Part shown: positions 1 to 64,000 of the stretch, in pieces
Numbering within the stretch: position 1 is the stretch's first letter
Layout: each line of letters starts with the position of its first letter
From: Natrinema longum
GTDB taxonomy: Archaea > Halobacteriota > Halobacteria > Halobacteriales > Natrialbaceae
Reading direction: 5' to 3'
Length of the DNA: 64,000 nt
NCBI RefSeq assembly: GCF_017352095.1
Contig: NZ_CP071463.1
Span: 124,001-188,000 of the forward strand
The notes under the pieces: generated by a model
The model's input: only the letters and a program-made list of their open reading frames with translations
The model's database searches: none
Told to the model about the DNA's origin: nothing
Position numbers and translations under genes: made by a program

Positions 1-816
1 GGCGACTGGCTCGTCCGCGACGTCGAAGAAACGGATCCGGAGGGCGTCTCGATCTGGTATCTCGGCTGTAACGGCTTCATCCTGAAGGGGACTGGCGGAA
101 CGACGATCTATATCGATCCGTACGTCGGCCTCGGCGACCCGCCGCGAACGGTCCGCATGATCCCCGTCCCGTTCGATCCGGACGATGTCGAGGAAGCCGA
201 CGCCGTCCTCGTGACCCACGAACACACTGACCACGTCCACGGGCCGAGCCAGGCACCGATCCTCGCGAACACCGGCGCAACGCTGTACGCGCCCGACGAC
301 AGCGTCGCGGTCGCCCGCGAGGAGGAGGCGTGGACCGACGAGTGGGCGGTCACCGACGACCAGTTGACCGAAGTCACCGAAGGCGACACGATCGAGGTCG
401 GCGAGTTTACGATCCACGTCGAGCAAGCGTCCGATCCCGACGCGACCCATCCCGTAAGCTACGTCTTCGAACACGAGGCAGGGACGTTCTTCCACGGCGG
501 CGACACGAAGCCGTGCGAGGAGTTCGAGCGAATCGGCGACGAGTACGCGATCGACCTCGCGGCACTCGCCTTCGGAACCGTCGGACAGATCCTCGACAAA
601 CGGACCCGCGAGCCGAAACGGACCCGCTGGTACAACGACGAGAACCAGCTCATCGAGTGCGCCGCTGCCCTCGAGTGTGAACGACTCCTGCCCAGCCACT
701 GGGATATGTGGAAAGGGCTAACCGCCGATCCGACGGCGCTCCATCACCACGCACAGAGTTTCGAGTATCCACAGCGCCTCGAGATCGTCGAGATCGGGGA
801 TCGAACCGACCTGTAA
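1..816 (+). CDS. MBL-fold metal-dependent hydrolase, UlaG-like (5' truncated)
   Basis: The reading frame is open from base 1, so the N-terminus lies outside the window; the ATG at 157 is internal, because conserved sequence (a WYLGCNGF-type strand and a TIYIDPY strand) is encoded before it. The zinc-binding HEHTDH motif is at bases 217-234, followed by a later GGDTKP strand and a C-terminal LPSHWDMW segment. This arrangement matches the metallo-beta-lactamase fold of the UlaG/L-ascorbate-6-phosphate lactonase-like group, cytosolic metal-dependent hydrolases. About 271 residues are visible. The real substrate cannot be read from sequence. It ends 65 nt before the next gene, which has its own AT-rich upstream stretch. 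Confidence 0.85.
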   Translation, partial: GDWLVRDVEETDPEGVSIWYLGCNGFILKGTGGTTIYIDPYVGLGDPPRTVRMIPVPFDPDDVEEADAVLVTHEHTDHVHGPSQAPILANTGATLYAPDDSVAVAREEEAWTDEWAVTDDQLTEVTEGDTIEVGEFTIHVEQASDPDATHPVSYVFEHEAGTFFHGGDTKPCEEFERIGDEYAIDLAALAFGTVGQILDKRTREPKRTRWYNDENQLIECAAALECERLLPSHWDMWKGLTADPTALHHHAQSFEYPQRLEIVEIGDRTDL

Positions 817-881
817 CGCTGACAGTCCCGACAGACGATCCGTCCACACAATTTATAACAGTATGGTAACGTTGATCTCAT

Positions 882-2765
882 ATGAGTAGTACCGCCGACA
901 CGGACGACGTGATCGAGGTCAGTACTGACGGGATAGCCGTCCGAAAGACGTTCGCTGCGGACGATTTTCCCGTCCCTGCGATCCGGTTCGAGATCGAGTC
1001 GGACCGCCCGAATCCAGTAACGTTTCAGCTCTCGGAGGAAATCCCCGAATCGTTCCCGATGGACAAAGTCGGGTTTCATCCGGATTATCACAGCGACGAC
1101 TGGACCGCGTTTCAGGACCATCACGTCGAGTTTACCGCGACGCTCGAACCCGACGAACAACTCGAGACGGTCTATGGCATCCAGATCGACGACGAGAGCC
1201 AGGCCGCCGAGTTCCTCACCGAACCGACGATCGTCGAACGCGACGCCGGCACCGATAGCGAGGGAGAGGCCGACGAAGTCGACGACGGGGTGATCGACAA
1301 TATCGTCTCGGAAGATCGAAACCAGCCCGTCAAAGACATGATTTCCGGAGAGTCGGACTCGGTTCCCGGCCTCGAAGACGAGGCCGAAACCGACGACACC
1401 ACAGTAGAGGAGTCGGGCGGACTCGACCTGGATCTCGGCGATGTCGATACGGATCCCGATCCGGTCGACGACGAGGCAGACGACACGGCAGCGGAGGACG
1501 ACACGCCGGATATCGATCTCGGATTCGACGAAGAGGAGATTCCGGAACCGGACGACGACGAGGAGCCCACGGTCGACCTCGACCTCGGAACCGACACCGA
1601 CGACACCGACGACGAGATCGACCTCGGAACCGACACCGACGACACCGACGACGAGATCGACCTCGGAACCGACACCGACGCCACCGACGACGAGATCGAC
1701 CTCGGAACCGACACCGACGCCACCGACGACACCGAATCCGAACCCGAACCCGAAATCGAGCTCGATCTCGAGGATTCGGCAGCCACACTCGACGAAGACG
1801 AGGAGGAGGAAACCGAGTCTGAGACCGTCGAGACGGTGGATGAACCCGTCGACGACGAGTCAGTGGAGCCGGAACCCGAATCCGAGTCCTCCGAACCGGA
1901 GCCCGAAGCCGAATCCGAGGAGACGATCGAAGCGTCGGCCGATCCGGACTCCGACTCCGTAGCCGACACGACGGAGGAAGAGGGGACACCCGCGACCGAC
2001 GAAGGCGGTGAGCCCGCCACCGATACGGAGACGGTGGCGACCCCCGATCCCGAATTCGAGGGGTCGATCGCATCCCGTCTCGCAACCGAGATTCGCGAGG
2101 GGACGATCGACGACAACGATCTCGAGGCGATTCGGTCCGAGCTCGATCTCGAACCCGCGGGCCCCGATATCGCGAAAGTCGAACACCTTCAATCCCGCGT
2201 CGAGGAGGTCGCGGCCTACACCGACGCACTCGAGACATTCCTCGAGGAGAACGGCACCGGCGCTCAGCTCATCGAGGAGGTCCAGGCCGAAATGGACGCG
2301 CTCGAAGCGGACCTCGAGTCGATCGACGACCGGCTCGAGGGAACGGAATCGAACGTCGACGAACTCGAAGCCGACGTCACTGATCTGACCGACTGGAACA
2401 GCACTCTCGAAGCGGACCTGAACACGGTCGACGACGATATCGACGAACTCGAAGCAGATCTCGAGACGGTTGCGGACGATCTCTCGGAGACCGAAGCGGA
2501 CGTCCAATCCGTCGAGGAAGACGTCGACTCCGTCGAAGAAGACGTCCAATCCATCGAGGAAGACGTCGACTCCGTCGAAGAGGATGTCCAATCCATCGAG
2601 GAAGACGTCGACTCCGTCGAAGAGGATGTCCAATCCATCGAGGAAGACGTCGAATCAGTCGAGGAGGACATCGAATCCGTCGAAGCGGAGCTCGAGGACG
2701 TGCACGCGGACGTAACGGACATCCAGGAGTGGCGCGACCAGCTCGGTTCGATGTTCTCGGACTGA
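882..2765 (+). CDS. Very acidic coiled-coil protein with two internal tandem repeats
   Basis: The 627-residue protein has three parts. Residues 1-110 look like a small folded beta-rich domain. Residues 115-400 are a low-complexity acidic region full of D, E, T and S, including a 13-residue repeat (DLGTDTDDTDDEI) from about residue 234. Residues 420-627 are predicted continuous coiled coil, including a 14-residue repeat (DVQSIEEDVDSVEE) from about residue 540. There is no signal peptide or membrane segment, so it is probably cytoplasmic. I know no function; a structural or scaffold role, perhaps oligomeric through the coiled coil, is inference. The ATG follows a TATA-like stretch near 850-860, which supports this start. 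Confidence 0.85.
   Translation: MSSTADTDDVIEVSTDGIAVRKTFAADDFPVPAIRFEIESDRPNPVTFQLSEEIPESFPMDKVGFHPDYHSDDWTAFQDHHVEFTATLEPDEQLETVYGIQIDDESQAAEFLTEPTIVERDAGTDSEGEADEVDDGVIDNIVSEDRNQPVKDMISGESDSVPGLEDEAETDDTTVEESGGLDLDLGDVDTDPDPVDDEADDTAAEDDTPDIDLGFDEEEIPEPDDDEEPTVDLDLGTDTDDTDDEIDLGTDTDDTDDEIDLGTDTDATDDEIDLGTDTDATDDTESEPEPEIELDLEDSAATLDEDEEEETESETVETVDEPVDDESVEPEPESESSEPEPEAESEETIEASADPDSDSVADTTEEEGTPATDEGGEPATDTETVATPDPEFEGSIASRLATEIREGTIDDNDLEAIRSELDLEPAGPDIAKVEHLQSRVEEVAAYTDALETFLEENGTGAQLIEEVQAEMDALEADLESIDDRLEGTESNVDELEADVTDLTDWNSTLEADLNTVDDDIDELEADLETVADDLSETEADVQSVEEDVDSVEEDVQSIEEDVDSVEEDVQSIEEDVDSVEEDVQSIEEDVESVEEDIESVEAELEDVHADVTDIQEWRDQLGSMFSD
1581..1730 (+). repeat. 39-bp in-frame tandem repeat (3.8 copies)
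   Basis: Copies start at 1581, 1620, 1659 and 1698, each beginning gacctcggaaccgacaccga. The first two are identical at DNA level; the third and fourth share a GAC-to-GCC change. Each unit encodes 13 acidic residues of the coiled-coil protein. Near-perfect identity at synonymous sites suggests recent expansion. Confidence 0.95.
2499..2666 (+). repeat. 42-bp in-frame tandem repeat (4 copies)
   Basis: Copies start at 2499, 2541, 2583 and 2625, each beginning gaygtccaatc. Each unit encodes 14 residues (two heptads) of the coiled coil, so copy-number change keeps the heptad register. Copies differ by only a few bases. Confidence 0.95.
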
Positions 2766-2843
2766 TCGGGACCGCCACCACCGTCGACGGAGGGGAGTCC
2801 GGAAACACAACTCGTTTATCCGTCGCCAGTCGAGAATCGGTCG

Positions 2844-3770
2844 ATGGGCGAGACGATACCGATCGCTGTTCCACGTAAGGGGCGACCGCTCGAGTCCGTA
2901 CTCGATCGGATCGCGGACCGCCTCGATGTCCCCGAACTCGCGGACGACATTACGTCGACGCTTCGTCACGAGAAGGCACTCACGAAGGGGAATATCGACG
3001 CCGACGGGAACGACGTGTATCATCGTCTCGCCGCCTACAGTACCGTCGACGATCCGACCGAACCGGAATACACGCTGCTTCGGGACGACCGCGCCGGGAA
3101 ACCGCGCCGGATCGTCTTCGATAGCGTTACGATCCCGCTGACGGACCTCGAGGGTGCGCCCGACGGGGTGGCGATCCAGCTCGTGGGTCGCGAGGAGCCG
3201 TTCCGATCCCTTCGGACTCACGAATTCGCGCTCGGGTTCGACAGCGCCGATCTGGTGCTCGAGGAGGTGGTCGAACTCCGACCGGAGCCACTCGATCGGA
3301 TCGCCGACGTCAACGCCCGGATCAACCCCTCCGATACCGACGTGCAGGTCGTCACTGGTCTCGGAGACACGGTCTATCATACGCTGTTGGCGACGCCCGC
3401 AGTCGCACCGTCGGCGGAATCGATCGACCGGAACTTCCTCGAGAGTTACGAAGGGCCGCTGTGTATCGAGCCGCGATACGAGCGGCTCGTTCAGGCGGTG
3501 TTGGGAACGCGGGCACTCGATGGAATCGACTTTCGCTACCCCGAGGAGGGCCGTGAAGAGGAGGCCGCCATCGCCGATGCGGGGCTCGGCGTCTACCTGA
3601 CCGTCACCGGCTCGACGGCCCGCGAACACGGCTTGCTCCTCGGTGAACAGCTGTTCCCGAGCGAGACGGTGTTGCTCGAGAATACGGCTGAGACGACCGA
3701 AACGACCGGCTTCGTTCGCTCGCTGTTGAACGGGACCGACCTCGAGACGGAACTCGCGGTCGGACGATAG
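2844..3770 (+). CDS. HisG-fold protein (ATP phosphoribosyltransferase-like paralogue)
   Basis: The 308-residue protein starts with an IAVPRKGRPLE strand-turn similar to the IAVPNKGRL start of HisG. Near residues 254-264 it has VTGSTAREHGL, resembling the HisG PRPP-binding loop (TGSTLRANGL), followed by an SETVLLENT strand as in HisG. These features suggest the two-lobed HisG/type-2 binding-protein fold. The middle is divergent and carries a long insertion, so ATP phosphoribosyltransferase activity is not established and a separate role is likely. It lies 78 bp after the coiled-coil gene in the same direction; no other histidine gene is adjacent (HisD is 57 kb away). The fold assignment is my inference from two motifs. 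Confidence 0.6.
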   Translation: MGETIPIAVPRKGRPLESVLDRIADRLDVPELADDITSTLRHEKALTKGNIDADGNDVYHRLAAYSTVDDPTEPEYTLLRDDRAGKPRRIVFDSVTIPLTDLEGAPDGVAIQLVGREEPFRSLRTHEFALGFDSADLVLEEVVELRPEPLDRIADVNARINPSDTDVQVVTGLGDTVYHTLLATPAVAPSAESIDRNFLESYEGPLCIEPRYERLVQAVLGTRALDGIDFRYPEEGREEEAAIADAGLGVYLTVTGSTAREHGLLLGEQLFPSETVLLENTAETTETTGFVRSLLNGTDLETELAVGR

Positions 3771-3795
3771 CGATCGGGACCAAACCGTCGCCACA

Positions 3796-3804
3796 ACTAT
3801 TATC
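3796..3804 (+). promoter_or_regulatory. TATA-like box for the small ORF / MaoC unit
   Basis: The sequence actattatc lies 24-32 nt before the ATG at 3828. That is the spacing expected for a leaderless haloarchaeal transcript starting at that ATG rather than at the maoC start. Confidence 0.4.
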
Positions 3805-3827
3805 GGAGCCAGCATCGCGTCTAGGGT

Positions 3828-3962
3828 ATGTTCGATCGGACACCGACTGTCGCGAATCGGGTAGACGGCGAAAATCGACGACTGAACGGAGCAACTCGAG
3901 CCGGAATCGAACGCACCGCCGCCCGGAGTTCGATGTGGGTCACTGGGGGGACCAGCCGATGA
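3828..3962 (+). CDS. Small basic ORF (44 aa) coupled to maoC
   Basis: An ATG at 3828, about 25 nt after a TATA-like box, opens a 44-residue frame starting MFDRTPTVANRVDGENRRLN. Its stop codon overlaps the maoC start in the sequence atga at 3959-3962, typical of translational coupling. The peptide is Arg-rich, unusual for a haloarchaeal protein, and I do not recognise it. It may be a real small protein or a leader that controls the hydratase. Promoter position and overlap are seen in the sequence; function is unknown. Confidence 0.45.
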   Translation: MFDRTPTVANRVDGENRRLNGATRAGIERTAARSSMWVTGGTSR

Positions 3963-4426
3963 GTTCGACGAGCGATGCCGACGCCGAGAGCTTCTTCGAG
4001 CAGACTGCGGGCGGCGATCGAATGGTCACTCAGGGCCGAACGATCACCGAGGCCGACGTAACGAACTTCGCCGGTGTCTCGGGGGATTTCAATCACCTTC
4101 ACACCGACGGTGCCCGCATGGCCGACTCGTCGTTCGGGGAGCGGATCGCTCACGGCATGCTCGTCCTCTCGGCCGCGACGGGCCTGATCTGGCAGACCCG
4201 CAGCACGCTCGAGCGCGAATCGGTCGTCGCCTTCTACGGCATGGACGACCTCCGCTTTACCGCGCCGACCTTCATCGGCGACACGATTCGAGTCGAGCGG
4301 GAGGTCCTCGAGACGGAGCGGACGCCCGATGCACCGGGCACTGGCACGGTTCGCTACCAGGTCGACGTGATCAAAGACGACGAGACGACGGTGCTTTCCT
4401 GTGAGATGACGTCGCTCGTCGATTAG
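3959..4426 (+). CDS. MaoC-family hotdog dehydratase ((R)-enoyl-CoA hydratase type)
   Basis: The 155-residue protein has the hydratase-2 signature: a GDFNHLHTD strand-turn followed by FGERIAHGM, giving the catalytic Asp and His of (R)-specific enoyl-CoA hydratases (PhaJ/MaoC). The family hydrates enoyl-CoA to (R)-3-hydroxyacyl-CoA, supplying polyhydroxyalkanoate precursors or serving acyl-CoA breakdown. The start at 3959 is preferred over an upstream in-frame ATG at 3935 because a six-G run (3945-3950) lies 8 nt before it and it overlaps the stop of the preceding small ORF. No PHA synthase gene is visible nearby, so the pathway is open. Confidence 0.85.
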   Translation: MSSTSDADAESFFEQTAGGDRMVTQGRTITEADVTNFAGVSGDFNHLHTDGARMADSSFGERIAHGMLVLSAATGLIWQTRSTLERESVVAFYGMDDLRFTAPTFIGDTIRVEREVLETERTPDAPGTGTVRYQVDVIKDDETTVLSCEMTSLVD

Positions 4427-4636
4427 TGCGACCGTCGTCGGCTGATTGAAATGCTCGCTGGATAGACGACATTGCTATAGCGATATATGGTTTACAAGGC
4501 AGATCTGAGACAGTATCGGTGAGTACATTCGTAGTAAACCAATCACCCACACACGGATAGACCCGGACAGGTCGGGCAAATCACCGGTGCGAAGCCGCCG
4601 ATACCGCAGTCGTCGATCGTGTCGTTTCGCCTGCGA

Positions 4637-5680
4637 TCAAGTCACGGAATAGATACACTCGAGATAGGTCTCCCGGACGCGGTCGCCCCAGTTGTGGGTG
4701 TACGTATCGATGACGTCGCCGGCGACATCGCCTCGGAGGTACTGGACGATCCCTCGATCACCGGTTCGGTCCCGAAGATGGGTCGTGAAGAAGTGCCGGA
4801 AGTAGTGGGGCGTGACGTTCTCCTGGGTGCCACCGCCGGTCCGGTACCAGCCGCGCTCTCGAGCGTGTTTCTCGACGATATAGCGCACGTCCGAGGGCGT
4901 GAGCCGCTGGCCCCACGAATCGCGGGTGTCGAGAAAGAGCGGTCGTGCCCCCGAGACCGTATCCGGCCGGATGGCCAGCCACTCGAGGAGCACACGCCGC
5001 AGTTCGGCATCGATCGGAACCACCGTCTCCCGCTTTCGCTTGTTCGAGGCTGCCCGCTCTTCGCCGTTGACGATCGTGCCACGAGCGGGCTTCGACGAAA
5101 CGAACAGCGACGACGGCCGGCGCTCGAGACCGACGCGGGCCGTCCATTCGAGGTCGAGCTCCGGTGTCTCGAGGTGAAGATCCTGCAGATCGAGGTTGCA
5201 GAGTTCGCCGACACGCATCCCGGTTTTCAGCAGCGTAACGACGACGGCCCGCTCGAGGGGATGTGCGATGGAGTCGACGAACGATCGCATTTCCTCGACC
5301 GAGATGTCCCGTCGCGTCGGGTTCGTCTCGATCGATTCGGACATCTCCTCCATGACGAGGGCCATCGGATTGTCGTCGAAGACGCCGACACGAGTCATGT
5401 AGTCGTAGAATCGGTTGAGATACGAGGCGTAGGTCGCGATCGTGCTGGATTCGAACGCCCCGCGCAGCGAGTGAATCCAGGCCATACACTCCCGCCGTTG
5501 GGCCGCGCCGACCGCCGCCACGTCGAAGCGCTCGTCGAGGAACGCCTCGAACTGCCGGAGGACGCGTTCGTAGGCCTCGAGCGTCCGTTCGCTCTTCCCG
5601 TGATAGCGCTGGTCGTCGAGGAAGTATTCGATTGGATCCGTCACGTCCGAGGGCGCGTCGGCTCCGGGCTCAGTCGCCAT
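4637..5680 (-). CDS. Tyrosine recombinase (XerC/D-like integrase)
   Basis: The 347-residue protein has an N-terminal SAM-like core-binding domain (residues 15-105) and a catalytic domain. Visible catalytic residues are Arg156 (TGMRVGEL), a Lys near 215-220, His292-x-x-Arg295 (HYFRHFF) and Tyr327 (DTYTHN). The usual LGH motif is changed to LRGD. The start at 5680 (MATEPG) is chosen because the ORF upstream of it overlaps the preceding gene; the two overlap by only 11 bp from here, implying co-translation. It may be a housekeeping haloarchaeal recombinase or a remnant integrase; no phage or conjugation genes flank it. Confidence 0.9.
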   Translation of the reverse strand: MATEPGADAPSDVTDPIEYFLDDQRYHGKSERTLEAYERVLRQFEAFLDERFDVAAVGAAQRRECMAWIHSLRGAFESSTIATYASYLNRFYDYMTRVGVFDDNPMALVMEEMSESIETNPTRRDISVEEMRSFVDSIAHPLERAVVVTLLKTGMRVGELCNLDLQDLHLETPELDLEWTARVGLERRPSSLFVSSKPARGTIVNGEERAASNKRKRETVVPIDAELRRVLLEWLAIRPDTVSGARPLFLDTRDSWGQRLTPSDVRYIVEKHARERGWYRTGGGTQENVTPHYFRHFFTTHLRDRTGDRGIVQYLRGDVAGDVIDTYTHNWGDRVRETYLECIYSVT

Positions 5681-6065
5681 CGCCACCACCGTCGACGGTC
5701 GTGTAGCCGCCGTGGCGACCGCTGTATCGAATTCGGTTGTTCGATTGTAACTCCTCGAGGGTCTCGTCCAACCGCGACTCGATGTCGTCGGCAACCGCCT
5801 CGAGGAGTTCCTCCCACGAGTACGTGTCAGCGGCGAGTAACTCGAGGACCTGTGTCTCGAGGCCGTTACCCCCAGGGTCTGGGTCGTGAGAATCGGGTTT
5901 CGCCGAGTCGGATTCGAACCCCTGACGCCCCGCCTGAACCATCGTTCGGACGAACTCGCTCTGGCTCATGTCGAGTTCCTCGGCGTGGGATTCCCACTCC
6001 GCTTTCTGGTAGGCCGGAACGTAGGTTTTGACAGCCGTTCTAGACGTGTCCGCCGAATCGCTCAT
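5670..6065 (-). CDS. Ribbon-helix-helix-type protein (DUF5805-like) upstream of recombinase
   Basis: The 131-residue protein begins with a likely ribbon-helix-helix segment: TAVKTYVPAYQ strand, then two helices ending SEFVRTMVQAG (residues 9-48). A linker and a C-terminal helical segment (residues 70-115, ending in a winged-like NRIRYSGRHGGY strand) follow. I believe it belongs to the haloarchaeal DUF5805 group, from memory. It overlaps the recombinase start by 11 bp and probably forms one operon with it, as DNA-binding partner or regulator. The ATG at 6065 is chosen over 6104 because the protein alignment starts there. Confidence 0.75.
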   Translation of the reverse strand: MSDSADTSRTAVKTYVPAYQKAEWESHAEELDMSQSEFVRTMVQAGRQGFESDSAKPDSHDPDPGGNGLETQVLELLAADTYSWEELLEAVADDIESRLDETLEELQSNNRIRYSGRHGGYTTVDGGGDGD

Positions 6066-7391
6066 ACGACACTCATCAAACGCGGTGATATTCAATCTAC
6101 CCATTGTTTGATCTAAGTGAGTTTATGTCGATTCACACCACTCCTAACGGGTGATGAATAGTCCTGAGATTAGAGATAAACATCTCTTACAGGCCTATAG
6201 AACCGGATATCATTCATCAAAATCTGGGTCTACGGTTTAGGATCTATCTACAAGGGGGAGCAGTGATCGATACGAGAGCCCTCCTCGCCTCACCGACGAG
6301 GATCGAACAGGGCGACCGACTGCTCGCCCGACAACCGTCGCGTTCGATAGAAACAGTACGTCGCCGCGCGGCCAAGTGCTCTGCAGAGTTGGTCGGGAAC
6401 TACCGTCTGAGGAGGGTCGGTCGCGTGCGTCGGAGGTCCCGTCGGTCGCTCGAGAACTGGCGACCGTCTGTCTCCGATCCTGATTCCAGCTGATCAATCT
6501 CTCCCCAGTTGTCCGACCGAGCGCACTCTCCTGGTAGCGCGCCCATCATCCACTGGATCGGCGTCCGACCAGCTGTCGGTGCGGATTCGACCGATATCCG
6601 CGGTGGTGCCAGCGTGTCTCCCGCGGATGAGCGAGCACCCTGCTGGTGAGACTCGGCTGCAGTGAGTCGTCGTTCTGCCGTTCCTGTCACGAGTGCTGTC
6701 GACGAACCGTTGCCCAGCGATCGTGTTCCCCGATAGGTGACGGTTGCCGGAGCTCCATCGGGATCTGGACTCCGCTGTACGGTCGTAGACACGCTCATCG
6801 GTTGCGTTGCGACAGTAGCGACGGTCAGTTCGTGTGTCGATCTCGAGTGTCATCGACTCGTTCGTGTGACTCAGCATCGATCGCTTGGAAAGCGGTCGCC
6901 AGCAGTACGCCGCGGTCCGTGTACTCGTCGTGATCTCCGTCTCCGATTCTGAACGTCTCGAGACGACCTGACGACTGCGTCTCACGGTCTAATTGGGTAC
7001 CCATCGAATAGCATCACGCAAATCGCCCCACAGGCAGATACGGCAGGAATCGTCTCAGAGCGCTACTGGGCGGTTTTTACCGAGTCCGGGAAAAGACGTG
7101 GCACACACGTTTGCCTCTGATTCGGACAGTCTCTGACGTTCCATGCAGTATCGTCTCCAGGAGCCGTACGTTCGGTGTATCGGTACTTCCACTACTCAGA
7201 GAACCGTTGAAACGTTGTCCGGCCCACCACACATAAATCGTATATTGCTATACAAAGTGTCGGGGATCGATACCGGATCGCGTTGACGGAACGTCACAGA
7301 GTCGAGATCAGCAGCCCTATCGAGTTCGCCCCCCGTGCCGAGCGTCTCCGTCTGCGGTAGTTATTCCACGCTCGTGTTCGTCTATTCGGGT
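6066..7391. other. Gene-poor, lower-GC stretch
   Basis: No convincing gene is visible. Several ORFs of 60-163 codons exist on both strands, but their third codon positions are not GC-biased and their products are Arg/Ser-rich with few acidic residues, unlike haloarchaeal proteins. The first 150 bp (6105-6250) are clearly AT-rich and probably hold the promoter of the recombinase operon. The rest may be a decayed gene or mobile-element remnant; I could not identify a parent. A TATA-like stretch near 7233-7255 could belong to the SDR gene or an unannotated transcript. Confidence 0.5.
6172..6187. repeat. Short inverted repeat (6-bp arms, 4-nt loop)
   Basis: agagat-aaac-atctct lies about 110 bp upstream of the RHH gene start, within an AT-rich stretch. 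It could be an operator or a weak terminator hairpin; function not shown. Confidence 0.4.
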
Positions 7392-8267
7392 ATGGCCGAT
7401 ATGACCGTCGAAGAGGCGATGGCGAAGTACGGGCCGTCAGAACTCACGCGGGACGATCTCCTGGTCCTCGAGGACCCACACTACACCGCCGAGAACGTCG
7501 CGATCGTGACGGGTGCCGGCTCCGGTATCGGACGGGCGACCGCGCTGGCGTTCGTGGCGAACGGGTTGACTGTCATCGCGACGGACCGCGACGAAGACGG
7601 GCTCGCCGAGACACGGAGCCGGGCCGCGGAACTGTCGCTCCCGGGAGAACTCGTCACGGTCGTCGGCGACCTGACCGACGACGCGGCCCTCGAGCGGATC
7701 GTCGACGAAGCAGCGGCGCAGGGCAACGTTCGGTATCTGGCGAACATCGCCGGGATCCAGACCATCGCCCCCATCGAATCGTTTCCCATCGAGAAGTACG
7801 ACCTGATGCACGACGTCATGCAGCGCGCCCCGCTGGTGTTGACGAAACACTGCTTGCCACACTTCCGGGACAACGAGGACGGCAAGGGTGTCGTCGGGAA
7901 CATGTGCTCGGTCCACGGCCACATCGTGACGCAGGACAAGGTGGCGTACAACACGACGAAGTTCGGGCTTCGTGGGCTCACGCAGTCGATCGCTGCCGAG
8001 GGAGAGGGGAAGGCGCGAGCGTTTACCGTCAGTACTGCCTACGTGAAGACGGCGCTCGTCGCGAAACAGCTGCCCGAGACGGCGGATCAGCGCGAGATGA
8101 CCGTCGACGAGGTCGTCGAGAACGTGATGCTCGAGGACACTCGGGTCAAGGAACTGATGGAACCCTACGAGGTCGCGAACCTGTTCGTGATGGGCTGTTC
8201 GACTCACAGCAAGCACCTCAACGGCGGCGACATGACCCACGAGGGCGGGATGAGCCTGACCTACTGA
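7392..8267 (+). CDS. Short-chain dehydrogenase/reductase (3-hydroxybutyrate dehydrogenase-like)
   Basis: The 291-residue protein has the classical SDR nucleotide-binding motif GAGSGIG (residues 41-47), a following TDRDEDGL segment, an NIAG strand, a catalytic serine in MCSVHG, and the YNTTK catalytic motif. The pattern and length suit a D-3-hydroxybutyrate dehydrogenase or related NAD-dependent alcohol dehydrogenase. It carries an extra 35-residue N-terminal segment before the Rossmann fold. The start at 7392 (MADMTVEE) is preferred over the upstream in-frame ATG at 7335, whose extension is not conserved-looking. It stands alone after the gene-poor region. Substrate is not determined. Confidence 0.85.
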   Translation: MADMTVEEAMAKYGPSELTRDDLLVLEDPHYTAENVAIVTGAGSGIGRATALAFVANGLTVIATDRDEDGLAETRSRAAELSLPGELVTVVGDLTDDAALERIVDEAAAQGNVRYLANIAGIQTIAPIESFPIEKYDLMHDVMQRAPLVLTKHCLPHFRDNEDGKGVVGNMCSVHGHIVTQDKVAYNTTKFGLRGLTQSIAAEGEGKARAFTVSTAYVKTALVAKQLPETADQREMTVDEVVENVMLEDTRVKELMEPYEVANLFVMGCSTHSKHLNGGDMTHEGGMSLTY

Positions 8268-8463
8268 GCCCTCGACTCGGGTCGTCGCCGTACATCGGCG
8301 GCCCGTCCAGCAGAACGGATCCGGCTCGCTCCCGGTCGTTCCGAAACAGCGTGGGCGATACACGCCGGCGGGCGGTCGAGTGTCGGAACCCACGTTCCGT
8401 GGCCGTTTTTGAGTCGGGCGCACGCGACGTCTCCTCGAGCAAACAGTCACTCGCTTCGGTCCC

Positions 8464-10050
8464 TCAGGTGGGACCGTCGCTCTCGGAGGACTCGTTCTCC
8501 GGATTCGTCGGTTCCTGAAACCACCGATCGACCGTCCGCTGGCGTTTGCGCGCCCGGAGTCGGTCCTGTAATCGCTCCTCGATGGCGGTTTGTAACTCGA
8601 GGCCGCGATCCGCGTCCACGTCGTGGGCAGTTGCGGTCCGTCCGAGGAGGGAAGCCGAACTGGCGGTATCAGCCGTTACGCTGGCGAGTCGACGCCGACG
8701 TTGAAATATCGTCGCCTGGTGGAGAACGGCCTGGACTCGGTAGTAGGGAACGACCTTCGTCGTTCGCCGCCAAAATCCCGTTCGCGTGAGGAGGTACCGG
8801 TCGCCAACGTGATAGCCGCGGTTCGACCACTTCAGATGCGCAGCGATCGGGGCGAGCACGGCGAGGACGGCGAGGAGGTACCACCGCTGGACGACGGTCG
8901 TATAGCGGGAAGCGACGTACGCGATGCCGACGACGACACCGACGACGAGCAGGTATCGGACCGCGTACCGCTCTCGAGCGCGTCGTGGCGGCGACTCGAG
9001 ATCGATCGCTCCGAACGGCTCGATCGCGCGTGCGAGTTCGGCCACGCGGTCGGCGTCGGCGAGGGGAATCGCCGACTCGGTTCCGCGGGAGTCAGATTGG
9101 CCCGGCGCATAGCCGGCCGTCTCGACGCTCAGCGCGGCGTAGCCGAACCACCGGAAGGGGATCGACTCCGTGATCGTCAGCGTCTGGACCTTCTCGAGGG
9201 GGATCGTCCCGCTGTACCGTTGCAAGAGGCCACGCTCGTAGTAGAGTTCGTCGTCGACGCGAGTGAGCCGGAAGCCGTAGTATCTGGTAAACGTGAGAGC
9301 CGCGCTGATGATCCAGGCAGCGAGCAGGAAGAGGAAAAGCCCCCATGCGAGTGCGAACAGGCCGGTCGCCGGGCCGGGAAGTTCCGGGAGACGATCGGCG
9401 GGAAGCAAGGTCGTGGGATCGAAGCCGCTCGCGAACGAGAGTGCGATGCCGCCGAGCAAACTCGCCCCCGGATCGATGGTGAACACGCTCAGGATCACGA
9501 GTTCGTGTCGCTGAATTTCGAACAGGAGTTCTTCGTCCTCGGCCGTCTCCCCCTCGGGAGCGTTCGCTTGGTCTTCGAGGGTAGTCGCCTCGGTAGATGG
9601 GGACTCGCTGGCACTCGCACCGCTCCGGAGTTGGCGTCTGAGATGGTGTGCCTCGTCTTCGTCGACGTACTGGAGGCTGACCTCGGTCTGGCCACCACCG
9701 GCCGTTTCGACGTGGACGGCAGCGATGCCGAGGATTCGTCCGAGGACGTTTTGTCTGATGTCGACGTTCTGGACCCGTCCCAGCGGGAGTTCGCGGTCCC
9801 GCCGCGAGATCACGCCGGACGTGACGTCGAACGTGTCGCCGGTGAGTTCGTACCGGAATCGCTGGTAGTAGGCGAACTCGTAGACGATCCCGATGACGAC
9901 CCCGACGGCCACGAGCGGAAGGATCGAGAGCACGTCCATTCCGTTTCCGCCGGGCGAGGCGACGATCCCGATGACGAAAAACAGGAGCCCGGTGTTGAGG
10001 CTGCGCGAGAGCGACCGGACGGCGATCGATGCCGGATGGAGTTTCCTCAT
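8464..10050 (-). CDS. Membrane protein with tandem bacterial PH domains (YdbT-like), copy 1
   Basis: The 528-residue protein contains three bPH2 units between pairs of hydrophobic helices: TGDTFDVTSGVISRRDRELP-type strands recur (about residues 70-150, 245-330 and 415-490), each with an RVQNVD or KVQTL element. Family members are integral membrane proteins of the YdbS/YdbT (DUF304) type, of poorly known envelope function. It starts at 10050, overlapping the stop of the small PH protein by 4 nt (ATGA), so the two are translationally coupled. A paralogue of the whole pair occurs at 14915-16985. Confidence 0.85.
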   Translation of the reverse strand: MRKLHPASIAVRSLSRSLNTGLLFFVIGIVASPGGNGMDVLSILPLVAVGVVIGIVYEFAYYQRFRYELTGDTFDVTSGVISRRDRELPLGRVQNVDIRQNVLGRILGIAAVHVETAGGGQTEVSLQYVDEDEAHHLRRQLRSGASASESPSTEATTLEDQANAPEGETAEDEELLFEIQRHELVILSVFTIDPGASLLGGIALSFASGFDPTTLLPADRLPELPGPATGLFALAWGLFLFLLAAWIISAALTFTRYYGFRLTRVDDELYYERGLLQRYSGTIPLEKVQTLTITESIPFRWFGYAALSVETAGYAPGQSDSRGTESAIPLADADRVAELARAIEPFGAIDLESPPRRARERYAVRYLLVVGVVVGIAYVASRYTTVVQRWYLLAVLAVLAPIAAHLKWSNRGYHVGDRYLLTRTGFWRRTTKVVPYYRVQAVLHQATIFQRRRRLASVTADTASSASLLGRTATAHDVDADRGLELQTAIEERLQDRLRARKRQRTVDRWFQEPTNPENESSESDGPT

Positions 10051-10535
10051 ACGGCGTCCTCACCCTCGCTCTCGATCGCGAGTCGGCGAAGCGACTCCTG
10101 GAGATCTTCCGCGCGTTCCGGCGTCAGTCCGGGGATCGCGACGTCCGAACTCCGGGAGCCGGCCGTATAGACGACGACCGTCGCGAGACCGGTCGTTCGC
10201 TCGAGGGGGGACCGACGGGAGTCGACGTGCTGGACCCGAACGTAGGGGACGACCGTTTTGATGCGGGTAAAGACCCCGTGTTCGATGTAGAGATCGTCGT
10301 CCCGGAGATCGAACCGCCAGACGCCGTAGCGAGCCCAGGCCACGAGGACGCCGGCGATAGCGATGAAGAACGCGAATCCGACGGCGGCAGGCACGAGAAC
10401 CGAGGGTGGGGAGTCCCAAACCGCGGTTCGGGTGAGGGCGACCGCTGCGCCGACGACGAGACCGCCGAAGATCGCGGCTCGGAGGAGCGAGAAGACGAGC
10501 CAGACGACTCGCACTCGTGGGGTGAGCCGTTCCAT
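10047..10535 (-). CDS. Small PH-domain membrane protein (YdbS-like), copy 1
   Basis: The 162-residue protein has two membrane helices (about residues 12-35 and 45-70) followed by one bPH2 domain with YGVWRFDLRDDDLYIEHGVF and VPYVRVQHVD segments. It is the short partner of a YdbS/YdbT pair, with stop and next start overlapping in ATGA at 10047-10050. It is clearly homologous to the protein at 16524-16985 (shared VRVQHVD, VVVYTAGSR and IPGLTP segments). The promoter probably lies in 10536-10647, shared divergently with the wHTH gene. Confidence 0.85.
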   Translation of the reverse strand: MERLTPRVRVVWLVFSLLRAAIFGGLVVGAAVALTRTAVWDSPPSVLVPAAVGFAFFIAIAGVLVAWARYGVWRFDLRDDDLYIEHGVFTRIKTVVPYVRVQHVDSRRSPLERTTGLATVVVYTAGSRSSDVAIPGLTPERAEDLQESLRRLAIESEGEDAV

Positions 10536-10647
10536 ACGTACTGTGAGCGGAGGATCGGATTAAAGGATGGGAATGCGGTGGCGGTTCTCACGGCGTGAAA
10601 CGGATTCGGTGCATAGCTATTTGTGAGTAGTTAACGTACGACAACTA

Positions 10648-11010
10648 ATGGGCTACGATCACAACATGGTGGACATCTCTGCCCTCCAATCAGCGTCCGG
10701 TGAGATGGCGGTCGACGACGTGATCCGCACCCTCGGGAATCGTCACGCTCGAAACGCGATTATCTATCTTCACGACCATCCGAGGGCGACGTTCGACGAG
10801 CTCGCCGACGTTCTCGCCGCGAGTGAGGCCAGTAGCGACGAGACGATTTCCACACCAGCCGACCGGGAACGGATCCGTATTCAACTCTACCACGCGATCC
10901 TCCCCCGACTCGCCGAGGTCGGGTTCGTTCGATTCGACAGCGAGACGAACACCGTCACCGACACGACGATCCCGAAACCGGTGGTCGACGCGCTGGGGAT
11001 CGGGGACTAG
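10648..11010 (+). CDS. Winged-helix-type small regulator (DUF7344-like)
   Basis: The 120-residue protein reads as a winged helix: a helix in DDVIRTLGNRHARNAIIYLH, then TFDELADVLA, an ERIRIQLYHAILPRLAEVGF recognition region and a VRFDSETNTVTDT wing. It resembles the haloarchaeal DUF7344 regulators, recalled without a search. The alternative start at 10666 (MVDISAL) is equally possible. It precedes the DICT-domain gene by 5 nt and is probably co-transcribed, suggesting a two-gene sensory or regulatory unit. Confidence 0.75.
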   Translation: MGYDHNMVDISALQSASGEMAVDDVIRTLGNRHARNAIIYLHDHPRATFDELADVLAASEASSDETISTPADRERIRIQLYHAILPRLAEVGFVRFDSETNTVTDTTIPKPVVDALGIGD

Positions 11011-11015
11011 CTGCC

Positions 11016-11774
11016 ATGCACTCGCTTCGAGAGAGTTTCGAACCCGTCACACGACGGCGAAAAACGCTCGAGATACACACCGACGAGGAGTCGGTCATCA
11101 CCGAGCTCCGACACCAGTTCGACACGCGCAACGTCGACGTAATCCACCACCCCCTGGGATCGCTCGACGAGACCGGGTTCGTAATCATCCGAACCGACGA
11201 CGGAGAATTTCAGGGAGCACTGGGAATCGATCACTTCGAGGCGATACTCTCACCCGACAGTCATCCGCCGTGGGAACTCGCCGACACCGATCACGATCAC
11301 GCGGAGCTGTTCCGATTCCTCGAGAACACGCTGTTTTCGTCGTACAGCCGTCGACAGATGATCGCTACGTCTCGTGAAATCGAAGAACGGGCCTGGCGCG
11401 TCGGTCGCGGCCGATTGTACGCGGGCTTCCAGCGGGCTGGTGCGCTCCGTGCACAGGCCGACATCTACGAACGGTTCGGAAACCGCGAATCGATCACCGT
11501 CGCAGTGTTCCTCGACGATCAGCGAGACGTGGCGTTTCCCGACCCCGTGACGGTCATCACGGACGCCGAGAGCGAACTCGGGGCGTTCTGGTTCGTCGTG
11601 TTCGACGGCGGCGGGAACGATCTGCATCAGTGTGCCCTGGTCGCCGAGGAACGGGATCCCGGCCAGTACTACGGGTTCTGGACGTTCGAACCGGCGATCG
11701 TCGGTGAACTGTTCGCGTATCTCGAGCGGACCTACGCCGTCTCCGAACCCGAAAGCGATGACACCACCCGGTAG
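11016..11774 (+). CDS. DICT-domain sensory protein
   Basis: The 252-residue soluble protein matches the DICT domain (found with diguanylate cyclases and two-component systems): an N-terminal SLRESFEPVTRRRKTLEIHT segment, a middle MIATSREIEERAWRVGRGRLYAGFQ helix, and C-terminal strands with LGAFWFVVFDG and YGFWTFEP. In haloarchaea these proteins are thought to be light, redox or stress sensors acting with HTH partners. It starts 5 nt after the winged-helix gene, so the two probably form an operon. No kinase or output domain is fused. Confidence 0.8.
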   Translation: MHSLRESFEPVTRRRKTLEIHTDEESVITELRHQFDTRNVDVIHHPLGSLDETGFVIIRTDDGEFQGALGIDHFEAILSPDSHPPWELADTDHDHAELFRFLENTLFSSYSRRQMIATSREIEERAWRVGRGRLYAGFQRAGALRAQADIYERFGNRESITVAVFLDDQRDVAFPDPVTVITDAESELGAFWFVVFDGGGNDLHQCALVAEERDPGQYYGFWTFEPAIVGELFAYLERTYAVSEPESDDTTR

Positions 11775-11838
11775 TTGTTCCGACGGCTGTCCCTCCGCGA
11801 TCACGACGCCTGAGGACACGAGAGTAACGGTTCGGCGG

Positions 11839-12072
11839 TTAGTGGGTCGCGGTTCGGACGTCCTCGACGCGATAGAGGTCCTGCTGGAGTCCGTCACCCT
11901 CGCAGTCCTCGTTCGGACACTCGTAGTGCCAGCCATCCTGGGTCGCGCTTCCTTCCTGGAATCGCTCCCCACATACCTGACAGAAGAGTTGTCCCTTTTT
12001 GCACGTATCCCGGTGGAGTTCGAGGGCGAGTTCGGTCTGGAACGACTGGTTGCAGTTACGACAGGTGTGCAT
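11839..12072 (-). CDS. Small C2H2/CxxC zinc-finger protein (HVO_2901-like)
   Basis: The 77-residue protein contains two zinc-binding motifs: CRNCNQSFQTELALELHRDTC (a C2H2-like finger, residues 4-24) and CQVCGERF with CPNEDC (residues 32-54). This resembles the haloarchaeal HVO_2901-type zinc finger proteins. The start at 12072 is chosen because the zinc finger begins at residue 4; the upstream in-frame extension to 12285 is Arg-rich and not protein-like. Function is unknown, with RNA or DNA binding plausible. It is divergent from the CBS-domain gene. Confidence 0.8.
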   Translation of the reverse strand: MHTCRNCNQSFQTELALELHRDTCKKGQLFCQVCGERFQEGSATQDGWHYECPNEDCEGDGLQQDLYRVEDVRTATH

Positions 12073-12371
12073 ATTTCGTCTGACGCGAGCATCCACCAAA
12101 ACCCCTTGGGTTCTTTTATTCCGCCGTATTCCGCGTTGATTCGGGCTCGATACCCCGATTTGTCCGCGACGAGCCGGGAAAAAAGAGTGTTCGAACGGCG
12201 GATTTACTCGACATCGAGTATTCCGTTTGTTGGTAGGTCGCGAACGCAGTGACTCGTGTGAACACACCGGTCGATGGACTGTCACACCGCTGGTACCTGG
12301 AGGATCGACGAGCGATTTCGTTCGAACGGAAACCGCATCGAATTTGTGTCTCCCCGGGTAACAATACGGTC

Positions 12372-13448
12372 ATGAATTCGCTCGTCATCGGCGGGCGGTT
12401 GTTCGCAGGCGTGTTGCTCATCCTGGCGAACGCCTTCTTCGTTGCCATCGAGTTCGCGTTGACACGCGCGCGGCAGTTCAGCGAGGAGGAATTCGTCGGT
12501 GATACCCCCAAACTACAGCGAGCGTGGGAGATGACCGACGATCTCGAACTCTATCTCACGACGTGCCAGGTGGGGATTACGGCCTCGAGTATCGCCGTCG
12601 GGATCGTCGCCGAACCGGCGCTGGCGGCCATCTTCGAGCCGTTTTTCGAGAATACGGCGCTGGCAACGATCGGGAGCGGGGCGATCCTCGCGTTCCTCAT
12701 CATCAACCTCGTCCACCTGACCCACGGCGAACAGACGCCGACGTATCTGGGCGTCGAACGGTCGCGGCTGGTCTGTCGGTACGGAGCCACACCGCTGTAC
12801 TGGTTCTACCGGATCATTTCGCCGGTCATCACGCTCGGCGACGGGATCGCGAAACTGACGCTCAAACTCTTCGGGATCGAGATGACAGGGGCGTGGCTCG
12901 AGACCGAGGAGGACGTCATCGAATCGCGGGCCGACCTCCGGAATCGACTCGGGTCCGTTCTCGAGGAAGGCGACCTCTCAGAGGAACGCCGCGAGGAGGT
13001 GATGAACGCGTTCGCTATCGGCGAGCAACCGATCCAGGAAGTCATGGTCCCGCCGGAGGAGATCGTCTCGCTGTCGACCGAGGCCACCCCCGAAGAAAAC
13101 TTCCGGAAGATGGAAGAGCGCCCGCAGACGCGGTATCCGCTGGTCGGCGAGACGATGACCGACTTCCGCGGGATCGTCTACGCACCGGTTTTCGTCCGCC
13201 ACCGCGAGAAACTGGCCGCGGGCGACATCGACTTCGCCGAACTGGCGGCCCCACCGATGACGCTCTCGCCCGACGCGGACGTCAGCGACGCGGTCGATCA
13301 GTTCCAGGCGGAGAATCAGGAACTCGCTTTAGTCATCGAAGACGGGGACGTCGTCGGGCTGGTCACCGTGACCGACCTGCTCGAGGCGGTGATGGGCGAC
13401 ATCGAAGATCCGCTCGATCAGGCACAACTTGATCCGGTCGATCGGTGA
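12372..13448 (+). CDS. CNNM/CorC-type membrane protein with CBS pair (hemolysin family)
   Basis: The 358-residue protein has a DUF21 (CNNM) transmembrane domain with three to four helices (about residues 1-165, starting LVIGGRLFAGVLLILANAFF) and a cytoplasmic CBS pair (about residues 205-345, containing MVPPEEIVSLSTEA and VGLVTVTDLLEAVMGDIEDP). Such proteins are linked to Mg2+/Co2+ efflux or homeostasis; earlier hemolysin names are historical. The ATG at 12372 fits directly before the first membrane helix; the ORF could extend to 12249 but that part is basic and non-conserved in appearance. Transport activity is inferred from family membership. Confidence 0.85.
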   Translation: MNSLVIGGRLFAGVLLILANAFFVAIEFALTRARQFSEEEFVGDTPKLQRAWEMTDDLELYLTTCQVGITASSIAVGIVAEPALAAIFEPFFENTALATIGSGAILAFLIINLVHLTHGEQTPTYLGVERSRLVCRYGATPLYWFYRIISPVITLGDGIAKLTLKLFGIEMTGAWLETEEDVIESRADLRNRLGSVLEEGDLSEERREEVMNAFAIGEQPIQEVMVPPEEIVSLSTEATPEENFRKMEERPQTRYPLVGETMTDFRGIVYAPVFVRHREKLAAGDIDFAELAAPPMTLSPDADVSDAVDQFQAENQELALVIEDGDVVGLVTVTDLLEAVMGDIEDPLDQAQLDPVDR

Positions 13449-13478
13449 TCGGTCACGACTCGATCGACCGCTGTCGGC

Positions 13479-14894
13479 TCAGTCGTCCTGTCCGAGAATG
13501 CCGCGCTCGGCCATCTTCCGCGGGTCGAGCACCTCGTCGGCTTCCTCCTCGTCGAGGTAGCCCTTCTCGAGGACGACTTCGCGAACGGTCTTGTCCTCCT
13601 TGAGCGCGGTCTTGGCGACCTCGCTGGCCTTGTCGTAGCCGATGTGGACGTTCAGCGAGGTGGCCATCGCCATCGACTGCTCGACGCGCTCGGCGCAGTA
13701 CTCCTCGTTGGCCTCGAGCTTTCGGACGAACCGCTCGCCGAAGACCTGGCTGGCGTTCGAGATGAGTTCGGCCGACTCGAGGAAGTTGTGGGCCAGCACG
13801 GGCTTGTAGAGGTTCAGATCGATCTGGCCCTCCGCAGCGCCGGCCGAGACGGCGGCGTCGTTGCCGACGACCTGCTTGTGGACCTGGTTGACGGCTTCGG
13901 CGACGACGGGGTTGATTTTGCCGGGCATGATCGAGGAGCCGGGCTGGTTCTCCGGCTGCTCGATCTCGCCGAGCCCGTTGCGCGGCCCGGAGGCCAGCAG
14001 TCGGAGGTCGTTGGCGATCTTGTTCAGCGAGCCCGCCACCGTCCGAAGCGCGCCGTGGGCCTCGCTCATCGCGTCGTGGGCCGCCTGGGCCTCGAAGTGG
14101 TTGTCGGCCTCGCGGAACTGGACGCCGGTCTCTTTCGTGATGTACTCGGCGGCGCGGCCGGGGAACTCCTCGTGGGTGTTCAGGCCGGTCCCGGTCGCGG
14201 TCCCGCCCAGCGCGAGTTCGCCGAGGTGGTCACGCACCTGGTCGACGCGGGCCAGTCCCTTCTCGACCTGCGTGCGGTAGCCCGAGAACTCCTGGCCGAG
14301 CGTGACCGGCGTCGCGTCCTGCAGGTGCGTGCGGCCGGTCTTGATGACGTCGTCGAACTCCTCTTCTTTCTCCTCGAGCGCTTCGCGGAGGGTGTCGAGC
14401 GCGGGGATGACGTCTTTCTCGACGGCCTCGAGGGAGGCGACGTGCATCGCGGTCGGGATGACGTCGTTGCTCGACTGGCCGTAGTTGACGTGGTCGTTGG
14501 GGTGGACGACGCGGTCGCCGATCCCCGAGCCCATGATCTCGGCGGCGCGGTTGGCGATGACCTCGTTGGCGTTCATGTTCGAGGAGGTGCCCGAGCCGGT
14601 CTGGAAGATATCGACCGGGAACTGGTCGTCGTGTTCGCCGGCGATGACCTCGTCGGCGGCCTCGATGATCGCCTCGGCGACGTCGTCGTCGACCAGGCCG
14701 AGATCGCGGTTGGCCTGTGCGGCGGCCTTCTTGACGACGCCGAGCCCGCGGACGAACCGGCGGCTGAACGTGATCCCCGAGATGGGGAAGTTCTGGATGG
14801 CGCGTTGGGTCTGTGCACCCCAGTAGGCGTCCGCCGGCACTTGCATCTCGCCGAGGCTGTCCTCCTCGATTCGGTAGTCGTCTCCGTCTGCCAT
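13479..14894 (-). CDS. fumC: Class II fumarate hydratase
   Basis: The 471-residue length suits FumC. The N-terminus has the WGAQTQRAIQNFPISG substrate-site motif, then TGSGTSSNMN (residues about 98-107) and the lyase-superfamily signature GSSIMPGKINPV (about 318-329). The enzyme interconverts fumarate and malate in the TCA cycle, cytosolic and iron-independent. The start is 20 nt downstream of the PH-protein stop. A TATA-like element (14919-14927) inside the end of the PH gene sits 25-33 nt before the fumC ATG, so it can be transcribed independently. Confidence 0.95.
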   Translation of the reverse strand: MADGDDYRIEEDSLGEMQVPADAYWGAQTQRAIQNFPISGITFSRRFVRGLGVVKKAAAQANRDLGLVDDDVAEAIIEAADEVIAGEHDDQFPVDIFQTGSGTSSNMNANEVIANRAAEIMGSGIGDRVVHPNDHVNYGQSSNDVIPTAMHVASLEAVEKDVIPALDTLREALEEKEEEFDDVIKTGRTHLQDATPVTLGQEFSGYRTQVEKGLARVDQVRDHLGELALGGTATGTGLNTHEEFPGRAAEYITKETGVQFREADNHFEAQAAHDAMSEAHGALRTVAGSLNKIANDLRLLASGPRNGLGEIEQPENQPGSSIMPGKINPVVAEAVNQVHKQVVGNDAAVSAGAAEGQIDLNLYKPVLAHNFLESAELISNASQVFGERFVRKLEANEEYCAERVEQSMAMATSLNVHIGYDKASEVAKTALKEDKTVREVVLEKGYLDEEEADEVLDPRKMAERGILGQDD

Positions 14895-14914
14895 ACGCGG
14901 AGCCTCGGGGCCGG

Positions 14915-16522
14915 TCAGGTAAAATCCACCGAAAGCCCGAGATCGTCCCCGCGAGCGCGCTCGCGCAGCGCCGACTGAAGTCGTTCCCGGCCAGTTCCCT
15001 GGAGTTCGCGTGCCGTCTCGAGGTCGACGTCGTAGATCGTCGGCATCCCCCAGGAAAACGTCCGCGAACTGGCGGTGTCGACGACCAGCGATGCGAGCCC
15101 GAGTCGGCGCTGAAAGATCGACCGCCGCGTCGAGACCGTCTGGATCCGATAGTAGGGGATCACGGTCGTCCGCCGCTTCCAGAACCCGGTCCGAATCACG
15201 AGGTGGTCGTCACCGACGGCGTACCCGAGGTTGACGTACCTCAGGTGCGCTGCGGGCGGGACCGCAACGAAGACGATTGCGGCGACATACCAGCGCTCGA
15301 GGCTGGAGACCTGCGCGAGTCCGGCGGCCGCAGCGACGAGGATCGCCCCGATGATGGCGTACCGGACGAGGTAGCGCCGGCGGGCCAGCGTCGGTGGACT
15401 CCGGAACCGGGGCGATTCGATGCCGGTGAGAGTCTCGGCGAACCGGTAGACGCGATCGGACCCGGCCAGCGGAACGGCCGACTGGCTGCCACCGCCGCTA
15501 TCGGGGCCGTAGCCCGCAGTTTCGACCCACAGCCCGGCGTAGCCCACCAGTCGCTGAAGCGGGTTCTCGGTGACGGTGACCGACTGGACCTTCTCGACGG
15601 GGATCGAGCCGCTATAGCGCTGGATCAGTCCGCGCTCGTAGACGAAATCGTCCCCTGCCCGTCCGAGGTGGAACCCGTAGTAGTTCGCGACCGTGTAGAT
15701 CGCACTCGCAACGTACGTGACGGCCGCCCACTGGAGAGCGGTGATCGCGATCAACACGAGGAGGGGACCGACCGCGGCACCGTCGAGCGACGCCGGGCCG
15801 CCGAAGGGATGCGCAACGTCGAAGACGAACGCAGGAACGGCTCCCGCCTGCGAATCCGAGTCCGCGCTCTGCAGGAACACGACCAGCATGACCGGAAAGA
15901 TCGCGGCTCCCCAGCGAAACGACGTCGTCGCGTAGAGGACGAGTTCCCGGAACTCGAGGTCGAACAGGGGGATCGGTGTGTCGGCGTCTCGAGGCCGGTC
16001 GTCAGGCCCGGGTTCGGCGGCGGGTGACGTGTCGGCGGCCGCGGCCGAATCCGTCGGACCGTCGACCGGCGGTTCCTCGGCCCCGGCCGTCAGCCGGCGG
16101 ATCTCCGATCGGAGACGCTCGGCCTCGTCCTCGGCGACGTAGTTCAGAGTCGCCTCGGTGTCGCCGCCGCCGGCGGTCTCGATCGAGACGACGGCGAGCC
16201 CGAGGACCCGCTGGAGAACGCCCTGCGAGACGTCGACGTTCTGGATACGACGATAGGGGATCTCGCGAGATCGCCGCGAAAACACGCCCGAGGTGACGTC
16301 GAAGGTGTCCGCGGTGATCGCGTACGTAAACCGGTAGTAGTACGCGAGGCCGTAGCCGACGCCGACGACGAGCCCGATCGGAGCCAGCCAGAACACCCAG
16401 CCGATATCGACTGCGTCCACGAAACTCGAGAGGATCATGACGACGAAAAACGGCATCGAGAATCCGGTGACGCCGCGCTGAAGGGCCATCGACACCGCGC
16501 TGAGTGGGTGCAGCCGATTCAT
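14915..16522 (-). CDS. Membrane protein with tandem bacterial PH domains (YdbT-like), copy 2
   Basis: The 535-residue paralogue of the protein at 8464-10050 shares the whole layout: paired membrane helices, a YYYRFTYAITADTFDVTSG segment, IQNVD and KVQSVTVTENP elements, and a third PH unit ending RRLGLASLVVDTASS. It differs most in an acidic, Pro-rich linker near residues 160-200. The start at 16522 lies 1 nt after the stop of the small PH protein, so the pair is coupled as in copy 1. Envelope function unknown. Confidence 0.85.
   Translation of the reverse strand: MNRLHPLSAVSMALQRGVTGFSMPFFVVMILSSFVDAVDIGWVFWLAPIGLVVGVGYGLAYYYRFTYAITADTFDVTSGVFSRRSREIPYRRIQNVDVSQGVLQRVLGLAVVSIETAGGGDTEATLNYVAEDEAERLRSEIRRLTAGAEEPPVDGPTDSAAAADTSPAAEPGPDDRPRDADTPIPLFDLEFRELVLYATTSFRWGAAIFPVMLVVFLQSADSDSQAGAVPAFVFDVAHPFGGPASLDGAAVGPLLVLIAITALQWAAVTYVASAIYTVANYYGFHLGRAGDDFVYERGLIQRYSGSIPVEKVQSVTVTENPLQRLVGYAGLWVETAGYGPDSGGGSQSAVPLAGSDRVYRFAETLTGIESPRFRSPPTLARRRYLVRYAIIGAILVAAAAGLAQVSSLERWYVAAIVFVAVPPAAHLRYVNLGYAVGDDHLVIRTGFWKRRTTVIPYYRIQTVSTRRSIFQRRLGLASLVVDTASSRTFSWGMPTIYDVDLETARELQGTGRERLQSALRERARGDDLGLSVDFT
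14919..14927 (-). promoter_or_regulatory. Putative fumC promoter element inside the upstream ORF
   Basis: On the minus strand the sequence ggattttac lies 25-33 nt before the fumC ATG (14894). It overlaps the last codons of the PH-domain gene, whose stop is at 14915-14917. Spacing fits a leaderless or very short-leader haloarchaeal transcript. Confidence 0.4.
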
Positions 16523-16523
16523 G

Positions 16524-16985
16524 TTAGACGGCGTCCTCGGCCTCGCTCTCGACGGCCAGTTCGCGAAGCGTGTCCTGCAGGTTCCGTGCTCGATCGGGCG
16601 TCAATCCCGGAATCCGTACGTCCGCGTTCCGGGAGCCGGCCGTGTAGACCACGACGCTCGAGAGGCCGAGCACCCGCTCGATGGGCCCGAACTGCGTGTC
16701 GACGTGCTGGACGCGGACGAACGGGACGGCGGTCTCGACGAACGTGACGACGCCGCGCTCGAGATAGAGGGCGTCCGCTTGCAGTTCGAACCGCCAGACC
16801 TGGTAGCGGCGGACGGCGTAGCCGACGGTGAGAAGCAGTGCGACGACGACGGCGGCCGCGATCGCGAGCGCCGGAACGGTGACTCGCCACTGGTCGAGGG
16901 CGAGGAGGGCGACGGCGAGGACGATCGCCGCGATCGCGCCGCGGGCGATCCAGATGAGCCTGATGCGGGGATGAAGCGTCTCCAT
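16524..16985 (-). CDS. Small PH-domain membrane protein (YdbS-like), copy 2
   Basis: The 153-residue protein has two N-terminal membrane helices and one bPH2 domain (RRYQVWRFELQADALYLERG, FVRVQHVD, VVVYTAGSR). It is the paralogue of 10047-10535, with the same C-terminal ending pattern (E-S-E-x-E-DAV). It heads the order small PH, large PH, fumC, on the minus strand. A TATA-like aaatatata-type stretch upstream of 16985 (around 17005-17015) can serve as its promoter. Confidence 0.85.
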   Translation of the reverse strand: METLHPRIRLIWIARGAIAAIVLAVALLALDQWRVTVPALAIAAAVVVALLLTVGYAVRRYQVWRFELQADALYLERGVVTFVETAVPFVRVQHVDTQFGPIERVLGLSSVVVYTAGSRNADVRIPGLTPDRARNLQDTLRELAVESEAEDAV

Positions 16986-17155
16986 GTCGGAGTAGTGTCA
17001 ACGTAAATATATAAAACCACGGTTCCGCCGGAATCGGAGAGCGTAGGGACAACCGGGACGGCCACTGTCGGGCCCGGAAAGTTCCGTCTGGCGGGCCCGA
17101 CGGGCCGGAAAGACGAGCGCCGTCGGGGCTCGCGGTAGGCGAGCGGGCGGCAGCG

Positions 17156-17659
17156 TCAATCGTCGGCGGGGACCGTCAGGACCGGCACCGACGACGCCCG
17201 GCGGACGCGGTCGGTGACGCTGGTCGGCGAGAGGTACCGGCTGAGGCCGGTCCGGGTCGGTTCGCCGATCACGACGAGATCGACGTCGTTGTGGTCGGCA
17301 TAGCGGGCGATCTCCGCGGCCGGATCGCCGTAGCGGAGCCGTTTCGAGACCGAGATGTCGGTTCCAATGGCCGCGTCGCCGACCGTATCGACCGCCGCCT
17401 CGGCGCTGTCTTCCCGGCGCTCGACGACCACGTCCCAGCCGTCGACGGACGCGGTCATGCGGACGACCGACAGCGCGTCGACTCGAGCGCCGTGTCGGGC
17501 GGCCTCCGCGACCGCGACCCGGCCGACCGCAGCGGGCGTCTCACCGTCGACCGCGACGAGAACGCGATCGAACCCGCCTGTGTCGGTGACTGCTGCGTTC
17601 GCCCGTTCCCGGCCGCCGATTCGGGTCGATTCCTCCGTCCCGCACAACGCCGATTCCAT
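17156..17659 (-). CDS. UspA-family universal stress protein
   Basis: The 167-residue protein has the USP fold: FDRVLVAVDG near residue 30, the Rossmann-like middle, and VDLVVIGEPTRTGLSRYLSPTSVTDRV near the C-terminus. The nucleotide-binding Gly motif G-2x-G-9x-G(S/T) is altered (the loop reads GEPTRTGLSRYLSPTS), so ATP binding is doubtful. An N-terminal 28-residue extension precedes the first strand; an internal start is possible. The gene has its own strong AT-rich promoter upstream. Confidence 0.85.
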   Translation of the reverse strand: MESALCGTEESTRIGGRERANAAVTDTGGFDRVLVAVDGETPAAVGRVAVAEAARHGARVDALSVVRMTASVDGWDVVVERREDSAEAAVDTVGDAAIGTDISVSKRLRYGDPAAEIARYADHNDVDLVVIGEPTRTGLSRYLSPTSVTDRVRRASSVPVLTVPADD

Positions 17660-17680
17660 ACGTCACTATTCTGGCCACAT

Positions 17681-17692
17681 AATTATATAATT
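17681..17692 (-). promoter_or_regulatory. Palindromic TATA box of the uspA-like gene
   Basis: A perfect 12-bp palindrome aattatataatt lies 22-33 nt upstream of the ATG at 17659, so it is positioned as the TATA box of a leaderless transcript. Being symmetric, it could also fire rightward, but no gene follows closely on that side. Confidence 0.5.
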
Positions 17693-17909
17693 GTCCAGAA
17701 AATATTGCATGAGGGACTGTGATTTCATTCCTTCAGGGAAGAATCGGCCCTCGCAGTCGTTTCACGGCGTGAAAGCGGGCGGCGTCGTCCCGATTGGACG
17801 GACCGAGCGACCGACCCTTCGATCCGTCCGTCGGTACCCAGCGCGAGAAACGGCGACGAGACTGCGAGCGGAGGGGCGGGAGCGAACGGCGCGGTCTATT
17901 CGGTCCGGA

Positions 17910-18167
17910 CTACTCGACCTCGAGTTCCGCGTACTCCTCGGGCGTGTACGTCGAGAGTTCGAGGGCGTGGATGTCGGTCGTCATGTGATCACCCAGCGCG
18001 TCGTACACTTCCTGGTGTTGCTGGACGAGCGCCAGTCCATCGAACACCGGCGAGACGACCGTCGCGGCGAGGTGGTCCTCGTCGTGTTCGTCCCGCGCGT
18101 AGGTGACCGTCGCGTCCGCGTCCTCGAGGTTCGATTCGATGAGATCTTCGACGGCTGCTGGCTCCAT
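17910..18167 (-). CDS. BolA-family protein
   Basis: The 85-residue protein has the BolA layout: an N-terminal helix (VEDLIESNLEDADATV), a loop with DEDHLAATVVSPVFDGLALVQQHQEVYDALG, and an IHALELSTYTPEEY tail, the last part matching the conserved C-terminal strand of BolA/IbaG. BolA proteins work with monothiol glutaredoxins in Fe-S cluster handling. A NifU-type scaffold gene lies 147 bp away on the same strand, supporting an Fe-S role. The usual Cys/His ligand pair is reduced to histidines. Confidence 0.85.
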   Translation of the reverse strand: MEPAAVEDLIESNLEDADATVTYARDEHDEDHLAATVVSPVFDGLALVQQHQEVYDALGDHMTTDIHALELSTYTPEEYAELEVE

Positions 18168-18314
18168 ACTGAGAGACTACGGCGCTCGCGGCAAAAGTAC
18201 CGCGGTCGCAGTCAGTGAAACGGGCAGTTGTCGCTGGGTCCCGACACACTCCCAGGGCGGGTCGCGGCTGGGCCGACGCTGACTGACAGGAGTCCGGAGG
18301 AGGGGGCCATGGCA

Positions 18315-18641
18315 TCAAAACGGCGTATCGGGTGGGACATCCGGACCGGACGAGCCCTGTTCGGCCAGCCCGTCGAGGCCGGTACTCACGGAGACGTGAT
18401 CGATGCCGTCGATCTCGGCCGGCAGCCGTTGCTGGATCGCCTGGGTCGTCATCGGGCTGACGCCGCAGCCGCTACACGCACCGCTGAGATTGATCGAGAC
18501 GCGGCGCTCGTCGAGGTCGACGTCGGTGATCGACGAGTCGCCGCCGTGGAGTTCGATCTGGGGGAAGTTCCGTCGGAGGAACAGCGAGACGGCTTCGCGG
18601 ACGGCGTCTTCGGAGGACTGTTCCGGTTCGGATTCGCTCAT
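18315..18641 (-). CDS. NifU C-terminal-domain Fe-S scaffold protein
   Basis: The 108-residue protein is a stand-alone NifU C-terminal (Nfu) domain: an EAVSLFLRRNFPQIELHGGD segment, strands VSINLSGAC, and the cluster-binding CSGCG motif (CxxC), ending TTQAIQQRLP. It holds or transfers Fe-S clusters. The start at 18641 (MSESEPEQS) gives the usual length; the upstream extension to 18734 is basic and would cross its own likely promoter. BolA follows in the same direction. Confidence 0.9.
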   Translation of the reverse strand: MSESEPEQSSEDAVREAVSLFLRRNFPQIELHGGDSSITDVDLDERRVSINLSGACSGCGVSPMTTQAIQQRLPAEIDGIDHVSVSTGLDGLAEQGSSGPDVPPDTPF

Positions 18642-18784
18642 GGCTGTGACGAGGGACTCGAGCGATATATACTGCCGGGCGAACCGGTTCCACCGTCCCC
18701 TCGAGTCGGGACGGACCGGAACGCCTGGAATCATCGTGGACGAAATGGCGCGATTTTATGCCGACTCGAGACGCGGTCCCCACC

Positions 18785-19300
18785 ATGTCACTGGCAGCCG
18801 AGACGCGCCGAGCGGTCACCCAGCATCCGTTCTTGCTGACCGCGCTGCGGGCCGACGTCGTCAACTACACCGCCGCCGCCCGATTTCTCGCGGTCGAGGG
18901 GGAGCCCGACGCGATCGCGACGGCGCTGCGGCGCTACGCCGACGAGTTGCCGAGCTACGAAACCGAGTCGCGAGACGTTCGCGTCCGAATGGAAAGCGGG
19001 ATCGGCCCGCTCGAGGGCGAGACGGAGGCCACGATCGACGACGCGCTCGTCACCATCGGTGGCACGGCGTTCGGGCCCTGTGGCGGTGATCGGACCGCCA
19101 TCATCGCGACCGGCGACGTCGAACCGGCCGATCTCGCAGCGGTGCTCGCGCGGCTCTCGGTTGCGGACAGTTCCCCGAAAGCGGCGGGCATCGCCGATGG
19201 AACGATGGTAATCGTGGTCGATCGCCTCGAGGGTGCAGACGCGCTTCGGACGGTCGAGGGGGCACTCGAGAACGCGGTGAGCAACCCGACGCGAGGATGA
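18785..19300 (+). CDS. Conserved haloarchaeal protein (DUF7523-like)
   Basis: The 171-residue protein begins with a helical segment (RRAVTQHPFLLTALRADVVNYTAAARFLAVEG) recalling a small DNA-binding or HTH-like fold and continues with an ACT-like alpha/beta part (RTAIIATGDVEPADLAAVLARL, MVIVVDRLEGADALRTVEGAL). I recall it as the DUF7523 family of halophiles; function is unknown. An ACT-like C-terminal half would suggest small-molecule sensing, as inference. The start at 18785 is chosen over 18758. Confidence 0.75.
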   Translation: MSLAAETRRAVTQHPFLLTALRADVVNYTAAARFLAVEGEPDAIATALRRYADELPSYETESRDVRVRMESGIGPLEGETEATIDDALVTIGGTAFGPCGGDRTAIIATGDVEPADLAAVLARLSVADSSPKAAGIADGTMVIVVDRLEGADALRTVEGALENAVSNPTRG

Positions 19301-19487
19301 TGTGGCCCCCTCGAGCGGCGCGTCGAGACTTCTATCCCCGATAGCGTCGCCGCGTCGACCGCGTTGAGACGGCGTCGGCGTTCGGGTGGTGACGGACCGA
19401 CCCCGGAGGACTGTCCACGACGCGGTCTCCGATCTACGTTCGTGCCCGGCAGCGCTTTCTTTGTTACTGACACCTAATCGGTGACGT

Positions 19488-20564
19488 ATGAGCGATACGA
19501 CAGCGTCGGTGACGTCCCGACCGAGCGAGGCGGACGATTCCAGCGGACTGAGCGACGACGGCGACCGTGTGACTCCGACCCGCGTCGCGATCGCCTGCCA
19601 GGGCGGTGGCAGCCATACCGCGTTCGCTGCCGGCGTCCTCCGAACGTGGCTGTCGGACGGAGCGTGGGACGACGAGTTCGAACTCGTGGGAATCAGCGGC
19701 ACCTCCGGGGGCGCGTTCAACGCGCTCGCCGTCTGGTATGGATTGCTCTCCGCCGACGAACCGACGGCAGCCGATCTCCTCGAGTCGTTCTGGACCGATA
19801 TCGCGGCGACTGGGTATCCCGATCGGCTGTACAACGAGTGGCTGGCGGCGTTCTCCCGGCTGGAGAGCACCGGCGCTGCAGTCCCGCAGGTGAGCCCGTA
19901 CTACTCGCCCGTCTCGGAGCTGGGAACAGCCCACCTCGCCCGTGTCCTCGAGCGACACGTCGACTTCGAGGCGATCCCGGCTCTCACCGGCGTCGGGACG
20001 CCGGAACTCGTCGTCGGCACGGTCGACGTCCAGGGCGGCGAGTTCGAGACGTTCACCAACGACGACGTGACGATCGACGCGGTCCTCGCGTCGGCCGCGC
20101 TGCCGATGCTGTTCGAAGCCGTCGAAATCGATGGGACGGCACACTGGGACGGGCTGTTCTCCCAGAACCCGCCGGTCAAGGACCTGATGTCGGGTCCCGT
20201 CGAGCGAACGCCCGAGGAGTTGTGGGTGATCCAGATCAACCCACAGACCCGCGAGGACACTCCCACGACGCCGTTCGAGATCGCAGACCGGCGCAACGAA
20301 CTCGCCGGAAATCTCTCGCTCAACCAGGAACTGGCGGTCGTCGAGCGGATCAACCGGTGGATCGCCGACGGCCACCTCGATCACCCACAGTACACGACGA
20401 CGACGATCAGACGGATCGAACTGCGAGGCTATCACCACGCGAGCAAACTCGACCGGGATCCGGAGTTCATCGACGAACTGGTACGTCACGGGGAGAGTCG
20501 CGGACGCGAGTTCCTCGAGGGGCTCGAACTCGAGAGCGATGTCACGTATCCGGCCCGAACCTGA
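19488..20564 (+). CDS. Patatin-like phospholipase
   Basis: The 358-residue protein has all patatin motifs: the oxyanion-hole glycine run CQGGGSHTAF (about residue 39), the nucleophile elbow GTSGG (about residue 72) and the catalytic DG motif in HWDGLFSQNP (about residue 222). Patatin lipases use a Ser-Asp dyad to hydrolyse acyl esters. In an archaeon with ether lipids, the substrate is unlikely to be the bulk membrane lipid; fatty esters, thioesters or exogenous lipids are possible. No signal peptide, so probably cytoplasmic. The N-terminal 25 residues are low complexity. Confidence 0.9.
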   Translation: MSDTTASVTSRPSEADDSSGLSDDGDRVTPTRVAIACQGGGSHTAFAAGVLRTWLSDGAWDDEFELVGISGTSGGAFNALAVWYGLLSADEPTAADLLESFWTDIAATGYPDRLYNEWLAAFSRLESTGAAVPQVSPYYSPVSELGTAHLARVLERHVDFEAIPALTGVGTPELVVGTVDVQGGEFETFTNDDVTIDAVLASAALPMLFEAVEIDGTAHWDGLFSQNPPVKDLMSGPVERTPEELWVIQINPQTREDTPTTPFEIADRRNELAGNLSLNQELAVVERINRWIADGHLDHPQYTTTTIRRIELRGYHHASKLDRDPEFIDELVRHGESRGREFLEGLELESDVTYPART

Positions 20565-20667
20565 CAGCACAGGGCCGCCGAAGCCGCGCCAGCGCGGGCC
20601 GCTTCCGCTCGAGGGTCCGACCGCTTCATCCAACCGTTTAACTACGGGCCGCAGGTAGACCTTCGTA

Positions 20668-22182
20668 ATGACCCTGCACGTGACGAACACGTTGACGGGC
20701 ACAACGGAGCCGTTCGAGCCACGGGATCCCGAAAACGTCCTGTTGTACTACTGTGGCCTGACGGTTTCGGACCCGCCACACCTGGGCCACGCACGCTCGT
20801 GGGTCCACGTCGACGTCATGCACCGCTGGCTCGAGCATCTCGGCTACGACGTGCGTCACGTCGAGAACTTCACCGACGTCAACGAGAAGATCGTCGCTCG
20901 CGTCGGCGAAGACGACCTCGGCGAGAGCGAGTCCGCGGTCGCCGAGAGCTACATCCAGCGGACGATCGACGACATGCGGTCGCTGAATCTGTTGCGTGCG
21001 GAAGTCTACCCCCGCGTCTCGGAGCACGTCCCGGAGATCATCGACCTCGTGGAGACGCTGATCGAGAAGGGCTACGCCTACGAGTCCAACGGCTCGGTCT
21101 ACTTCGACGTGAGCAGTTTCGACGAGTACGGCAAACTCTCGAATCAGGAACTCGACGAGATCGAATCACAGGGGGACCCCGACGAGCGGACGGAGAAGCG
21201 CAATCCGGCGGACTTCGCGCTCTGGAAGGCCGGTGGCGTCGACCCCGACGCGGTCGAAGAGCACCGCCACGAGGGCGTCGACCACGGCGACGACCCGCCC
21301 GAGGGGCTGACCTGGGACTCGCCCTGGAGCGAGGGACGGCCCGGCTGGCACATCGAGTGCTCCGCGATGAGCATGACCCACTTAGACGAGACGCTGGACA
21401 TCCACGTCGGCGGCCGGGATCTCGTCTTCCCCCACCACGAAAACGAGATCGCTCAATCGGAAGCCGCGACGGACCAGCAGTTCGCCAACTACTGGCTCCA
21501 CTGCGAACTGTTCCAGATGGACGAGGAGAAGATGTCCTCGAGCCTGGGGAACTTCGTCACGGTCGCGGAAGCGATCGATCGCTGGGGGACGAACGTCGTG
21601 CGAACGTTCCTGACGGCCGGCTCGTACAATAGCAAACAGCTCTACTCGGACGAGACCATCGCCGAGGCCCGGGAGCGCTGGGACCAACTCGAGCGAGGCT
21701 ACGAGGCGGCCCTCGAGGCCCTCGACTCCCCGGCGGCGAGTTCGAAAGCCGAAGACAGGTCCTTGCGCGAGGAAGTCGAGGGCGCGCGGGAGGCGTTCAC
21801 GACCGCGATGAACGACGACTTCAATACGCGCGAAGCCCAGTCCGCACTGCTGTCGATCACGACGGCGATCAACCGACACCTCGAGGCGGTCGACGGGGAC
21901 CGTGACGGCGTCGACGATTACGATTACCGGGGGCTCCGGCAGGCCGTCGAGACCCTCGAGGAACTCGGCGGCGTGCTCGGCCTCTCCTTTACCGGCGAGA
22001 CGACGGGCTCCGCGGAACTCGCGGGCGACGTCGTCGACCTCGTCCTCGAGGTCCGCGAACGGGAACGGGAGACCGGCAACTACGAGCGCGCCGACGAGCT
22101 CCGCGACGAACTCGAGGCGCTGGGAATCGAAGTCCAGGACACGGACGACGGATCGACGTACCGGCTGCCGTCGGGTAAGTGA
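20668..22182 (+). CDS. cysS: Cysteinyl-tRNA synthetase
   Basis: The 504-residue class I synthetase has the HIGH-type motif PHLGHARSW (about residue 38), a zinc-binding Cys (YYCGLTV), a WHIECSAMS segment, and the KMSKS-type motif KMSSS (about residue 289), plus a C-terminal DALR/helical domain. It charges tRNA-Cys with cysteine. The acidic insertion around residues 190-210 is halophile-specific. A TATA-like gtttaacta at about 20635 is 25-30 nt before the ATG, suggesting its own promoter. Confidence 0.97.
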
Positions 22183-22402
22183 TACGTACCGGTCGCCCGA
22201 TCGGTGGGGCCGCTCGTCTCGAACGGCGATCGCGAACGGATGGCTATCCCGGCTGCTACCGACGGACGGAGTGATTCACCGGGATCTCAGCGTATTCAAA
22301 GAGCAGTGGCTGCTGAAGTATACCCGACCCACCGTTGGTTCACGCGTTCCGACCGTGTGGTCGGTGACACCGCTCAAGTAGGTGGCGCACCGACGACTAT
22401 CA

Positions 22403-23533
22403 ATGAGACGGACAGGTTCGTTCGTCGCTGCCGGGTTCGACGCCCTGCCCGCACGCGTCGCGATTCTCGACGATCAGGGAACGATCGTCTACACGAACGC
22501 GTCGTGGAACTCGTTTGGAACGGAACAGGGATTGGCCGAAGGGACGGGTGGCGTCGGGACCAACTACCTCGCGGTCTGTGAGGACAGCGACGACGCCGAT
22601 GCGACTGCGACCGCACGCGGGATTCGAGCAGTTCTCGACGGGGATCGCGAGGCGTTCTCCCTCGAGTACCCCTGCCATACGCCGGCGGCGGAGGGCTGGT
22701 ACATGATGCGGGCGACGCCGTACGAGACCGACGGCGAGGAGTTCGTCCTGGTCATGCACGTCGACATCACCGAGCGACGGCGACTCGAGGAGCGGACTCG
22801 GGAGCAGGCCGACAGGATGGAGGCGTTCGCGAAGTTGCTCTCCCACGACCTCCGCAACCCGTTGTCGGTCGCACTGGCGCAGGCAGAGACGGTCGCGCAG
22901 AACGACGATATAGATCTCGGGGCCGCGGACGGCGAGGGGAACGCGTTGCGCTCCTCGCTCGAACGGATGGAAGCGATCATCGACGACGCGCTGGCGCTCG
23001 TGACGATCGACGACGTCGAGGAGACGGAACCGATCCCGCTCGCGGCCGCCGTCGAAACTGCGTGGGCTACCGTCCGGACGGAATCGGCGAGCGTCTCGGT
23101 CGTCGAGGACGTCGCGATCCGTGCGAACGCCTCGGTCGTGAGTCATCTCTTCGAGAACCTGTTCCGAAACGCCGTCGAACATGCCGGCACCGATACCGAG
23201 ATCGAGATCGGAGCGCTCGAACCGGAGCACGGGACCGAGACCGCGACCGATGCGACGAGGGACGGGGACTCGCTTGAGCAAGCGGTCGCGGACGGACCGG
23301 ATGCGCTGGCCGCCCTCGATGGGTTCTACGTCGAAGACGACGGCCCGGGGATTCCGGCCGACCAACGCGAGCAGGTGTTCGAGTCGGGCTACTCGAGCGC
23401 GGGCGGATCAGGCTTTGGCCTCGCGATCGTTCGGGAGGTTGCCGACGCACACGGCTGGTCGGTTTCGGCGACGGCGGGGAGCGACGGCGGGGCCAGATTC
23501 GAGATTCGGGGCGTCTCGGTGGTCGAGCTATAA
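22403..23533 (+). CDS. PAS-domain sensor histidine kinase (HTR-like)
   Basis: The 376-residue soluble kinase has a PAS domain (about residues 10-125, ending FVLVMHVDITERRRLEE), a HisKA helix with phospho-acceptor His in LLSHDLRNPLSVA (about 150), and a HATPase domain with N box (HLFENLFRNAVEHA), DDGPGIP and GFGLAIV boxes. No membrane segment is visible, so it likely senses an internal signal. No response regulator is adjacent; haloarchaeal kinases are often orphan. The start at 22403 (MRRTGS) is preferred; an upstream ATG at 22382 is possible. Confidence 0.9.
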   Translation: MRRTGSFVAAGFDALPARVAILDDQGTIVYTNASWNSFGTEQGLAEGTGGVGTNYLAVCEDSDDADATATARGIRAVLDGDREAFSLEYPCHTPAAEGWYMMRATPYETDGEEFVLVMHVDITERRRLEERTREQADRMEAFAKLLSHDLRNPLSVALAQAETVAQNDDIDLGAADGEGNALRSSLERMEAIIDDALALVTIDDVEETEPIPLAAAVETAWATVRTESASVSVVEDVAIRANASVVSHLFENLFRNAVEHAGTDTEIEIGALEPEHGTETATDATRDGDSLEQAVADGPDALAALDGFYVEDDGPGIPADQREQVFESGYSSAGGSGFGLAIVREVADAHGWSVSATAGSDGGARFEIRGVSVVEL

Positions 23534-23619
23534 GCGGCCGCTGCAACGCTCGAGACGGTCATCACGGAGTGAAGACCACCGGGGCGCTTATTCCTTCGAC
23601 GCTGGTCGGAGTGAGTGAG

Positions 23620-24330
23620 ATGAAACGACGGCTGTTCATCGGGGTACTCGCGGCCGGTGGTGTCGGCACGGCGGCTGGCTGTCTCAGCGGGATCGCCGAC
23701 GAGGCGACGACGTTTACCGCGGCACCGGCCCGCGTCGACGAAGACGCGGCCGGTGAGGTCGGCTACGAGTACCAGGGGACCAGAAGACGGGTCGACGAGG
23801 AAGAAGTCGGCGGCGAAGACATCGAGGCGACGAGCTATCTCAGTCTGTACGATCGATCGATCGAGCTGCCGACCGAGCAGTTCGGCGACGACCCGCTCCG
23901 AGCCGGCGTGTTCGGCGTGATCACGACGCCACAGGTCAGTATCGCCGGCGAGGATTTCAACCCCGTCAGCGACCTCTCGAACAGGGAGCTCGCCGACCGG
24001 ATCCAGGGCCACTACGAGGGACTCGAGCTCGACCGCGCCGTCGGGGGCCGCGCGCTCGATGCGCTTGGCGAGCGGTTTCCGATCCAGTCGTACGGCGGCA
24101 CGGCGACCCTCCAGAATCAGTACGCGATCGACGTGACGCTGGACATCGTTCAACGCGAGCACGAGGACGATCACATCGTCGTCGCGGCCATCTATCCCAC
24201 CGACGACCTGCTCCCCGAGGGGTCCGAACAACCGCGAATCGATACTCTGGTCCAGGGCCTCGAGAGCTACGACGACCTCGAGGTCGAAATCGTCGAGGGC
24301 GGCGACTGGAACGGGAGCACCGACTCGTAA
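23620..24330 (+). CDS. DUF6517-like lipoprotein
   Basis: The 236-residue protein starts MKRRLFIGVLAAGGVGTAAGC: a twin-Arg-like signal and lipobox with Cys around residue 21, so it is exported and lipid anchored. The mature part shares the haloarchaeal DUF6517 layout (a TSYLSLYDRSIELP segment and VFGVITTPQVSIAGEDFNP). Function unknown. The start at 23620 places the signal peptide correctly; the ORF extends to 23569. Convergent with the presenilin-like gene. Confidence 0.8.
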   Translation: MKRRLFIGVLAAGGVGTAAGCLSGIADEATTFTAAPARVDEDAAGEVGYEYQGTRRRVDEEEVGGEDIEATSYLSLYDRSIELPTEQFGDDPLRAGVFGVITTPQVSIAGEDFNPVSDLSNRELADRIQGHYEGLELDRAVGGRALDALGERFPIQSYGGTATLQNQYAIDVTLDIVQREHEDDHIVVAAIYPTDDLLPEGSEQPRIDTLVQGLESYDDLEVEIVEGGDWNGSTDS

Positions 24331-24382
24331 GCGGTTCGGGGTCACGCCGAGGCGGTCAGGCCGTTCAGCCCGTCGACCGCCA

Positions 24383-25441
24383 TTAGATGCCGATCGCAGT
24401 CGCGATCGGGAGGCCGGCGGCGAGCGCGCCGAGCAGATAGCCACCGATCGCGCCGCCGTTGAGCAGCGGCAGCCCGGCGTGTGCGCGTCCCTCGAGGACC
24501 ATGTACATGAGCACGAGCAGTCCGGCGAGCGTCCCGAGGAGGGCACCGAGTGCCGGCAGATTCACCGCGAGTCCGGGAACTGCGAGCACGCCGGCATCGA
24601 GGAAGGCGGCCGCGCTGGCGACGAGCACCGTCGGAATGACGGCATCGCCAAGGCCGATGAAGAGCGCATCGCGCTCGAGCGTGCCTCCCTCGTCCTGGCC
24701 ATCGGTGTCGGCTGTGTCGGCATCGGTGTGGTCGGTCTCGGCGGGTTCCGTGTGCTCGTCGGCGGCAGTGTCGCTGGTCTCGGCCTCGACGCCGCCGTCC
24801 TCGAGGACGTCGTCGGTGCTGCCGGCGTCGAGATAGGAGTAGGAAAGGGTCATCGGGACGACGAGGACGACGGGAATCTTGAGGTCCATGACGCCCTCGG
24901 CGAGGTCGAGCATGTGTTCGGTGCCGTAGACGCTGATCGCGTCGTAGACGGCGAGCACCGAGAGCAAGAGGAGCGCCGGGAGGGGACCGAAGCTGATCCC
25001 GAAGAGGGCGGCAGCACCGGCACCCATCACGATCCCGGTGCCGTCGATGACGTACCACTCCGGATACCACAGGAGGGCCGCGCCGACGGCCAGCGAGGCA
25101 CCGATCGCGAGACCGGCCGCGATCTCCGCCGAGACGAGTGGCCCGACCACCGCCGGGACGAGTTCGGCGAAGACGTACCACGAGATCATCACGCTGACGG
25201 CGACGAGCAAGAGCCTGATGAGCCAGTCGAGGTCGTACTTGAAGGCGGCGAGCATGAGCCCGGTCGCGACGAGCATGACGCCGACGTAGAGGATGCTGTT
25301 GGTCGGATCCTCCGGGTTCTCGACGGCCTGCCGTTCCGATTCGGTGAACGGCTCGACGAGCGCCAGTGCGCCGAGTTGGATGCCGAGAAAGAGGACGACC
25401 GTCACGCCGACGGCTGCGAGGATCCGGGTCCGATCGTTCAT
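24383..25441 (-). CDS. Presenilin/signal-peptide-peptidase family (A22) membrane protease
   Basis: The 352-residue protein has about nine hydrophobic helices. The catalytic motifs of aspartyl intramembrane proteases are visible: YDAISVYGTEHM (YD), GLGDAVIPTVL (GxGD) and PALGALLGT (PAL). A long hydrophilic acidic loop between helices 6 and 7 (D/E/T/A-rich, around residues 205-250) is typical of this family. It would cleave membrane-spanning segments of unknown targets. The start at 25441 (MNDRTRIL) is just before the first membrane helix; the ORF extends to 25528 without hydrophobic content. The gar1/srp19 genes lie upstream in the same direction. Confidence 0.9.
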   Translation of the reverse strand: MNDRTRILAAVGVTVVLFLGIQLGALALVEPFTESERQAVENPEDPTNSILYVGVMLVATGLMLAAFKYDLDWLIRLLLVAVSVMISWYVFAELVPAVVGPLVSAEIAAGLAIGASLAVGAALLWYPEWYVIDGTGIVMGAGAAALFGISFGPLPALLLLSVLAVYDAISVYGTEHMLDLAEGVMDLKIPVVLVVPMTLSYSYLDAGSTDDVLEDGGVEAETSDTAADEHTEPAETDHTDADTADTDGQDEGGTLERDALFIGLGDAVIPTVLVASAAAFLDAGVLAVPGLAVNLPALGALLGTLAGLLVLMYMVLEGRAHAGLPLLNGGAIGGYLLGALAAGLPIATAIGI

Positions 25442-25563
25442 GCCGCGGCGTTTGTACCCCGCTCGTATTGGCTTTTCCACTTCCAGGTCACCGAAAAAAG
25501 AGCGCCGACCTCCGGACGGAACCAGCACACGGCGACCGCGGCAGGCGGGCCCGGAACGACGGG

Positions 25564-25824
25564 CTACCGCGCGTACAGCGTCGAACCGACCAGCGACGGC
25601 AGGTGAACGCCTGCATCCGGCGTCACCGCCAGGTACGGTCTCGAGACGGGGCCGAAGACGTCGACGACGCGACCGACCTCCTCGAGATCGTCGTCGATGA
25701 CCATCGTGCCGATATCGTCACGGTGGCCGTCGATGTCGGTGGCGCTCTCGCCGCCGTCGACCTCGTCCGCTCGCAGGATTGCGAGCCCCTGCGCAGTACG
25801 GACGACCGTGCCAACCCGATGCAT
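25564..25824 (-). CDS. gar1: H/ACA RNA-protein complex component Gar1
   Basis: The 86-residue protein matches archaeal Gar1: a small beta barrel with MHRVGTVVRTAQGLAILRAD, GTMVIDDDLEEVGRVVDVFGPVSRPYL segments, the last being the characteristic Gar1 strand. It is part of the H/ACA ribonucleoprotein that makes pseudouridines guided by RNA. Archaeal copies lack the RGG tails of eukaryotes, as here. It begins 1 nt after the stop of srp19, suggesting a coupled operon. Confidence 0.9.
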   Translation of the reverse strand: MHRVGTVVRTAQGLAILRADEVDGGESATDIDGHRDDIGTMVIDDDLEEVGRVVDVFGPVSRPYLAVTPDAGVHLPSLVGSTLYAR

Positions 25825-25825
25825 G

Positions 25826-26107
25826 TTACTCACGCATCGCGACGACGTACGCCGCGACGGCCTGGACGAGGTCGTTTTTCGTCGAGTCGTCGGCTCCGCG
25901 GACGACGACCCGGCCCCGGTCGGCCCACGGCTCCCGCGAGTAGGCTTTGTCCCGCTCGATCGTGGCGTCGTACCCGATCTGCTGGATGGCCTTCGCGATT
26001 TCGTCGACCGTCGGTTCCTCGACTGCCAGATCCTCGGCCACGCGCCGGCCCTCGGCCCGCGAGAGGTCCGCATCGAGATAGGCGGGCCAGATGACGTTCT
26101 CGACCAT
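25826..26107 (-). CDS. srp19: Signal recognition particle 19 kDa subunit
   Basis: The 93-residue protein has the SRP19 start [17 protein letters not shown], the [23 protein letters not shown] helix, and the [13 protein letters not shown] motif (conserved R-x-P-x-x-x-GRV). It binds SRP RNA helices 6 and 8 and helps assemble SRP54. The start at 26107 aligns with known family starts; upstream ATG at 26146 is less likely. Followed at 1 nt by gar1, so two RNA-binding proteins are co-expressed. Confidence 0.95.
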
Positions 26108-26212
26108 GCACTTGCCTGAGAGGTCCGGCGAGTAAACCCTTTTCAAAACGATACGTCGGAGCGAGACGGGAGATCGTACCGAGGAAATCGGGGCCGACGG
26201 CGAAATACGGAA

Positions 26213-27307
26213 TTAACGTCGCCGCGCAACGAAACCGGTAGCAGCCACCAGCGCGACCACAGCGGCGGCGACGCCGAAGCCGGGCATGCTCTCGCCGCTC
26301 GCCCCGTCACCACTCCCGTCGGTCCCCGTGTCGCCCTCGTCAGCGGACTCCGTACCGCCCTCGTCGGCCGCCTCGAGTTCCGCGCTCGCCTGCTCGTAGG
26401 CCTCGGGATGGACCGTTTCGACGATGTCGACGATCGCGTAGACGACCTGCGGTGCGGGCTGGCTGATGTGATTCGCGTTGACGGCGTGGACGTTGCCTTC
26501 TTGGGACGCTGTCGTCGCCTCGATGGTCTCGTGGATCGGCGGCTCGTCCCTGTCGTCGGGGTAGATGATCCACTCGGGGTTCTCGGCGACGACCGTTTCG
26601 GGGTTGATCTGCCCGTAGGACGCGATCCCCTCGCGTTCGGCGACGTTTTCGACGCCGCCCGTCGTGAGGACTTCGTGGATGAACGTCTCCGCTCCGGCAG
26701 TATAACCGTCACCCATCGCGTAGTACGCCAGCGGTCGCTCCTCGTCCTCGAGCGTCCGGTCGACGATCTCGAGTTGCTCGTCCATCCAGTCGACCGTTTC
26801 CTCGGCCCCGTCGCACTCGCCGGTGAGTTGGCCGACCGTCCGGACGTTGTCGCGAACGTCGTCGATCGATCCGGCATCGTCGAGGTGGTAGACGGTGAGC
26901 CCGGCGTTGCGGAGTTGCTCGACGTTTTGGCCGTCCGTCGCGTTGGCGGCCAGGACGAGATCGGGGTCGAGATCGATCACCCGCTCGGGAACGAGCTGGT
27001 AGGTGTCGGTGACTGGCGTTCGATCGCCGAGTGGCAGATCGCTCGTCGCCGGGTTGTCGGGCATGCCGACGAGCCGATCCTCGGCACCGATTTCGAACAC
27101 CGTCTGGGCGTCGCTGGGCTGGAGCGCCACGACCGAGTCGGGTGCCTCCTCGAGCGTAATCGTCTCGCCCGTGGCGTCGGTTACCTCGAGTGGGAACTCA
27201 CAGTCGACGGTCGATTCCGCGCCGCCGTTCGACTGCCCGGCTGCAACGGGAGCGAACGCCGAGACGGCGATCAGGATGGCCAAGAGAACGGGTCGGTATC
27301 GTCGCAT
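26213..27307 (-). CDS. btuF: BtuF-like cobalamin ABC-transporter binding protein, PGF-CTERM anchored
   Basis: The 364-residue protein starts [24 protein letters not shown], a Sec signal peptide, then a periplasmic-binding fold of the helical-backbone class ([46 protein letters not shown]). After a D/E/T/G-rich linker it ends with [23 protein letters not shown], the PGF-CTERM anchor processed by archaeosortase. Such proteins bind cobalamin, less often heme or ferric chelates, outside the cell. It is divergent from btuC with 60 bp between starts. The specific ligand is inferred from neighbours. Confidence 0.85.
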
Positions 27308-27332
27308 CGCTCCAACCTCCACCCCACTTCAA

Positions 27333-27342
27333 CAAATATTTG
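27333..27342. promoter_or_regulatory. Symmetric palindromic TATA-like element between btuF and btuC
   Basis: The 10-bp palindrome caaatatttg sits exactly midway between the divergent starts: 25 nt separate it from the btuF ATG (27307) and 25 nt from the btuC ATG (27368). Both distances equal the usual TATA-to-start spacing of leaderless haloarchaeal genes. One element may therefore drive both directions, or be shared by a regulator. Confidence 0.6.
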
Positions 27343-27367
27343 CCTACTGCAAGATTGGTTGCTGAGT

Positions 27368-28465
27368 ATGTACCGACCGGCCCGAACGGCGGCGTGGTCG
27401 GCAGCACTGCTCGTCGTGCTCGTCGTCGTCGTGCTCGCCAGCGCCGCACTCGGCCCGGTCAGGATCGACCTCGTGACGGTCGCGATGGCGATGTTGAACG
27501 CGATCGTCGTCCCCGCGGGTGTGACGGTCGACAGCGTTTCGGTTCCCGTCTTCGGCCTCTCCGTTCCGGTTCCGGCACTCGAGTACGCCGCGATCTTTTC
27601 GTTCGACGTGCCGGCGACCCGCCAGATCATCGTCGAGCGGGTTCGGCTCCCCCGAATCGCGCTCGCGGCGACGGTCGGGCTCGCACTCGCCACAGCGGGG
27701 ACGGTGATGCAGGGGTTCTTTCGAAATCCGCTCGCGGACCCGTCGATCATTGGGGTGTCCGCCGGTGCCGCCGCGGGCGCGGTCGCCGCGATCGCGTTTC
27801 CGGCGCTGCTCCCGTTCGGTGGGCTCCACCTCTCGGCGTTCGTCGGCGCGCTCGGAACCGCGTTTCTCGTCTACGCGATCGCGACCGACGGCGGTCGGAC
27901 GCCGGTCGCGACGCTGTTGCTGGCCGGCGTCGCGGTCCAGGCCTTCCTCGGCGCGCTGATCTCCTACATGCTCGTCCACAGCGGCGACTCGCTGCGGGAA
28001 GCCGTCTTCTGGATGATGGGCCATCTCAACAACAGCCAGTGGAGCGACGTGGCGTTCGCCCTCCCGATCACGCTGGTCGGTGTCCTCGTCTTGTGTGCGT
28101 TCAGACGGGAGTTGAACGTCCTCCTGCTCGGCGAAGAGGACGCACACCACCTCGGCATCGAGGTCGAACGCACCAAACTGCTCTTGCTCGCGCTCGCGAG
28201 CGTCATTACCGCCGCCGGCGTCGCGGTCGCGGGCATCATCGGCTTCGTCGGGCTCGTCGTCCCACACGTCATGCGGCTCATCGTCGGACCGGATCATCGA
28301 ATCCTGTTGCCGACCAGCGCGCTCGCCGGCGCGTCGTTCCTGGTCGCGACCGACACGATCGCCCGGACCGGCCCCGCCGTCGTCCCGGTCGGAATCATCA
28401 CGGCGGCGCTTGGCGCTCCGTTCTTCCTCTTCTTGCTCACCCGACGGGAGGTGCAATCGCTATGA
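27368..28465 (+). CDS. btuC: BtuC-like cobalamin ABC transporter permease
   Basis: The 365-residue FecCD/BtuC-family permease has about ten membrane helices. Visible motifs: [20 protein letters not shown] (typical R-x-P-R), [22 protein letters not shown] (NPLADP motif, residues about 115-137), WMMGHLNN and [10 protein letters not shown] (coupling helix region), and [13 protein letters not shown] near the C-terminus. It forms the membrane channel with BtuD. Its stop overlaps the btuD start in ATGA (28462-28465). The ATG at 27368 lies just before the first helix; a long ORF upstream in the same frame belongs to the antisense of btuF. Confidence 0.9.
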
Positions 28466-29811
28466 CGGGACCCGACCGGACCCCCGCCGAACGCTCGCCG
28501 GATACCGATGCCCGTTCGGCTCCCGGCCCGACGACAGTTACGATCGACGACTGCTCGCTCGCGTTCGGCGATCTCTCGGTGCTCGAGGGGATCTCCCTCA
28601 CGATCGATCCCGGCGAGTTCGTCGGTATCATCGGACCCAACGGGGCCGGAAAGACCACGCTGTTGCGGGCGATCAGCGGCGCGCTCGAGCCCGACTCGGG
28701 AACGGTACGGATCGACGGCGTCGACGTTCACGGCGTCTCCTCGCGAGCCTCGAGTCGGCTCGTCTCCGTCGTGCCCCAGGACACGTCGCTCTCGTTTTCC
28801 TTCCCGGTCCGCGACGTCGTCGAGATGGGACGGCATCCACACCGCTCCCGGTTCTCCTCGCCGGGACCCGAAGACCGCGCCGCGGTCGAGCGCGCCCTCG
28901 AGCGGACCCGCACGGCCGAGTTTGCCGGCCGGCCGATCGACGAGATCAGCGGGGGCCAGCGACAGCGCGTCGTGCTCGCGCGCGCGATCGCCCAGGAAAC
29001 GCCGGCCATGGTGCTCGACGAACCGACGGCGAGTCTCGATATCAATCATCAGGTCGAAACCCTCGAACTCGTCCGCGAACTGGTCGCGGAGGGACGGACC
29101 GTGGTCGCGGCGATTCACGATCTGGACCTGGCTGCCCGGTACTGCGATCGCCTCGTACTGCTCGCCGACGGAGCCGTTTCGAGGGACGGCTCGCCGTCGA
29201 ACGTGTTGACCGGCGACGCGCTTGCCGACTCGTTCGACGCGAACGCAGTCGTGACGCCGAACCCGGTGACGGGAACCGAAACGGTGACCGCGTTCGCGGC
29301 CGACCGCGGGACGGAGGCGCTCCCGAATCGCGTGCACGTCCTCGGCTCCGGCTCCGCCGCTGCCGGCGTCCTCGCCCGGCTCGAAGCGGCCGGGGTCGAC
29401 CCATCGGTCGGCCCGGTCTCGAGCGGCGACGCCGCGGCCGAGACGGCTCGATCGCTCGGCGTCGACATCGTCGAAACCGAACCGTTCGCGCCGCTCTCGT
29501 CGGCGGAACGGGACAGCGTCGAGACGCTGATTCGGGACGCCGGCGTGACGGTCCTCGCCGATTTCGTGGTCGGAGCCGGGACCCAGGCGCTTCTCGAGAC
29601 CCTCGACGGGTCGGAGTCGCTCGTCCTGATCGAAACGCGGCCCTTCGCCGACCGGAATTTCGCCGGCGGGGCCGCTCGAGAACGCTACGAGGCCTATCGC
29701 GAGCGAGCGATCGAGGTGCCAGGGAGTCGCGTGCTCGAGGGGGTGACGGCGGCAGGCAGGAGCCGCTCGCGCTCGCAGTCGTCGACGTCGATCGATTCGA
29801 CCGACGGCTGA
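28462..29811 (+). CDS. btuD: BtuD-like ABC ATPase with C-terminal extension domain
   Basis: The 449-residue protein has a full ABC ATPase (about residues 15-265): Walker [11 protein letters not shown], signature [14 protein letters not shown], Walker [13 protein letters not shown], and H-switch [13 protein letters not shown]. About 185 residues follow (265-449) with an alpha/beta pattern: [21 protein letters not shown] then [21 protein letters not shown]. Typical BtuD lacks this part; it may regulate transport or handle corrin intermediates. Ends in Ser/Arg-rich tail. Operon with btuC. Confidence 0.85.
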
Positions 29812-29944
29812 GACGGTCACCCGTCCGTCTGGTGTGGGACCGACCGAGTCGGTGCCGGTCGACGCGGAGCGGGACTCCCGACGGAACGGGGTCGGCGAGG
29901 CGGACTGGACGGTTTTTTACCCCTCCGCCACCGAGTGGCCGCCA

Positions 29945-31813
29945 ATGACCGAGTACGATTACGAGGCCCTCGGACTCGTCGCCGGGCTGGAGATCCACCA
30001 GCAACTCGATACGGCGACGAAGCTATTCTGCCAGTGTCCGACCGAACTCCGCGACCCCGACGCGTCGACGCGTCGGTTTACGCGCTACCTCCACCCCACC
30101 CGGAGCGAACTGGGCGAACTCGACGACGCCGCCGTCGAGGAGAGCAGAGTCGACCGCGAGTTCGAGTACCTGGCCTACGACACGACCTGTCTCGTCGAGG
30201 AGGACGACGAGCCGCCCCACGAACTCGACGAGGAGGCCCTCGAGACGACCCTCGAGGTCGCCCAGCTGATGGACATGAAGCCGGTCGATCAGGCCCACGT
30301 CATGCGCAAGATCGTCGTCGACGGCTCGAACACGACGGGCTTCCAGCGCTCGTCGCTGATCGCCACCGACGGCGAGATCGAGACCAGCGAGGGGACCGTC
30401 GGGATCGAAGACATGCTCCTCGAGGAGGAGAGCGCCCAGCGCGTCGCAGAAACCGACGACGGGGTGCGCTACAGCCTCGATCGGTTGGGGATTCCGCTCG
30501 TCGAGATCGGGACGAGTCCGGACATCTCCTCGCCCGAACAGGCCCTCGAGGCGGCCGAACGGATCGGCATGTTGCTGCGCTCGACGGGCAAGGTCAAGCG
30601 TGGACTGGGGACGATCCGTCAGGACGTCAACGTCTCCATCGAGGACGGCGCTCGCGTCGAGATCAAAGGCGTCCAGAGCCTCGACGACATCGACGACATC
30701 GTGCGCAACGAGGTCGCCCGACAGGCCGAACTGGTCGAGATCCGGGACGAACTCGCGGATCGCGATGCCTCGGTCGGGGACGTAGAGGACGTGACCGAGG
30801 TCTTCGAGGACACCGACAGCGGCGTCATTGCGGGGGCACTGAACGCCGGTGGGTCCGTCACGGCGGTCCCGCTGTATGGCTTCGACGGGATCGTGGGTCG
30901 CGAGATCGCCCCCGACCGCCGGCTCGGGACCGAACTCTCGGATCACGCGAAACGCCACGGCGCGGGCGGGATCTTCCACACCGACGAACTACCTGCATAC
31001 GGGGTCACGGAGGACGAGGTCGCGGCCCTGCGCGATGCGGTCGGAGCCGGTCCCGAGGACGCCGTCGCGATCGTCGCCGCCGAGACCGAGATCGCGGAAT
31101 CCGCCATCGAGGCCGCCGCGGAGCGCGCGGAAACCGCACTCGAGGCCGTTCCGGAGGAGACCCGCGGCGCGAACGACGACGGGACGACCCGCTACCTGCG
31201 ACCGCTGCCCGGCGCGGCGCGGATGTACCCCGAGACGGACGTGCCGCCCGTGGAGCCGGATCCGAGCGAGGTTCCCGAACCGGAACTGCTGACCGAAAAG
31301 GTCGAGCGCTACCAGGAGGAGTACGATCTCGGCGAGGGGCTGGCCGAGCAGGTCGCCTACGGCAAGTACATGCCCCTGTTCGAGGACGTCGTGGCCGAGG
31401 GGATCGATCCGACGCTGGCCGCGACGACGCTCGAGTCGACGCTGACGGAACTTCGCCGGGACGACGTGCCCGTCGAGAATCTGACCGACGAACACCTCAA
31501 CGGCGTCCTCGAGATGGTCGAAGACGGCGACCTCCCCAACGAGGGCGTGGGGGATCTGCTGACGGCGCTGGCGGAAGCGCCGGACCGAGCCCCCGAAGAA
31601 GCGGCCGAAGAGGAAGGTCTCGGCGGTGCCGACGAGGGGGAGGTTCGCGAGGCCGTCGTCGAAGTCGTCGAACGAAACGGGAGTCAGGTCGAAGAAGAGG
31701 GCATGCAGGCCTTCTCGGGGCTCATGGGCGAGTGCATGGGTGCGCTGCGCGGGAAGGCCGACGGCGATCTCGTGAGCGAACTCCTGCGCGAGGAAATTCG
31801 GAAGCGAGCGTAA
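29945..31813 (+). CDS. gatE: Glu-tRNA(Gln) amidotransferase subunit E
   Basis: The 622-residue protein has archaeal GatE hallmarks: MTEYDYEALGLVAGLEIHQQL and CQCPTELRD near the N-terminus, the GatB/E core with TTGFQRSSLIATDG and GLGTIRQDVNVSI, an AspRS-type insertion (around residues 290-400), and a C-terminal tail/YqeY-like helical part. With GatD it converts Glu-tRNA-Gln to Gln-tRNA-Gln in archaea; GatD is not in this window. The start at 29945 is selected because EYDYEALGLVAGLEIH is the usual N-terminus; the ORF extends to 29834 without conserved sequence. Preceded by btuD in the same direction. Confidence 0.95.
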   Translation: MTEYDYEALGLVAGLEIHQQLDTATKLFCQCPTELRDPDASTRRFTRYLHPTRSELGELDDAAVEESRVDREFEYLAYDTTCLVEEDDEPPHELDEEALETTLEVAQLMDMKPVDQAHVMRKIVVDGSNTTGFQRSSLIATDGEIETSEGTVGIEDMLLEEESAQRVAETDDGVRYSLDRLGIPLVEIGTSPDISSPEQALEAAERIGMLLRSTGKVKRGLGTIRQDVNVSIEDGARVEIKGVQSLDDIDDIVRNEVARQAELVEIRDELADRDASVGDVEDVTEVFEDTDSGVIAGALNAGGSVTAVPLYGFDGIVGREIAPDRRLGTELSDHAKRHGAGGIFHTDELPAYGVTEDEVAALRDAVGAGPEDAVAIVAAETEIAESAIEAAAERAETALEAVPEETRGANDDGTTRYLRPLPGAARMYPETDVPPVEPDPSEVPEPELLTEKVERYQEEYDLGEGLAEQVAYGKYMPLFEDVVAEGIDPTLAATTLESTLTELRRDDVPVENLTDEHLNGVLEMVEDGDLPNEGVGDLLTALAEAPDRAPEEAAEEEGLGGADEGEVREAVVEVVERNGSQVEEEGMQAFSGLMGECMGALRGKADGDLVSELLREEIRKRA

Positions 31814-31843
31814 CGCCGGTCCCGATCGGGCTGGGACCGATTT

Positions 31844-32326
31844 TCACTCGTCAGTCAGTTCCTCGAGCAGCGTCTCTAACTCGTAGCTCTGGAGCGCGTC
31901 CCGTTCTTCGATCGCCGAGATGACGAACGTCGAGTCGGTCCGTTCGACGCCCTCGAGTTGTTCGAACTCGGCGATCAGGCGTTCGACCATGCCGCTGTCG
32001 CTCAGGCGCGCGACGACGATGAAGTCCGTCTCACCCATCGTGAAGTAGACGTTCGTGACCCCCTCGACGGTCAGGAGCCGATCCGCGAACGTCTCGTAGG
32101 AGCCCTGGTAGTCCGCGTGAACCTCGATCAGGACGGTGACGCCAAGCCCGAGTGCCTCGAGATCGATCTCGTAGCGGTCGTTCTCGATGATTCCCTCCTC
32201 CCGGAGGTTGTTGAGACGATAGTGGATCGTCGAGATCGGAATGTCGGTCGCCTCGTGGAGCCGTTCGGGACTCCCGGTCTCGAGTTCGGCGATCGCCTTG
32301 AGGAGGCGCACGTCGCGTTCGTCCAT
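31844..32326 (-). CDS. Lrp/AsnC-family transcriptional regulator
   Basis: The 160-residue protein has an N-terminal winged HTH (DERDVRLLKAIAELETGSPERLHEATDIPISTIHYRL) and a C-terminal RAM/ACT-like domain (VLIEVHADYQGSYETFADRL, VYFTMGETDFIVVARL). Family members sense amino acids or related ligands and oligomerise. The alternative start at 32353 (MSVGVEPRP) lies about 20 nt after an AT-rich stretch and cannot be excluded. It is divergent from a DMT exporter, which is a plausible target. Confidence 0.85.
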   Translation of the reverse strand: MDERDVRLLKAIAELETGSPERLHEATDIPISTIHYRLNNLREEGIIENDRYEIDLEALGLGVTVLIEVHADYQGSYETFADRLLTVEGVTNVYFTMGETDFIVVARLSDSGMVERLIAEFEQLEGVERTDSTFVISAIEERDALQSYELETLLEELTDE

Positions 32327-32476
32327 AGGACGAGGTTCGACCCCGACGGACATGTGTTTTCCGACCGATGTAATTGGATTTTTCTCCAACGAGAGCTCGT
32401 TTAGCGGTGGCAGATTCGAAATACGTTCATATGTGTGGTTTTTAGTTCTCAAAACGCCGCTCGATTGTAGAAGGAT

Positions 32477-32484
32477 CTAAATAC
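32477..32484 (+). promoter_or_regulatory. TATA-like box of the DMT transporter gene
   Basis: tctaaata is 23-30 nt before the ATG at 32507, giving a leaderless transcript. The rest of the divergent spacer up to 32327 also contains AT-rich stretches that may hold the Lrp promoter and operator. Confidence 0.45.
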
Positions 32485-32506
32485 GGCCGCGATTTTCGAA
32501 TGGAGT

Positions 32507-33457
32507 ATGAGATCATTCGATTCGGTTCCAGATGGGTACCGCGAAGCGGTACTCTTTTCGATACTCGCACTGTGCTGGGGGAGTTCGTTCGTCGCGATCG
32601 AGATCGGACTCGAGTACGTTCCGCCGCTCCTGTTCGCCGGCTTTCGGTACGCGATCGCGGGTGCGATCGTCTTCGGATACGCGGCCGTGGTGAACGATCG
32701 GGTTCGGCCGGCTGGTCGGGGCGAATGGGCGGCCGTTGCCGTCGCCGGCACGTTCGTCATCGCGCTCTATCACGGACTGTTGTATCTCGGCGAACTGTAC
32801 GTTTCGGGCGCGGTCGCGGCAACGATCGTCAGCACGGCCCCGATCCTGACGGCGGGGTTCGCCGGCGTGGTGCTCCCGGAGGAGCGGCTGGCACCCGCCG
32901 GGATCGCGGGCTTCGTTCTCGGTCTGGTGGGCGTGATCGCCGTCGTCCAGCCGTCGTCGGCCGCGCTCGGGAGCGACGTGACCGTCGGCGCTGCCCTCGT
33001 GTTCGGCTCGGCCGTCGCGTTCGCACTCGGGAGCGTCCTCGTCCGCCCGATCGACTCGGCGCTACCGATCGAGACGCTCCAGGCGTGGGCGATGCTCATC
33101 GGGGCCGGCGTGTTGCTCGGCTGGGCGTTCCTGCGCGGGGAGTCGGTCGCGGCGATCGAACTGACGTCGGCGACGGTGCTCTCGTTTAGCTACCTGACGC
33201 TCGTCTCCGGCGTGTTCGCGTTCTTCCTCTACTTCGAACTGCTCGAGCGAACCGGCGCAACGCAGGTCATCCTCGTCAGCTACGCCGAGCCGGTGGTCGC
33301 GATGGGGGTGAGCTGGGTCGCGCTGGGATATCTCGTCGATTCGCTCACGCTGGTCGGCCTGGTGACGATCCTCGCGGGTTTCGTCATGATCAAACGCGAG
33401 GCGCTACGGTCCGTGCTTCGCTCGGCTCTCGGAGGGGCGTCCTCCACGACTCCGTGA
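32507..33457 (+). CDS. EamA/DMT-superfamily transporter
   Basis: The 316-residue protein has ten membrane helices in two EamA repeats: LFSILALCWGSSFVAIEIGLEYVPP near the start (conserved W-G-S-S), then VFFLYFELLERTGATQV-type second repeat and AEPVVAMGVSWVALGY. Family members move metabolites such as amino acids or nucleotides, usually exporting. It starts 180 bp from the divergent Lrp regulator, suggesting ligand-linked export. Direction and substrate are inferences. Confidence 0.85.
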   Translation: MRSFDSVPDGYREAVLFSILALCWGSSFVAIEIGLEYVPPLLFAGFRYAIAGAIVFGYAAVVNDRVRPAGRGEWAAVAVAGTFVIALYHGLLYLGELYVSGAVAATIVSTAPILTAGFAGVVLPEERLAPAGIAGFVLGLVGVIAVVQPSSAALGSDVTVGAALVFGSAVAFALGSVLVRPIDSALPIETLQAWAMLIGAGVLLGWAFLRGESVAAIELTSATVLSFSYLTLVSGVFAFFLYFELLERTGATQVILVSYAEPVVAMGVSWVALGYLVDSLTLVGLVTILAGFVMIKREALRSVLRSALGGASSTTP

Positions 33458-33554
33458 TCGGCCCAATCGCGAGCTGGCGGTACTGTTTCGCCACCTTCCC
33501 GACGGTTCGGTCGGTCCCGGGCCCGTCCCGGCTCATATATGCGCCGTCAAAAAC

Positions 33555-33564
33555 ATTTATTAGC
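33555..33564 (+). promoter_or_regulatory. TATA-like box of the 33591 gene
   Basis: atttattagc lies 26-35 nt before the ATG at 33591, in an AT-rich patch (33548-33568). It fits a leaderless or short-leader start. Confidence 0.45.
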
Positions 33565-33590
33565 ACACACGTTGCCCGACCACCTGACTG

Positions 33591-34289
33591 ATGACTATGC
33601 AGAGAGAAACTGAACACACGTCCCTTACTGCGGTGTGTTACGTGCGCGCACCGCTGTTGCTCGAGCCGGTCGACACACAAGTCGAGACGCTCCAGGCCTG
33701 CGAGTCGGACGGGGCGATCGACGAGCTATTGCTTCGGAGCTGGCCCAAGGAGGTCGCGCTGTCCGAGGAGAGTCCCCACCAGGAGGTCCTCGCGAACTAC
33801 GAGCGATTCGTCCGGTGGGCCGACGAGCGCGGCGTCAGCGTCCGGCCGCCGTTCCGGGAGCGCTCGACGACCTCGCAGGTCACCGGCGAGACCAGAGACC
33901 GGCTCGTGACGCCGTTGCTGTGTCTCGAACTCTACGCCGACGACGAGCTGGTCGGCGTGTTCCCCCACTCGACGGAGACCACCGACGAAACGTATACGAC
34001 CGACGAGGCGATCGCTACGCTCCGAACCGGGGAGATCCCGACCGCGCTGGGCTCGGTCGGCGACGCGGAGCCCCTCGAGTTGCCGCCCTCGGCGACCTGT
34101 CCCGACTGTGGCGGGCTACTGGTCGATGGACAGGGGCTGTTCGGCTGTAGCGACTGTGGCTGGATCGGGACTGTCACCGAATACGGACGGTTCGCGACGC
34201 AGCCGGAACCCGCCCCGAAAGACCGCGACCAGTCGGGAACGGACTCCCAAGAGACGGACTCGGGTCCCGCGAAACCGAGCCGAAAGTAG
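33591..34289 (+). CDS. HTH-like zinc-ribbon regulatory protein (haloarchaeal)
   Basis: The 232-residue protein begins MTMQRETEHTSLTAVCYVRA and has an N-terminal alpha/beta region of the halophile type that starts VCYVRAPLLLEPVDTQVETL, an internal ETTDETYTTDEAIATL segment, and a C-terminal zinc ribbon CPDCGG...CSDCG (about residues 173-192), followed by an S/T/D/P-rich tail. I recall similar haloarchaeal HTH-family proteins but cannot name a function. Zinc ribbon plus coding signal support a real gene. Confidence 0.7.
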   Translation: MTMQRETEHTSLTAVCYVRAPLLLEPVDTQVETLQACESDGAIDELLLRSWPKEVALSEESPHQEVLANYERFVRWADERGVSVRPPFRERSTTSQVTGETRDRLVTPLLCLELYADDELVGVFPHSTETTDETYTTDEAIATLRTGEIPTALGSVGDAEPLELPPSATCPDCGGLLVDGQGLFGCSDCGWIGTVTEYGRFATQPEPAPKDRDQSGTDSQETDSGPAKPSRK

Positions 34290-34302
34290 ACGGCGACGGC
34301 GG

Positions 34303-35352
34303 CTACTCGCGGGCGAATTCGCCGCCGTACTCGGCATCGATTTCGACCGTCGAACCGTCGGTACCGAACTCGACCGTTTCGGCCTCCGTTCCGAGCGCCG
34401 ACTCGAGTCGCTCCTCGTCGACGAGGTCGTCGCTGTCGTAGCTGACGACGGCGTGTGCGGTTGCGCTCCCGTCGCCCGGAACCGAGAGCTGTTGGTGGAC
34501 GCCGGAGGCACCCTCGAAGGGCGCGAACTCGAACTGTAAGCTGTCCTCGTCGCTCGCCTGATCGTCCGACAGCGTTTCCGAGTCGAATTCGTCGGCATCG
34601 GTGTACAGACAGCACGTTATGCCGTCGTTCTCGCCGCGCCGAAGCAGCCGATCGAAGCCGTCGTCGGCCTCGTGGTTCGGTTCCCGCTGCCCCGCTGCCG
34701 TCGCAACCGTTCGCTCGACGATCGTGACCGGATCGGTCGATGAATCGCCGTCGCTGGGATACGAGTAGGCGTACACGTCGTCCGCGATCCCGACGACCTC
34801 GTCGCTCCCGCTGTCGGCGTACACTGCGTACCCCTCCGCGTCGGTCTCGAGGGCGTAGCCCGCGGCCTCGAGATCCGTCGCGACCCCCTCGCGGTCGTAC
34901 GATCCGACGAGCGCGTAGACGCCGTCAGCGTAAACGAACTGTTCCGCACCGTCGGCCGTCTCGTTGTTATCGTTGTACGCGTCGAATCCGGCCGAGGAAC
35001 CGAGCTGGGTGAGCCCGAACGAGCACAGAAGGGCGACGACGACGGGGTTGCCGACGAGCGGATCGGTCGGTTCCGCGCCCGCCTGAGCGCCCTGGTCCTC
35101 GAGCAGGGTGCTCATCGTCTCGACGTCGATCGCTCCGAAAAAGTACTCCGAGCGATCGGTCGTCGGGAGGATCGAGGCGTACGACGGGAGGGTGCCGTCG
35201 ATCGAGTCGGTCGACTCTCCATCGCCGTTGGTACCGTTTCCGTCACCAGTCGTGTTCGAGCCGTTCCCGTCGGACGCGTCGGAACAGCCGGCGAGGAATG
35301 CCAGTCCACCACTCAGGAGAGACAGTGCGCTCCGTCGACGAAGTGTCGTCAT
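34303..35352 (-). CDS. Haloarchaeal lipoprotein of unknown function
   Basis: The 349-residue protein starts MTTLRRRSALSLLSGGLAFLAGCSD, a twin-Arg signal with lipobox Cys near residue 23, then a G/N/T/S/D-rich linker (residues 26-50). The mature domain contains repeated alpha/beta segments (YFFGAIDVETM, DGVYALVGSYDREGVATDL, DDVYAYSYPSD) that look like an ancient internal duplication. No enzyme motif is seen; exported, cell-surface location is likely. Convergent with the zinc-ribbon gene. Confidence 0.75.
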   Translation of the reverse strand: MTTLRRRSALSLLSGGLAFLAGCSDASDGNGSNTTGDGNGTNGDGESTDSIDGTLPSYASILPTTDRSEYFFGAIDVETMSTLLEDQGAQAGAEPTDPLVGNPVVVALLCSFGLTQLGSSAGFDAYNDNNETADGAEQFVYADGVYALVGSYDREGVATDLEAAGYALETDAEGYAVYADSGSDEVVGIADDVYAYSYPSDGDSSTDPVTIVERTVATAAGQREPNHEADDGFDRLLRRGENDGITCCLYTDADEFDSETLSDDQASDEDSLQFEFAPFEGASGVHQQLSVPGDGSATAHAVVSYDSDDLVDEERLESALGTEAETVEFGTDGSTVEIDAEYGGEFARE

Positions 35353-35436
35353 CTCGTGGTCGTGGTTACTGCGGACGTATTACTGTACTGGCCGGCGAGC
35401 GGGCCTGTGTTGCGGAAGTTGACAGTTCGCGTGGCA

Positions 35437-36198
35437 TCAGTCTTCGGCCGGCCGTTCCGTCGCCCGGCGGAGGAGACCCAACAGCGTGTTCGCCTCGCGT
35501 TCCGTCAGATCGGCCCGGCCGTACACGCGGCGGAGCATGCGCATCGTCTTGTCGCGTTTCTCCTCGGGATGATTGATCTCCTCGAGGAGCGCGGCCCACT
35601 GATCGTACAGGCGGTCGACCGTCCGTTCGGGGGCCCGAACGCGCTCTACGTCGGGGAGTTGTGTCTCCTCGAGCGTCAGCGACCGGAGTTCGTAGAGCGT
35701 GACGGTGGCGGCCTGTCCGAGGTTGAGCACCGGATAGTCGGCGCTGGCGGGAATCGAGCAGATCTCGTCGATCCGGGCGAGTTCCTCGTTGGTCAGCCCG
35801 ACGCGTTCGCGGCCGAAGACGAGTGCGGTCGGTGCCTCGACGGTCGGGAGCCGCTCGGCCAGATCGGCGGGCGTCGAGTAGGGAAACCGCATGTGGCTGC
35901 GATCGTCCTCGTTCGTCACTGCCGTACAGCCGATCGTGTGGTACGCGTCGGCGAGTCGATCGAACTCGATCTCCTCGGCGTTCGGGAGGACGTCCTCTCG
36001 AGCGTGGCCGGCGAACCCGTATGCCTCGCCGTCGGGGTCGAGGTCGGGCGGATCGACGAGCAGGAGATCCGTGAAGCCGAAGTTCTTCATCGCGCGGGCG
36101 ATGGTGCCGACGTTGCCGGGCGATTGCGCGTCGACGACGGCAACGGCTGGGGCCGTTCGACTCGTGACGCCATCGGTCTCGGACGAGTCGTCGCTCAT
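35437..36198 (-). CDS. SpoU/TrmJ-type tRNA methyltransferase
   Basis: The 253-residue protein has all SPOUT motifs: motif 1 NVGTIARAMKNFG (about residue 29), motif 2 ALVFGRERVGLTNEEL (about 125), motif 3 YPVLNLGQAATVTLYEL (about 155), with the trefoil-knot fold. This set resembles TrmJ, the 2'-O-methyltransferase for tRNA position 32. A C-terminal helical extension (residues 195-253) is also TrmJ-like. It uses S-adenosylmethionine. The start is at the left border of the large origin spacer. Confidence 0.9.
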   Translation of the reverse strand: MSDDSSETDGVTSRTAPAVAVVDAQSPGNVGTIARAMKNFGFTDLLLVDPPDLDPDGEAYGFAGHAREDVLPNAEEIEFDRLADAYHTIGCTAVTNEDDRSHMRFPYSTPADLAERLPTVEAPTALVFGRERVGLTNEELARIDEICSIPASADYPVLNLGQAATVTLYELRSLTLEETQLPDVERVRAPERTVDRLYDQWAALLEEINHPEEKRDKTMRMLRRVYGRADLTEREANTLLGLLRRATERPAED

Positions 36199-36393
36199 TG
36201 GGTTTTCGACGGGATCGAGAGTCGGTGCGTGTCGGTTCGCGTGTCGTCGGTTCGATGTCGACGCCGTCGATAGCGATCAGCCGGGACGGGGACGACGTGA
36301 TGGAGATCGTTCATAACGGGAGTGCAGAGCGGGAGCGCAAAAAAGAGCGCGTTCGGCGGCTGCATCGTTCTTTGTAACTGTCTTGTTCGTGAT

Positions 36394-36448
36394 CTAGTAT
36401 ATAGATACTAGAACGTTACTAGACTAGAACTAAACTAGTCTAGACTAG
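36394..36448. repeat. CTAG cluster with 14-bp palindrome
   Basis: Seven CTAG tetramers occur in 55 bp (first bases at 36394, 36408, 36419, 36424, 36435, 36440, 36445). The last three form a perfect 14-bp palindrome ctagtctagactag (36435-36448). CTAG is normally rare in haloarchaeal DNA. The segment is AT-rich and lies at the left of the origin repeats, so it may act as unwinding element or protein-binding site. Confidence 0.7.
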
Positions 36449-36560
36449 ATCTCCAGATCTTACCACGGGTCAAAGCGAGTCACGGACCGACGGCGGAGAC
36501 GGATTTCTGGACCGTCGTCGCACTGGGTTCGGTGACATCGGCCGGGTGGGTAGGGGAGAC

Positions 36561-36581
36561 ACACCCCCGTCGCGTTTGTAA
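36561..36581 (-). repeat. ORB-like element 1
   Basis: On the minus strand the element has TTACA, a CGCGAC core and a five-G run followed by TGT. It is the exact inverted copy of element 3 (36707-36727): all 21 bases match. Confidence 0.85.
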
Positions 36582-36614
36582 GCCGAACTACGTGTGGGGC
36601 CTCTGTTTCACAAC

Positions 36615-36635
36615 ACACCCGTCCCGCGGATGTAA
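36615..36635 (-). repeat. ORB-like element 2 (weaker)
   Basis: Minus-strand element with TTACATCCGCG and a shorter G run (three Gs) before TGT. Same length and orientation as element 1, 33 bp further right. Confidence 0.6.
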
Positions 36636-36687
36636 ATCAGGCTTCGAGAGCGATTCTGCTCCCGAAAAACCCGATATTCTCGTCACC

Positions 36688-36727
36688 CACCCCCGTCCTT
36701 TCACCGTTACAAACGCGACGGGGGTGT
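36688..36727 (+). repeat. ORB-like element 3 with opposing G-string
   Basis: The plus-strand ORB occupies 36707-36727. Immediately left, cacccccgtc (36688-36697) is the exact inverse of gacgggggtg (36717-36726), giving 10-bp arms separated by 19 bp. This makes a symmetric Orc1-binding-like site in the centre of the origin. Confidence 0.8.
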
Positions 36728-36877
36728 GCCCCCATCCGGGAGCACCGAACCAGTCGCTGGCCGCATTCTCGAGTCGGTTTACGCCGACTTCGTGGAAGCG
36801 AGCCCTCGGTGACGGAACGAGCGGCCGATCCGAGTATCGGACACCACAACCGTCCGACCGGCCCGAACAGGGGGAAC

Positions 36878-36898
36878 TTACATCCGCGATGGGGGTGT
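36878..36898 (+). repeat. ORB-like element 4
   Basis: Plus-strand element TTACATCCGCGATGGGGGTGT, matching element 3 at 18 of 21 positions, with the full five-G run. Confidence 0.8.
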
Positions 36899-37085
36899 CC
36901 GGCTCGAGTCCGGCCCGCTCGGCGGGTATACCGTCGGACGACAGGCCGTTGCCGCCCGCTCACGTCTCGAGTGTGACGGCGTGTGACCGTCGTGGCCGGC
37001 ACTATTAGAAACGCGAGACGGGCGTCGAGGACTAGCAGCAGTGACACAGCCGTTGTCACCGACTCGAGTCCCTCTGACGGTGTAT

Positions 37086-37098
37086 TTACATCCGCGAT
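37086..37098 (+). repeat. Half ORB element without G-string
   Basis: The 13 bases ttacatccgcgat are identical to the first 13 of element 4 but the G run is absent. It lies 12 bp before the orc1 TATA-like box, so Orc1 bound here could autoregulate its own gene; that is inference. Confidence 0.6.
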
Positions 37099-37110
37099 CG
37101 ATCCCCACAT

Positions 37111-37120
37111 CTTTATTTTA
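37111..37120 (+). promoter_or_regulatory. TATA-like box of orc1
   Basis: ctttatttta lies 29-38 nt before the orc1 ATG, immediately after the half ORB. The spacing suits a short leader. Confidence 0.5.
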
Positions 37121-37148
37121 ATCGAGTTGAAAGGGGCGGGGTACCGCA

Positions 37149-38378
37149 ATGTCCGCCAACGACGATCGAGACCCGCTCTTTCGGTACGACGATCCGGTCT
37201 TCGCCGACGAGCGCCTGCTCGAGATCACGCACCTGCCCGGTCCGGATCGGATCGTCGGTCGTGACGAGCAGATGCAACGGGTTGCGGACGCCCTGAACCC
37301 GGCGATCTTCGGGAGCGAACCCAACCACCTGTTTATCTTCGGCAAGACCGGAACCGGCAAATCGCTCATCTCGCGATCGGTCACCCAGCGGGTGATCACC
37401 GAGGCCGAGCACGACGATATCACGGTCAAGTACGCCTTCATCGACTGTGGCGAACAGAACACGGAAGCCTCCATCGTCAAGACGATCGCCCAGATCGTCA
37501 ACGAACCCGACGCGAGCGGGGTCACCGTCCCCGATCGGGGCCTCGGAACCGGTGACTACTACAAGCGCCTCTGGCAGGCTATCGATCACTGTACCGACGT
37601 CACCATCGTCATCTTGGACGAGATCGACATGCTCGAGGACGACGAAGTACTCCGCAAGCTCTCTCGAGCCGGCGAGAACCGACGGATTTCCGACTCGAGT
37701 ATCGGTATCATCGGCATCTCGAACAAGATCGACTTCCCGGACCACCTCTCCGAACGCGTCAAGTCGAGCCTCTCGCGGGACGAACTCGTCTTCTCGCCGT
37801 ACGATGCCAACCAACTCGTCGAGATCCTCGAGAAGCGCCGCGACGCCTTCCACGACGGCGTCCTCTCCGACGACGTCATCCCGCTGACCGCCGCCCTCGC
37901 CGCCCAGGAACACGGCGACGCGCGCAAGGCGATCGACATCCTCCGGAACGCGGGTCGCATCGCGAAGAAGCGAAACGACACGCGGGTCACCGCGGATCAC
38001 GTCCGTGACGCCAAGGAGAAGACCGAGGCCGACCGGTTCAACGAGTTGATCGAGGGCTCTCCCCAGCAGGCCAAGGCGATCCTCTACTCGCTGACGATCC
38101 TGACCGAAAACAGCTCCGAAAAGGAGTTCCCCACGAAGATCATCTACAACCAGTACAAGGAGGTCGCCCGCCGGCTCGATTTCGACGTGCTCTCCGAGCG
38201 CCGCGTTCAGGAGATCCTTCAGGAACAGAACTTCCTCAACGTCATCCAGTCCGAGCGCGAGGGACGTGGCCGCGGTCGCGGCGCACACGCGAAACACCGG
38301 CTGCTCGAGAACCCCTCGATCGTCAAGAAGGTCCTCCTGCGGGATTCCCGGTTGGCCGTCCTCGAGGACGAGGGGTGA
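37149..38378 (+). CDS. orc1: Orc1/Cdc6 replication initiator
   Basis: The 409-residue AAA+ protein has Walker A GKTGTGKS (residues 65-72), Walker B VILDEIDML (about 155-163), sensor 1 IIGISNKIDF, sensor 2 region GDARKAIDILRNAG, and a C-terminal winged helix (about 300-409). It binds ORB elements to start replication. It is adjacent to ORB repeats on its 5' side, which marks it as the cognate initiator of this origin. Full length and typical for haloarchaeal Orc1 proteins. Confidence 0.95.
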   Translation: MSANDDRDPLFRYDDPVFADERLLEITHLPGPDRIVGRDEQMQRVADALNPAIFGSEPNHLFIFGKTGTGKSLISRSVTQRVITEAEHDDITVKYAFIDCGEQNTEASIVKTIAQIVNEPDASGVTVPDRGLGTGDYYKRLWQAIDHCTDVTIVILDEIDMLEDDEVLRKLSRAGENRRISDSSIGIIGISNKIDFPDHLSERVKSSLSRDELVFSPYDANQLVEILEKRRDAFHDGVLSDDVIPLTAALAAQEHGDARKAIDILRNAGRIAKKRNDTRVTADHVRDAKEKTEADRFNELIEGSPQQAKAILYSLTILTENSSEKEFPTKIIYNQYKEVARRLDFDVLSERRVQEILQEQNFLNVIQSEREGRGRGRGAHAKHRLLENPSIVKKVLLRDSRLAVLEDEG

Positions 38379-38548
38379 CGGGGTGCTCGGGCGAATCACT
38401 CCCGTGCGGTCGGGGGGTAAACCCCGTCGTGCACCGTTGATAGTTTAGTACTTTCTATTATAGCGCCCACTCTTTCTAAAACACTATTTTATGTGTTTTC
38501 CAACCGCATAACAAAACAAACGGCTGCATAGTCGCGGCAGTAGTGAAC

Positions 38549-38558
38549 TTTTATAAAC
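38549..38558 (+). promoter_or_regulatory. TATA-like box of the AMP-synthetase-like gene
   Basis: ttttataaac lies 29-38 nt before the ATG at 38587. The preceding 38437-38548 is unusually AT-rich for this genome. Confidence 0.5.
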
Positions 38559-38586
38559 ATCGTGTCCGATCTACAATTATCAGTCA

Positions 38587-39807
38587 ATGACGAACTTCGT
38601 ACGGGAATTACAATCGGCAGCGATGACGAACACGACGGCGACGGCGGTGGAGTGCGACGAACCGGTGACGTTTTCGCAGCTCTGGTCTGCGACGGACTCG
38701 TTTGCGGGCGGCCTTCAAGACAGTGAGCTCACTGCCGGCGACAGGGTTACCGTCCACCTCTCCGATCCACGCTCGTTTCTCATCGCAGTTTACGGGACGC
38801 TCAGAGCCGGCTGTGTCCCCGTTACGATTCCGGAAGCGTCCGAGAATCGGGACGTCAAACGCGTCGTGGCTGAAACCGAACCGAAGGCCCACGTCGCCGA
38901 TTCGGGCCGCATCATGGCGCTTCTGAACGGTAGCGAATCGTTGCGCCTCGCCGTTATCGTCGACGACGAGGTACGGCTGGGGGTGTCGCTGTCGACGTTT
39001 CTCGAGAACGACGGCATGAACGGCTCGAACTCCCGCACCGGGATCGACGTCGTCCGCCGTGCCGACGACTCGCCGGGCCTGATCGCGTCCCTCGAACGCG
39101 ATGCTCCTGACCCACTCGCCGTCGTCTACACGCACGCGTCCTTGCGAGCTGCTGCCAACGTCGGAACGACGCTGGGGCCAACCGAATCGGACGGCGAGCT
39201 CGAGTCACACCGCAGCGCGCTGTCGCTCTCGAACCCGATCGAACTCATGTACGGGGCGAACGCGACACTTACCGACGGCGGAAGCTATCATCCGATCCCG
39301 GACCCGGATCCGGAAACGATCCGTTCGTTGCTCGTGACGACCGATATCGAGCGGACGTTCGTGACTCCACAGCAGTACCGGGCGCTCCGAGCGAGCGACC
39401 CGTCCGTCGACGAAGGCGAACTCCGTGTCGTCACGCCGCTCTCGACCGCGCTCGATACCGAGGTCCGTGACGGTGGCGATGCCGTTCGTCTCTGTGTGCT
39501 GCCGGAAATCGGCGTCTCGCACGTCAGATCGCCTGTCGACGTCGAAGCGGGACGGCTCGGACGGTCGCTGCCGGGGGTTCGGGCGTGCGTTCTCGAGGAA
39601 GGGGGCAGCGACGAACTCGCCGTGAGTGGGCCGGCACTCATGGATGGCTATTTCGACCGCCCCGTACTGACCGACGAGACGGTCACGACGATCGACGGGG
39701 ACCGCTGGATCGAGACCGGTCTCTCCGTCCAGTCCCGGGACGGGACTATCGACCTCGGGGAGCGAGCGGAAACGGGACGGACGCTTCCGTCGGACGAACG
39801 CCCGTGA
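38587..39807 (+). CDS. Degenerate acyl-adenylate synthetase-like protein (probable pseudoenzyme)
   Basis: The 406-residue protein follows the ANL (acyl-CoA synthetase) layout: a TFSQLWSATDSFAGGLQDSELTAGDRV start, LIAVYGTLRAGCVPVTIP, later GRSLPGVRACVLEEGGSDELAVSGPALMDGYFDRP. But the phosphate loop SGTTGxPKG is replaced by THASLRAAANVG, the TGD motif is WIETGLS, and the C-terminal catalytic-lysine domain is missing (normal length 500-550). It is therefore unlikely to adenylate substrates. Origin-proximal position is notable; the role is unknown. An internal start at 38623 is possible. Confidence 0.7.
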   Translation: MTNFVRELQSAAMTNTTATAVECDEPVTFSQLWSATDSFAGGLQDSELTAGDRVTVHLSDPRSFLIAVYGTLRAGCVPVTIPEASENRDVKRVVAETEPKAHVADSGRIMALLNGSESLRLAVIVDDEVRLGVSLSTFLENDGMNGSNSRTGIDVVRRADDSPGLIASLERDAPDPLAVVYTHASLRAAANVGTTLGPTESDGELESHRSALSLSNPIELMYGANATLTDGGSYHPIPDPDPETIRSLLVTTDIERTFVTPQQYRALRASDPSVDEGELRVVTPLSTALDTEVRDGGDAVRLCVLPEIGVSHVRSPVDVEAGRLGRSLPGVRACVLEEGGSDELAVSGPALMDGYFDRPVLTDETVTTIDGDRWIETGLSVQSRDGTIDLGERAETGRTLPSDERP

Positions 39808-39965
39808 AACGCAACTCGCGGACAGTCACCTTCCGGGACGGCCGTGTCTGTGCGCTCTCGACCCGATTTTAGCCGACGGATGCCGTCGAGGCGGTACCCG
39901 CCCGCGCTGCGTTCCCGATTCGCCGGAACCGCGATACCTTTTTGCCTCGCTTCCACAGACCGGGT

Positions 39966-41159
39966 ATGAACAGCGTCGATGCCGCCGGCCTGGGGATCGG
40001 TGACGACTATCCGCCCCGAATCATGGGCGTGTTGAACGTCAGCGAGGAATCTCCCTACGATCCGAGCGTTTTCGACGATCCCGGCGAGGCGGCCCGCTAC
40101 GTCGACGAGGAACTGATCGACGAGGGTGCCGATATCGTCGACGTCGGCCTCGAGTCGGCGAACAAGCGTTTCGACGTGCTCTCGGCCGACGAGGAACTCG
40201 AGCGGCTTCCGGTTGCGCTCGAGACCATCGAGAGCGTCTCCGGGGACGCCGTCTTCTCGATCGAAACGCGGTACGCCGAGGTGGCCGACGAGGCGCTTTC
40301 CCAGGGGTTCGACATGGTCAACGACATCTGTGGGTTCGCCGACCCGGAGATGCCGACCGTCTGTGAGGACCACGACGTCGCGGTCGCGAAGATGGCGAGC
40401 CCGCCGGACGTCGAACGACCGGGTGCCGTCGAGGAAACCGATTGGGGCTCCCGGAAGTCGCCGGAGTGGGCCTCGCAGGCGGCGTACGTCGATCAGGTCT
40501 ACGAGGCGCTGAAACAGAACGGGCTGACCGAGAAGACGATCGTCGACCCGGCCTTCGGCGGCTGGAGCGAAGCCAAGACCGTCGCCGACGACCACGAGAC
40601 GTTCCGCCGGCTGCGGGAGTTCCGGGCGCTCGGCCGGCCGATGCTGGTTTCGATCAACCGCAAGAACTTCCTGGGCGAAATCGCCGACCGTGAGACCGAC
40701 GAGCGGTTGCCGGTCAGTCTCGCAGCGACCTCGATGGCCGTCGAGCGGGGAGCACACGTGATCCGGACCCACGACGTGGCCGAAACGCGGGATGCAGCCC
40801 TGATCGGAAAGGCGTTTACCGAGCAGGCACGCACGACGGCCGACGGGATCACCGTCTCACGACTCGACGTCACCTCGACACGCGAGTTCCGGGCCCAGCT
40901 CAGGGAACGGGGCGTCGATCCCGCGTTCGCCGACGACTGGCGGAGTCAACTCCTCGAGATCGAGGGTCTCGATCCCGACGCGAGCGATCGATTGATTTCG
41001 ATCGCTGCCGAGCACGGGGCGGTTGTCCAACGCGTGTCTGACGGACGGCTGTTGCTGATGGGATCGACGACAACCGTGTCCGACGTATCAGCCCGAATTG
41101 CCGGCGAAAACGACGATATCGACGCTCTCGGCGAGAAGTTGTCAAAGCTGCTGCGTTAA
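39966..41159 (+). CDS. folP: Dihydropteroate synthase-like protein with C-terminal extension
   Basis: The 397-residue protein has the pterin-binding TIM barrel: PPRIMGVLNVSEESPYDPSVF (cf. GILNVTPDSF), DIVDVGLES (cf. DIGGEST), VNDICGFADPEM, KTIVDPAFGGW and IRTHDVAETRDA at the barrel end. About 120 extra residues follow (280-397), not present in usual FolP. Dihydropteroate synthase joins 4-aminobenzoate and hydroxymethyl-dihydropterin-PP in folate synthesis. An MptE gene for the pterin precursor follows directly, supporting the pathway. The start at 39966 fits; 39942 is an alternative. The DIGGEST change is worth testing. Confidence 0.8.
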   Translation: MNSVDAAGLGIGDDYPPRIMGVLNVSEESPYDPSVFDDPGEAARYVDEELIDEGADIVDVGLESANKRFDVLSADEELERLPVALETIESVSGDAVFSIETRYAEVADEALSQGFDMVNDICGFADPEMPTVCEDHDVAVAKMASPPDVERPGAVEETDWGSRKSPEWASQAAYVDQVYEALKQNGLTEKTIVDPAFGGWSEAKTVADDHETFRRLREFRALGRPMLVSINRKNFLGEIADRETDERLPVSLAATSMAVERGAHVIRTHDVAETRDAALIGKAFTEQARTTADGITVSRLDVTSTREFRAQLRERGVDPAFADDWRSQLLEIEGLDPDASDRLISIAAEHGAVVQRVSDGRLLLMGSTTTVSDVSARIAGENDDIDALGEKLSKLLR

Positions 41160-41200
41160 GAGAAAGCTTATGCCGGATGCTTCGAAAGGAGGGAGTGGAC

Positions 41201-41251
41201 GCCGGGCTGCCTCCCGGGTAGGGGTACTTTGGAGGCGAATCCCGGCCCACA
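41201..41251 (+). ncRNA. Candidate structured RNA hairpin between folP and mptE
   Basis: The transcript strand folds as GCCGGG (41201-41206), inner GCCTCC (41209-41214), a 16-nt loop, GGAGGC (41231-41236), and CCCGGC (41241-41246), followed by ACA at 41249-41251. Two stacked 6-bp stems with a small internal loop and a trailing ACA recall an H/ACA guide half, but the internal pocket is short. It may equally be an attenuator or RNA-processing site in the folP-mptE transcript. Confidence 0.35.
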
Positions 41252-41354
41252 ACACGGAATTATTGTGCTCTTACGTTGCCCAGTGACGTCTGGGCCGTCT
41301 GGCCCACCGGAGACCGAACACACAAACGGACCGGGCACCGAGTACGCAGCGAGT

Positions 41355-42056
41355 ATGGAGTTCGACGAGTGGGAGCCCGTCTACGAGGCGATTCTCGACG
41401 ACTTCGGATACGACCGGGCCGGCGACGAGCGGGGGCGAGATCTCCTCGCATCCCTTCTGGAGGCGTCGTTCGATCCGACCGAGCTGGCGATCGGACCCGA
41501 CACGACCGTCGCCGTGGCGGGTGCCGGCCCGTCCCTCGAGAGCGATCGGGCCCTCGAGCGGGCACGAGCGGCGGAGTTCGTCGTCGCCGCGTCGACCGCC
41601 GTCGACACGCTCGCGAGCCACGGGATCGACGCCGACTGCATGGTGACCGACCTCGACAAGAATCCGGGCACCGTCGAACGACTCACGACGGACGGCGTCC
41701 CGGTCGCGATCCACGGGCACGGTGACAACCTCGATGCGATCCGGACCGTCGTTCCGAACTGTGACCACGCGTACGTGCTCCCGACCACCCAGACCACGCC
41801 GCGTGGCCCGGTCCGTAACGTCGGCGGGTTCACCGACGGCGATCGAGCGGCGTTTCTCGCCGATCACCTCGGTGCCGGCCACCTCTCGTTCGTCGGCTGG
41901 GATTTCGACGATCCCGCCGTCGAGCCGACGAAAGCGTGCAAACTCGAGTGGGCCGAGCGCCTCCTCTACTGGCTCGAGTCGCGCCGCGGCGACCGGTTCG
42001 CGGTACTCGACGGACGGCGAGACGGGATCGAGACGATCGGGATCCCGATCGAGTAA
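41355..42056 (+). CDS. mptE: MptE-type 6-hydroxymethylpterin pyrophosphokinase
   Basis: The 233-residue protein is the archaeal DUF115-family enzyme: TTVAVAGAGPSLESD (nucleotide-binding loop, about residue 52), VVAASTAVDTLASHGIDADCMVTDLDKNPG, VPVAIHGHGDNLDAI, and GFTDGDRAAFLADHLGAGHLSFVGWDFDDPA. It phosphorylates 6-hydroxymethyl-7,8-dihydropterin to the diphosphate used by FolP. The start at 41355 (MEFDEW) is chosen because the fold starts here; the ORF runs to 41229 without conserved sequence. Same direction as folP, 195 bp away. Confidence 0.9.
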   Translation: MEFDEWEPVYEAILDDFGYDRAGDERGRDLLASLLEASFDPTELAIGPDTTVAVAGAGPSLESDRALERARAAEFVVAASTAVDTLASHGIDADCMVTDLDKNPGTVERLTTDGVPVAIHGHGDNLDAIRTVVPNCDHAYVLPTTQTTPRGPVRNVGGFTDGDRAAFLADHLGAGHLSFVGWDFDDPAVEPTKACKLEWAERLLYWLESRRGDRFAVLDGRRDGIETIGIPIE

Positions 42057-42098
42057 CGCCCCTCCGTGGCGTCGGCGATCGAGGACGGACCGTCGCTG

Positions 42099-42293
42099 TC
42101 ACTCGATCCGGTACTCGACGATGTCGCGACAGCCACACGACGGACACGGGGAGATCGTCGACTCGAGCGTCGTCCCACAGCGCCGGCACTCCTCGATGAC
42201 CGTCGGCTCGTCGCTCCGGCGGAAGATCGCGCTGAACGCCTTTCGTATCGCCGATCGCGTCGTAGTGTCGGACCGGCTCTCTCGTCCGCCCAT
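42099..42293 (-). CDS. Small zinc-ribbon protein
   Basis: The 64-residue protein has an Arg/Ser-rich N-terminal half and a C-terminal zinc ribbon CRRCGTTLES...CPSCGC (residues about 36-54) ending DIVEYRIE. Two CxxC knuckles and good coding bias support a real gene. It is on the minus strand, convergent with mptE. Function unknown; nucleic-acid binding is possible. Confidence 0.75.
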   Translation of the reverse strand: MGGRESRSDTTTRSAIRKAFSAIFRRSDEPTVIEECRRCGTTLESTISPCPSCGCRDIVEYRIE

Positions 42294-42461
42294 GATCGCT
42301 CGAACGCTGATATCACTGTTCGTTATTGTCTCGATAACCGATACAACGATCCGTTGCTCGGGCCGGATGCCGTCGCACAGTCCGGCTCCCGTCGGCGAAT
42401 CACTGCCGTTGGCTCGCCGTTAGCCCCTACGCTTTCGGTTCTCGAGTGCCCGAGTTCGACC

Positions 42462-43871
42462 GTGATCGTTCACTGGCACCGCCGGGATCTCCGGCCCAGC
42501 GACAACCGCGGGCTCGCCCGCGCCGCGGCGAGCGACGAGTCGGTCGTTTCGCTGTTCGTTCTCGATCCGACCGTCCTCGAGCATGCATCGCCGGTCCGCG
42601 TCGCGTGTCTGCTCGAGGCGCTCGATGCCCTCCGAGAGTGGTACCGGGATCAGGGAAGCGACCTCGTCGTCGGTCGTGGCGAGGCGAGTCGGGTCGTCCC
42701 GGAGCGAGCAGCGGCGTACGATGCGGACACAGTCGTCTGGAACGCGGATTACAGCGGTCTGGCTCGGGACCGCGATCGGGCGGTTCGGGACGCACTCGAG
42801 GACGACGGGATCGAATCCGAATCGGTTCACGACGCCGTTCATCACGAACCGGGATCGATTACGCCGAATCAGGGCGAGCACTACTCGGTGTTTTCCTATT
42901 TCTGGAAGAAGTGGCGCGATCGGGACAAGCGAGCGCCGGTCGAGGAGCCGGCCGCCACGGACCTCGCGGCCGTGTCGGGCGAACCGATACCAACGCTTGC
43001 TGATCTGGGGTTCGACGAGCCCGAAGCGACGCCGCCGACGGTGACGACGGCGGCGGCTCGAGAGCGGGTCGCCGACTTCTGTTCGGGGCCGATCTACCGC
43101 TATGCCGACCAGCGCGAGTATCCCGCTGCCGGTGGCACCTCGCGGCTCTCCCCACATCTCAAGTGGGGAACGATCGGGCCACGGGAGCTGTACGCGGCGA
43201 CGGAGCGAGCCACGGCACGCGCCGAGTCCGAGGACGCCCGCGAGAGCGTCCGTTCGTTCCAGCGCCAGCTCGCCTGGCGGGAGTTCTACGCGCACGTCCT
43301 CCGATACAATCCCGAGACCGTCGCCGAGAACTTCAGCGGGTACGAAAACGAGATCGAGTGGCGCGACGACCCCGACGAACTCGCGGCCTGGCAGGCCGGA
43401 GAGACCGGCTACCCGATCGTCGACGCGGGGATGCGCCAGCTACACGCGGAGGGATGGATGCACAACCGCGTGCGGATGCTCGTCGCCGCCTTCCTGACCA
43501 AGGATCTCCTGGTCGACTGGCGGGCGGGGTACGACTGGTTCCGGCGAAAGTTGGCGGACCACGACACCGCAAACGACGTCGGCGGGTGGCAGTGGGCGGC
43601 TTCGACCGGGACCGACGCACAGCCGTACTTCCGGGTGTTCAACCCGATGAAACAGGGTCGCGAGTACGATCCCGACGCCGAATACGTCCGCGAGTACGTT
43701 CCGGAACTCGCCGACGCGAGTGCCGACGACATCCACGGCTGGCACGACCTCGAGCAGGCCGAGCGCGAGCGGATCGCGGCCGACTATCCGGCACCGATCG
43801 TCGACCACGCCGACCGACGGGAGCGGGCGATCGACACCTTCGAGCGGGCCCGCGGCGAGGCCTCGGAGTAA
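42462..43871 (+). CDS. phr: DNA photolyase (class I, cryptochrome/photolyase family)
   Basis: The 469-residue protein starts at GTG 42462 with VIVHWHRRDLRPSDNRGL, the typical N-terminus, so the longer ORF (to 42066) is rejected. Visible: antenna domain (residues 1-130), FAD-binding core with SRLSPHLKWGTIGPRELY, the DLLVDWRAGYDWF and DHDTANDVGGWQWAASTGTDAQPYFRVFNP segments (FAD pocket). The DDAN-type D-T-A-N-D motif and Trp tail fit CPD photolyases. It repairs UV pyrimidine dimers using blue light, important in sunlit brines. Confidence 0.95.
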   Translation: MIVHWHRRDLRPSDNRGLARAAASDESVVSLFVLDPTVLEHASPVRVACLLEALDALREWYRDQGSDLVVGRGEASRVVPERAAAYDADTVVWNADYSGLARDRDRAVRDALEDDGIESESVHDAVHHEPGSITPNQGEHYSVFSYFWKKWRDRDKRAPVEEPAATDLAAVSGEPIPTLADLGFDEPEATPPTVTTAAARERVADFCSGPIYRYADQREYPAAGGTSRLSPHLKWGTIGPRELYAATERATARAESEDARESVRSFQRQLAWREFYAHVLRYNPETVAENFSGYENEIEWRDDPDELAAWQAGETGYPIVDAGMRQLHAEGWMHNRVRMLVAAFLTKDLLVDWRAGYDWFRRKLADHDTANDVGGWQWAASTGTDAQPYFRVFNPMKQGREYDPDAEYVREYVPELADASADDIHGWHDLEQAERERIAADYPAPIVDHADRRERAIDTFERARGEASE

Positions 43872-43915
43872 CCCGTTGCATCAGTCTTATTACCTGTAAT
43901 TCCATAGGCGCTAGT

Positions 43916-44224
43916 ATGTCTGCTCCGGACGAAACGTCGACGCCCGACGGAGAGGTGCCGCCGTCCCAGGCCATCATCGAGGCCGTCGCCGAACGCGAAG
44001 GTGTCGACGTCACCGAGATCGAACCCCCAGCATACGACTCGTTGTTTACGGTCGTCAATCCGGAGGCACTCGACGAGCTGTTCGACACGACCACGGGAAC
44101 CGCCAGCAACGCGGTCGTCGAACTCGAGTACGAGGGGTACGAGGTCGTCGTTCGACCCCACGGCGACGTCGACGTGTTCGATCCCTCGTCTCCCGATTCG
44201 CTCAACGAGCGGATCGAGGAGTGA
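43916..44224 (+). CDS. HalOD1 output-domain protein
   Basis: The 102-residue protein is a stand-alone HalOD1 domain: SQAIIEAVAEREGVDVTEIEPPAYDSLFTVVNPEALDELFD and VVELEYEGYEVVVRPHGDVDVF segments. HalOD1 is a haloarchaeal signal-output domain of unknown activity, often near response regulators. It is preceded by an AT-rich start region (cattaggcgctagt-like at 43900-43915). It ends 0 nt from the convergent sugar isomerase (stops at 44224 and 44225). Confidence 0.85.
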   Translation: MSAPDETSTPDGEVPPSQAIIEAVAEREGVDVTEIEPPAYDSLFTVVNPEALDELFDTTTGTASNAVVELEYEGYEVVVRPHGDVDVFDPSSPDSLNERIEE

Positions 44225-45193
44225 TCACTCGGCCCAGTAGGCGTCGCCGGGCTCGGTCTCGAAAACCGCTCGCCCGAGGAGATCGATCGCCTTCTCGAGG
44301 CCCTCCCGAGAGCTGGTCAGTGAGTCCTCGTGTTCGATGCTCAGGGCCCCGTCGTAACCGACCATCCGGAGCGTCGAGACGATATCCTTCCAGTGGGTTT
44401 CGTCGTGGCCGTAGCCGACCGACCGAAAGAGCCACGATCGGTTCGGTTCGTCGTCGTAGGCGGTCGTATCCAGGACGCCCTTCTCGCGAGCCTGTGCGTC
44501 GTAGATCCTGGTATCTTTGGCGTGGACGTGATGGATCGCCTCGCGCTCGCCCAGGTACCGGATCGCGTCGCTGATCGTGATCCCCTGCCAGTAGAGGTGG
44601 GAGGGATCGAAGTTCGCACCGATCCGGTCGCCGGTCTCCTCGCGCAGTCGTGCCATCCCGTGGGGCTCGTAGACCAGCATGTTCGGGTGTAGTTCGATCG
44701 CGATATCGACCCCCTGATCGGCGGCGTAGTCGGCGATTTCGCCCCAGTACTCGATGGCCTGCTCCCACTGGTACTCGAGCGCGTCGGCGTGTTCGGGCGG
44801 CCACGGGGCCGTGATCCAGTTTGGCACCTCGTCGGTCGGGCTGCCCGCTGGGAGCCCCGAGAAACAGGTGACGGTCCCGACCTCGAGTTGGGCCGCCAGC
44901 CGGATCGCCTCGCGGAGCTCGGTGTCGGCTTCCTCGGCCCGCTCCTCGTCGGGATGGAGGGGATTGTTGTGCGTCGCGAGCGCGCTGATCCGCATGTCGT
45001 ATTCCTCGAGCAGGTCGCGGAGCTGGGCCTGTTCGGTCTCGTCGTCGAGGTATTCGGACCGCGTGAGGTGGTCCTCCCCCGGATGCCCGCCGACGCCGGG
45101 CTCGATCGTTTCGACACCGAGTCCGTCGAGATAGGGGAGCATACTTTCGAGCGACTCGTCGGCCAGTACTGGGGTATGAACGCCGATCTCCAT
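44225..45193 (-). CDS. Sugar phosphate isomerase/epimerase (xylose isomerase-like TIM barrel)
   Basis: The 322-residue protein has the AP-endonuclease-2 fold: MEIGVHTPVLADESLESMLPYLDGLGVETIEPGVG, ISALATHNNPLHPD, VDIAIELHPNMLVYEP (catalytic Glu), IGANFDPSHLYWQGI, IHHVHAKDT and LSIEHEDSL metal ligands. Such enzymes isomerise or epimerise sugars, keto-sugars or inosose. It is the last gene of the sugar region behind the Gfo/Idh dehydrogenase. The start at 45193 excludes a non-conserved extension to 45304. Substrate unknown. Confidence 0.88.
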   Translation of the reverse strand: MEIGVHTPVLADESLESMLPYLDGLGVETIEPGVGGHPGEDHLTRSEYLDDETEQAQLRDLLEEYDMRISALATHNNPLHPDEERAEEADTELREAIRLAAQLEVGTVTCFSGLPAGSPTDEVPNWITAPWPPEHADALEYQWEQAIEYWGEIADYAADQGVDIAIELHPNMLVYEPHGMARLREETGDRIGANFDPSHLYWQGITISDAIRYLGEREAIHHVHAKDTRIYDAQAREKGVLDTTAYDDEPNRSWLFRSVGYGHDETHWKDIVSTLRMVGYDGALSIEHEDSLTSSREGLEKAIDLLGRAVFETEPGDAYWAE

Positions 45194-45379
45194 GGCGATA
45201 GCGACGACACCTGAGAAAATAAAACGCGTGCCCCCGAGCATCCGACGGCGGCGTTCGGCCGGCAGCGGGAGCCGATTTCCGCTCCCGACCGAGCCCCGTG
45301 GCACGTCCGAAACAGCGCCGTCGCTCGTGGCGGACGGAACAGTCCCGCCGAGTCGCGATCGTCGCCCGGATCGGCGCGT

Positions 45380-46447
45380 CTACCCGTCGATCCCGATCGT
45401 GTGGCCGTCCTTGCTTGAGCGGTAGATGCCGTTGATGACCCGCTGTACCTCGAGCGCTTCCTGAACGCTGTTGCCGTGCTCGGCGTCGTCGACGATCCGG
45501 TCGAAGAACGTCCGTTGTTCGTCCGAATGGGTATCGTTCTGGCTCGTTTCGATGGCCATGTCCTCGAGATGGTCGGATCCGACAGTGCTCGCCGAGTGGA
45601 TACTGAGACCGCCCTCGAGGAGATCGAAGCGAGCGGCTGCGTCGGTTCCGCGGACCACGAACTCGTGGGTCGCCGGTCGGTTGGTCGCCCAGGCGACCTC
45701 GAGCGAGATGGTTCGATTTCCCCCACAGCGGATGAACGCGCTCGCCGAGTCGTCGACGTCGAACCCGTCGGGACCTGCATCGTCGGCCCACATATCGAGG
45801 TAGGCATAGTCCTCGCTGGAGCCGAACTCGCTGCGGACGACGCCGCTTACCTCCTCGACGTCGGGATACCCAAGCAGGTAGAGGGAGAGATCGATCGCGT
45901 GGACGCCGAGGTCGATGAGCGCGCCGCCGCCGGCGATCTGCTGGCGGGTAAACCACGAGCCCCGACCGGGGATCCCGCGCCGTCGAACGTAGTTGGCCTC
46001 GACGTGGGAGAGGTCGCCGAGTTCCCCGCGGTCGATTCGGTGAGAGAGGATCTGTACGGTGTTCGCGAACCGATTGTTGAATCCCACCATCGCGTAGCCG
46101 TCCGACGTCGCTGCCGCCTCGGCGATCCGCTCGGCGCTGTCGATGGAGTGGCCAAGGGGTTTCTCGAGGAGGACGTGAAGGTCCCGTTCGAACGCGTCGA
46201 TCGCGTACTCCTCGTGGTATCTGTTGGGTGTCGTAATGATGACGGCGTCGATGGCGTCGTACAACTCGTGGTGGTCGTCGTAGACGTCGACGTCGTACCG
46301 TCGAGCGAACCGTGTTCGTGCCTCGGGGGCGATGTCCATCCCACCGGTGAGCGTCACGCCGAGGTCGACGAGCCGTTCCGCGTGATACTGTCCGATGTTA
46401 CCAAGGCCGACGATTCCAGTTTCGATGTCCGATCGATCAGATGTCAT
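45380..46447 (-). CDS. Gfo/Idh/MocA-family oxidoreductase
   Basis: The 355-residue protein has an N-terminal Rossmann motif TGIVGLGNIGQYHAERL (about residue 10) and the family signature VLLEKPLGHSIDSAERI (EKP, about residue 93), then a C-terminal alpha/beta domain with GGGALIDLGVHAIDLSLYLLG. These NAD(P)-dependent enzymes oxidise sugars or polyols such as inositol or glucose. Its own promoter is likely in 46448-46597 (a TATA-like aatatag near 46510 on the minus strand). It sits between the ABC ATPase and the isomerase. Confidence 0.9.
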   Translation of the reverse strand: MTSDRSDIETGIVGLGNIGQYHAERLVDLGVTLTGGMDIAPEARTRFARRYDVDVYDDHHELYDAIDAVIITTPNRYHEEYAIDAFERDLHVLLEKPLGHSIDSAERIAEAAATSDGYAMVGFNNRFANTVQILSHRIDRGELGDLSHVEANYVRRRGIPGRGSWFTRQQIAGGGALIDLGVHAIDLSLYLLGYPDVEEVSGVVRSEFGSSEDYAYLDMWADDAGPDGFDVDDSASAFIRCGGNRTISLEVAWATNRPATHEFVVRGTDAAARFDLLEGGLSIHSASTVGSDHLEDMAIETSQNDTHSDEQRTFFDRIVDDAEHGNSVQEALEVQRVINGIYRSSKDGHTIGIDG

Positions 46448-46597
46448 TTCTCTGTGGCTCCAGTGCTAGCCGCAGTCGCGTTTCAGCCTGATACACCAAT
46501 AACTGCTATATTGAATCCTTTGGCTCGAGCGACTTCCATCCGTCGCCAAACGAGGGTCGTCGGCCCGGCCACAGCCGGAGAGACGTGCGTATCCCAC

Positions 46598-47785
46598 TCA
46601 ACTGTCCGCTTCGGTCGGTGCCGTGCCGGGCTCTCGGTCCGGGAGATCGGTAATGCCGTGGACCAGCGCGTTGCCGGCGGTCGAATCGAAGATGTGGATC
46701 CTCGAGCGGTCTAGCACGACGTCGACGTCTTGGCCCGCCTCGATGTCCGTGTCGGGGGTGACGCTCATCAGCAACTGGTTCGGTGACGTTGCGGGATCTT
46801 GCTCCATCGATCCCGCGGCGGCCTCGGAGAGCAGCAGGTAGACGAAGACCTCGTCGCCCATCGGTTCCAAGACGTCGGTTTGGGCGGCGATCCTGTCCGT
46901 CGACGACGCGAGCGAATCCGCATACGCCGACAGATGCACGTCCTCCGGTCTGATGCCGAGCGTGACGTCGTCGCCGATTCCCACGTCCGGCAGCCGCGAG
47001 GGGTCGAGATCGACGGTGAAGTTGTTCGTCTCGAGGCCGCCCTCGACGAGCGTCCCCTCGACGAAGTTCATCGATGGCGAGCCGATAAAGCCCGCGACGA
47101 ACAGGTTCGTGGGTTCGTTGTAGCAGGTAAGCGGCGCGGCGATCTGCTGGAGTTTGCCGTCGTTCAAAACGGCGATCCGGTTGGACATCGTCATTGCCTC
47201 GGCCTGATCGTGGGTCACGTAGATGACCGTCGCGTCGAGCTCCCGGTGGAGCCGCTGGAGCTCCGTTCGCATGTGGACCCGCAGCTTCGCGTCGAGGTTC
47301 GCCAGTGGCTCGTCCATCAGGAACACGTCGGGGTTGCGAACGATCGCGCGGGCGATCCCGACTCGCTGTTGCTGGCCGCCGGACATCTCCGCCGGCATCC
47401 GTTCGAGCATCCCCTCGAGTTGGACGATGTCGGCGGCCTGCTCGACGCGACGCCTGACCTCCTCGTCGTCGTACTTTCGGAGCCGCAGTCCAAAGGAGAT
47501 GTTCTCGTAGACGTCCATGTGTGGAAACAGCGCGATGTTCTGGAAGACCATCGCGACGCCTCGATCCTTGGGGGCGAGGTCGGTAACGTCGTCGTCGCCG
47601 ATGTATACTCGTCCCTCGGTCGGCTGGGTCAACCCCGCGACCGTCTCCATGGTCGTCGACTTCCCACACCCCGACGGGCCGACGAAGGTGACGAACTCCC
47701 CGTCTTCGACCTCGAGGCTGATGTCGTCGACCGCCGTTTCCTCTCCGTACCGTTTCGTGATGTTCTCGAGTCGTACTCGTGACAT
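46598..47785 (-). CDS. CUT1-type sugar ABC transporter ATPase (MalK/UgpC-like)
   Basis: The 395-residue protein has Walker A GPSGCGKSTT (about residue 36), Q-loop, signature MSGGQQQRVGIARA (about 133), Walker B VFLMDEPLANLD (about 154), and the H-loop VTHDQAEAM, then a C-terminal TOBE/OB regulatory domain (from about 240). It powers the two permeases encoded just upstream and may be controlled through the TOBE domain. Four nt separate it from the preceding permease stop. Confidence 0.95.
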   Translation of the reverse strand: MSRVRLENITKRYGEETAVDDISLEVEDGEFVTFVGPSGCGKSTTMETVAGLTQPTEGRVYIGDDDVTDLAPKDRGVAMVFQNIALFPHMDVYENISFGLRLRKYDDEEVRRRVEQAADIVQLEGMLERMPAEMSGGQQQRVGIARAIVRNPDVFLMDEPLANLDAKLRVHMRTELQRLHRELDATVIYVTHDQAEAMTMSNRIAVLNDGKLQQIAAPLTCYNEPTNLFVAGFIGSPSMNFVEGTLVEGGLETNNFTVDLDPSRLPDVGIGDDVTLGIRPEDVHLSAYADSLASSTDRIAAQTDVLEPMGDEVFVYLLLSEAAAGSMEQDPATSPNQLLMSVTPDTDIEAGQDVDVVLDRSRIHIFDSTAGNALVHGITDLPDREPGTAPTEADS

Positions 47786-47789
47786 TGTG

Positions 47790-48830
47790 TTACTCCTTGA
47801 GTGCGCCCGCGGTGAGTCCGCTGACGATCTTTTCCTGTGCGATCACCACGAGGATCGCGACGGGGATCACCCCGAGGATGCTCGCGGCGGCCATGAGGTT
47901 GTACAATACCTCGTACTGTCCCTGATAGGCGAGGATCCCGTCGAGGATCGGTGCCCAGTTCTGTGGCTGGCCGTCCGTCATCAGGAACGAGAAGAAGAAC
48001 TCGTTGTAGACCGCGATGAACGTCAACACGCCGGCCGTCGCGACGCCGGGAGCCGACAGCGGGATGATGACCCGGAACAGCGCACCCAGCCGGGTCGTCC
48101 CCTCGACGCGCGCGGCATCCTCGAGGCCGTCGGGAATCTGCCCGTAGAACGTCGTGAGAATGAAGATCGCCAGCGGCATGAAGATCGCCGACAGCGGCGT
48201 CACGAGGGCGAAGGGCGTGTTGTACAGTGTCCCATCGCCGGTGATCGGCTCGAGGACGAAAAACGAGGTGTTGAAGAGGTCGTTTAGGGGGATGAAGAAG
48301 GCCGCCGGCGGGAAAAAGGAGATGACCAACACGAGTAGCATAAGCGGCGTTCGCCCGGGGAACTCGAGCCGACCGAAGGCGTAGCCGGCGAGGCTGGCGA
48401 TAACCAGAACGACGACCGTCGAGGCCAGCGCGATTACGAAGCTGTTGAACATGTAGACGTGGAACGGGATGACTTCGAAGACCTCGACGAACGCGCCCGG
48501 ATTGAATCCATTGGGCGTGAAGACGATGTCCTGAAGCTGTCCTTCCGGGGTCAACGCGACCATGAGCAGCCAGTAGAAGGGAAACAGCGTCGTAAAGAGG
48601 AAGAAAATCGCCGCGACGTAGAACATGGCACGGTAGACCCGCTCGGGGTGAGAGATGGAGTCGGCGACCCACTGCTGGAGCGGGCCGCGGTCGAGTTCCG
48701 CCTCGCGGTCGTCCTCGAGGACAGTCGTGCCGCCGTCGGTTCGGCGGAGGGTCGGGTCTCGTGGCGGTCCGCCGCCGTCGTCGATGCCTCCGGTGTCGTT
48801 CGGATCGGTGGAATCCCTTGGATCGGACAT
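47790..48830 (-). CDS. Carbohydrate ABC transporter permease (MalG-like)
   Basis: The 346-residue protein has a 60-residue acidic N-terminus, then about six membrane helices and the EAA motif EDAARVEGTTRLGALFRVIIPLSAP. It forms the membrane half with the MalF-like permease. Start codon at 48830 overlaps the stop of that permease by 1 nt (TGATG), so the two are coupled. A long ORF upstream in this frame is a shadow of the neighbour. Ends 4 nt before the ATPase gene. Confidence 0.93.
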   Translation of the reverse strand: MSDPRDSTDPNDTGGIDDGGGPPRDPTLRRTDGGTTVLEDDREAELDRGPLQQWVADSISHPERVYRAMFYVAAIFFLFTTLFPFYWLLMVALTPEGQLQDIVFTPNGFNPGAFVEVFEVIPFHVYMFNSFVIALASTVVVLVIASLAGYAFGRLEFPGRTPLMLLVLVISFFPPAAFFIPLNDLFNTSFFVLEPITGDGTLYNTPFALVTPLSAIFMPLAIFILTTFYGQIPDGLEDAARVEGTTRLGALFRVIIPLSAPGVATAGVLTFIAVYNEFFFSFLMTDGQPQNWAPILDGILAYQGQYEVLYNLMAAASILGVIPVAILVVIAQEKIVSGLTAGALKE

Positions 48831-49873
48831 CAGTACATCCCTCCTTCGGTGTCGCGGAAGAGTAGCACGTAGCCGCCGATGATCAAGCCGATCACGAGCG
48901 CCGTGGCGAAGGCCACGGCGGCGGCCGTCGCGTAGATGCGGGTCCCGCCGAACATCGCTTCGACGACGAGACAGCTCAGCGAGGGAACGGTCGTACAGCC
49001 GGCAGTCGACTCGATCAGTCCGAAGACTCGCATCGCGTCCATGGTTCGGAACAGCATCGCGACCAACAGGGCCGGCATCACCAGCGGGAGCGTGATCATC
49101 TTGAACCGCTGCCACGGTGACGCACCGGCCACGCGAGCGACGTCGTACAGACTCCGGTCAACGCTCTGGAGTCCTGCGAGGATCAACAGAGCCATGAACG
49201 CCGACGACTTCCAGATGTCGGCCACGAGAATGATGATGAACGCGTCGCGGCTGTTAGCCAGCGGCGTTCCGCTGAAGATGCCGATGCTCTGCATGAGGTC
49301 GGACCCGAACCCGACCGTCGGCTGGAACAGCAGGAAGAAGATCATTCCCTGAATGACGATCGGCACTGCCCACGGGAGAATGATCGCTACGCGGACCCAG
49401 CGACGCCCCGTGAACTCCTGATCGAGCACGTAGGCCTGGCCGAACCCGATCACCGTCTCGAAGATGACGCTGATGACCGCGAAGGCGAGCGTGACGAACA
49501 GCGCCTGCTGGAAGAACGGGGTCCCGAGTTCGATGAACGGGAACGACGACGTCAGCCCGACGTCGAGGAACTGTCGAGCCAGTCGCGCGTTCCCGGTGAG
49601 GATGTCGACGTAGTTCTCGATGCCGACGAAGCCGCCAAGGGGGTCGAGTCCCCGCGTCTCGTTGGCGCGAAGCGACATGACGAACGTCCGTAGCATCGGA
49701 TAGAACGCGATCAGCGTCAGCAACGCGAACGCCGGCAATAACAGCAGGTACGCGTATGCCGCCTCGCTCAGCCCCTCCATCCAGTTGACGACGGCGTTAC
49801 CGGTCCGTTCACGGTCTCGTTCCCGGCCGGACTCGCCGCCGATCAAACCGTCCGTATCGGTATCAGTTGCCAT
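48830..49873 (-). CDS. Sugar ABC transporter permease (MalF-like)
   Basis: The 347-residue protein has six membrane helices and the EAA motif DVARVAGASPWQRFKMITLPLVMPAL. A 30-residue Gly/Arg-rich hydrophilic N-terminus precedes the first helix. The start at 49873 overlaps the end of the binding-protein gene by 11 bp, a tight operon. A loop with TTVPSLSCLVVEAM near the C-terminal third holds two cysteines. Confidence 0.93.
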   Translation of the reverse strand: MATDTDTDGLIGGESGRERDRERTGNAVVNWMEGLSEAAYAYLLLLPAFALLTLIAFYPMLRTFVMSLRANETRGLDPLGGFVGIENYVDILTGNARLARQFLDVGLTSSFPFIELGTPFFQQALFVTLAFAVISVIFETVIGFGQAYVLDQEFTGRRWVRVAIILPWAVPIVIQGMIFFLLFQPTVGFGSDLMQSIGIFSGTPLANSRDAFIIILVADIWKSSAFMALLILAGLQSVDRSLYDVARVAGASPWQRFKMITLPLVMPALLVAMLFRTMDAMRVFGLIESTAGCTTVPSLSCLVVEAMFGGTRIYATAAAVAFATALVIGLIIGGYVLLFRDTEGGMY

Positions 49874-51329
49874 TTGTTTCCACCTCCGCTTCGCTCTGCT
49901 CGAGCTCTGCCGCGAGGTCGCTCATCGCCACCTCGGGGGATTGCTCGCCGCGATACGCCGCGTTGACCGATTGATAGACCAGTGCGGACTGTTCCGGCCA
50001 GAGGTCGGTCGCCGGCCGCGGGACCGCGTTCTCGCTGGCCCGCTGAACCACGTCGCCGTAGCGAGCGACGGGGCCCACCTCGTCCGGATCGGCCTCCGCG
50101 ACCAGGTCGAGGTTTGGCGGTAAGTAGCCCCCGAGTTCGAAGACCGTGAGCATGACCTCCTCAGTAGCGAACGCCTCGAGAACTTGCAGCGCTTCCTCCT
50201 GACGCTCCGAAAACGGGCTCACGGCGAGATTCCAGCCGCCCAGTGCCGCGACGGTGCCGCCGGTGCCTTCGTACTCGGCCTCCTGCTGGGAGACCGCGTA
50301 CGGTCGCGTCGTGACCCCGAGGTTCTCGCCGAAGGCGTCTTCGGTACCCGTCTCCGCGATCGCATACGACCAGTTGCGGTTCGAGACGGCCTCGCCGGCG
50401 GCGAACGGGTTGAGCGACTGCTGTTCGGTCCACTGGACGATCGCCGACGGACAGATCTGAGCATAGCCGTCCATGGTGTTTTCCTCCTCACCCTCGATGA
50501 ACGAGCGCATCATCCGGATCGCGTCGATACACCGTTGCTCGTCGACGGTGATCGGCCGGTCGCCCGCGGTGAAGAGGTTGTTCACCCCGCCGAAGTACGC
50601 TCCGCCCCAGGACGTCATCACTTCGTTGAACGTACAGCAGGACAACCCCTCGTAGGCGGCCGCCTGGGTCGTGAACCCGTAGTTGAGTCCGCCCTGATCC
50701 CGGGCATCGCGAACCGCCGCTGAGAACTCCTCCCAGGACGGCGGCTCCGACGGCCAGTTGCTGGTGTCGTAGCCGGCGTCTTCGATCAGATCCTCGCGGT
50801 ACAGCGTGAACCCAAGGTCCGGGAAGAACGGCAGCGCGTGGAGGTCTCCAGTCTGGGGATGACGCGCCGTTTCGAGGATCGCCTCGAGGTAGTCGTCGGT
50901 GACGCGCTGGAGCACGTCCTCGGAGAGGTTCTCGGTCAGGTTGACCGTCTGGTTCCGGAGAACGAAAGGGACCGTCCAGCCGCTGTCCATCATGTGGATG
51001 TCGGGCGGGGCGCGACCCGCCTCGAGGGCCGACTGGGCGGTTTGCATCCGCGATGCGGAGTCGCTGACGACGGTCTGGATCTCGAGGCTGATGTCCTCGT
51101 CGAGTCCGGCGTCCCAGAGCGCCTGCTGGACCGATGGGCCGTCGCCATCGCTGTGTATGATCCCCGCGACACCAGAATCGGCGGTCATCACCACAGTGTT
51201 CGGTTTACGACCCCGGCCGAGACAGCCCGTGACGGCGACTGCCCCCGCTGTCGACGCCGATGTAGCCCTCAGGAACGATCGCCGCCCGAGACGGGAGCGG
51301 TCACGTTGGCCGGCGGTATCGTGTCCCAT
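49863..51329 (-). CDS. Sugar ABC transporter substrate-binding lipoprotein (Tat)
   Basis: The 488-residue protein starts with a twin-Arg signal RSRLGRRSFLRATSAS and a lipobox AVTGC (Cys near residue 36), then a bacterial-type sugar binding fold (VDEQRCIDAIRMMRSFI, GGWNLAVSPFSERQEEAL). It delivers a sugar to the permeases and is anchored outside the membrane. It is the first gene of the operon. A TATA-like box on the minus strand at 51367-51375 lies 38-46 nt upstream. Confidence 0.93.
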   Translation of the reverse strand: MGHDTAGQRDRSRLGRRSFLRATSASTAGAVAVTGCLGRGRKPNTVVMTADSGVAGIIHSDGDGPSVQQALWDAGLDEDISLEIQTVVSDSASRMQTAQSALEAGRAPPDIHMMDSGWTVPFVLRNQTVNLTENLSEDVLQRVTDDYLEAILETARHPQTGDLHALPFFPDLGFTLYREDLIEDAGYDTSNWPSEPPSWEEFSAAVRDARDQGGLNYGFTTQAAAYEGLSCCTFNEVMTSWGGAYFGGVNNLFTAGDRPITVDEQRCIDAIRMMRSFIEGEEENTMDGYAQICPSAIVQWTEQQSLNPFAAGEAVSNRNWSYAIAETGTEDAFGENLGVTTRPYAVSQQEAEYEGTGGTVAALGGWNLAVSPFSERQEEALQVLEAFATEEVMLTVFELGGYLPPNLDLVAEADPDEVGPVARYGDVVQRASENAVPRPATDLWPEQSALVYQSVNAAYRGEQSPEVAMSDLAAELEQSEAEVETNGN

Positions 51330-51639
51330 GCGCAGAGACAGACCACGTTCTCCACCTTAATTGTTAGCTATAAATTTGATAATAAAATGTGACTGTTCGG
51401 ATATCGCTTCGGTTACGGACACCGATCGTCGATCGCGGCAAGAACGACGGTCCGTCAGGACCGCCAACCGCGCTCCAATCCTCGATTGTCGGTCGGGCAT
51501 CGGCAGGTGCCGGCCGATGGACTACCCTTCCGGCCAGCATCACTTCCCGGGGACACCGTCGAACCGGTTCGACGAACTCGTCGACTTCCGACCGTTCACT
51601 CGAAGCGATACTCGACGATCCGGGCGTCCGGCGTCGCTG
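51330..51639. other. Intergenic spacer between TrmB-type gene and sugar operon
   Basis: The left 60 bp (51355-51392) are AT-rich and hold the operon promoter with a gctataaat box at 51367-51375. The rest (51393-51639) has no convincing gene; ORFs there are antisense or basic. It may contain a TrmB operator, but I see no clear TACT-n7-GAGTA site. Confidence 0.55.
51367..51375 (-). promoter_or_regulatory. TATA-like box of the sugar ABC operon
   Basis: atttatagc on the minus strand is 38-46 nt before the ATG of the binding-protein gene, leaving a leader of about 15 nt if transcription starts 25 nt downstream. Confidence 0.5.
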
Positions 51640-52707
51640 TCAGCGTTCCTCGAGCGTCGGCGGTTCGTTCCGACCGATGTGGATCTCGTGGGCCTCGATG
51701 TCCTCGAGGGCGGCGACGCGGCCACCGACGGAAACTTCCTCGCCGGTCTCGGTTTCGATCGTGAGGCTGGCGACTTCCTCGCTGACCTCGAAGGAGATAT
51801 CGAGGATTCGGCCGCCGACGATCCGCTGGCCGCCGATATCCACGTCCCGGCCGTCGATCGTGGCGTAGAACTCGCCGCCTTCCTCGAGGAGGTCCTTTAC
51901 GCACCGGCGGATCGAGGCGTACTTCCGGGGATACGTCCGAGCGCTGTCGTCCTCGCCGAGGACCCGGTCGGCAGTCGTCCAGAGGACGGTTCCGAAGAAC
52001 CCGGAGATGAGAAACCCGAGCGCCGACCGATTGAAGATGACACCGTACCGATCCTGATCGTCGCGCAGGGCGTCCTGTGTCGCGTACACCGAGTAGTTAC
52101 CGTCGGCGACGGCGACGACCGGCGTCGTGATTCCGCGTCGCGCACGGGCGGTCGATGCGATCTCGCCGTACGCGAACGTCGCCGGATCGGGGGCCTCGCT
52201 CGCCGGCGTCACGATCAGATCGACGCTGACACCGGCCTCGACTGCCCCACGCAGTTCCGCCTCGAACCGGGTCAACAGATCCGGCGTCAGGGACAGGGAG
52301 AGTTCGTACTCCGCGGCGTCGATGACCTCCTCGAGGTACCGCAGGATCGTCGATCGGGATTTGACCAGCGACACCGCTTCCGTCTCGCGGGCCGGCGCAG
52401 TGTAGCGCGCCTCGAGTTCCTCGATCATCTGTTCGAAGGCGGTCTGGACATCGTCGAACGCCTCGTCGGGATCGATCGCGACGACCTTCATCGGGCGCGA
52501 CTCGCGAAGTTCGACCAGTCCGCGGTCGCTGAGGCTGCGGACGGTGTCGTAGACCCGCGGCTGGGGGATATCCGTTCGGTCCGCGATCTCGCTGGCCGTA
52601 AGCTGGCCCTGCTCGAGAACGGTGAGATAGGCGTCGATCTCGTATTCGCCGAGATTGAACCGGTCTCCGACGCGCTCGACGGTCGAGCGAAGTTCGTCTG
52701 GTGCCAT
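51640..52707 (-). CDS. TrmB-family transcriptional regulator
   Basis: The 355-residue protein has an N-terminal winged HTH ([46 protein letters not shown]), a coiled-coil linker, and a C-terminal sugar-binding-like domain (from about residue 110). TrmB proteins control sugar transport and gluconeogenesis in archaea. Its position in front of the sugar ABC operon, same strand, suggests it controls that operon. Start at 52707 with a GGAGGG sequence at 52710-52715; the ORF upstream is antisense to mscS. Confidence 0.92.
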
Positions 52708-52709
52708 AC

Positions 52710-52715
52710 TCCCTC
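52710..52715 (-). promoter_or_regulatory. Shine-Dalgarno-like site of trmB-type gene
   Basis: ggaggg on the minus strand lies 2-8 nt before the ATG at 52707, giving a leadered start unlike most genes here. A TATA-like taataaatc box lies at about 52736-52745. Confidence 0.5.
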
Positions 52716-52846
52716 CTACATTCCCACCGGCTAAATGATTTATTATACCTCGAGTAGCACGCGTTTTCGAAATCAGGTTGTTCCACCACCGGTACCCAAA
52801 ACTGACGGTCAGAACGCTTAACCACACCGGGACGCAGCGTGTTGAT

Positions 52847-53851
52847 ATGGTCGGGCCCCTCCAGGGAAACGGTACCGTGACGGCCGAGGGCATCCAGAAC
52901 CTGCTGCCCGTCCAGGTTCCGATACGAGTGATCGAACTCGTGCTCGCACTCGTCGTCCTCGCCGTCGGCTGGTACCTCTCGAAACTCGTCGTTCGGATCG
53001 CCGGTCGGACGATCGCCCAACGGATCGAGCGTCCAAGCGTCACCCGGACCGTTCTCCGCGGTGTCAGGGGGGCCGTCTTCCTGTGGGCGGTGATTATCGC
53101 GGCCGGCATCGTCGGCCTCGGCAATACGGAACTCCTCCTCTCGGTGACCGTCATTTCGGCCGTCATCGCGATCGTTCTCGCCCCGCTTGCCGGTAGCCTG
53201 ATCAACGGCCTCTACGTCCTCGCCGACCGTCCCTACGAGATCGGCGACATGATCGAGGTCACTGACGCCGGCCACCGCGGGTTCGTCGAGGACATCACGA
53301 TCCGGTATACGAAGATCTTCACCCTCCAGAACACCTTCATCGTCATCCCCAACTCCGAGATCCACACGCGCGACGTGGTCAATTACTCCGCGGAGGACGA
53401 ACGGACGCGCGTTTCGATCCCGTTCGATATCACCTACGAGAGCGACCTCGAGGCGGCGCGACAGGCCGCCGAGCGTGCTGCTCGAGGGGTCGACGACGTC
53501 ATCTCCGGCGGCCCGGATATCCGGATCGGGAGCGCCCGATACGCTGCAGCCCCCTCCTGTTATATCAACGAGTACGGCGATCACGGGATCGCCCTCGAGT
53601 TGTTCTTCTGGATGAAACACCCCTACAAGCAGACCGTCGTCCGATCGGCAGTGCAGGACGCTATCAGCGACCGCTTTGCGGATCTCGACGTCCAGTTCGC
53701 CTACCCGCATCGCCATCACGTGTTCGACGAGACCAGCGGTGTCGCGCGATTCGCGGTCGACGATGCCGAGCAGTCGGTTGCGGACCCGTCGCGCGAGTCG
53801 GAGACGAGCGGAGATCACGGCGAGAACCCCGTCGATTCCGCCGATCGATAG
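52847..53851 (+). CDS. MscS-family mechanosensitive channel
   Basis: The 334-residue protein has three N-terminal membrane helices (residues about 25-135), with the pore helix [21 protein letters not shown], then the beta domain [23 protein letters not shown] and [17 protein letters not shown]. It opens on membrane tension to release solutes in osmotic downshock. The start at 52847 (MVGPLQ) excludes a non-conserved piece to 52778. Divergent from the TrmB-type gene. Confidence 0.92.
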
Positions 53852-53934
53852 GAGACCGTCCACTCCGATGGCGAGGGACTACCTTCCCCCTTATGAGGCC
53901 GGCGGTCGATCCAGTCGCAAGGTATCGTGAGGGT

Positions 53935-53944
53935 GATTTATACT
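53935..53944 (+). promoter_or_regulatory. TATA-like box of uspA gene (53969)
   Basis: gatttatact lies 25-34 nt before the ATG at 53969, the usual leaderless spacing. Confidence 0.5.
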
Positions 53945-53968
53945 GGGGCCGGTCCAATTTACCTGTAA

Positions 53969-54412
53969 ATGTACGACGACATTCTCGTTCCCACGGACGG
54001 AAGCGACACGATTCCCGAGACGCTCGCCCACGGATTGCCGATCGCTGCAAACAACGACGCGACGGTCCACGCGCTGTACGTCGTCGATAGCCGGGTCACC
54101 GCTGCTGCCGACGACGAGACGAGCGCCGATCTCGAGCGCTCGCTCGAGGCCGAAGGCCAGGAGGCTATCGCCGACATCGAAGCGAAAGCGACGGCCGAGG
54201 AACTCGAGACCGTCGGCGAGGTCCGACAGGGGACGCCCTCGAAGACCATTCTCGAGTACGCCGAGGAGAACGGGATCGATCTCATCGTCATCGGGACGCG
54301 AGGAAAGAGCCCACGCGAGAAGATGACGTCGCTGGGCAGTGTCTCGGAACGGGTCGTGGACAACGCTTCGATTCCGGTGTTCGTCGTCCGCAACGCGGGT
54401 GACGCCGAGTAG
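53969..54412 (+). CDS. UspA-family universal stress protein
   Basis: The 147-residue protein has the complete USP fold: MYDDILVPTDGSD (residues 1-13), and the ATP-binding pattern GTRGKSPREKMTSLGSVSERVVD near the end (G-2x-G-9x-GS). It is a likely nucleotide-binding stress protein. A convergent second Usp follows 21 bp away. Confidence 0.92.
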   Translation: MYDDILVPTDGSDTIPETLAHGLPIAANNDATVHALYVVDSRVTAAADDETSADLERSLEAEGQEAIADIEAKATAEELETVGEVRQGTPSKTILEYAEENGIDLIVIGTRGKSPREKMTSLGSVSERVVDNASIPVFVVRNAGDAE

Positions 54413-54433
54413 GCGACGGCTCTCTCCGGCCGG

Positions 54434-54844
54434 TCAGGCGCGTGCGCTTTCGACCGTAATGACCTCACAGTCGAGGTGGTTCCGGAGGTACCGGTCGATA
54501 TCCGGATTATCGGTAAAACGCTGGAAGATCCGTCGGATGCGGCTCGCTTGCTTGCTGCCGATGACGACGGCATCGGCGCTCTCCGCCGCGACTTCGTCGA
54601 GAATACTCTCTTCGACCAAAAATCCGGTTCGGACGACGTACCGGGCGTTCTCGAGCCGACCGAACGTCCGCTCGACGGCGTTTTTCAGATCGATCCGCGT
54701 TACCTTCTTCCCGTTCTGATAGAGATCGACGTGGAGTATCGTCAACGCTGACTCGCGCTCGCGGGCGACCTCGATCGCACGCTCGAGTGTTCGTCGTGAA
54801 TGTTTCGTCAACGGATACCGAACGGGAACCACGACCAGTGACAT
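54434..54844 (-). CDS. Divergent UspA-family protein
   Basis: The 136-residue protein has a USP fold with MSLVVVPVRYPLTKHSRRTLERAIEVA at the start and DAVVIGSKQASRIRRIFQRFTDNPDIDRYL at the end, but the ATP-binding glycines are replaced, so binding is uncertain. The start at 54844 aligns with the first strand; the extension to 54985 is unlikely. It faces the other Usp gene head to tail at 54412. Confidence 0.85.
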   Translation of the reverse strand: MSLVVVPVRYPLTKHSRRTLERAIEVARERESALTILHVDLYQNGKKVTRIDLKNAVERTFGRLENARYVVRTGFLVEESILDEVAAESADAVVIGSKQASRIRRIFQRFTDNPDIDRYLRNHLDCEVITVESARA

Positions 54845-55068
54845 TATCCAACTGAACAGTTCCTGTGCGGGTAAATCTTTCAGTACGGATGGCCAACCCT
54901 GTGAATTCATCGCATATGGCCAGTACTCGCATTCCGAAGCGCTCCACGGAAGCTCCCCTCGAGAACCTGCTGTCCTCGGCACCACTCAGTCCTCGAGTGA
55001 ACCCCCTCGAGCCGGCGGCACTGGCCCAGAGAGACAGTCATTTACCGCGAGCGAAACTACGGGGGACC

Positions 55069-55308
55069 ATGCAAACTCGGTCGACTGCCGACGGTGAGAC
55101 CGTCTATATTTCGGAGACGGAGGGCGACAGGGGCTCGAAAGGTCCGTTTCTCGTCGCCTACGAATCCCCCGATACCGAGCGTCGTTACGGCTGGTTCTGT
55201 ACGAACTGTGAGAGCTTCGACAACGCGATGGACTCGATGGGCCGGATCAAGTGCAACGAGTGTGGGAACTTCCGGAAACCGACCGAGTGGGACGCGGCCC
55301 ACGAGTGA
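55069..55308 (+). CDS. DUF5816-like zinc-binding protein
   Basis: The 79-residue protein has a C-terminal zinc ribbon: WFCTNCESF and KCNECGNF (CxxC pairs, residues about 42-65) with GWFCT and FRKPTEWDA. It fits the haloarchaeal DUF5816 group, from memory. The start at 55069 is preferred over an upstream ATG at 54865 because that extension is Ser/Pro-rich and not conserved in appearance. Function unknown. Confidence 0.8.
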   Translation: MQTRSTADGETVYISETEGDRGSKGPFLVAYESPDTERRYGWFCTNCESFDNAMDSMGRIKCNECGNFRKPTEWDAAHE

Positions 55309-55500
55309 CCCCCGTTCTCTAGGTGCCATCAGCGACTGCTTACTCGGCTCGGCAGTAATAGATGATTACTGTCGACAGGACCCGATCGGTTTGACATCGT
55401 CAAATAGTGATTCGAGGACAGTTCCGGTTCGTTCGGCGGAACCGGATATTTCTTGTCACACACTAACATTTATGGTGGATGCCGACATAGGTGGTAGTGA

Positions 55501-55824
55501 ATGGGTCCTGTTAACATGCGGCTCGTCGAGCAGGCCAGGTCGATCTTCGCAGAGCTTGGTTACACCGTCGAAGGCAACGGCCCCGAGTTCCGCGCCGAAC
55601 GAGCATGGAAAGTCGTCCACGTAAACGCCGTCCGCGAGACAGGCGAACTTCCCCCGTCGTCGTCGGGACAGTTCCACTGTTTCGTCGCCGAACCCGAGGA
55701 CGCAGATGCCCTCGAGGCCCGACTCGAGGGGACCAATCCGAACTACGAGTGGGCGATTATCGTCGTCGACGGAGACGACTATCAGGTCGAACGAGCGCCA
55801 CCAGGACCACGAGTATCGGCGTAA
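55501..55824 (+). CDS. Conserved haloarchaeal protein (DUF7116-like)
   Basis: The 107-residue protein has an ARSIFAELGYTVEGNGPEFRAERAWKVVHV start (alpha-beta) and FHCFVAEPEDADALEARL, WAIIVVDGDDYQV strands. It is small, acidic and soluble, likely conserved in haloarchaea (DUF7116 from memory). A GGTGGT Shine-Dalgarno-like stretch (55491-55496) and a TATA-like catttat at 55467-55473 support the start. The alternative internal Met at codon 6 is possible. Confidence 0.75.
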   Translation: MGPVNMRLVEQARSIFAELGYTVEGNGPEFRAERAWKVVHVNAVRETGELPPSSSGQFHCFVAEPEDADALEARLEGTNPNYEWAIIVVDGDDYQVERAPPGPRVSA

Positions 55825-55861
55825 AAAACACGGGCACCGAACCGCCCGGTAGCGGCTTCCC

Positions 55862-57073
55862 TTACTTTTCGAGCGCACGTCGCGTCGCAGTCACACCGGC
55901 ACCCGGATCGACGTCTGCACCCATCGACTCGAGCACGTCGCCCAGCGCCGTGACGACGTAGATCACGTTCTCGGGTCGTGCGGAATGTCCCATACAGCCG
56001 ATCCGGAAGACCTCGCCGGCGAGGTCGCCCAGTCCGCCCGCGATCTCGAGGTCGTATCGCTCGAGCAACGCGTCACAGACCTTACCGTCGTCGATTCCCT
56101 CCGGGACTCGGACGGCGTTCAGACTCGGCAGCCAGTACTCATCGGGGGCGTTCATCCCCAGGCCCATCGCTTCGGCCCCGGCTTTCAGCGCGCCGGCCAG
56201 CCGTTCGTGACGCGCCCACCGGTCTTCGATGCCCTCCTCGGCGACGAGCCGTAGTGCCTCCCGGAGCGCGTAGACGTTCGTGATCGGCGCGGTGTGGTGG
56301 TAGGCCCGTTCCTCCCCCCAGTAGCCCTCGAGCAAGGAGAGATCGAGATACCACGAGCGGGGTTCCTCCTCGCGGGAGAGGACCTTCTCCATCGCCTCGT
56401 CGGAGAGGGTCAGCGGGCTCGCACCCGGCGGACAGGAGAGACACTTCTGTGGACCGGCGTAGGCGACGTCGATGTCCCAGTCGTCGACCCGAAACTCGAC
56501 GCCGCCGAGGGCGGTGACGCTATCGGCGATCACGAGCGCGTCGTGGTCGTGGGCCGCGGCAGTGAGTGCCGGCACGTCGGGCTGAAGCACGCCGGTACTC
56601 GTCTCGGCGAAGACGAACCCGAAGACGTCCGGATCGTGTTCGGCCAGCGCGTCCGCGACGTCGTCCGGATCGAGCGGTTCGCCCCACGGCGCGTCGACTT
56701 CGACGACCTCGCCGCCCGCTCGCTGGGCCATCGAGGCCATCCGGCCGCCGAAGTAGCCGTTCGTCGGGACGAGCATCGTATCGCCGGGTTCGACGACGTT
56801 GCCGATCGCGGCCTCCATCGCCGCCGAGCCGGTTCCCGAGACCGGGATCGTCCACTGGTTATCCGTTCGGAAGGTATACCGCAGCAGCTCCTGGACCTCG
56901 TCCATGATCTCGATGAACGACGGATCGAGGTGACCGACCAGCGGCGTGCTCATCGCACGGAGTACACGCGGGTTGACCTCGCTCGGGCCAGGTCCCATCA
57001 GGGTACGATCCGGTGGTGTGAGTTCGCCGACGGACGGCGCGTCGGTCCCCTCGTTCGACGGTGTCTGAGCCAT
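55862..57073 (-). CDS. Alanine-glyoxylate/serine-type aminotransferase (class V, PLP)
   Basis: The 403-residue protein has the fold of class V aminotransferases: PPDRTLMGPGPSEVNPRVL start, VSGTGSAAMEAAIGNVVEPGD, VIADSVTALGGVEF (Asp of PLP site), YAGPQKCLSCPPG with PLP-binding Lys, then YHHTAPITNVYALREAL and a C-terminal VFRIGCMGHSARPENV. It resembles alanine-glyoxylate and serine-pyruvate aminotransferases. The start at 57073 (MAQTPSN) is taken; 57100 is an alternative. Confidence 0.92.
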   Translation of the reverse strand: MAQTPSNEGTDAPSVGELTPPDRTLMGPGPSEVNPRVLRAMSTPLVGHLDPSFIEIMDEVQELLRYTFRTDNQWTIPVSGTGSAAMEAAIGNVVEPGDTMLVPTNGYFGGRMASMAQRAGGEVVEVDAPWGEPLDPDDVADALAEHDPDVFGFVFAETSTGVLQPDVPALTAAAHDHDALVIADSVTALGGVEFRVDDWDIDVAYAGPQKCLSCPPGASPLTLSDEAMEKVLSREEEPRSWYLDLSLLEGYWGEERAYHHTAPITNVYALREALRLVAEEGIEDRWARHERLAGALKAGAEAMGLGMNAPDEYWLPSLNAVRVPEGIDDGKVCDALLERYDLEIAGGLGDLAGEVFRIGCMGHSARPENVIYVVTALGDVLESMGADVDPGAGVTATRRALEK

Positions 57074-57268
57074 GGCCGTGTGCTCGAGTGCCACCCGCAA
57101 AGACCTACCGGCAGCGGCGAATTACAAAGGATCGAACGGAGAAATAACCGCCGACGCGTCGTTTCGTGGCGACCGAGCAACCCAGCCGCCGGGTCGGTAG
57201 CCGGCCCGTGGTAAGGAGTCTCGTGGCTGCGAGTCGTTTAAGAGGACTCACCACATAACCGATATATC

Positions 57269-58261
57269 GTGTTCGTCGGTCACGGCCTCCTCGCGTTCGC
57301 CCTCGCGGCGCTCGTCGCCGACTGGCGAGGCTGGGAGTCGCGTCAGGCCCTGCTCGTCGGTGTCGTCGCCGGCGCGTTCGCGACGATTCCCGACATCGAC
57401 GTCGCGTACGCGCTCGTCGGGCTCCTCGAGTGGCAGGTAGCGGACGGCCCACTCGGCGCGTCGACGGCCTTCTGGGACGCGAGCCGCGTCGTCCACCGCT
57501 CGGTCACCCACTCGCTGGTCGTCGGCGCGATCGCCGCACCGGCGTTCGGGCTGGTTGCCGTCCGCGGGGGCACCAGTCGAACGTGGGGCGTCCGTGCTAC
57601 TGGCCTCGGTCTCCTCGTGGCGCTCGTCGCGGTCGCGCTCGTCTGGGATGGGCCCCTCGCCGCGCTCGTCATGGGACTGTTCGTGGCAAGCGGCGTCCTC
57701 GTCGCCCGCGCCGTCGCTCGCAGATCGACGCTCTCGCCGTCGACGGTCGCCATCGCCGCCGTCTGGGGGCTCTGGTCGCATCCGTGGGGCGATCTCGTCA
57801 CCGGCTCGCCCCCCGACTGGTTCTTCCCGTTTCCCTCCCCCGTCCTCGAGTCCCGGGTCGTTCTCCACCCGGATCCGACGCTGCACCTGCTCGGCGCGTT
57901 CGCGATCGAACTCGCCACGATCTGGCTCGCGCTCGCAGTCGTCTGCCGACTCACCGATCGGTCGGTCCTCGCCACCGTCGACCGGCGAGCCACCGTCGGT
58001 GTGGCCTACGGCGTGGCTGCACTCGCAGTGACGCCGCCGACGCTCGACGTCTCCTATCACTTCGTCTTCTCCATTCTCGGCGTCGGGGTCGTCTGTGGCG
58101 TCGTTCGTGGTAGGCCCGAATCCGTCCTCCCCCACTGGCTCTCCCGACGGTGGCCTTCACCCGACGGGATACTCGAGGTCGCGCTGACGGCGCTGGCTGC
58201 CGTGAGCATTGCCCTCGCCGCCTACGTGACAGTCTACCTGTCGGTCGTCGGCCCAGCGTAG
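57269..58261 (+). CDS. Membrane-bound metal-dependent hydrolase (YdjM/DUF457-like)
   Basis: The 330-residue membrane protein begins with GTG (57269) as VFVGHGLLAFALAALVADW and has about nine helices. The conserved metal-ligand-like motifs are HGLLA, IPDIDVAYA (residues about 44-52), and HRSVTHSLVVG (about 76-86), matching the YdjM-like membrane hydrolases (LexA-regulated in bacteria). A TATA-like region near 57245-57265 precedes it. Substrate unknown. Confidence 0.85.
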   Translation: MFVGHGLLAFALAALVADWRGWESRQALLVGVVAGAFATIPDIDVAYALVGLLEWQVADGPLGASTAFWDASRVVHRSVTHSLVVGAIAAPAFGLVAVRGGTSRTWGVRATGLGLLVALVAVALVWDGPLAALVMGLFVASGVLVARAVARRSTLSPSTVAIAAVWGLWSHPWGDLVTGSPPDWFFPFPSPVLESRVVLHPDPTLHLLGAFAIELATIWLALAVVCRLTDRSVLATVDRRATVGVAYGVAALAVTPPTLDVSYHFVFSILGVGVVCGVVRGRPESVLPHWLSRRWPSPDGILEVALTALAAVSIALAAYVTVYLSVVGPA

Positions 58262-58331
58262 ACCTCACGGATCGTGGTCCGTCAACGCCGAAGTACGTAT
58301 CCTTTTGTAAGAACAGTCGGTAGGATTTACT

Positions 58332-58949
58332 GTGTCACAGACTCCACTCGGGGGCTTGATCGCGGACGACCGCACCAACGCGGCCATCGCGTGGTTATTG
58401 GTCGTCGCGATCGCAGCCATCGGCGTCGCCGCGTTCCTGACGGGCGGGGTTCTGTGGGCGACGTTCGCGGCTGTACTCGTGACGTTGGCAGTGTTGCCAC
58501 CGATCGCGTTTCGGTCGTCGCTGGTGATGCTCCCCTGGGAAGTCCTCCTGTTGGCAGGTCTCCCCGTGCTTGGACTGGCCGTCGGGTCCGACCGGTTGAC
58601 GGGGCACTTTACCTCCTATCTCTCGGTCGCGGCCATCGCACTCGTCGTCGCCGTCGAACTCCAGTTGTTTACGTCGGTGCGGATGACTCCCGGCTTCGCC
58701 GTCGTCTTCGTCGTCGTTACCACGATGGCGACAGCGGGACTGTGGGCGCTGCTGCGGTGGAGCGTCGCCCAGACGCTGGGGATTCCGTTTACCGCCGACC
58801 ACGACGCGGTGATGTGGGAATTCGTCTACTCCGCCCTCGCCGGGCTCGGTGCCGGCGTCGTCTTCGAACTGTACTTCAGACGGTTCGCCCGCCACGACCA
58901 ACGCCTGCGGGATCGATCCGCGACTATCACGGAGGCCGACGATGGGTAA
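58332..58949 (+). CDS. Five- to six-helix membrane protein
   Basis: The 205-residue protein starts at GTG 58332 (SQTPLGGLIADDRTNAAIAWLLVV) and has five or six hydrophobic helices, with an acidic VAQTLGIPFTADHDAVMWEFVYSALAGLGAGVVFELYF C-terminal part. No family motif is known to me. It overlaps the next gene by 8 bp, so the two membrane proteins are likely made together. Confidence 0.8.
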   Translation: MSQTPLGGLIADDRTNAAIAWLLVVAIAAIGVAAFLTGGVLWATFAAVLVTLAVLPPIAFRSSLVMLPWEVLLLAGLPVLGLAVGSDRLTGHFTSYLSVAAIALVVAVELQLFTSVRMTPGFAVVFVVVTTMATAGLWALLRWSVAQTLGIPFTADHDAVMWEFVYSALAGLGAGVVFELYFRRFARHDQRLRDRSATITEADDG

Positions 58950-59601
58950 GGTCGTGAAGCAACTCCGTTCCAAGCGCCGCCAGCGCCAACTCACCTATCT
59001 CATGGAGCTCGGGCTGATCGGGATGCTGTTCGTCGGTATCGATCGCGGCAACGGCGGGATCGTAATCAATACCGGGGTGGCGCTGATCGTCACGCAGCTC
59101 CCCCCGATTCTCGAGCGCGACTACGAGATCCCGATGGATCCGCGGCTGACCCTGTGGATCACGACCGCCGTCTTCCTCCATGCCTTCGGGACCGTCGGAC
59201 TACCGGGAGCCACCGCGACACTCTATAGCCAGGTCTGGTGGTGGGACCACATGACCCACGCGCTGTCGGCCTCGCTGGTCGCCGCCGTCGGATACGCCAC
59301 GGTCCGCGCACTCCACGAGCACGCGGCGGGGATCTACTTCCCCGGCCGATTCGTCGCCGTCTTCATTCTCCTGTTCGTCCTCGCCTTCGGCGTCCTCTGG
59401 GAGATCCTCGAGTTCGTCATCGCGCTGTCGGCCGAGGCACTGGGGGTCAGGGCCGTCCTCACGCAGTACGGACTCGAGGACACGATGCTCGACTTCGTGT
59501 TCAACTCCATCGGTGCGATCATCGTCGCGCTCTGGGGCGGTGCCTACCTCACCGACGTCACCGGCGCGATCCGCAAGCGCCTCGAGTCACGGTCCGAGTG
59601 A
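58942..59601 (+). CDS. YjdF/DUF2238-like membrane protein
   Basis: The 219-residue protein has five to six helices. Motifs [17 protein letters not shown] (residues about 94-110), [10 protein letters not shown] (about 152-161) and [20 protein letters not shown] (about 180-199) fit the DUF2238/YjdF integral membrane family, conserved D, H, E residues in the membrane suggesting an ion or metal site. Overlaps the previous gene by 8 bp (coupled translation). Function unknown. Confidence 0.75.
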
Positions 59602-59686
59602 CGGTGCGTCGGGTTCGACCTTCGGTTCCGCTTCCCCGAAACCGACGATCAGCTTTACGTTCCCACGGGGTATACTACCAGGGGCC

Positions 59687-59887
59687 ATGGTATTCAAGAA
59701 GATTACGCTCATCGGTACCAGCACTGACAGTTTCGACGCCGCAGCCGACGACGCCATCGATCGTGCGGAAGCGACGCTCCAGAACGTCCACTGGATCGAG
59801 GTCGACGAACTGGGCGTCGAAATCGCCAGCGCCGAGGACCGGGAGTACCAGGCCGAAGTCACCGTCGCGTTCGAACTCGAGGAGTAA
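59687..59887 (+). CDS. Dodecin (flavin-storage protein)
   Basis: The 66-residue protein matches halobacterial dodecin: [28 protein letters not shown], with Trp36 that stacks on the flavin and Gln55 that contacts it. It forms a hollow dodecamer that binds riboflavin or lumichrome. A TATA-like tatacta box at 59671-59677 lies 9-16 nt before the ATG, so the transcript start may be inside or another element upstream (59655) is used. Same strand as the YjdF-like gene. Confidence 0.95.
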
Positions 59888-60012
59888 AGCGCCACTCGAG
59901 GGGGAGTCTCTATTTGCGGACGCCGCCGTGCGAGCCCAGTATACGAGCGTCGCAACTCGCGATCGACGGGGTGAACCGTAAAAACGGGACGGCGGCGTGA
60001 GACGCGATCGAG

Positions 60013-60387
60013 TTACGTTCGGAACGATTCGCCACAGCCACACTCGCTGACGACGTTCGGATTGTCAACGTGGAACCCTTCGGCCTGCAGGCCGTCTTCG
60101 TAGTCGAGGACGCTCCCCTCGATGTATTTCAGGCTCGCCGGATCGACGAATACGCGAAGGTCGTGGTGTTCGTAGATGGTGTCGTCCTCGTCGGGTTCGT
60201 CGTCGAACCGCATTCCGTACGAGAGACCGGCACAGCCACCCTGCTGGACGAACAGCCGAAGGCCCGCCTCGGTCACGTCGAGGTCTTCCCCCTCGAGCAA
60301 GGAAAGCGCCTGCTCGGCCGCGTCTTCGGTGACCTCGATCTTCGGCCGCGTGTTCGCCTCCCCGCCGTCCATACTGTCCGTGCTCAT
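60013..60387 (-). CDS. IscA/HesB-type iron-sulfur assembly protein
   Basis: The 124-residue protein has the A-type carrier features: IEVTEDAAEQALSLLEGE, GLRLFVQQGGCAGLSYGMRFDDE (first Cys), and the C-terminal CGCG motif in SECGCGESF. Three Cys bind or transfer an Fe-S cluster. The sequence resembles ErpA/IscA. Start at 60387; an internal ATG at 60372 is possible. BolA and Nfu genes occur elsewhere in the window (17.9-18.6 kb). Confidence 0.93.
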   Translation of the reverse strand: MSTDSMDGGEANTRPKIEVTEDAAEQALSLLEGEDLDVTEAGLRLFVQQGGCAGLSYGMRFDDEPDEDDTIYEHHDLRVFVDPASLKYIEGSVLDYEDGLQAEGFHVDNPNVVSECGCGESFRT

Positions 60388-60730
60388 ACCTCTTCGTTTC
60401 GGCGCGACGATGTTAACTGTGACGCCATTCTCTCACCGGTGGGCTAGCCGAATCCGGTTTCGTTCGGCCCGTACCGACCGTCTCCGAACCCGCCATCGGT
60501 ACTCGTGCTCCTTCGAGCGACGGATCGGACGGTCCGGATCTCAGTCACGATTCCGGGCCTTCAGTCGCCGTTCTGCGAGCCCGCACTCCCGCCCCTCACA
60601 GGCGGTCGGAGGGCCCCTCGAGTCGACCCGCTTTCGCCGTCGACCGTCGCAGTACGGTCGCGATATCGGAACTCGGTTGCCGAGTCGGAACGCCGAACCC
60701 GCGTTCGACGTTCTCGTTCGATGGGGGCGA
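60388..60730. other. Spacer between iscA-type and hisD
   Basis: About 343 bp without a convincing gene. ORFs present on either strand are Arg-rich shadows extending from hisD. Short AT-rich pieces near 60405-60430 may hold the promoter of the iscA-type gene. Nothing else was recognised. Confidence 0.5.
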
Positions 60731-62029
60731 CTAGCGCTCGGAGTCCGTCCTCTCTCCGAGTCGAGTTCGAACGCTTTCGGCGTGGGCTTCGAGGCCCTCG
60801 GCGTCGGCGAGCGTGGTTATCGTCTCGCCCAGCTCGGCCAGTCCCTCGCCCGAAAGCCGCTGGACCGTAGTCGATCTGAGGAAGGTCTCGACGGAGAGCC
60901 CGCCGGTCACGCGCGCGCCGCCGTTCGTCGGCAGGACGTGATTGGTGCCGCTGGCGTAGTCGCCGGCCGCGACAGGCGTGTTCGGCCCGAGGAAGACGCT
61001 CCCTGCACTGTCGATCCGCTCGAGGAGCGATTCGTCGTCCTCGGCGATGATCGAGAGGTGTTCGGGGGCGTACTCCTCGGTAAAGAGGATCGCCTCGCTC
61101 ATCGAGCGGGCGTGGAGAACCCCGCTCGTCTCGTTTGTGAGGGCCGCTCGAATCACGTCGGCCCGCTCGCGCGCGGGAACCCGCTCGTCGACGGCCGCGA
61201 CGATGGCGTCCGCGGTCGCCTCGTCGTCGGTGACGGCGACGACCGAGGCGTTGGGGTCGTGTTCCGCCTGGGCGAGGAGCTCCGCGGCGACGAGCTCTGG
61301 ATCGGCAGTCTCGTCGGCGACGACGACCACTTCGCTCGGTCCCGCGAGGAAGTCGATTTCGACGTCGCCCCGGACCTCGGCTTTGGCCGCGGTCACCCAC
61401 TTGTTCCCGGGGCCGACGATCTTCTGGACCCGGGATATCGTCTCCGTCCCGTAGGCCAGTCCGGCGATCGCCTGTGCGCCACCGACGCTGTAGACCGCGT
61501 CCGCACCGGCAGCGTGAATCGCGGCCAACGTCACCGGGTTCGGATCGTCCGCCGGCGGCGTGACGACCGCGACGTGACCGACACCGGCCACGACTGCCGG
61601 GACGACGCCCATGATCGCACTCGAGGGATAGGCCGCCGAGCCGCCGGGGACGTAGACGCCGATTCGCTCGAGCGGTCGAAAGCGGCGGCCGAGTTCCCGT
61701 CCGGTATCGAACTCCCGCTGCCAGTCCTCGGGGAGTTGTGCCTCGTGGAACTCGCGAACGTTCGCCGCGGCCGTTTCGATCGCCGTCCGAATCTCGTCGT
61801 CTATGTCCTCGTACGCACGCGCACACTCGTCGGTGATCTCGAGGTTACCGACCTCGACGTCGTCGAACTCGCTCGTGAACTCGCGGACGGCGACGTCGCC
61901 TTCCGTCTGGACGCGGTCGACGATCTCGCTTACGTCGTCCCTGACCCCCTCGATACCGGCGTCGCGCTCGAAGAAAGCCACGCGGTCGTCGGGCCCGAGA
62001 TCGGCGATCGGCTGCACGTCGATGGTCAT
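60731..62029 (-). CDS. hisD: Histidinol dehydrogenase
   Basis: The 432-residue protein is full length for HisD: VYVPGGSAAYPSSAIMGVVPA, PPADDPNPVTLAAIHAAGADAVYSVGGAQAIAGLAYGTETI, VQKIVGPGNKWVTAAK, DFLAGPSEVVVVADETADP, HDPNASVVAVT and GPNTPVAAGDYASGTNHVLPT. It makes histidine from histidinol in two NAD-dependent oxidations, using zinc. Start at 62029 (MTIDVQ); the ORF reaches 62167 but the extension is Ser/Arg-rich. Confidence 0.97.
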   Translation of the reverse strand: MTIDVQPIADLGPDDRVAFFERDAGIEGVRDDVSEIVDRVQTEGDVAVREFTSEFDDVEVGNLEITDECARAYEDIDDEIRTAIETAAANVREFHEAQLPEDWQREFDTGRELGRRFRPLERIGVYVPGGSAAYPSSAIMGVVPAVVAGVGHVAVVTPPADDPNPVTLAAIHAAGADAVYSVGGAQAIAGLAYGTETISRVQKIVGPGNKWVTAAKAEVRGDVEIDFLAGPSEVVVVADETADPELVAAELLAQAEHDPNASVVAVTDDEATADAIVAAVDERVPARERADVIRAALTNETSGVLHARSMSEAILFTEEYAPEHLSIIAEDDESLLERIDSAGSVFLGPNTPVAAGDYASGTNHVLPTNGGARVTGGLSVETFLRSTTVQRLSGEGLAELGETITTLADAEGLEAHAESVRTRLGERTDSER

Positions 62030-62072
62030 GCTCGAGGGTTCGAGCGGCGGTCGAAAAACGGTTTCCTTCCGT

Positions 62073-62294
62073 TCACGGGTCCGAACGCTCGACTTCCCAG
62101 ACCCCGATCGCGTCGAGCGTCGCCCTGACGAAGAGATAGATGAAGAGGCCGAACCCGACGACGGCAAGGGGTGCCTGGAGCAACGCCGCGGTTTCCGCGC
62201 CGAGGACGAGCCGGCTGAGTCCCCGCACGAAGAAGCTCACGACGACGAGCCCGAACGCGATGACCGCGAGTTTGACGAATCCCGATCGGTCCAT
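62073..62294 (-). CDS. Small two-helix membrane protein
   Basis: The 73-residue protein has two hydrophobic helices (FVKLAVIAFGLVVVSFFV and APLAVVGFGLFIYLFV). It is probably co-transcribed with hisD (44 nt gap). No family is recognised; haloarchaeal hypothetical. Confidence 0.7.
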   Translation of the reverse strand: MDRSGFVKLAVIAFGLVVVSFFVRGLSRLVLGAETAALLQAPLAVVGFGLFIYLFVRATLDAIGVWEVERSDP

Positions 62295-62386
62295 ACGTCA
62301 CCCTCCCACCACGACCGCTAAATCGTATCGGTTACGCCACGCCAGTCGAATCGCTCACGCGACGTTCGGCCCGATCACCGAGCCCG

Positions 62387-63229
62387 TTACCGGACGTCGG
62401 CGCTTGCGGCCCGGCCGATCGCGTAGACGGCGACCGACCCGAACAGGACTGCCAGTCCCAACAGGACGGCCAGCGCGGGAACGAGCGTATCCCACATGCC
62501 GCCAAATCGCGTCACCTCGACGACGGTCATCGTATCCTCCCCGAGCATCACCGCGCGGGCGGCGTCGACGCCATACGTGATCGGATTGAACGTCGCGACG
62601 GTCCGAATCCACTCCGGCAGCGCCGGCAACGGAAGGAACGCACTCGAGACGAACAGCAAGGGGAGCTGGAGCAGGTTCGCCCCGATGATCGTCGACTCCT
62701 CGTCGCGGGTCACCACGGCCAACATGTTCGAGAACGCGGTAAACCAGACCGAAAACAGGACACAGATGCCCGTGATCGCGAGCGCGCCGACGACTCCGGT
62801 CGCGATTTCGGCTCCGAGCAACACGCCCAGTCCGAGCACGATCGCGACCTGGGCGACGATCCGAACGACCTCGGCCAGCGTCTTGCCCAGGAAGAGCGCG
62901 CTGCGGTTCATCGGACTCACGAGCGTCTTCTCGAACATGCCGTTCTCGATGTCGTTGACCAGCCCGATGCCCGATGTCGCCGCCGCAACCAGGGCGACCT
63001 GAATCACGATCGCCGGCACGAGGTAGGTCTCGTAGCTGATTCCCTCGAGCGCACGCGTCGCGACCCCACCGAACACCTGCGTGAACAGGACGAGGAAGAT
63101 GATCGGCTGCACCAGCGAGACGACGAGGACGAACGGGTTCCGAACCGACTTGATCGTCCACCGAACGAACGTGACCCACACGTCGCTCGCGAAGCTCCCG
63201 CCGTACCGGTCGACGCTCGGCGTGCTCAT
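62387..63229 (-). CDS. ABC-2 family exporter permease
   Basis: The 280-residue protein has six membrane helices and an ABC-2 signature: FVLVVSLVQPIIFLVLFTQVFG, GMFEKTLVSPMNRSALFLGK (coupling region), LFVSSAFLPLPALPEWIRTVATFNPITYGVDAAR. Its start overlaps the ATPase stop by 4 bp (ATGA, 63226-63229). Exports an unknown substrate such as drug, lipid or peptide. Confidence 0.92.
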   Translation of the reverse strand: MSTPSVDRYGGSFASDVWVTFVRWTIKSVRNPFVLVVSLVQPIIFLVLFTQVFGGVATRALEGISYETYLVPAIVIQVALVAAATSGIGLVNDIENGMFEKTLVSPMNRSALFLGKTLAEVVRIVAQVAIVLGLGVLLGAEIATGVVGALAITGICVLFSVWFTAFSNMLAVVTRDEESTIIGANLLQLPLLFVSSAFLPLPALPEWIRTVATFNPITYGVDAARAVMLGEDTMTVVEVTRFGGMWDTLVPALAVLLGLAVLFGSVAVYAIGRAASADVR

Positions 63230-64000
63230 CGATCCACCTCGCCGGCCGCCCCGTTGCCGTCGCTCGCTCCTGTCCCGCTCGACTCGTGGCCCCTGGTGCC
63301 GATCGCCTCGGACGAGACGGCGTCGGTCGGCACCGACTCGCGTCCCGCCTCCGAACCGTCCCCGGTTCGATCGCCAGTCACCGCGAGGAACACGTCGTCC
63401 AGCGTCGGTGCCCGGACGTCGAACCCGACGACGTCGATGCCGGCGTCCCGAAGGGCGACCAATAGATCCGTCCCGCGCGTCCGCGCGTCGCGCGCGGTCA
63501 CCGTCACTCCCGACTCGCTTGGCTCGATCACCGCGCCGTCCGCGAACAATCCCTCCTCGCGCGCGATGGCGACGGCCCGGTCGTTCTCGTCGGTATTCGC
63601 CAACTCGACGGCGAGGATCTCACCGCCGACGCGGCGTTTCAGCGCCTCGGGCGTCCCCTCCGCCACGACTGTTCCCTGCTGAATGACCGACAGCCGATCA
63701 CACAACTGGTCGGCCTCCTCGAGGTACTGGGTCGTCAGGAAGACGGTCGTCCCTTCGTCGTTGATCCGCCGGAAGTACTCCCAGAGCCGGTTTCGCGCCG
63801 CCGGATCGAGCCCGGTCGTCGGTTCGTCGAGGAAGACCAACGGCGGCCGGTGGACGAGCGCGGTCGCCGCGTCGAGACGCTTTTTCATCCCCCCGGAGAA
63901 GTCGTCGGCGACCTTGTCCGCGACATCGGTCAGCTCGACGAGTTCGAGCAGTTCGTCGATCCGGTCGCCCCGCTTCGCTCGCGGAACCCCGTAGGCGTCA
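63226..64000 (-). CDS. ABC-2 exporter ATPase (5' truncated by the window end)
   Basis: The frame is open past the right end of the window; Walker A lies outside. Visible: signature FSGGMKKRLDAATAL, Walker B PLVFLDEPTTGLDP, H-loop QYLEEADQL, and a DUF4162-like C-terminal domain (VAEGTPEALKRRVGG on). This is the ATPase of a drug/daunorubicin-type exporter. Coupled by a 4-bp overlap to the permease. About 258 codons are visible, ending in Gly/Ser/Ala-rich tail. Confidence 0.92.
   Translation of the reverse strand, partial: DAYGVPRAKRGDRIDELLELVELTDVADKVADDFSGGMKKRLDAATALVHRPPLVFLDEPTTGLDPAARNRLWEYFRRINDEGTTVFLTTQYLEEADQLCDRLSVIQQGTVVAEGTPEALKRRVGGEILAVELANTDENDRAVAIAREEGLFADGAVIEPSESGVTVTARDARTRGTDLLVALRDAGIDVVGFDVRAPTLDDVFLAVTGDRTGDGSEAGRESVPTDAVSSEAIGTRGHESSGTGASDGNGAAGEVDR

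Follow-up and report, generated by a model that had tools for sequence, protein, structure and literature searches.

A conserved cluster of CTAG sites in the candidate unwinding segment of a predicted replication origin of Natrinema longum

Clusters of CTAG sites close to replication initiator genes have been described in Haloarchaea. According to the available part of Blow et al. (2016; PMC4752239), conserved CTAG clusters lie upstream of orc1/cdc6 genes, their occurrence correlates with that of an orphan m4C methylase, and they were proposed to act in replication control. In the same text the haloarchaeal motif is written m4CATG in the body and CTAG in the legend of Figure 6, of which CTAG suits the later papers. 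In Haloferax volcanii, which carries the CTAG methyltransferase HVO_0794, an elevated density of CTAG is seen around oriC2 alone, where GATC is elevated as well, and a strain from which the CTAG methylase had been deleted with other RM genes had no growth defect, as far as the accessible sections of Ouellette et al. (2018) describe it. The role of haloarchaeal CTAG methylation is described as open in the available portion of Fullmer et al. (2019), and the partly accessible literature on CTAG and archaeal origins yielded no further report of the cluster described here.

This cluster was found in a window of 64,000 nucleotides (the whole stretch of DNA that was analysed) of the Natrinema longum genome. 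Seven CTAG occupy the 55 bp from 36394 to 36448 (no strand), starting at 36394, 36408, 36419, 36424, 36435, 36440 and 36445 with successive spacings of 14, 11, 5, 11, 5 and 5 bp, exactly as the first-pass annotation had placed them. That annotation had also called CTAG depleted, as is usual in haloarchaeal DNA, and rightly so: the window contains 17 CTAG, whereas its dinucleotide shuffles contain 82.7 on average; seven of the 17 are inside the cluster and 10 outside. Given the outside-cluster rate, seven CTAG would fall within 55 bp with a probability of about 5e-19 (about 3e-14 over the window), and dinucleotide shuffles of the AT-rich segment 36360-36471 (112 bp) gave a mean of 1.7 CTAG, with at least seven in none of 20,000. 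Both the CTAG rate of the window and these shuffles therefore exclude chance for the cluster. A scan of the entire 3.59-Mb genome for three CTAG with gaps of at most 30 bp gave only four places, one of which is the window cluster, so that CTAG clusters are not common elsewhere in this genome; the window cluster is also the only one of the four that fits a strict pattern with gaps of at most 14 bp. The second CTAG-rich spot of the genome (G000:C1:1885749-1885855; L008, L193) holds seven CTAG in about 107 bp between transcription factor B-like and small GTPase-like genes, named from their translations, and no orc gene was found near it.

The first-pass annotation had emphasized that the cluster ends in a 14-bp perfect palindrome, CTAGTCTAGACTAG (36435-36448, no strand). 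The palindrome is exact, and it exists because three CTAG, spaced 5 bp apart, are separated by single-base spacers. Twenty perfect palindromes of this length or longer occur in the window, so that this one alone carries little meaning; the emphasis laid on it could not be upheld, and it was rejected as a signal.

The cluster sits in a 950-bp region between the divergent gene of a TrmJ/YjtD-family (SpoU) RNA methyltransferase (35437-36198, minus strand) and a gene of the orc1/cdc6 replication initiator family (37149-38378, plus strand, 409 aa). The stretch from the cluster to orc1/cdc6 contains ORB-like repeats that have G-rich ends, which leaves the cluster itself outside the ORB array. The outermost, with a G-string, is on the minus strand (36559-36582, start at 36559-36564) and is about 110 bp from the cluster, in agreement with the earlier statement that the cluster adjoins origin repeats; it is followed by a repeat on the same strand (36613-36635), by one on the plus strand that is inverted relative to the first two (36707-36728) and by another on the plus strand (36878-36898). 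The region was accordingly classed as a predicted origin, with G-string ORB repeats beside an orc/cdc6 gene. By nearest-neighbour energy, no other 100 bp of the 64-kb window are less stable than those at 36364-36463 (no strand); this candidate unwinding segment encloses the entire CTAG cluster, and the suggestion made beforehand of an unwinding element fits this position. The cumulative GC-skew curve of the window has no clear extreme at the origin, its maximum being at 49648. An RNA element was considered and rejected, with no Rfam match in L001, L006, L007 and L008.

The orthologous origin of Natrinema sp. J7 has been assayed on a plasmid. The ARS-5 primers of that strain have exact matches at 5008 and 7310 in L016 (a Natrinema gari record), where the pair spans the full intergenic region and the orc gene; L016 has four CTAG. 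In the available part of the J7 report, pFJ5, the plasmid with the orthologous origin, gave fewer than 10 transformants per microgram, and pFJ1, pFJ4 and pFJ6 gave about 2,000 per microgram each; autonomous replication from the pFJ5 fragment was weak at best in that assay.

Conservation of the cluster was followed in the loci recovered by one scan for the initiator (72 loci) and in 46 intergenic regions with the trmJ-orc arrangement, those of the window and of 45 loci. The cluster is not absent from close relatives: at least three CTAG per 100 bp were present within 3.5 kb upstream of the initiator gene in 45 of the 49 Natrialbaceae loci, family membership of named loci being taken from record titles and in part from general taxonomy, and the loci below this density were L041, which is cut off by a contig end, L048, L051 and L055. 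The 46 intergenic regions contain 306 CTAG in 50,896 bp versus 72 in 309,765 bp of flanks, and CTAG was their top palindromic tetramer (1.97-fold over block-wise dinucleotide shuffles) and second among all 256 tetramers. Windows of 100 bp whose AT was 60 or more had a mean of 4.5 CTAG in the origin region versus 0.08 elsewhere in the same loci. Outside the origin region, windows of these loci with AT of at least 50 had means of 0.08 to 0.18 CTAG depending on AT class, and none of the 361 had three or more; AT-richness alone is thus insufficient for a cluster. With the same initiator type outside the family (L060-L063 and L065-L069, of which L067 has merely 261 bp upstream of the initiator), only L063, one of nine, reached three CTAG in 100 bp.

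The sequence of the cluster has changed between relatives. The window was aligned with L013, a Natrinema ejinorense record (a genome whose methylase match is identical carries the same species label as the window): the ORB part aligned nearly unchanged, and the cluster showed several indels (loss of one 5-bp unit, gain of another unit, and 4 bp inserted or deleted), with seven CTAG in both. Over 43 segments with 250 CTAG, spacing was near random, and rigid spacing was rejected because the 5-bp distance was only mildly over-represented (41 observed vs 28 expected). All 126 ORB-like repeats in cluster-bearing intergenic regions were on the orc side of the cluster. Considering this turnover, the loose spacing and the constant side of the ORBs, we infer that the density and place of CTAG are conserved and the sequence is not, giving a motif cluster in non-coding DNA that is kept at orthologous places.

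The association with initiator genes was also recovered by a blind search for three CTAG with gaps of at most 14 bp in eight family genomes. Matches were merged into 28 distinct clusters, whose surroundings comprised 19 regions, four initiator-scan loci and five further clusters, the looser cluster of this genome being left out. Seventeen of the 28 were located at most 2 kb 5' of an orc/cdc6 gene, and these 17 involved several orc types on main and smaller contigs. This count includes two clusters, in G101 and G113, that were linked via contig ends (about 1439 and 1788 bp) on the assumption of circular contigs. In the blind counts as a whole, inside and outside the family, L221 and L241 (partial orc match beside the same CTAG triplet), L252 (orc on the other side) and L204 (nearest orc match weak and at 2.4 kb) were scored as unlinked. 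The triplet shared by L221 and L241 occurs once per strand in two genomes and is probably within an orc gene or its remnant. Clusters of at least four CTAG were orc-linked in 12 of 12 cases in the family, in 4 of 7 in methylase-bearing genomes of other families and in 2 of 3 in methylase-less genomes. In N. longum itself, one of the seven orc loci has a cluster and the six others have none. The earlier view that the cluster is selected and not random is well supported by its retention in relatives (45/49), by its rarity elsewhere in the genome and by the blind clusters at orc/cdc6 genes (17/28).

Several clusters at other initiator types deserve mention. Those of L189 (3459-3483), L190 (3614-3636) and L218 (770-788) stand beside the same initiator type, 70% identical to the orc of L191, and about 350 bp upstream of the orc gene in each, L189 and L190 being from methylase-bearing family genomes and L218 from a methylase-less genome; they may represent a shared secondary-replicon origin. 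L166, outside the family and with the methylase present, has a dense cluster of six CTAG in 100 bp, 881-995 bp upstream of orc.

A candidate enzyme for these sites is encoded in the same genome. An N6_N4_Mtase (PF01555) protein of 350 aa, at G000:C1:275166-276215, has 50% identity over 93% of its length to the methylase of pFZ1. The pFZ1 methylase, which we take to be M.MthZI, is encoded by a gene that adjoins an MjaI-family nuclease gene. M.MthZI is a 4mC CTAG methylase, as given in the available text of Ouellette et al. (2018). An RE_MjaI family search found no relative in N. longum, and the predicted CTAG methyltransferase is, judged by this absence, an orphan, that is, a cognate methylase whose cognate nuclease is missing when the nuclease is judged by the RE_MjaI family alone. 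Reports accessible in part record m4C at CTAG in Natrinema pallidum NMX15-1, by SMRT sequencing, and in Haloterrigena salifodinae, where 74.5% of 4,856 sites were detected. The proposal that the cluster is a methylation target is very likely correct, given the putative orphan CTAG methyltransferase and the m4C CTAG of N. pallidum NMX15-1. The methylase was present in all 50 tested genomes of the initiator-scan loci; among 212 genomes sampled from the class, 179 had it. A second N6_N4_Mtase-type protein (G000:C1:287636-288289; L093) is located about 12 kb from the CTAG methylase, and the genes beside it could be a restriction system.

The methylase and the clusters were loosely coupled outside the family, in a hand-picked sample that favoured few-contig genomes in its first sets and whose methylase-less part was all 20 genomes listed, of 33 methylase-less in the class draw. 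The 24 methylase-bearing genomes of other families had 32 clusters, 10 of them orc-linked, in seven genomes, leaving 17 genomes with no orc-linked cluster; the 20 methylase-less genomes had 16 clusters, three of them orc-linked, in three genomes and all on smaller contigs. For genomes with an orc-linked cluster, 7/24 vs 3/20 gave a Fisher p of 0.31, and on the largest contigs only, 4/24 vs 0/20 gave a p of 0.11, whereas the family (8/8, all tested genomes having the methylase) differed from the 7/24 outside it with a p of 0.0006, all three values being uncorrected for relatedness. Therefore, judging from the counts outside the family, the methylase is not sufficient for clusters and may not be required. 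As a sole cause it was rejected, since orc genes of one other family (mostly about 50% identical to the N. longum gene) lacked a dense cluster in either methylase group; in both groups the maximum was three sites per 100 bp. Membership of the family thus has a strong effect, and a methylase effect is unproven in this sample. These class-wide counts suggest that the methylase alone does not explain the clusters, which limits the meaning of the published correlation.

In this study, we concluded that the CTAG cluster is a genuine, conserved element of a predicted origin. It is probably a working part of this origin, perhaps methylation-controlled, because relatives keep the CTAG pack despite the changing sequence. 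From the observed cluster, its conservation and position, its link to orc genes and the presence of the methylase, we have proposed a tentative model, which we consider to have a little less than an even chance of being right: a selected CTAG array in the unwinding segment of an orc/cdc6-adjacent origin would provide methylation-sensitive control of initiation. A dense array, placed by selection in an easily melted AT-rich segment beside the ORB repeats, would be the substrate of the orphan m4C methyltransferase of the same genome, and the passage of the fork would leave it hemimethylated. The methylation state may then alter how easily the segment is bound, by a putative reader protein, or opened, and thereby affect initiation, in a manner that can be likened to that of the Dam sites at E. 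coli oriC. Several results weigh against this model: the loose methylase link outside the family, the six cluster-free orc loci of N. longum, the four Natrialbaceae loci below the density threshold, the few transformants obtained with pFJ5, and the unimpaired growth of H. volcanii after deletion of its CTAG methylase. A direct lowering of duplex stability by m4C was dropped from this model because the reports cited in the available part of PMC4477647 give no sign that N4-methylcytidine destabilises the duplex.

The alternative that survives best is that CTAG matters as sequence, as an unwinding element or as an array bound or kinked by an origin factor or Orc1/Cdc6, with methylation incidental; this is a serious possibility, although clearly short of an even chance. 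It would agree with several observations: the cluster occupies the stretch of lowest stability in the window, 43 of the 46 intergenic regions have CTAG inside their AT-richest 100 bp, 172 of the 250 cluster sites are bordered by A or T on both sides, and orc-linked clusters occur in three of the 20 methylase-less genomes, one of which, that of L218, matches those of L189 and L190 in distance and initiator type. However, melting alone needs no CTAG, and TTAA (0.22) and TATA (0.74) were depleted against block shuffles in the same 46 regions; a rigid period, beyond the mild 5-bp excess, is also missing, and the three methylase-less cases, being on smaller contigs, may derive from methylase-bearing hosts. 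It is improbable that the cluster belongs to a regulatory region for transcription of trmJ or orc1/cdc6 and is no replication element. Its location upstream of both genes, roughly 200 bp from trmJ and 700 bp from orc1/cdc6, would suit such a region, as would the CTAG enrichment upstream of genes in Haloferax lucertense described in a partly available source, but in G101 and G113 the cluster is on the 3' side of trmJ and still near an orc gene, and clusters also occur 5' of other orc gene types. That the cluster has no function and arose through AT-rich base composition, slippage in tandem or accident is very improbable. Close relatives do differ by the gain and loss of units of about 5 bp, a pattern expected of slippage, but AT-rich windows elsewhere in the same loci form no such cluster (0/361), 45 of the 49 loci retain its position, and 17 of the 28 blind clusters fall beside orc genes.

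Returning to methylation-sensitive control of initiation, a bolder version can be formulated, which we regard as rather unlikely: a Natrialbaceae origin switch would be gated by methylation, the hemimethylated CTAG array, read by a hypothetical archaeal protein, would itself be the unwinding segment and would time firing, and secondary replicons would use a like arrangement beside the orc genes that they encode. If this were true, replication of the different replicons in a cell could be linked through the host methylase. According to the accessible part of the J7 work, origin-plasmid vectors exist for Natrinema sp. J7. The compact conserved array, combined with these vectors, makes it possible to ask directly whether methylation times or licenses archaeal initiation.

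The nearest likeness in working is E. coli oriC, where GATC spacing is loose. If our reading is right, the two systems would be alike in having dense orphan-methylase sites at an origin (Dam GATC and SeqA in the available descriptions of oriC); they differ in that E. coli combines m6A at GATC with DnaA, whereas the system proposed here would combine m4C at CTAG with archaeal Orc1/Cdc6, and in that oriC has the reader SeqA, whereas no reader protein is known for the CTAG array. Like archaeal AT-rich unwinding regions, the segment described here is AT-rich, least stable and beside ORBs and an orc/cdc6 gene. In the standard archaeal origin, as given in partly available descriptions, ORBs flank the AT-rich region, whereas the ORBs detected here are all on one side, and the AT-rich segment of this origin, unlike the standard description, is rich in CTAG. 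The clusters in the accessible part of Blow et al. (2016; PMC4752239, Figure 6D) share with this one the motif, the kind of place and the methylase family, and the present cluster is a member of that published kind, the idea itself not being new. Whereas a correlation with the methylase was reported there, the link was weak in our sample outside the family. Beyond the available part of that account, the present analysis adds three points: the cluster occupies the least stable, candidate unwinding segment and lies outside the ORBs; its sites turn over while their density stays constant; and the methylase link is loose outside the family, with clusters present in methylase-less genomes.

Follow-up and report, generated by a model that had tools for sequence, protein, structure and literature searches.

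A conserved, predicted pseudoenzyme of the ANL superfamily encoded beside the oriC1 initiator gene in Natrialbaceae

ANL enzymes, which form acyl or aryl adenylates, constitute one of the largest ligase superfamilies. Among solved structures, the best match to the predicted fold of the protein described here, termed psi-ANL, is the N-domain of FadD13/FACL13 of M. tuberculosis (5zrn, 3t5b; Z 41.1, rmsd 2.6, 369 residues) at 19% identity, the solved FadD13 construct being the N-domain alone, separated artificially from an enzyme that is active. By phylogeny, its neighbours are intact FadD-like haloarchaeal ANL enzymes (e.g. G000:C1:1616857 and a 528-aa protein of G041), designated the 'MTNLV' clade, which share with psi-ANL an N-terminus of the form M-T-N-hydrophobic-V, the A1/A2 region, the A5 glutamate and the overall N-domain. 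However, the 'MTNLV' enzymes possess a P-loop (TSGTTGxPK), the TGD motif, the hinge and a C-domain with the catalytic lysine (PRTTTGKVQK), all of which psi-ANL lacks, whereas psi-ANL has a unique motif that the 'MTNLV' enzymes are missing. In the open-access papers that were searched we found no report of ANL pseudoenzymes in haloarchaea or of the psi-ANL family, which is not proof of their absence.

The psi-ANL gene is located in a 64,000-nt stretch of Natrinema longum DNA (the window), where it lies at the main replication origin, downstream of an oriC1-type orc1 gene and upstream of two pterin-related genes:

36561-36898, mixed strands: oriC1 ORB-like repeats with G-strings, inverted, 5' of orc1 (36561-36581, minus; 36615-36635, minus; 36707-36727, plus; 36878-36898, plus)
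37149-38378, plus strand: orc1/cdc6, oriC1-type initiator (TIGR02928, E=8e-124)
38550-38557, plus strand: TATA box TTTATAAA, seen in the sequence 30 nt 5' of the psi-ANL ATG
38587-39807, plus strand: psi-ANL, predicted 406-aa pseudoenzyme consisting of an ANL (AMP-binding) N-domain (PF00501, orthologues, predicted fold, pN/pS)
39942-41159, plus strand: folP (dihydropteroate synthase), the next gene 3' of psi-ANL (TIGR01496, E=1.5e-52)
41229-42056, plus strand: mptE-like gene (6-hydroxymethylpterin diphosphokinase; PF01973)

The psi-ANL reading frame starts with ATG and encodes 406 residues, the stop codon being counted within the coordinates. The position next to the origin, as originally proposed, is borne out by the ORB-like repeats upstream of orc1, whose type, like the conserved haloarchaeal oriC1 itself, has been described before (PMC3528665). 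Such repeats were found only upstream of orc1; a scan of the interval between orc1 and psi-ANL yielded no ORB-like repeat, just AT-rich promoter sequence. A TATA-like element occurs near the same spot, just 5' of the gene, in most Natrinema orthologues. Its distance of 30 nt from the ATG implies an own short or leaderless transcript, and psi-ANL is therefore most likely transcribed independently. Beyond the mptE-like gene, a small zinc-ribbon-like ORF is present on the minus strand (42066-42340; ...CRRCGTTLESTISPCPSCGCRDIVEYRIE), which is apparently conserved at this position in relatives. On the plus strand, a photolyase ORF of 601 aa (42066-43871) is called too long and runs across it; photolyase homology begins at about residue 128.

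Several lines of evidence assign psi-ANL to the ANL superfamily. It matches the Pfam AMP-binding model PF00501 in two stretches with 75.9 bits (cut-off 29.9; E=3.4e-21), and NCBIfam and PDB-profile matches agree with this identity; matches to many acyl-CoA ligase models are far below the curated cut-offs. Structural modeling yielded a complete ANL N-domain (pLDDT 78, pTM 0.85), and the top Foldseek and VIA-align matches listed are ANL proteins. This model leans on an input alignment that includes distant ANL proteins, among them five intact ANL sequences. Prediction from psi-ANL homologues alone gave no usable fold (pLDDT 39), and the model therefore borrows from the superfamily. Based on the profile match and the N-domain fold, psi-ANL belongs to the ANL superfamily by descent, and the retention of the ANL fold, which the original prediction had claimed, is corroborated by structure prediction.

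Orthologues were identified in 28 of 125 Natrialbaceae genomes, distributed over ten genera including Natrinema, Natronorubrum and Halopiger, and another family contains a few remote members (G058, G174). G108 is assigned to the same species, and its copy is 94% identical. All orthologues that were read are truncated and none possesses a P-loop. No relative of psi-ANL turned up in viral contigs, whether by a pattern scan or by a scan that used an intact relative. When intact enzymes are included in the tree, psi-ANL forms one clade (SH-aLRT 98) with the 'MTNLV' clade as its neighbour. The family goes back to 'MTNLV' acyl-CoA synthetases of haloarchaea; it arose once and was inherited largely vertically. 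Together with three other truncated proteins, psi-ANL is separated from the intact 'MTNLV' enzymes with an SH-aLRT of 99, at a point where long branches meet; a second truncated set (G018/G023, G098) joins psi-ANL there. Like psi-ANL, the proteins of this set consist of the N-domain only, have lost the P-loop and end at the A8 hinge, but they are encoded at other loci and have a different insertion before the former P-loop. In G018 and G023, the only two of the 125 genomes that have this type and both lacking the psi-ANL copy at oriC1, the P-loop-less N-domain comprises 436 residues and ends at the A8 hinge (L054:8377-9687 and L055:8858-10168, minus strand); its gene lies about 19 bp 3' of a lactate-permease-like gene, with a large dehydrogenase-like ORF nearby. 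The G098 protein (L144:3985-5223, minus strand) is a truncated N-domain of 412 residues ending in GYVYRVED, and its gene is divergent from a cstA-like transporter gene.

Alignment with intact haloarchaeal ANL enzymes, 24 in number, located the following elements:

39007-39048, plus strand: family motif NDGMNGSNSRTGID, residues 141-154, just before the former P-loop
39088-39120, plus strand: former phosphate loop (A3), residues 168-178
39493-39513, plus strand: A5 equivalent, YGxTE changed to xxPE[TI]G, Glu307 kept
39703-39723, plus strand: A7 equivalent, TGD changed to TGx

Throughout the aligned members, the A3 consensus [ST]SG[ST]TGxPK is replaced: YTSGTTGxPKG has become, for example, SLERDAPDPLA or YVDRDEHPPVA, and the glycine, serine, threonine and lysine residues of the loop are all substituted. 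The phosphate loop is thus lost, as originally claimed, through substitution and not deletion; a precise excision is ruled out by the length of the region, which is unchanged relative to intact relatives in nearly all members, a few having insertions there. Similarly, the supposed loss of TGD applies to the aspartate, which in active enzymes contacts the ATP ribose, while T377 and G378 survive. The A5 glutamate is kept in most members, and His183 is also retained. The C-terminal domain, including the hinge, A8-A10 and the catalytic lysine, is absent in cis from all members, which have nothing past the A7/A8 region and vary in their C-termini, so that the claim of its complete loss holds; the nearest intact paralogues keep the P-loop, TGD and C-domain. 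All 15 PF13193 matches in the genome sit in frames of at least 536 aa, and since no free-standing C-domain was found among them, a split enzyme served in trans is rejected. With the P-loop, the A7 aspartate and the C-domain gone, adenylation by the known mechanism is very unlikely, and the protein would be expected to be inactive in vitro. The protein keeps the folded core, the A5 glutamate and some of the A7 strand that faces the nucleotide, although these remaining pocket residues might serve a structural purpose. Taken together, these features make it highly probable that psi-ANL is a pseudoenzyme.

Adjacent to the former P-loop, psi-ANL has a new conserved loop, GMNGSNSRTGID. The motif NDGMNGSNSRTGID in this region is partly an insertion, being gapped in most intact relatives and absent from intact enzymes. 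R150 and G152 are present in 27 of the 27 members compared, and N141, G143, N145, T151 and I153 in at least 93%. Judged from the alignment, this family-specific motif is the best sign that a function may have been acquired.

The family is under purifying selection despite the loss of the catalytic residues. In six close pairs, pN/pS was 0.26, 0.30, 0.34, 0.24, 0.18 and 0.26 (one-sided p 4e-5 to 2e-26), and no internal stop occurs in any orthologue, whereas neutral simulation to 35% divergence, which is that between the copies of G000 and G013, produced a mean of 4.2 stops and no stop-free run out of 200. A GC3 of 0.77 further agrees with an intact coding character. Thus, psi-ANL is not decaying, and it was rightly predicted to be a conserved, apparently non-catalytic ligase-like protein. 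Constraint is relaxed, as the NG86 omega of psi-ANL (0.15-0.42; twelve pairs) exceeds that of folP (0.08-0.21) in most pairs and lies far above that of orc1 (<0.03).

We consider it the best explanation, with moderate confidence, that psi-ANL is a conserved pseudoenzyme beside oriC1, dispensable, and regulatory or ligand-binding in acyl-CoA metabolism. It represents the N-terminal adenylation core of an 'MTNLV' haloarchaeal acyl-CoA synthetase in which both the C-terminal domain and the loop that binds the ATP phosphates have been lost. It might act in acyl-CoA or fatty-acid metabolism, for example by holding an acyl or adenylate ligand that it does not turn over, or as the partner of an active acyl-CoA synthetase. 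The protein may accordingly be a regulator, a ligand binder or a scaffold; a regulatory mechanism in acyl-CoA metabolism in particular is put forward tentatively. Acyl-CoA or carboxylate metabolism appears the more likely field because the parent clade consists of acyl-CoA synthetases and the second truncated set adjoins carboxylate-transporter-like genes.

The original prediction instead envisaged a replication-linked sensor of acyl-CoA or nucleotide state. On this reading, psi-ANL would bind one of these ligands and influence Orc1 or the firing of oriC1. What points in this direction is the address of the gene, and the link is weak. Synteny with orc1 is indeed kept: psi-ANL lies directly 3' of an oriC1-type orc1 in 26 of the 28 orthologues, the exceptions being G066 and G146 (in G025 the adjacency is seen up to a contig break), and it remains beside orc1 in G070 and G124 although the next gene there is not folP. 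Neither outcome that had been named as refuting the original prediction, orthologues missing beside orc1 or a dN/dS close to one, was observed. However, the whole oriC1 neighbourhood is syntenic among haloarchaea in general (PMC3528665), and folP, mptE and the upstream genes are kept near oriC1 about as well as psi-ANL. Further points against a sensor are the gene's own TATA-like element, the lack of ORBs between it and orc1, and the position of homologues elsewhere in G066, G146, G058 and G174, where the most divergent members adjoin radA-like, thi4-like or other genes. The most divergent of these (L111:6858-8102, G066; about 34%) precedes a radA-like gene by about 1.3 kb.

In addition, psi-ANL was repeatedly lost, about six to eight times, with orc1 and folP intact and orc1 97-99% identical across the genus. 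Sixteen Natrinema genomes lack the gene and have an orc1-folP spacing of 32-249 bp. Mapped onto a 41-genome tree of orc1+folP, its presence and absence requires eight changes, six of them forced by well-supported branches. Parsimony alone cannot separate gain from loss; the orc1-folP gaps of G001 and G014 (L056, L063) contain 3' remnants of psi-ANL (about 69-83% identical, E to 5e-11), and the losses there therefore occurred by deletion. We interpret the remaining changes as losses as well, given that Natrinema stays together in the psi-ANL tree and that the gene never differs in position. From regional synteny and repeated loss it follows that the adjacency is old and probably passively kept, and that psi-ANL is dispensable; it would sit beside oriC1 because the region is ancestral and rarely rearranged. 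Altogether, a replication-linked sensor appears improbable. The more elaborate version, in which an oriC1-encoded nucleotide- or acyl-CoA-binding pseudoenzyme would tune Orc1 or origin firing to the lipid or energy state in Natrialbaceae and gene loss would rewire this control in individual lineages, is more doubtful still.

It might also be argued that a C-terminally truncated ligase is simply eroding as a slowly decaying pseudogene, since the gene has been lost repeatedly and left remnants in sister genomes, its omega is relaxed compared to that of its neighbours and its C-terminus is variable. This is very improbable in view of the low pN/pS in six independent close pairs and a specific motif strongly conserved across genera; we reject it on the pN/pS values and the stop-free orthologues. 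Hardly credible is an enzyme with changed chemistry, whose core would bind a nucleotide or acyl donor without P-loop or C-domain or would borrow a C-domain in trans: the retained Glu307, Thr377-Gly378 and His183 would fit, but the P-loop, the A7 aspartate, the A8 hinge and the A10 lysine are all gone, and the genome encodes no free-standing PF13193 domain. Equally implausible is a folate or pterin link in which psi-ANL serves the downstream folP-mptE genes. It directly precedes folP in 24 of the 28 members, but folP retains a conserved upstream element of its own whether psi-ANL is there or not and, in G070 and G124, psi-ANL stays with orc1 where folP does not adjoin.

Most probably, psi-ANL is a new pseudoenzyme family within a known superfamily. 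Automatic annotation would label its members acyl-CoA ligases, which should be taken as a warning. As an adenylation core on its own, selected across ten genera, psi-ANL offers a clean case for what a non-catalytic ANL core does, and its natural presence or absence in the orc1-folP interval of closely related genomes provides ready-made controls for testing an origin-linked role.
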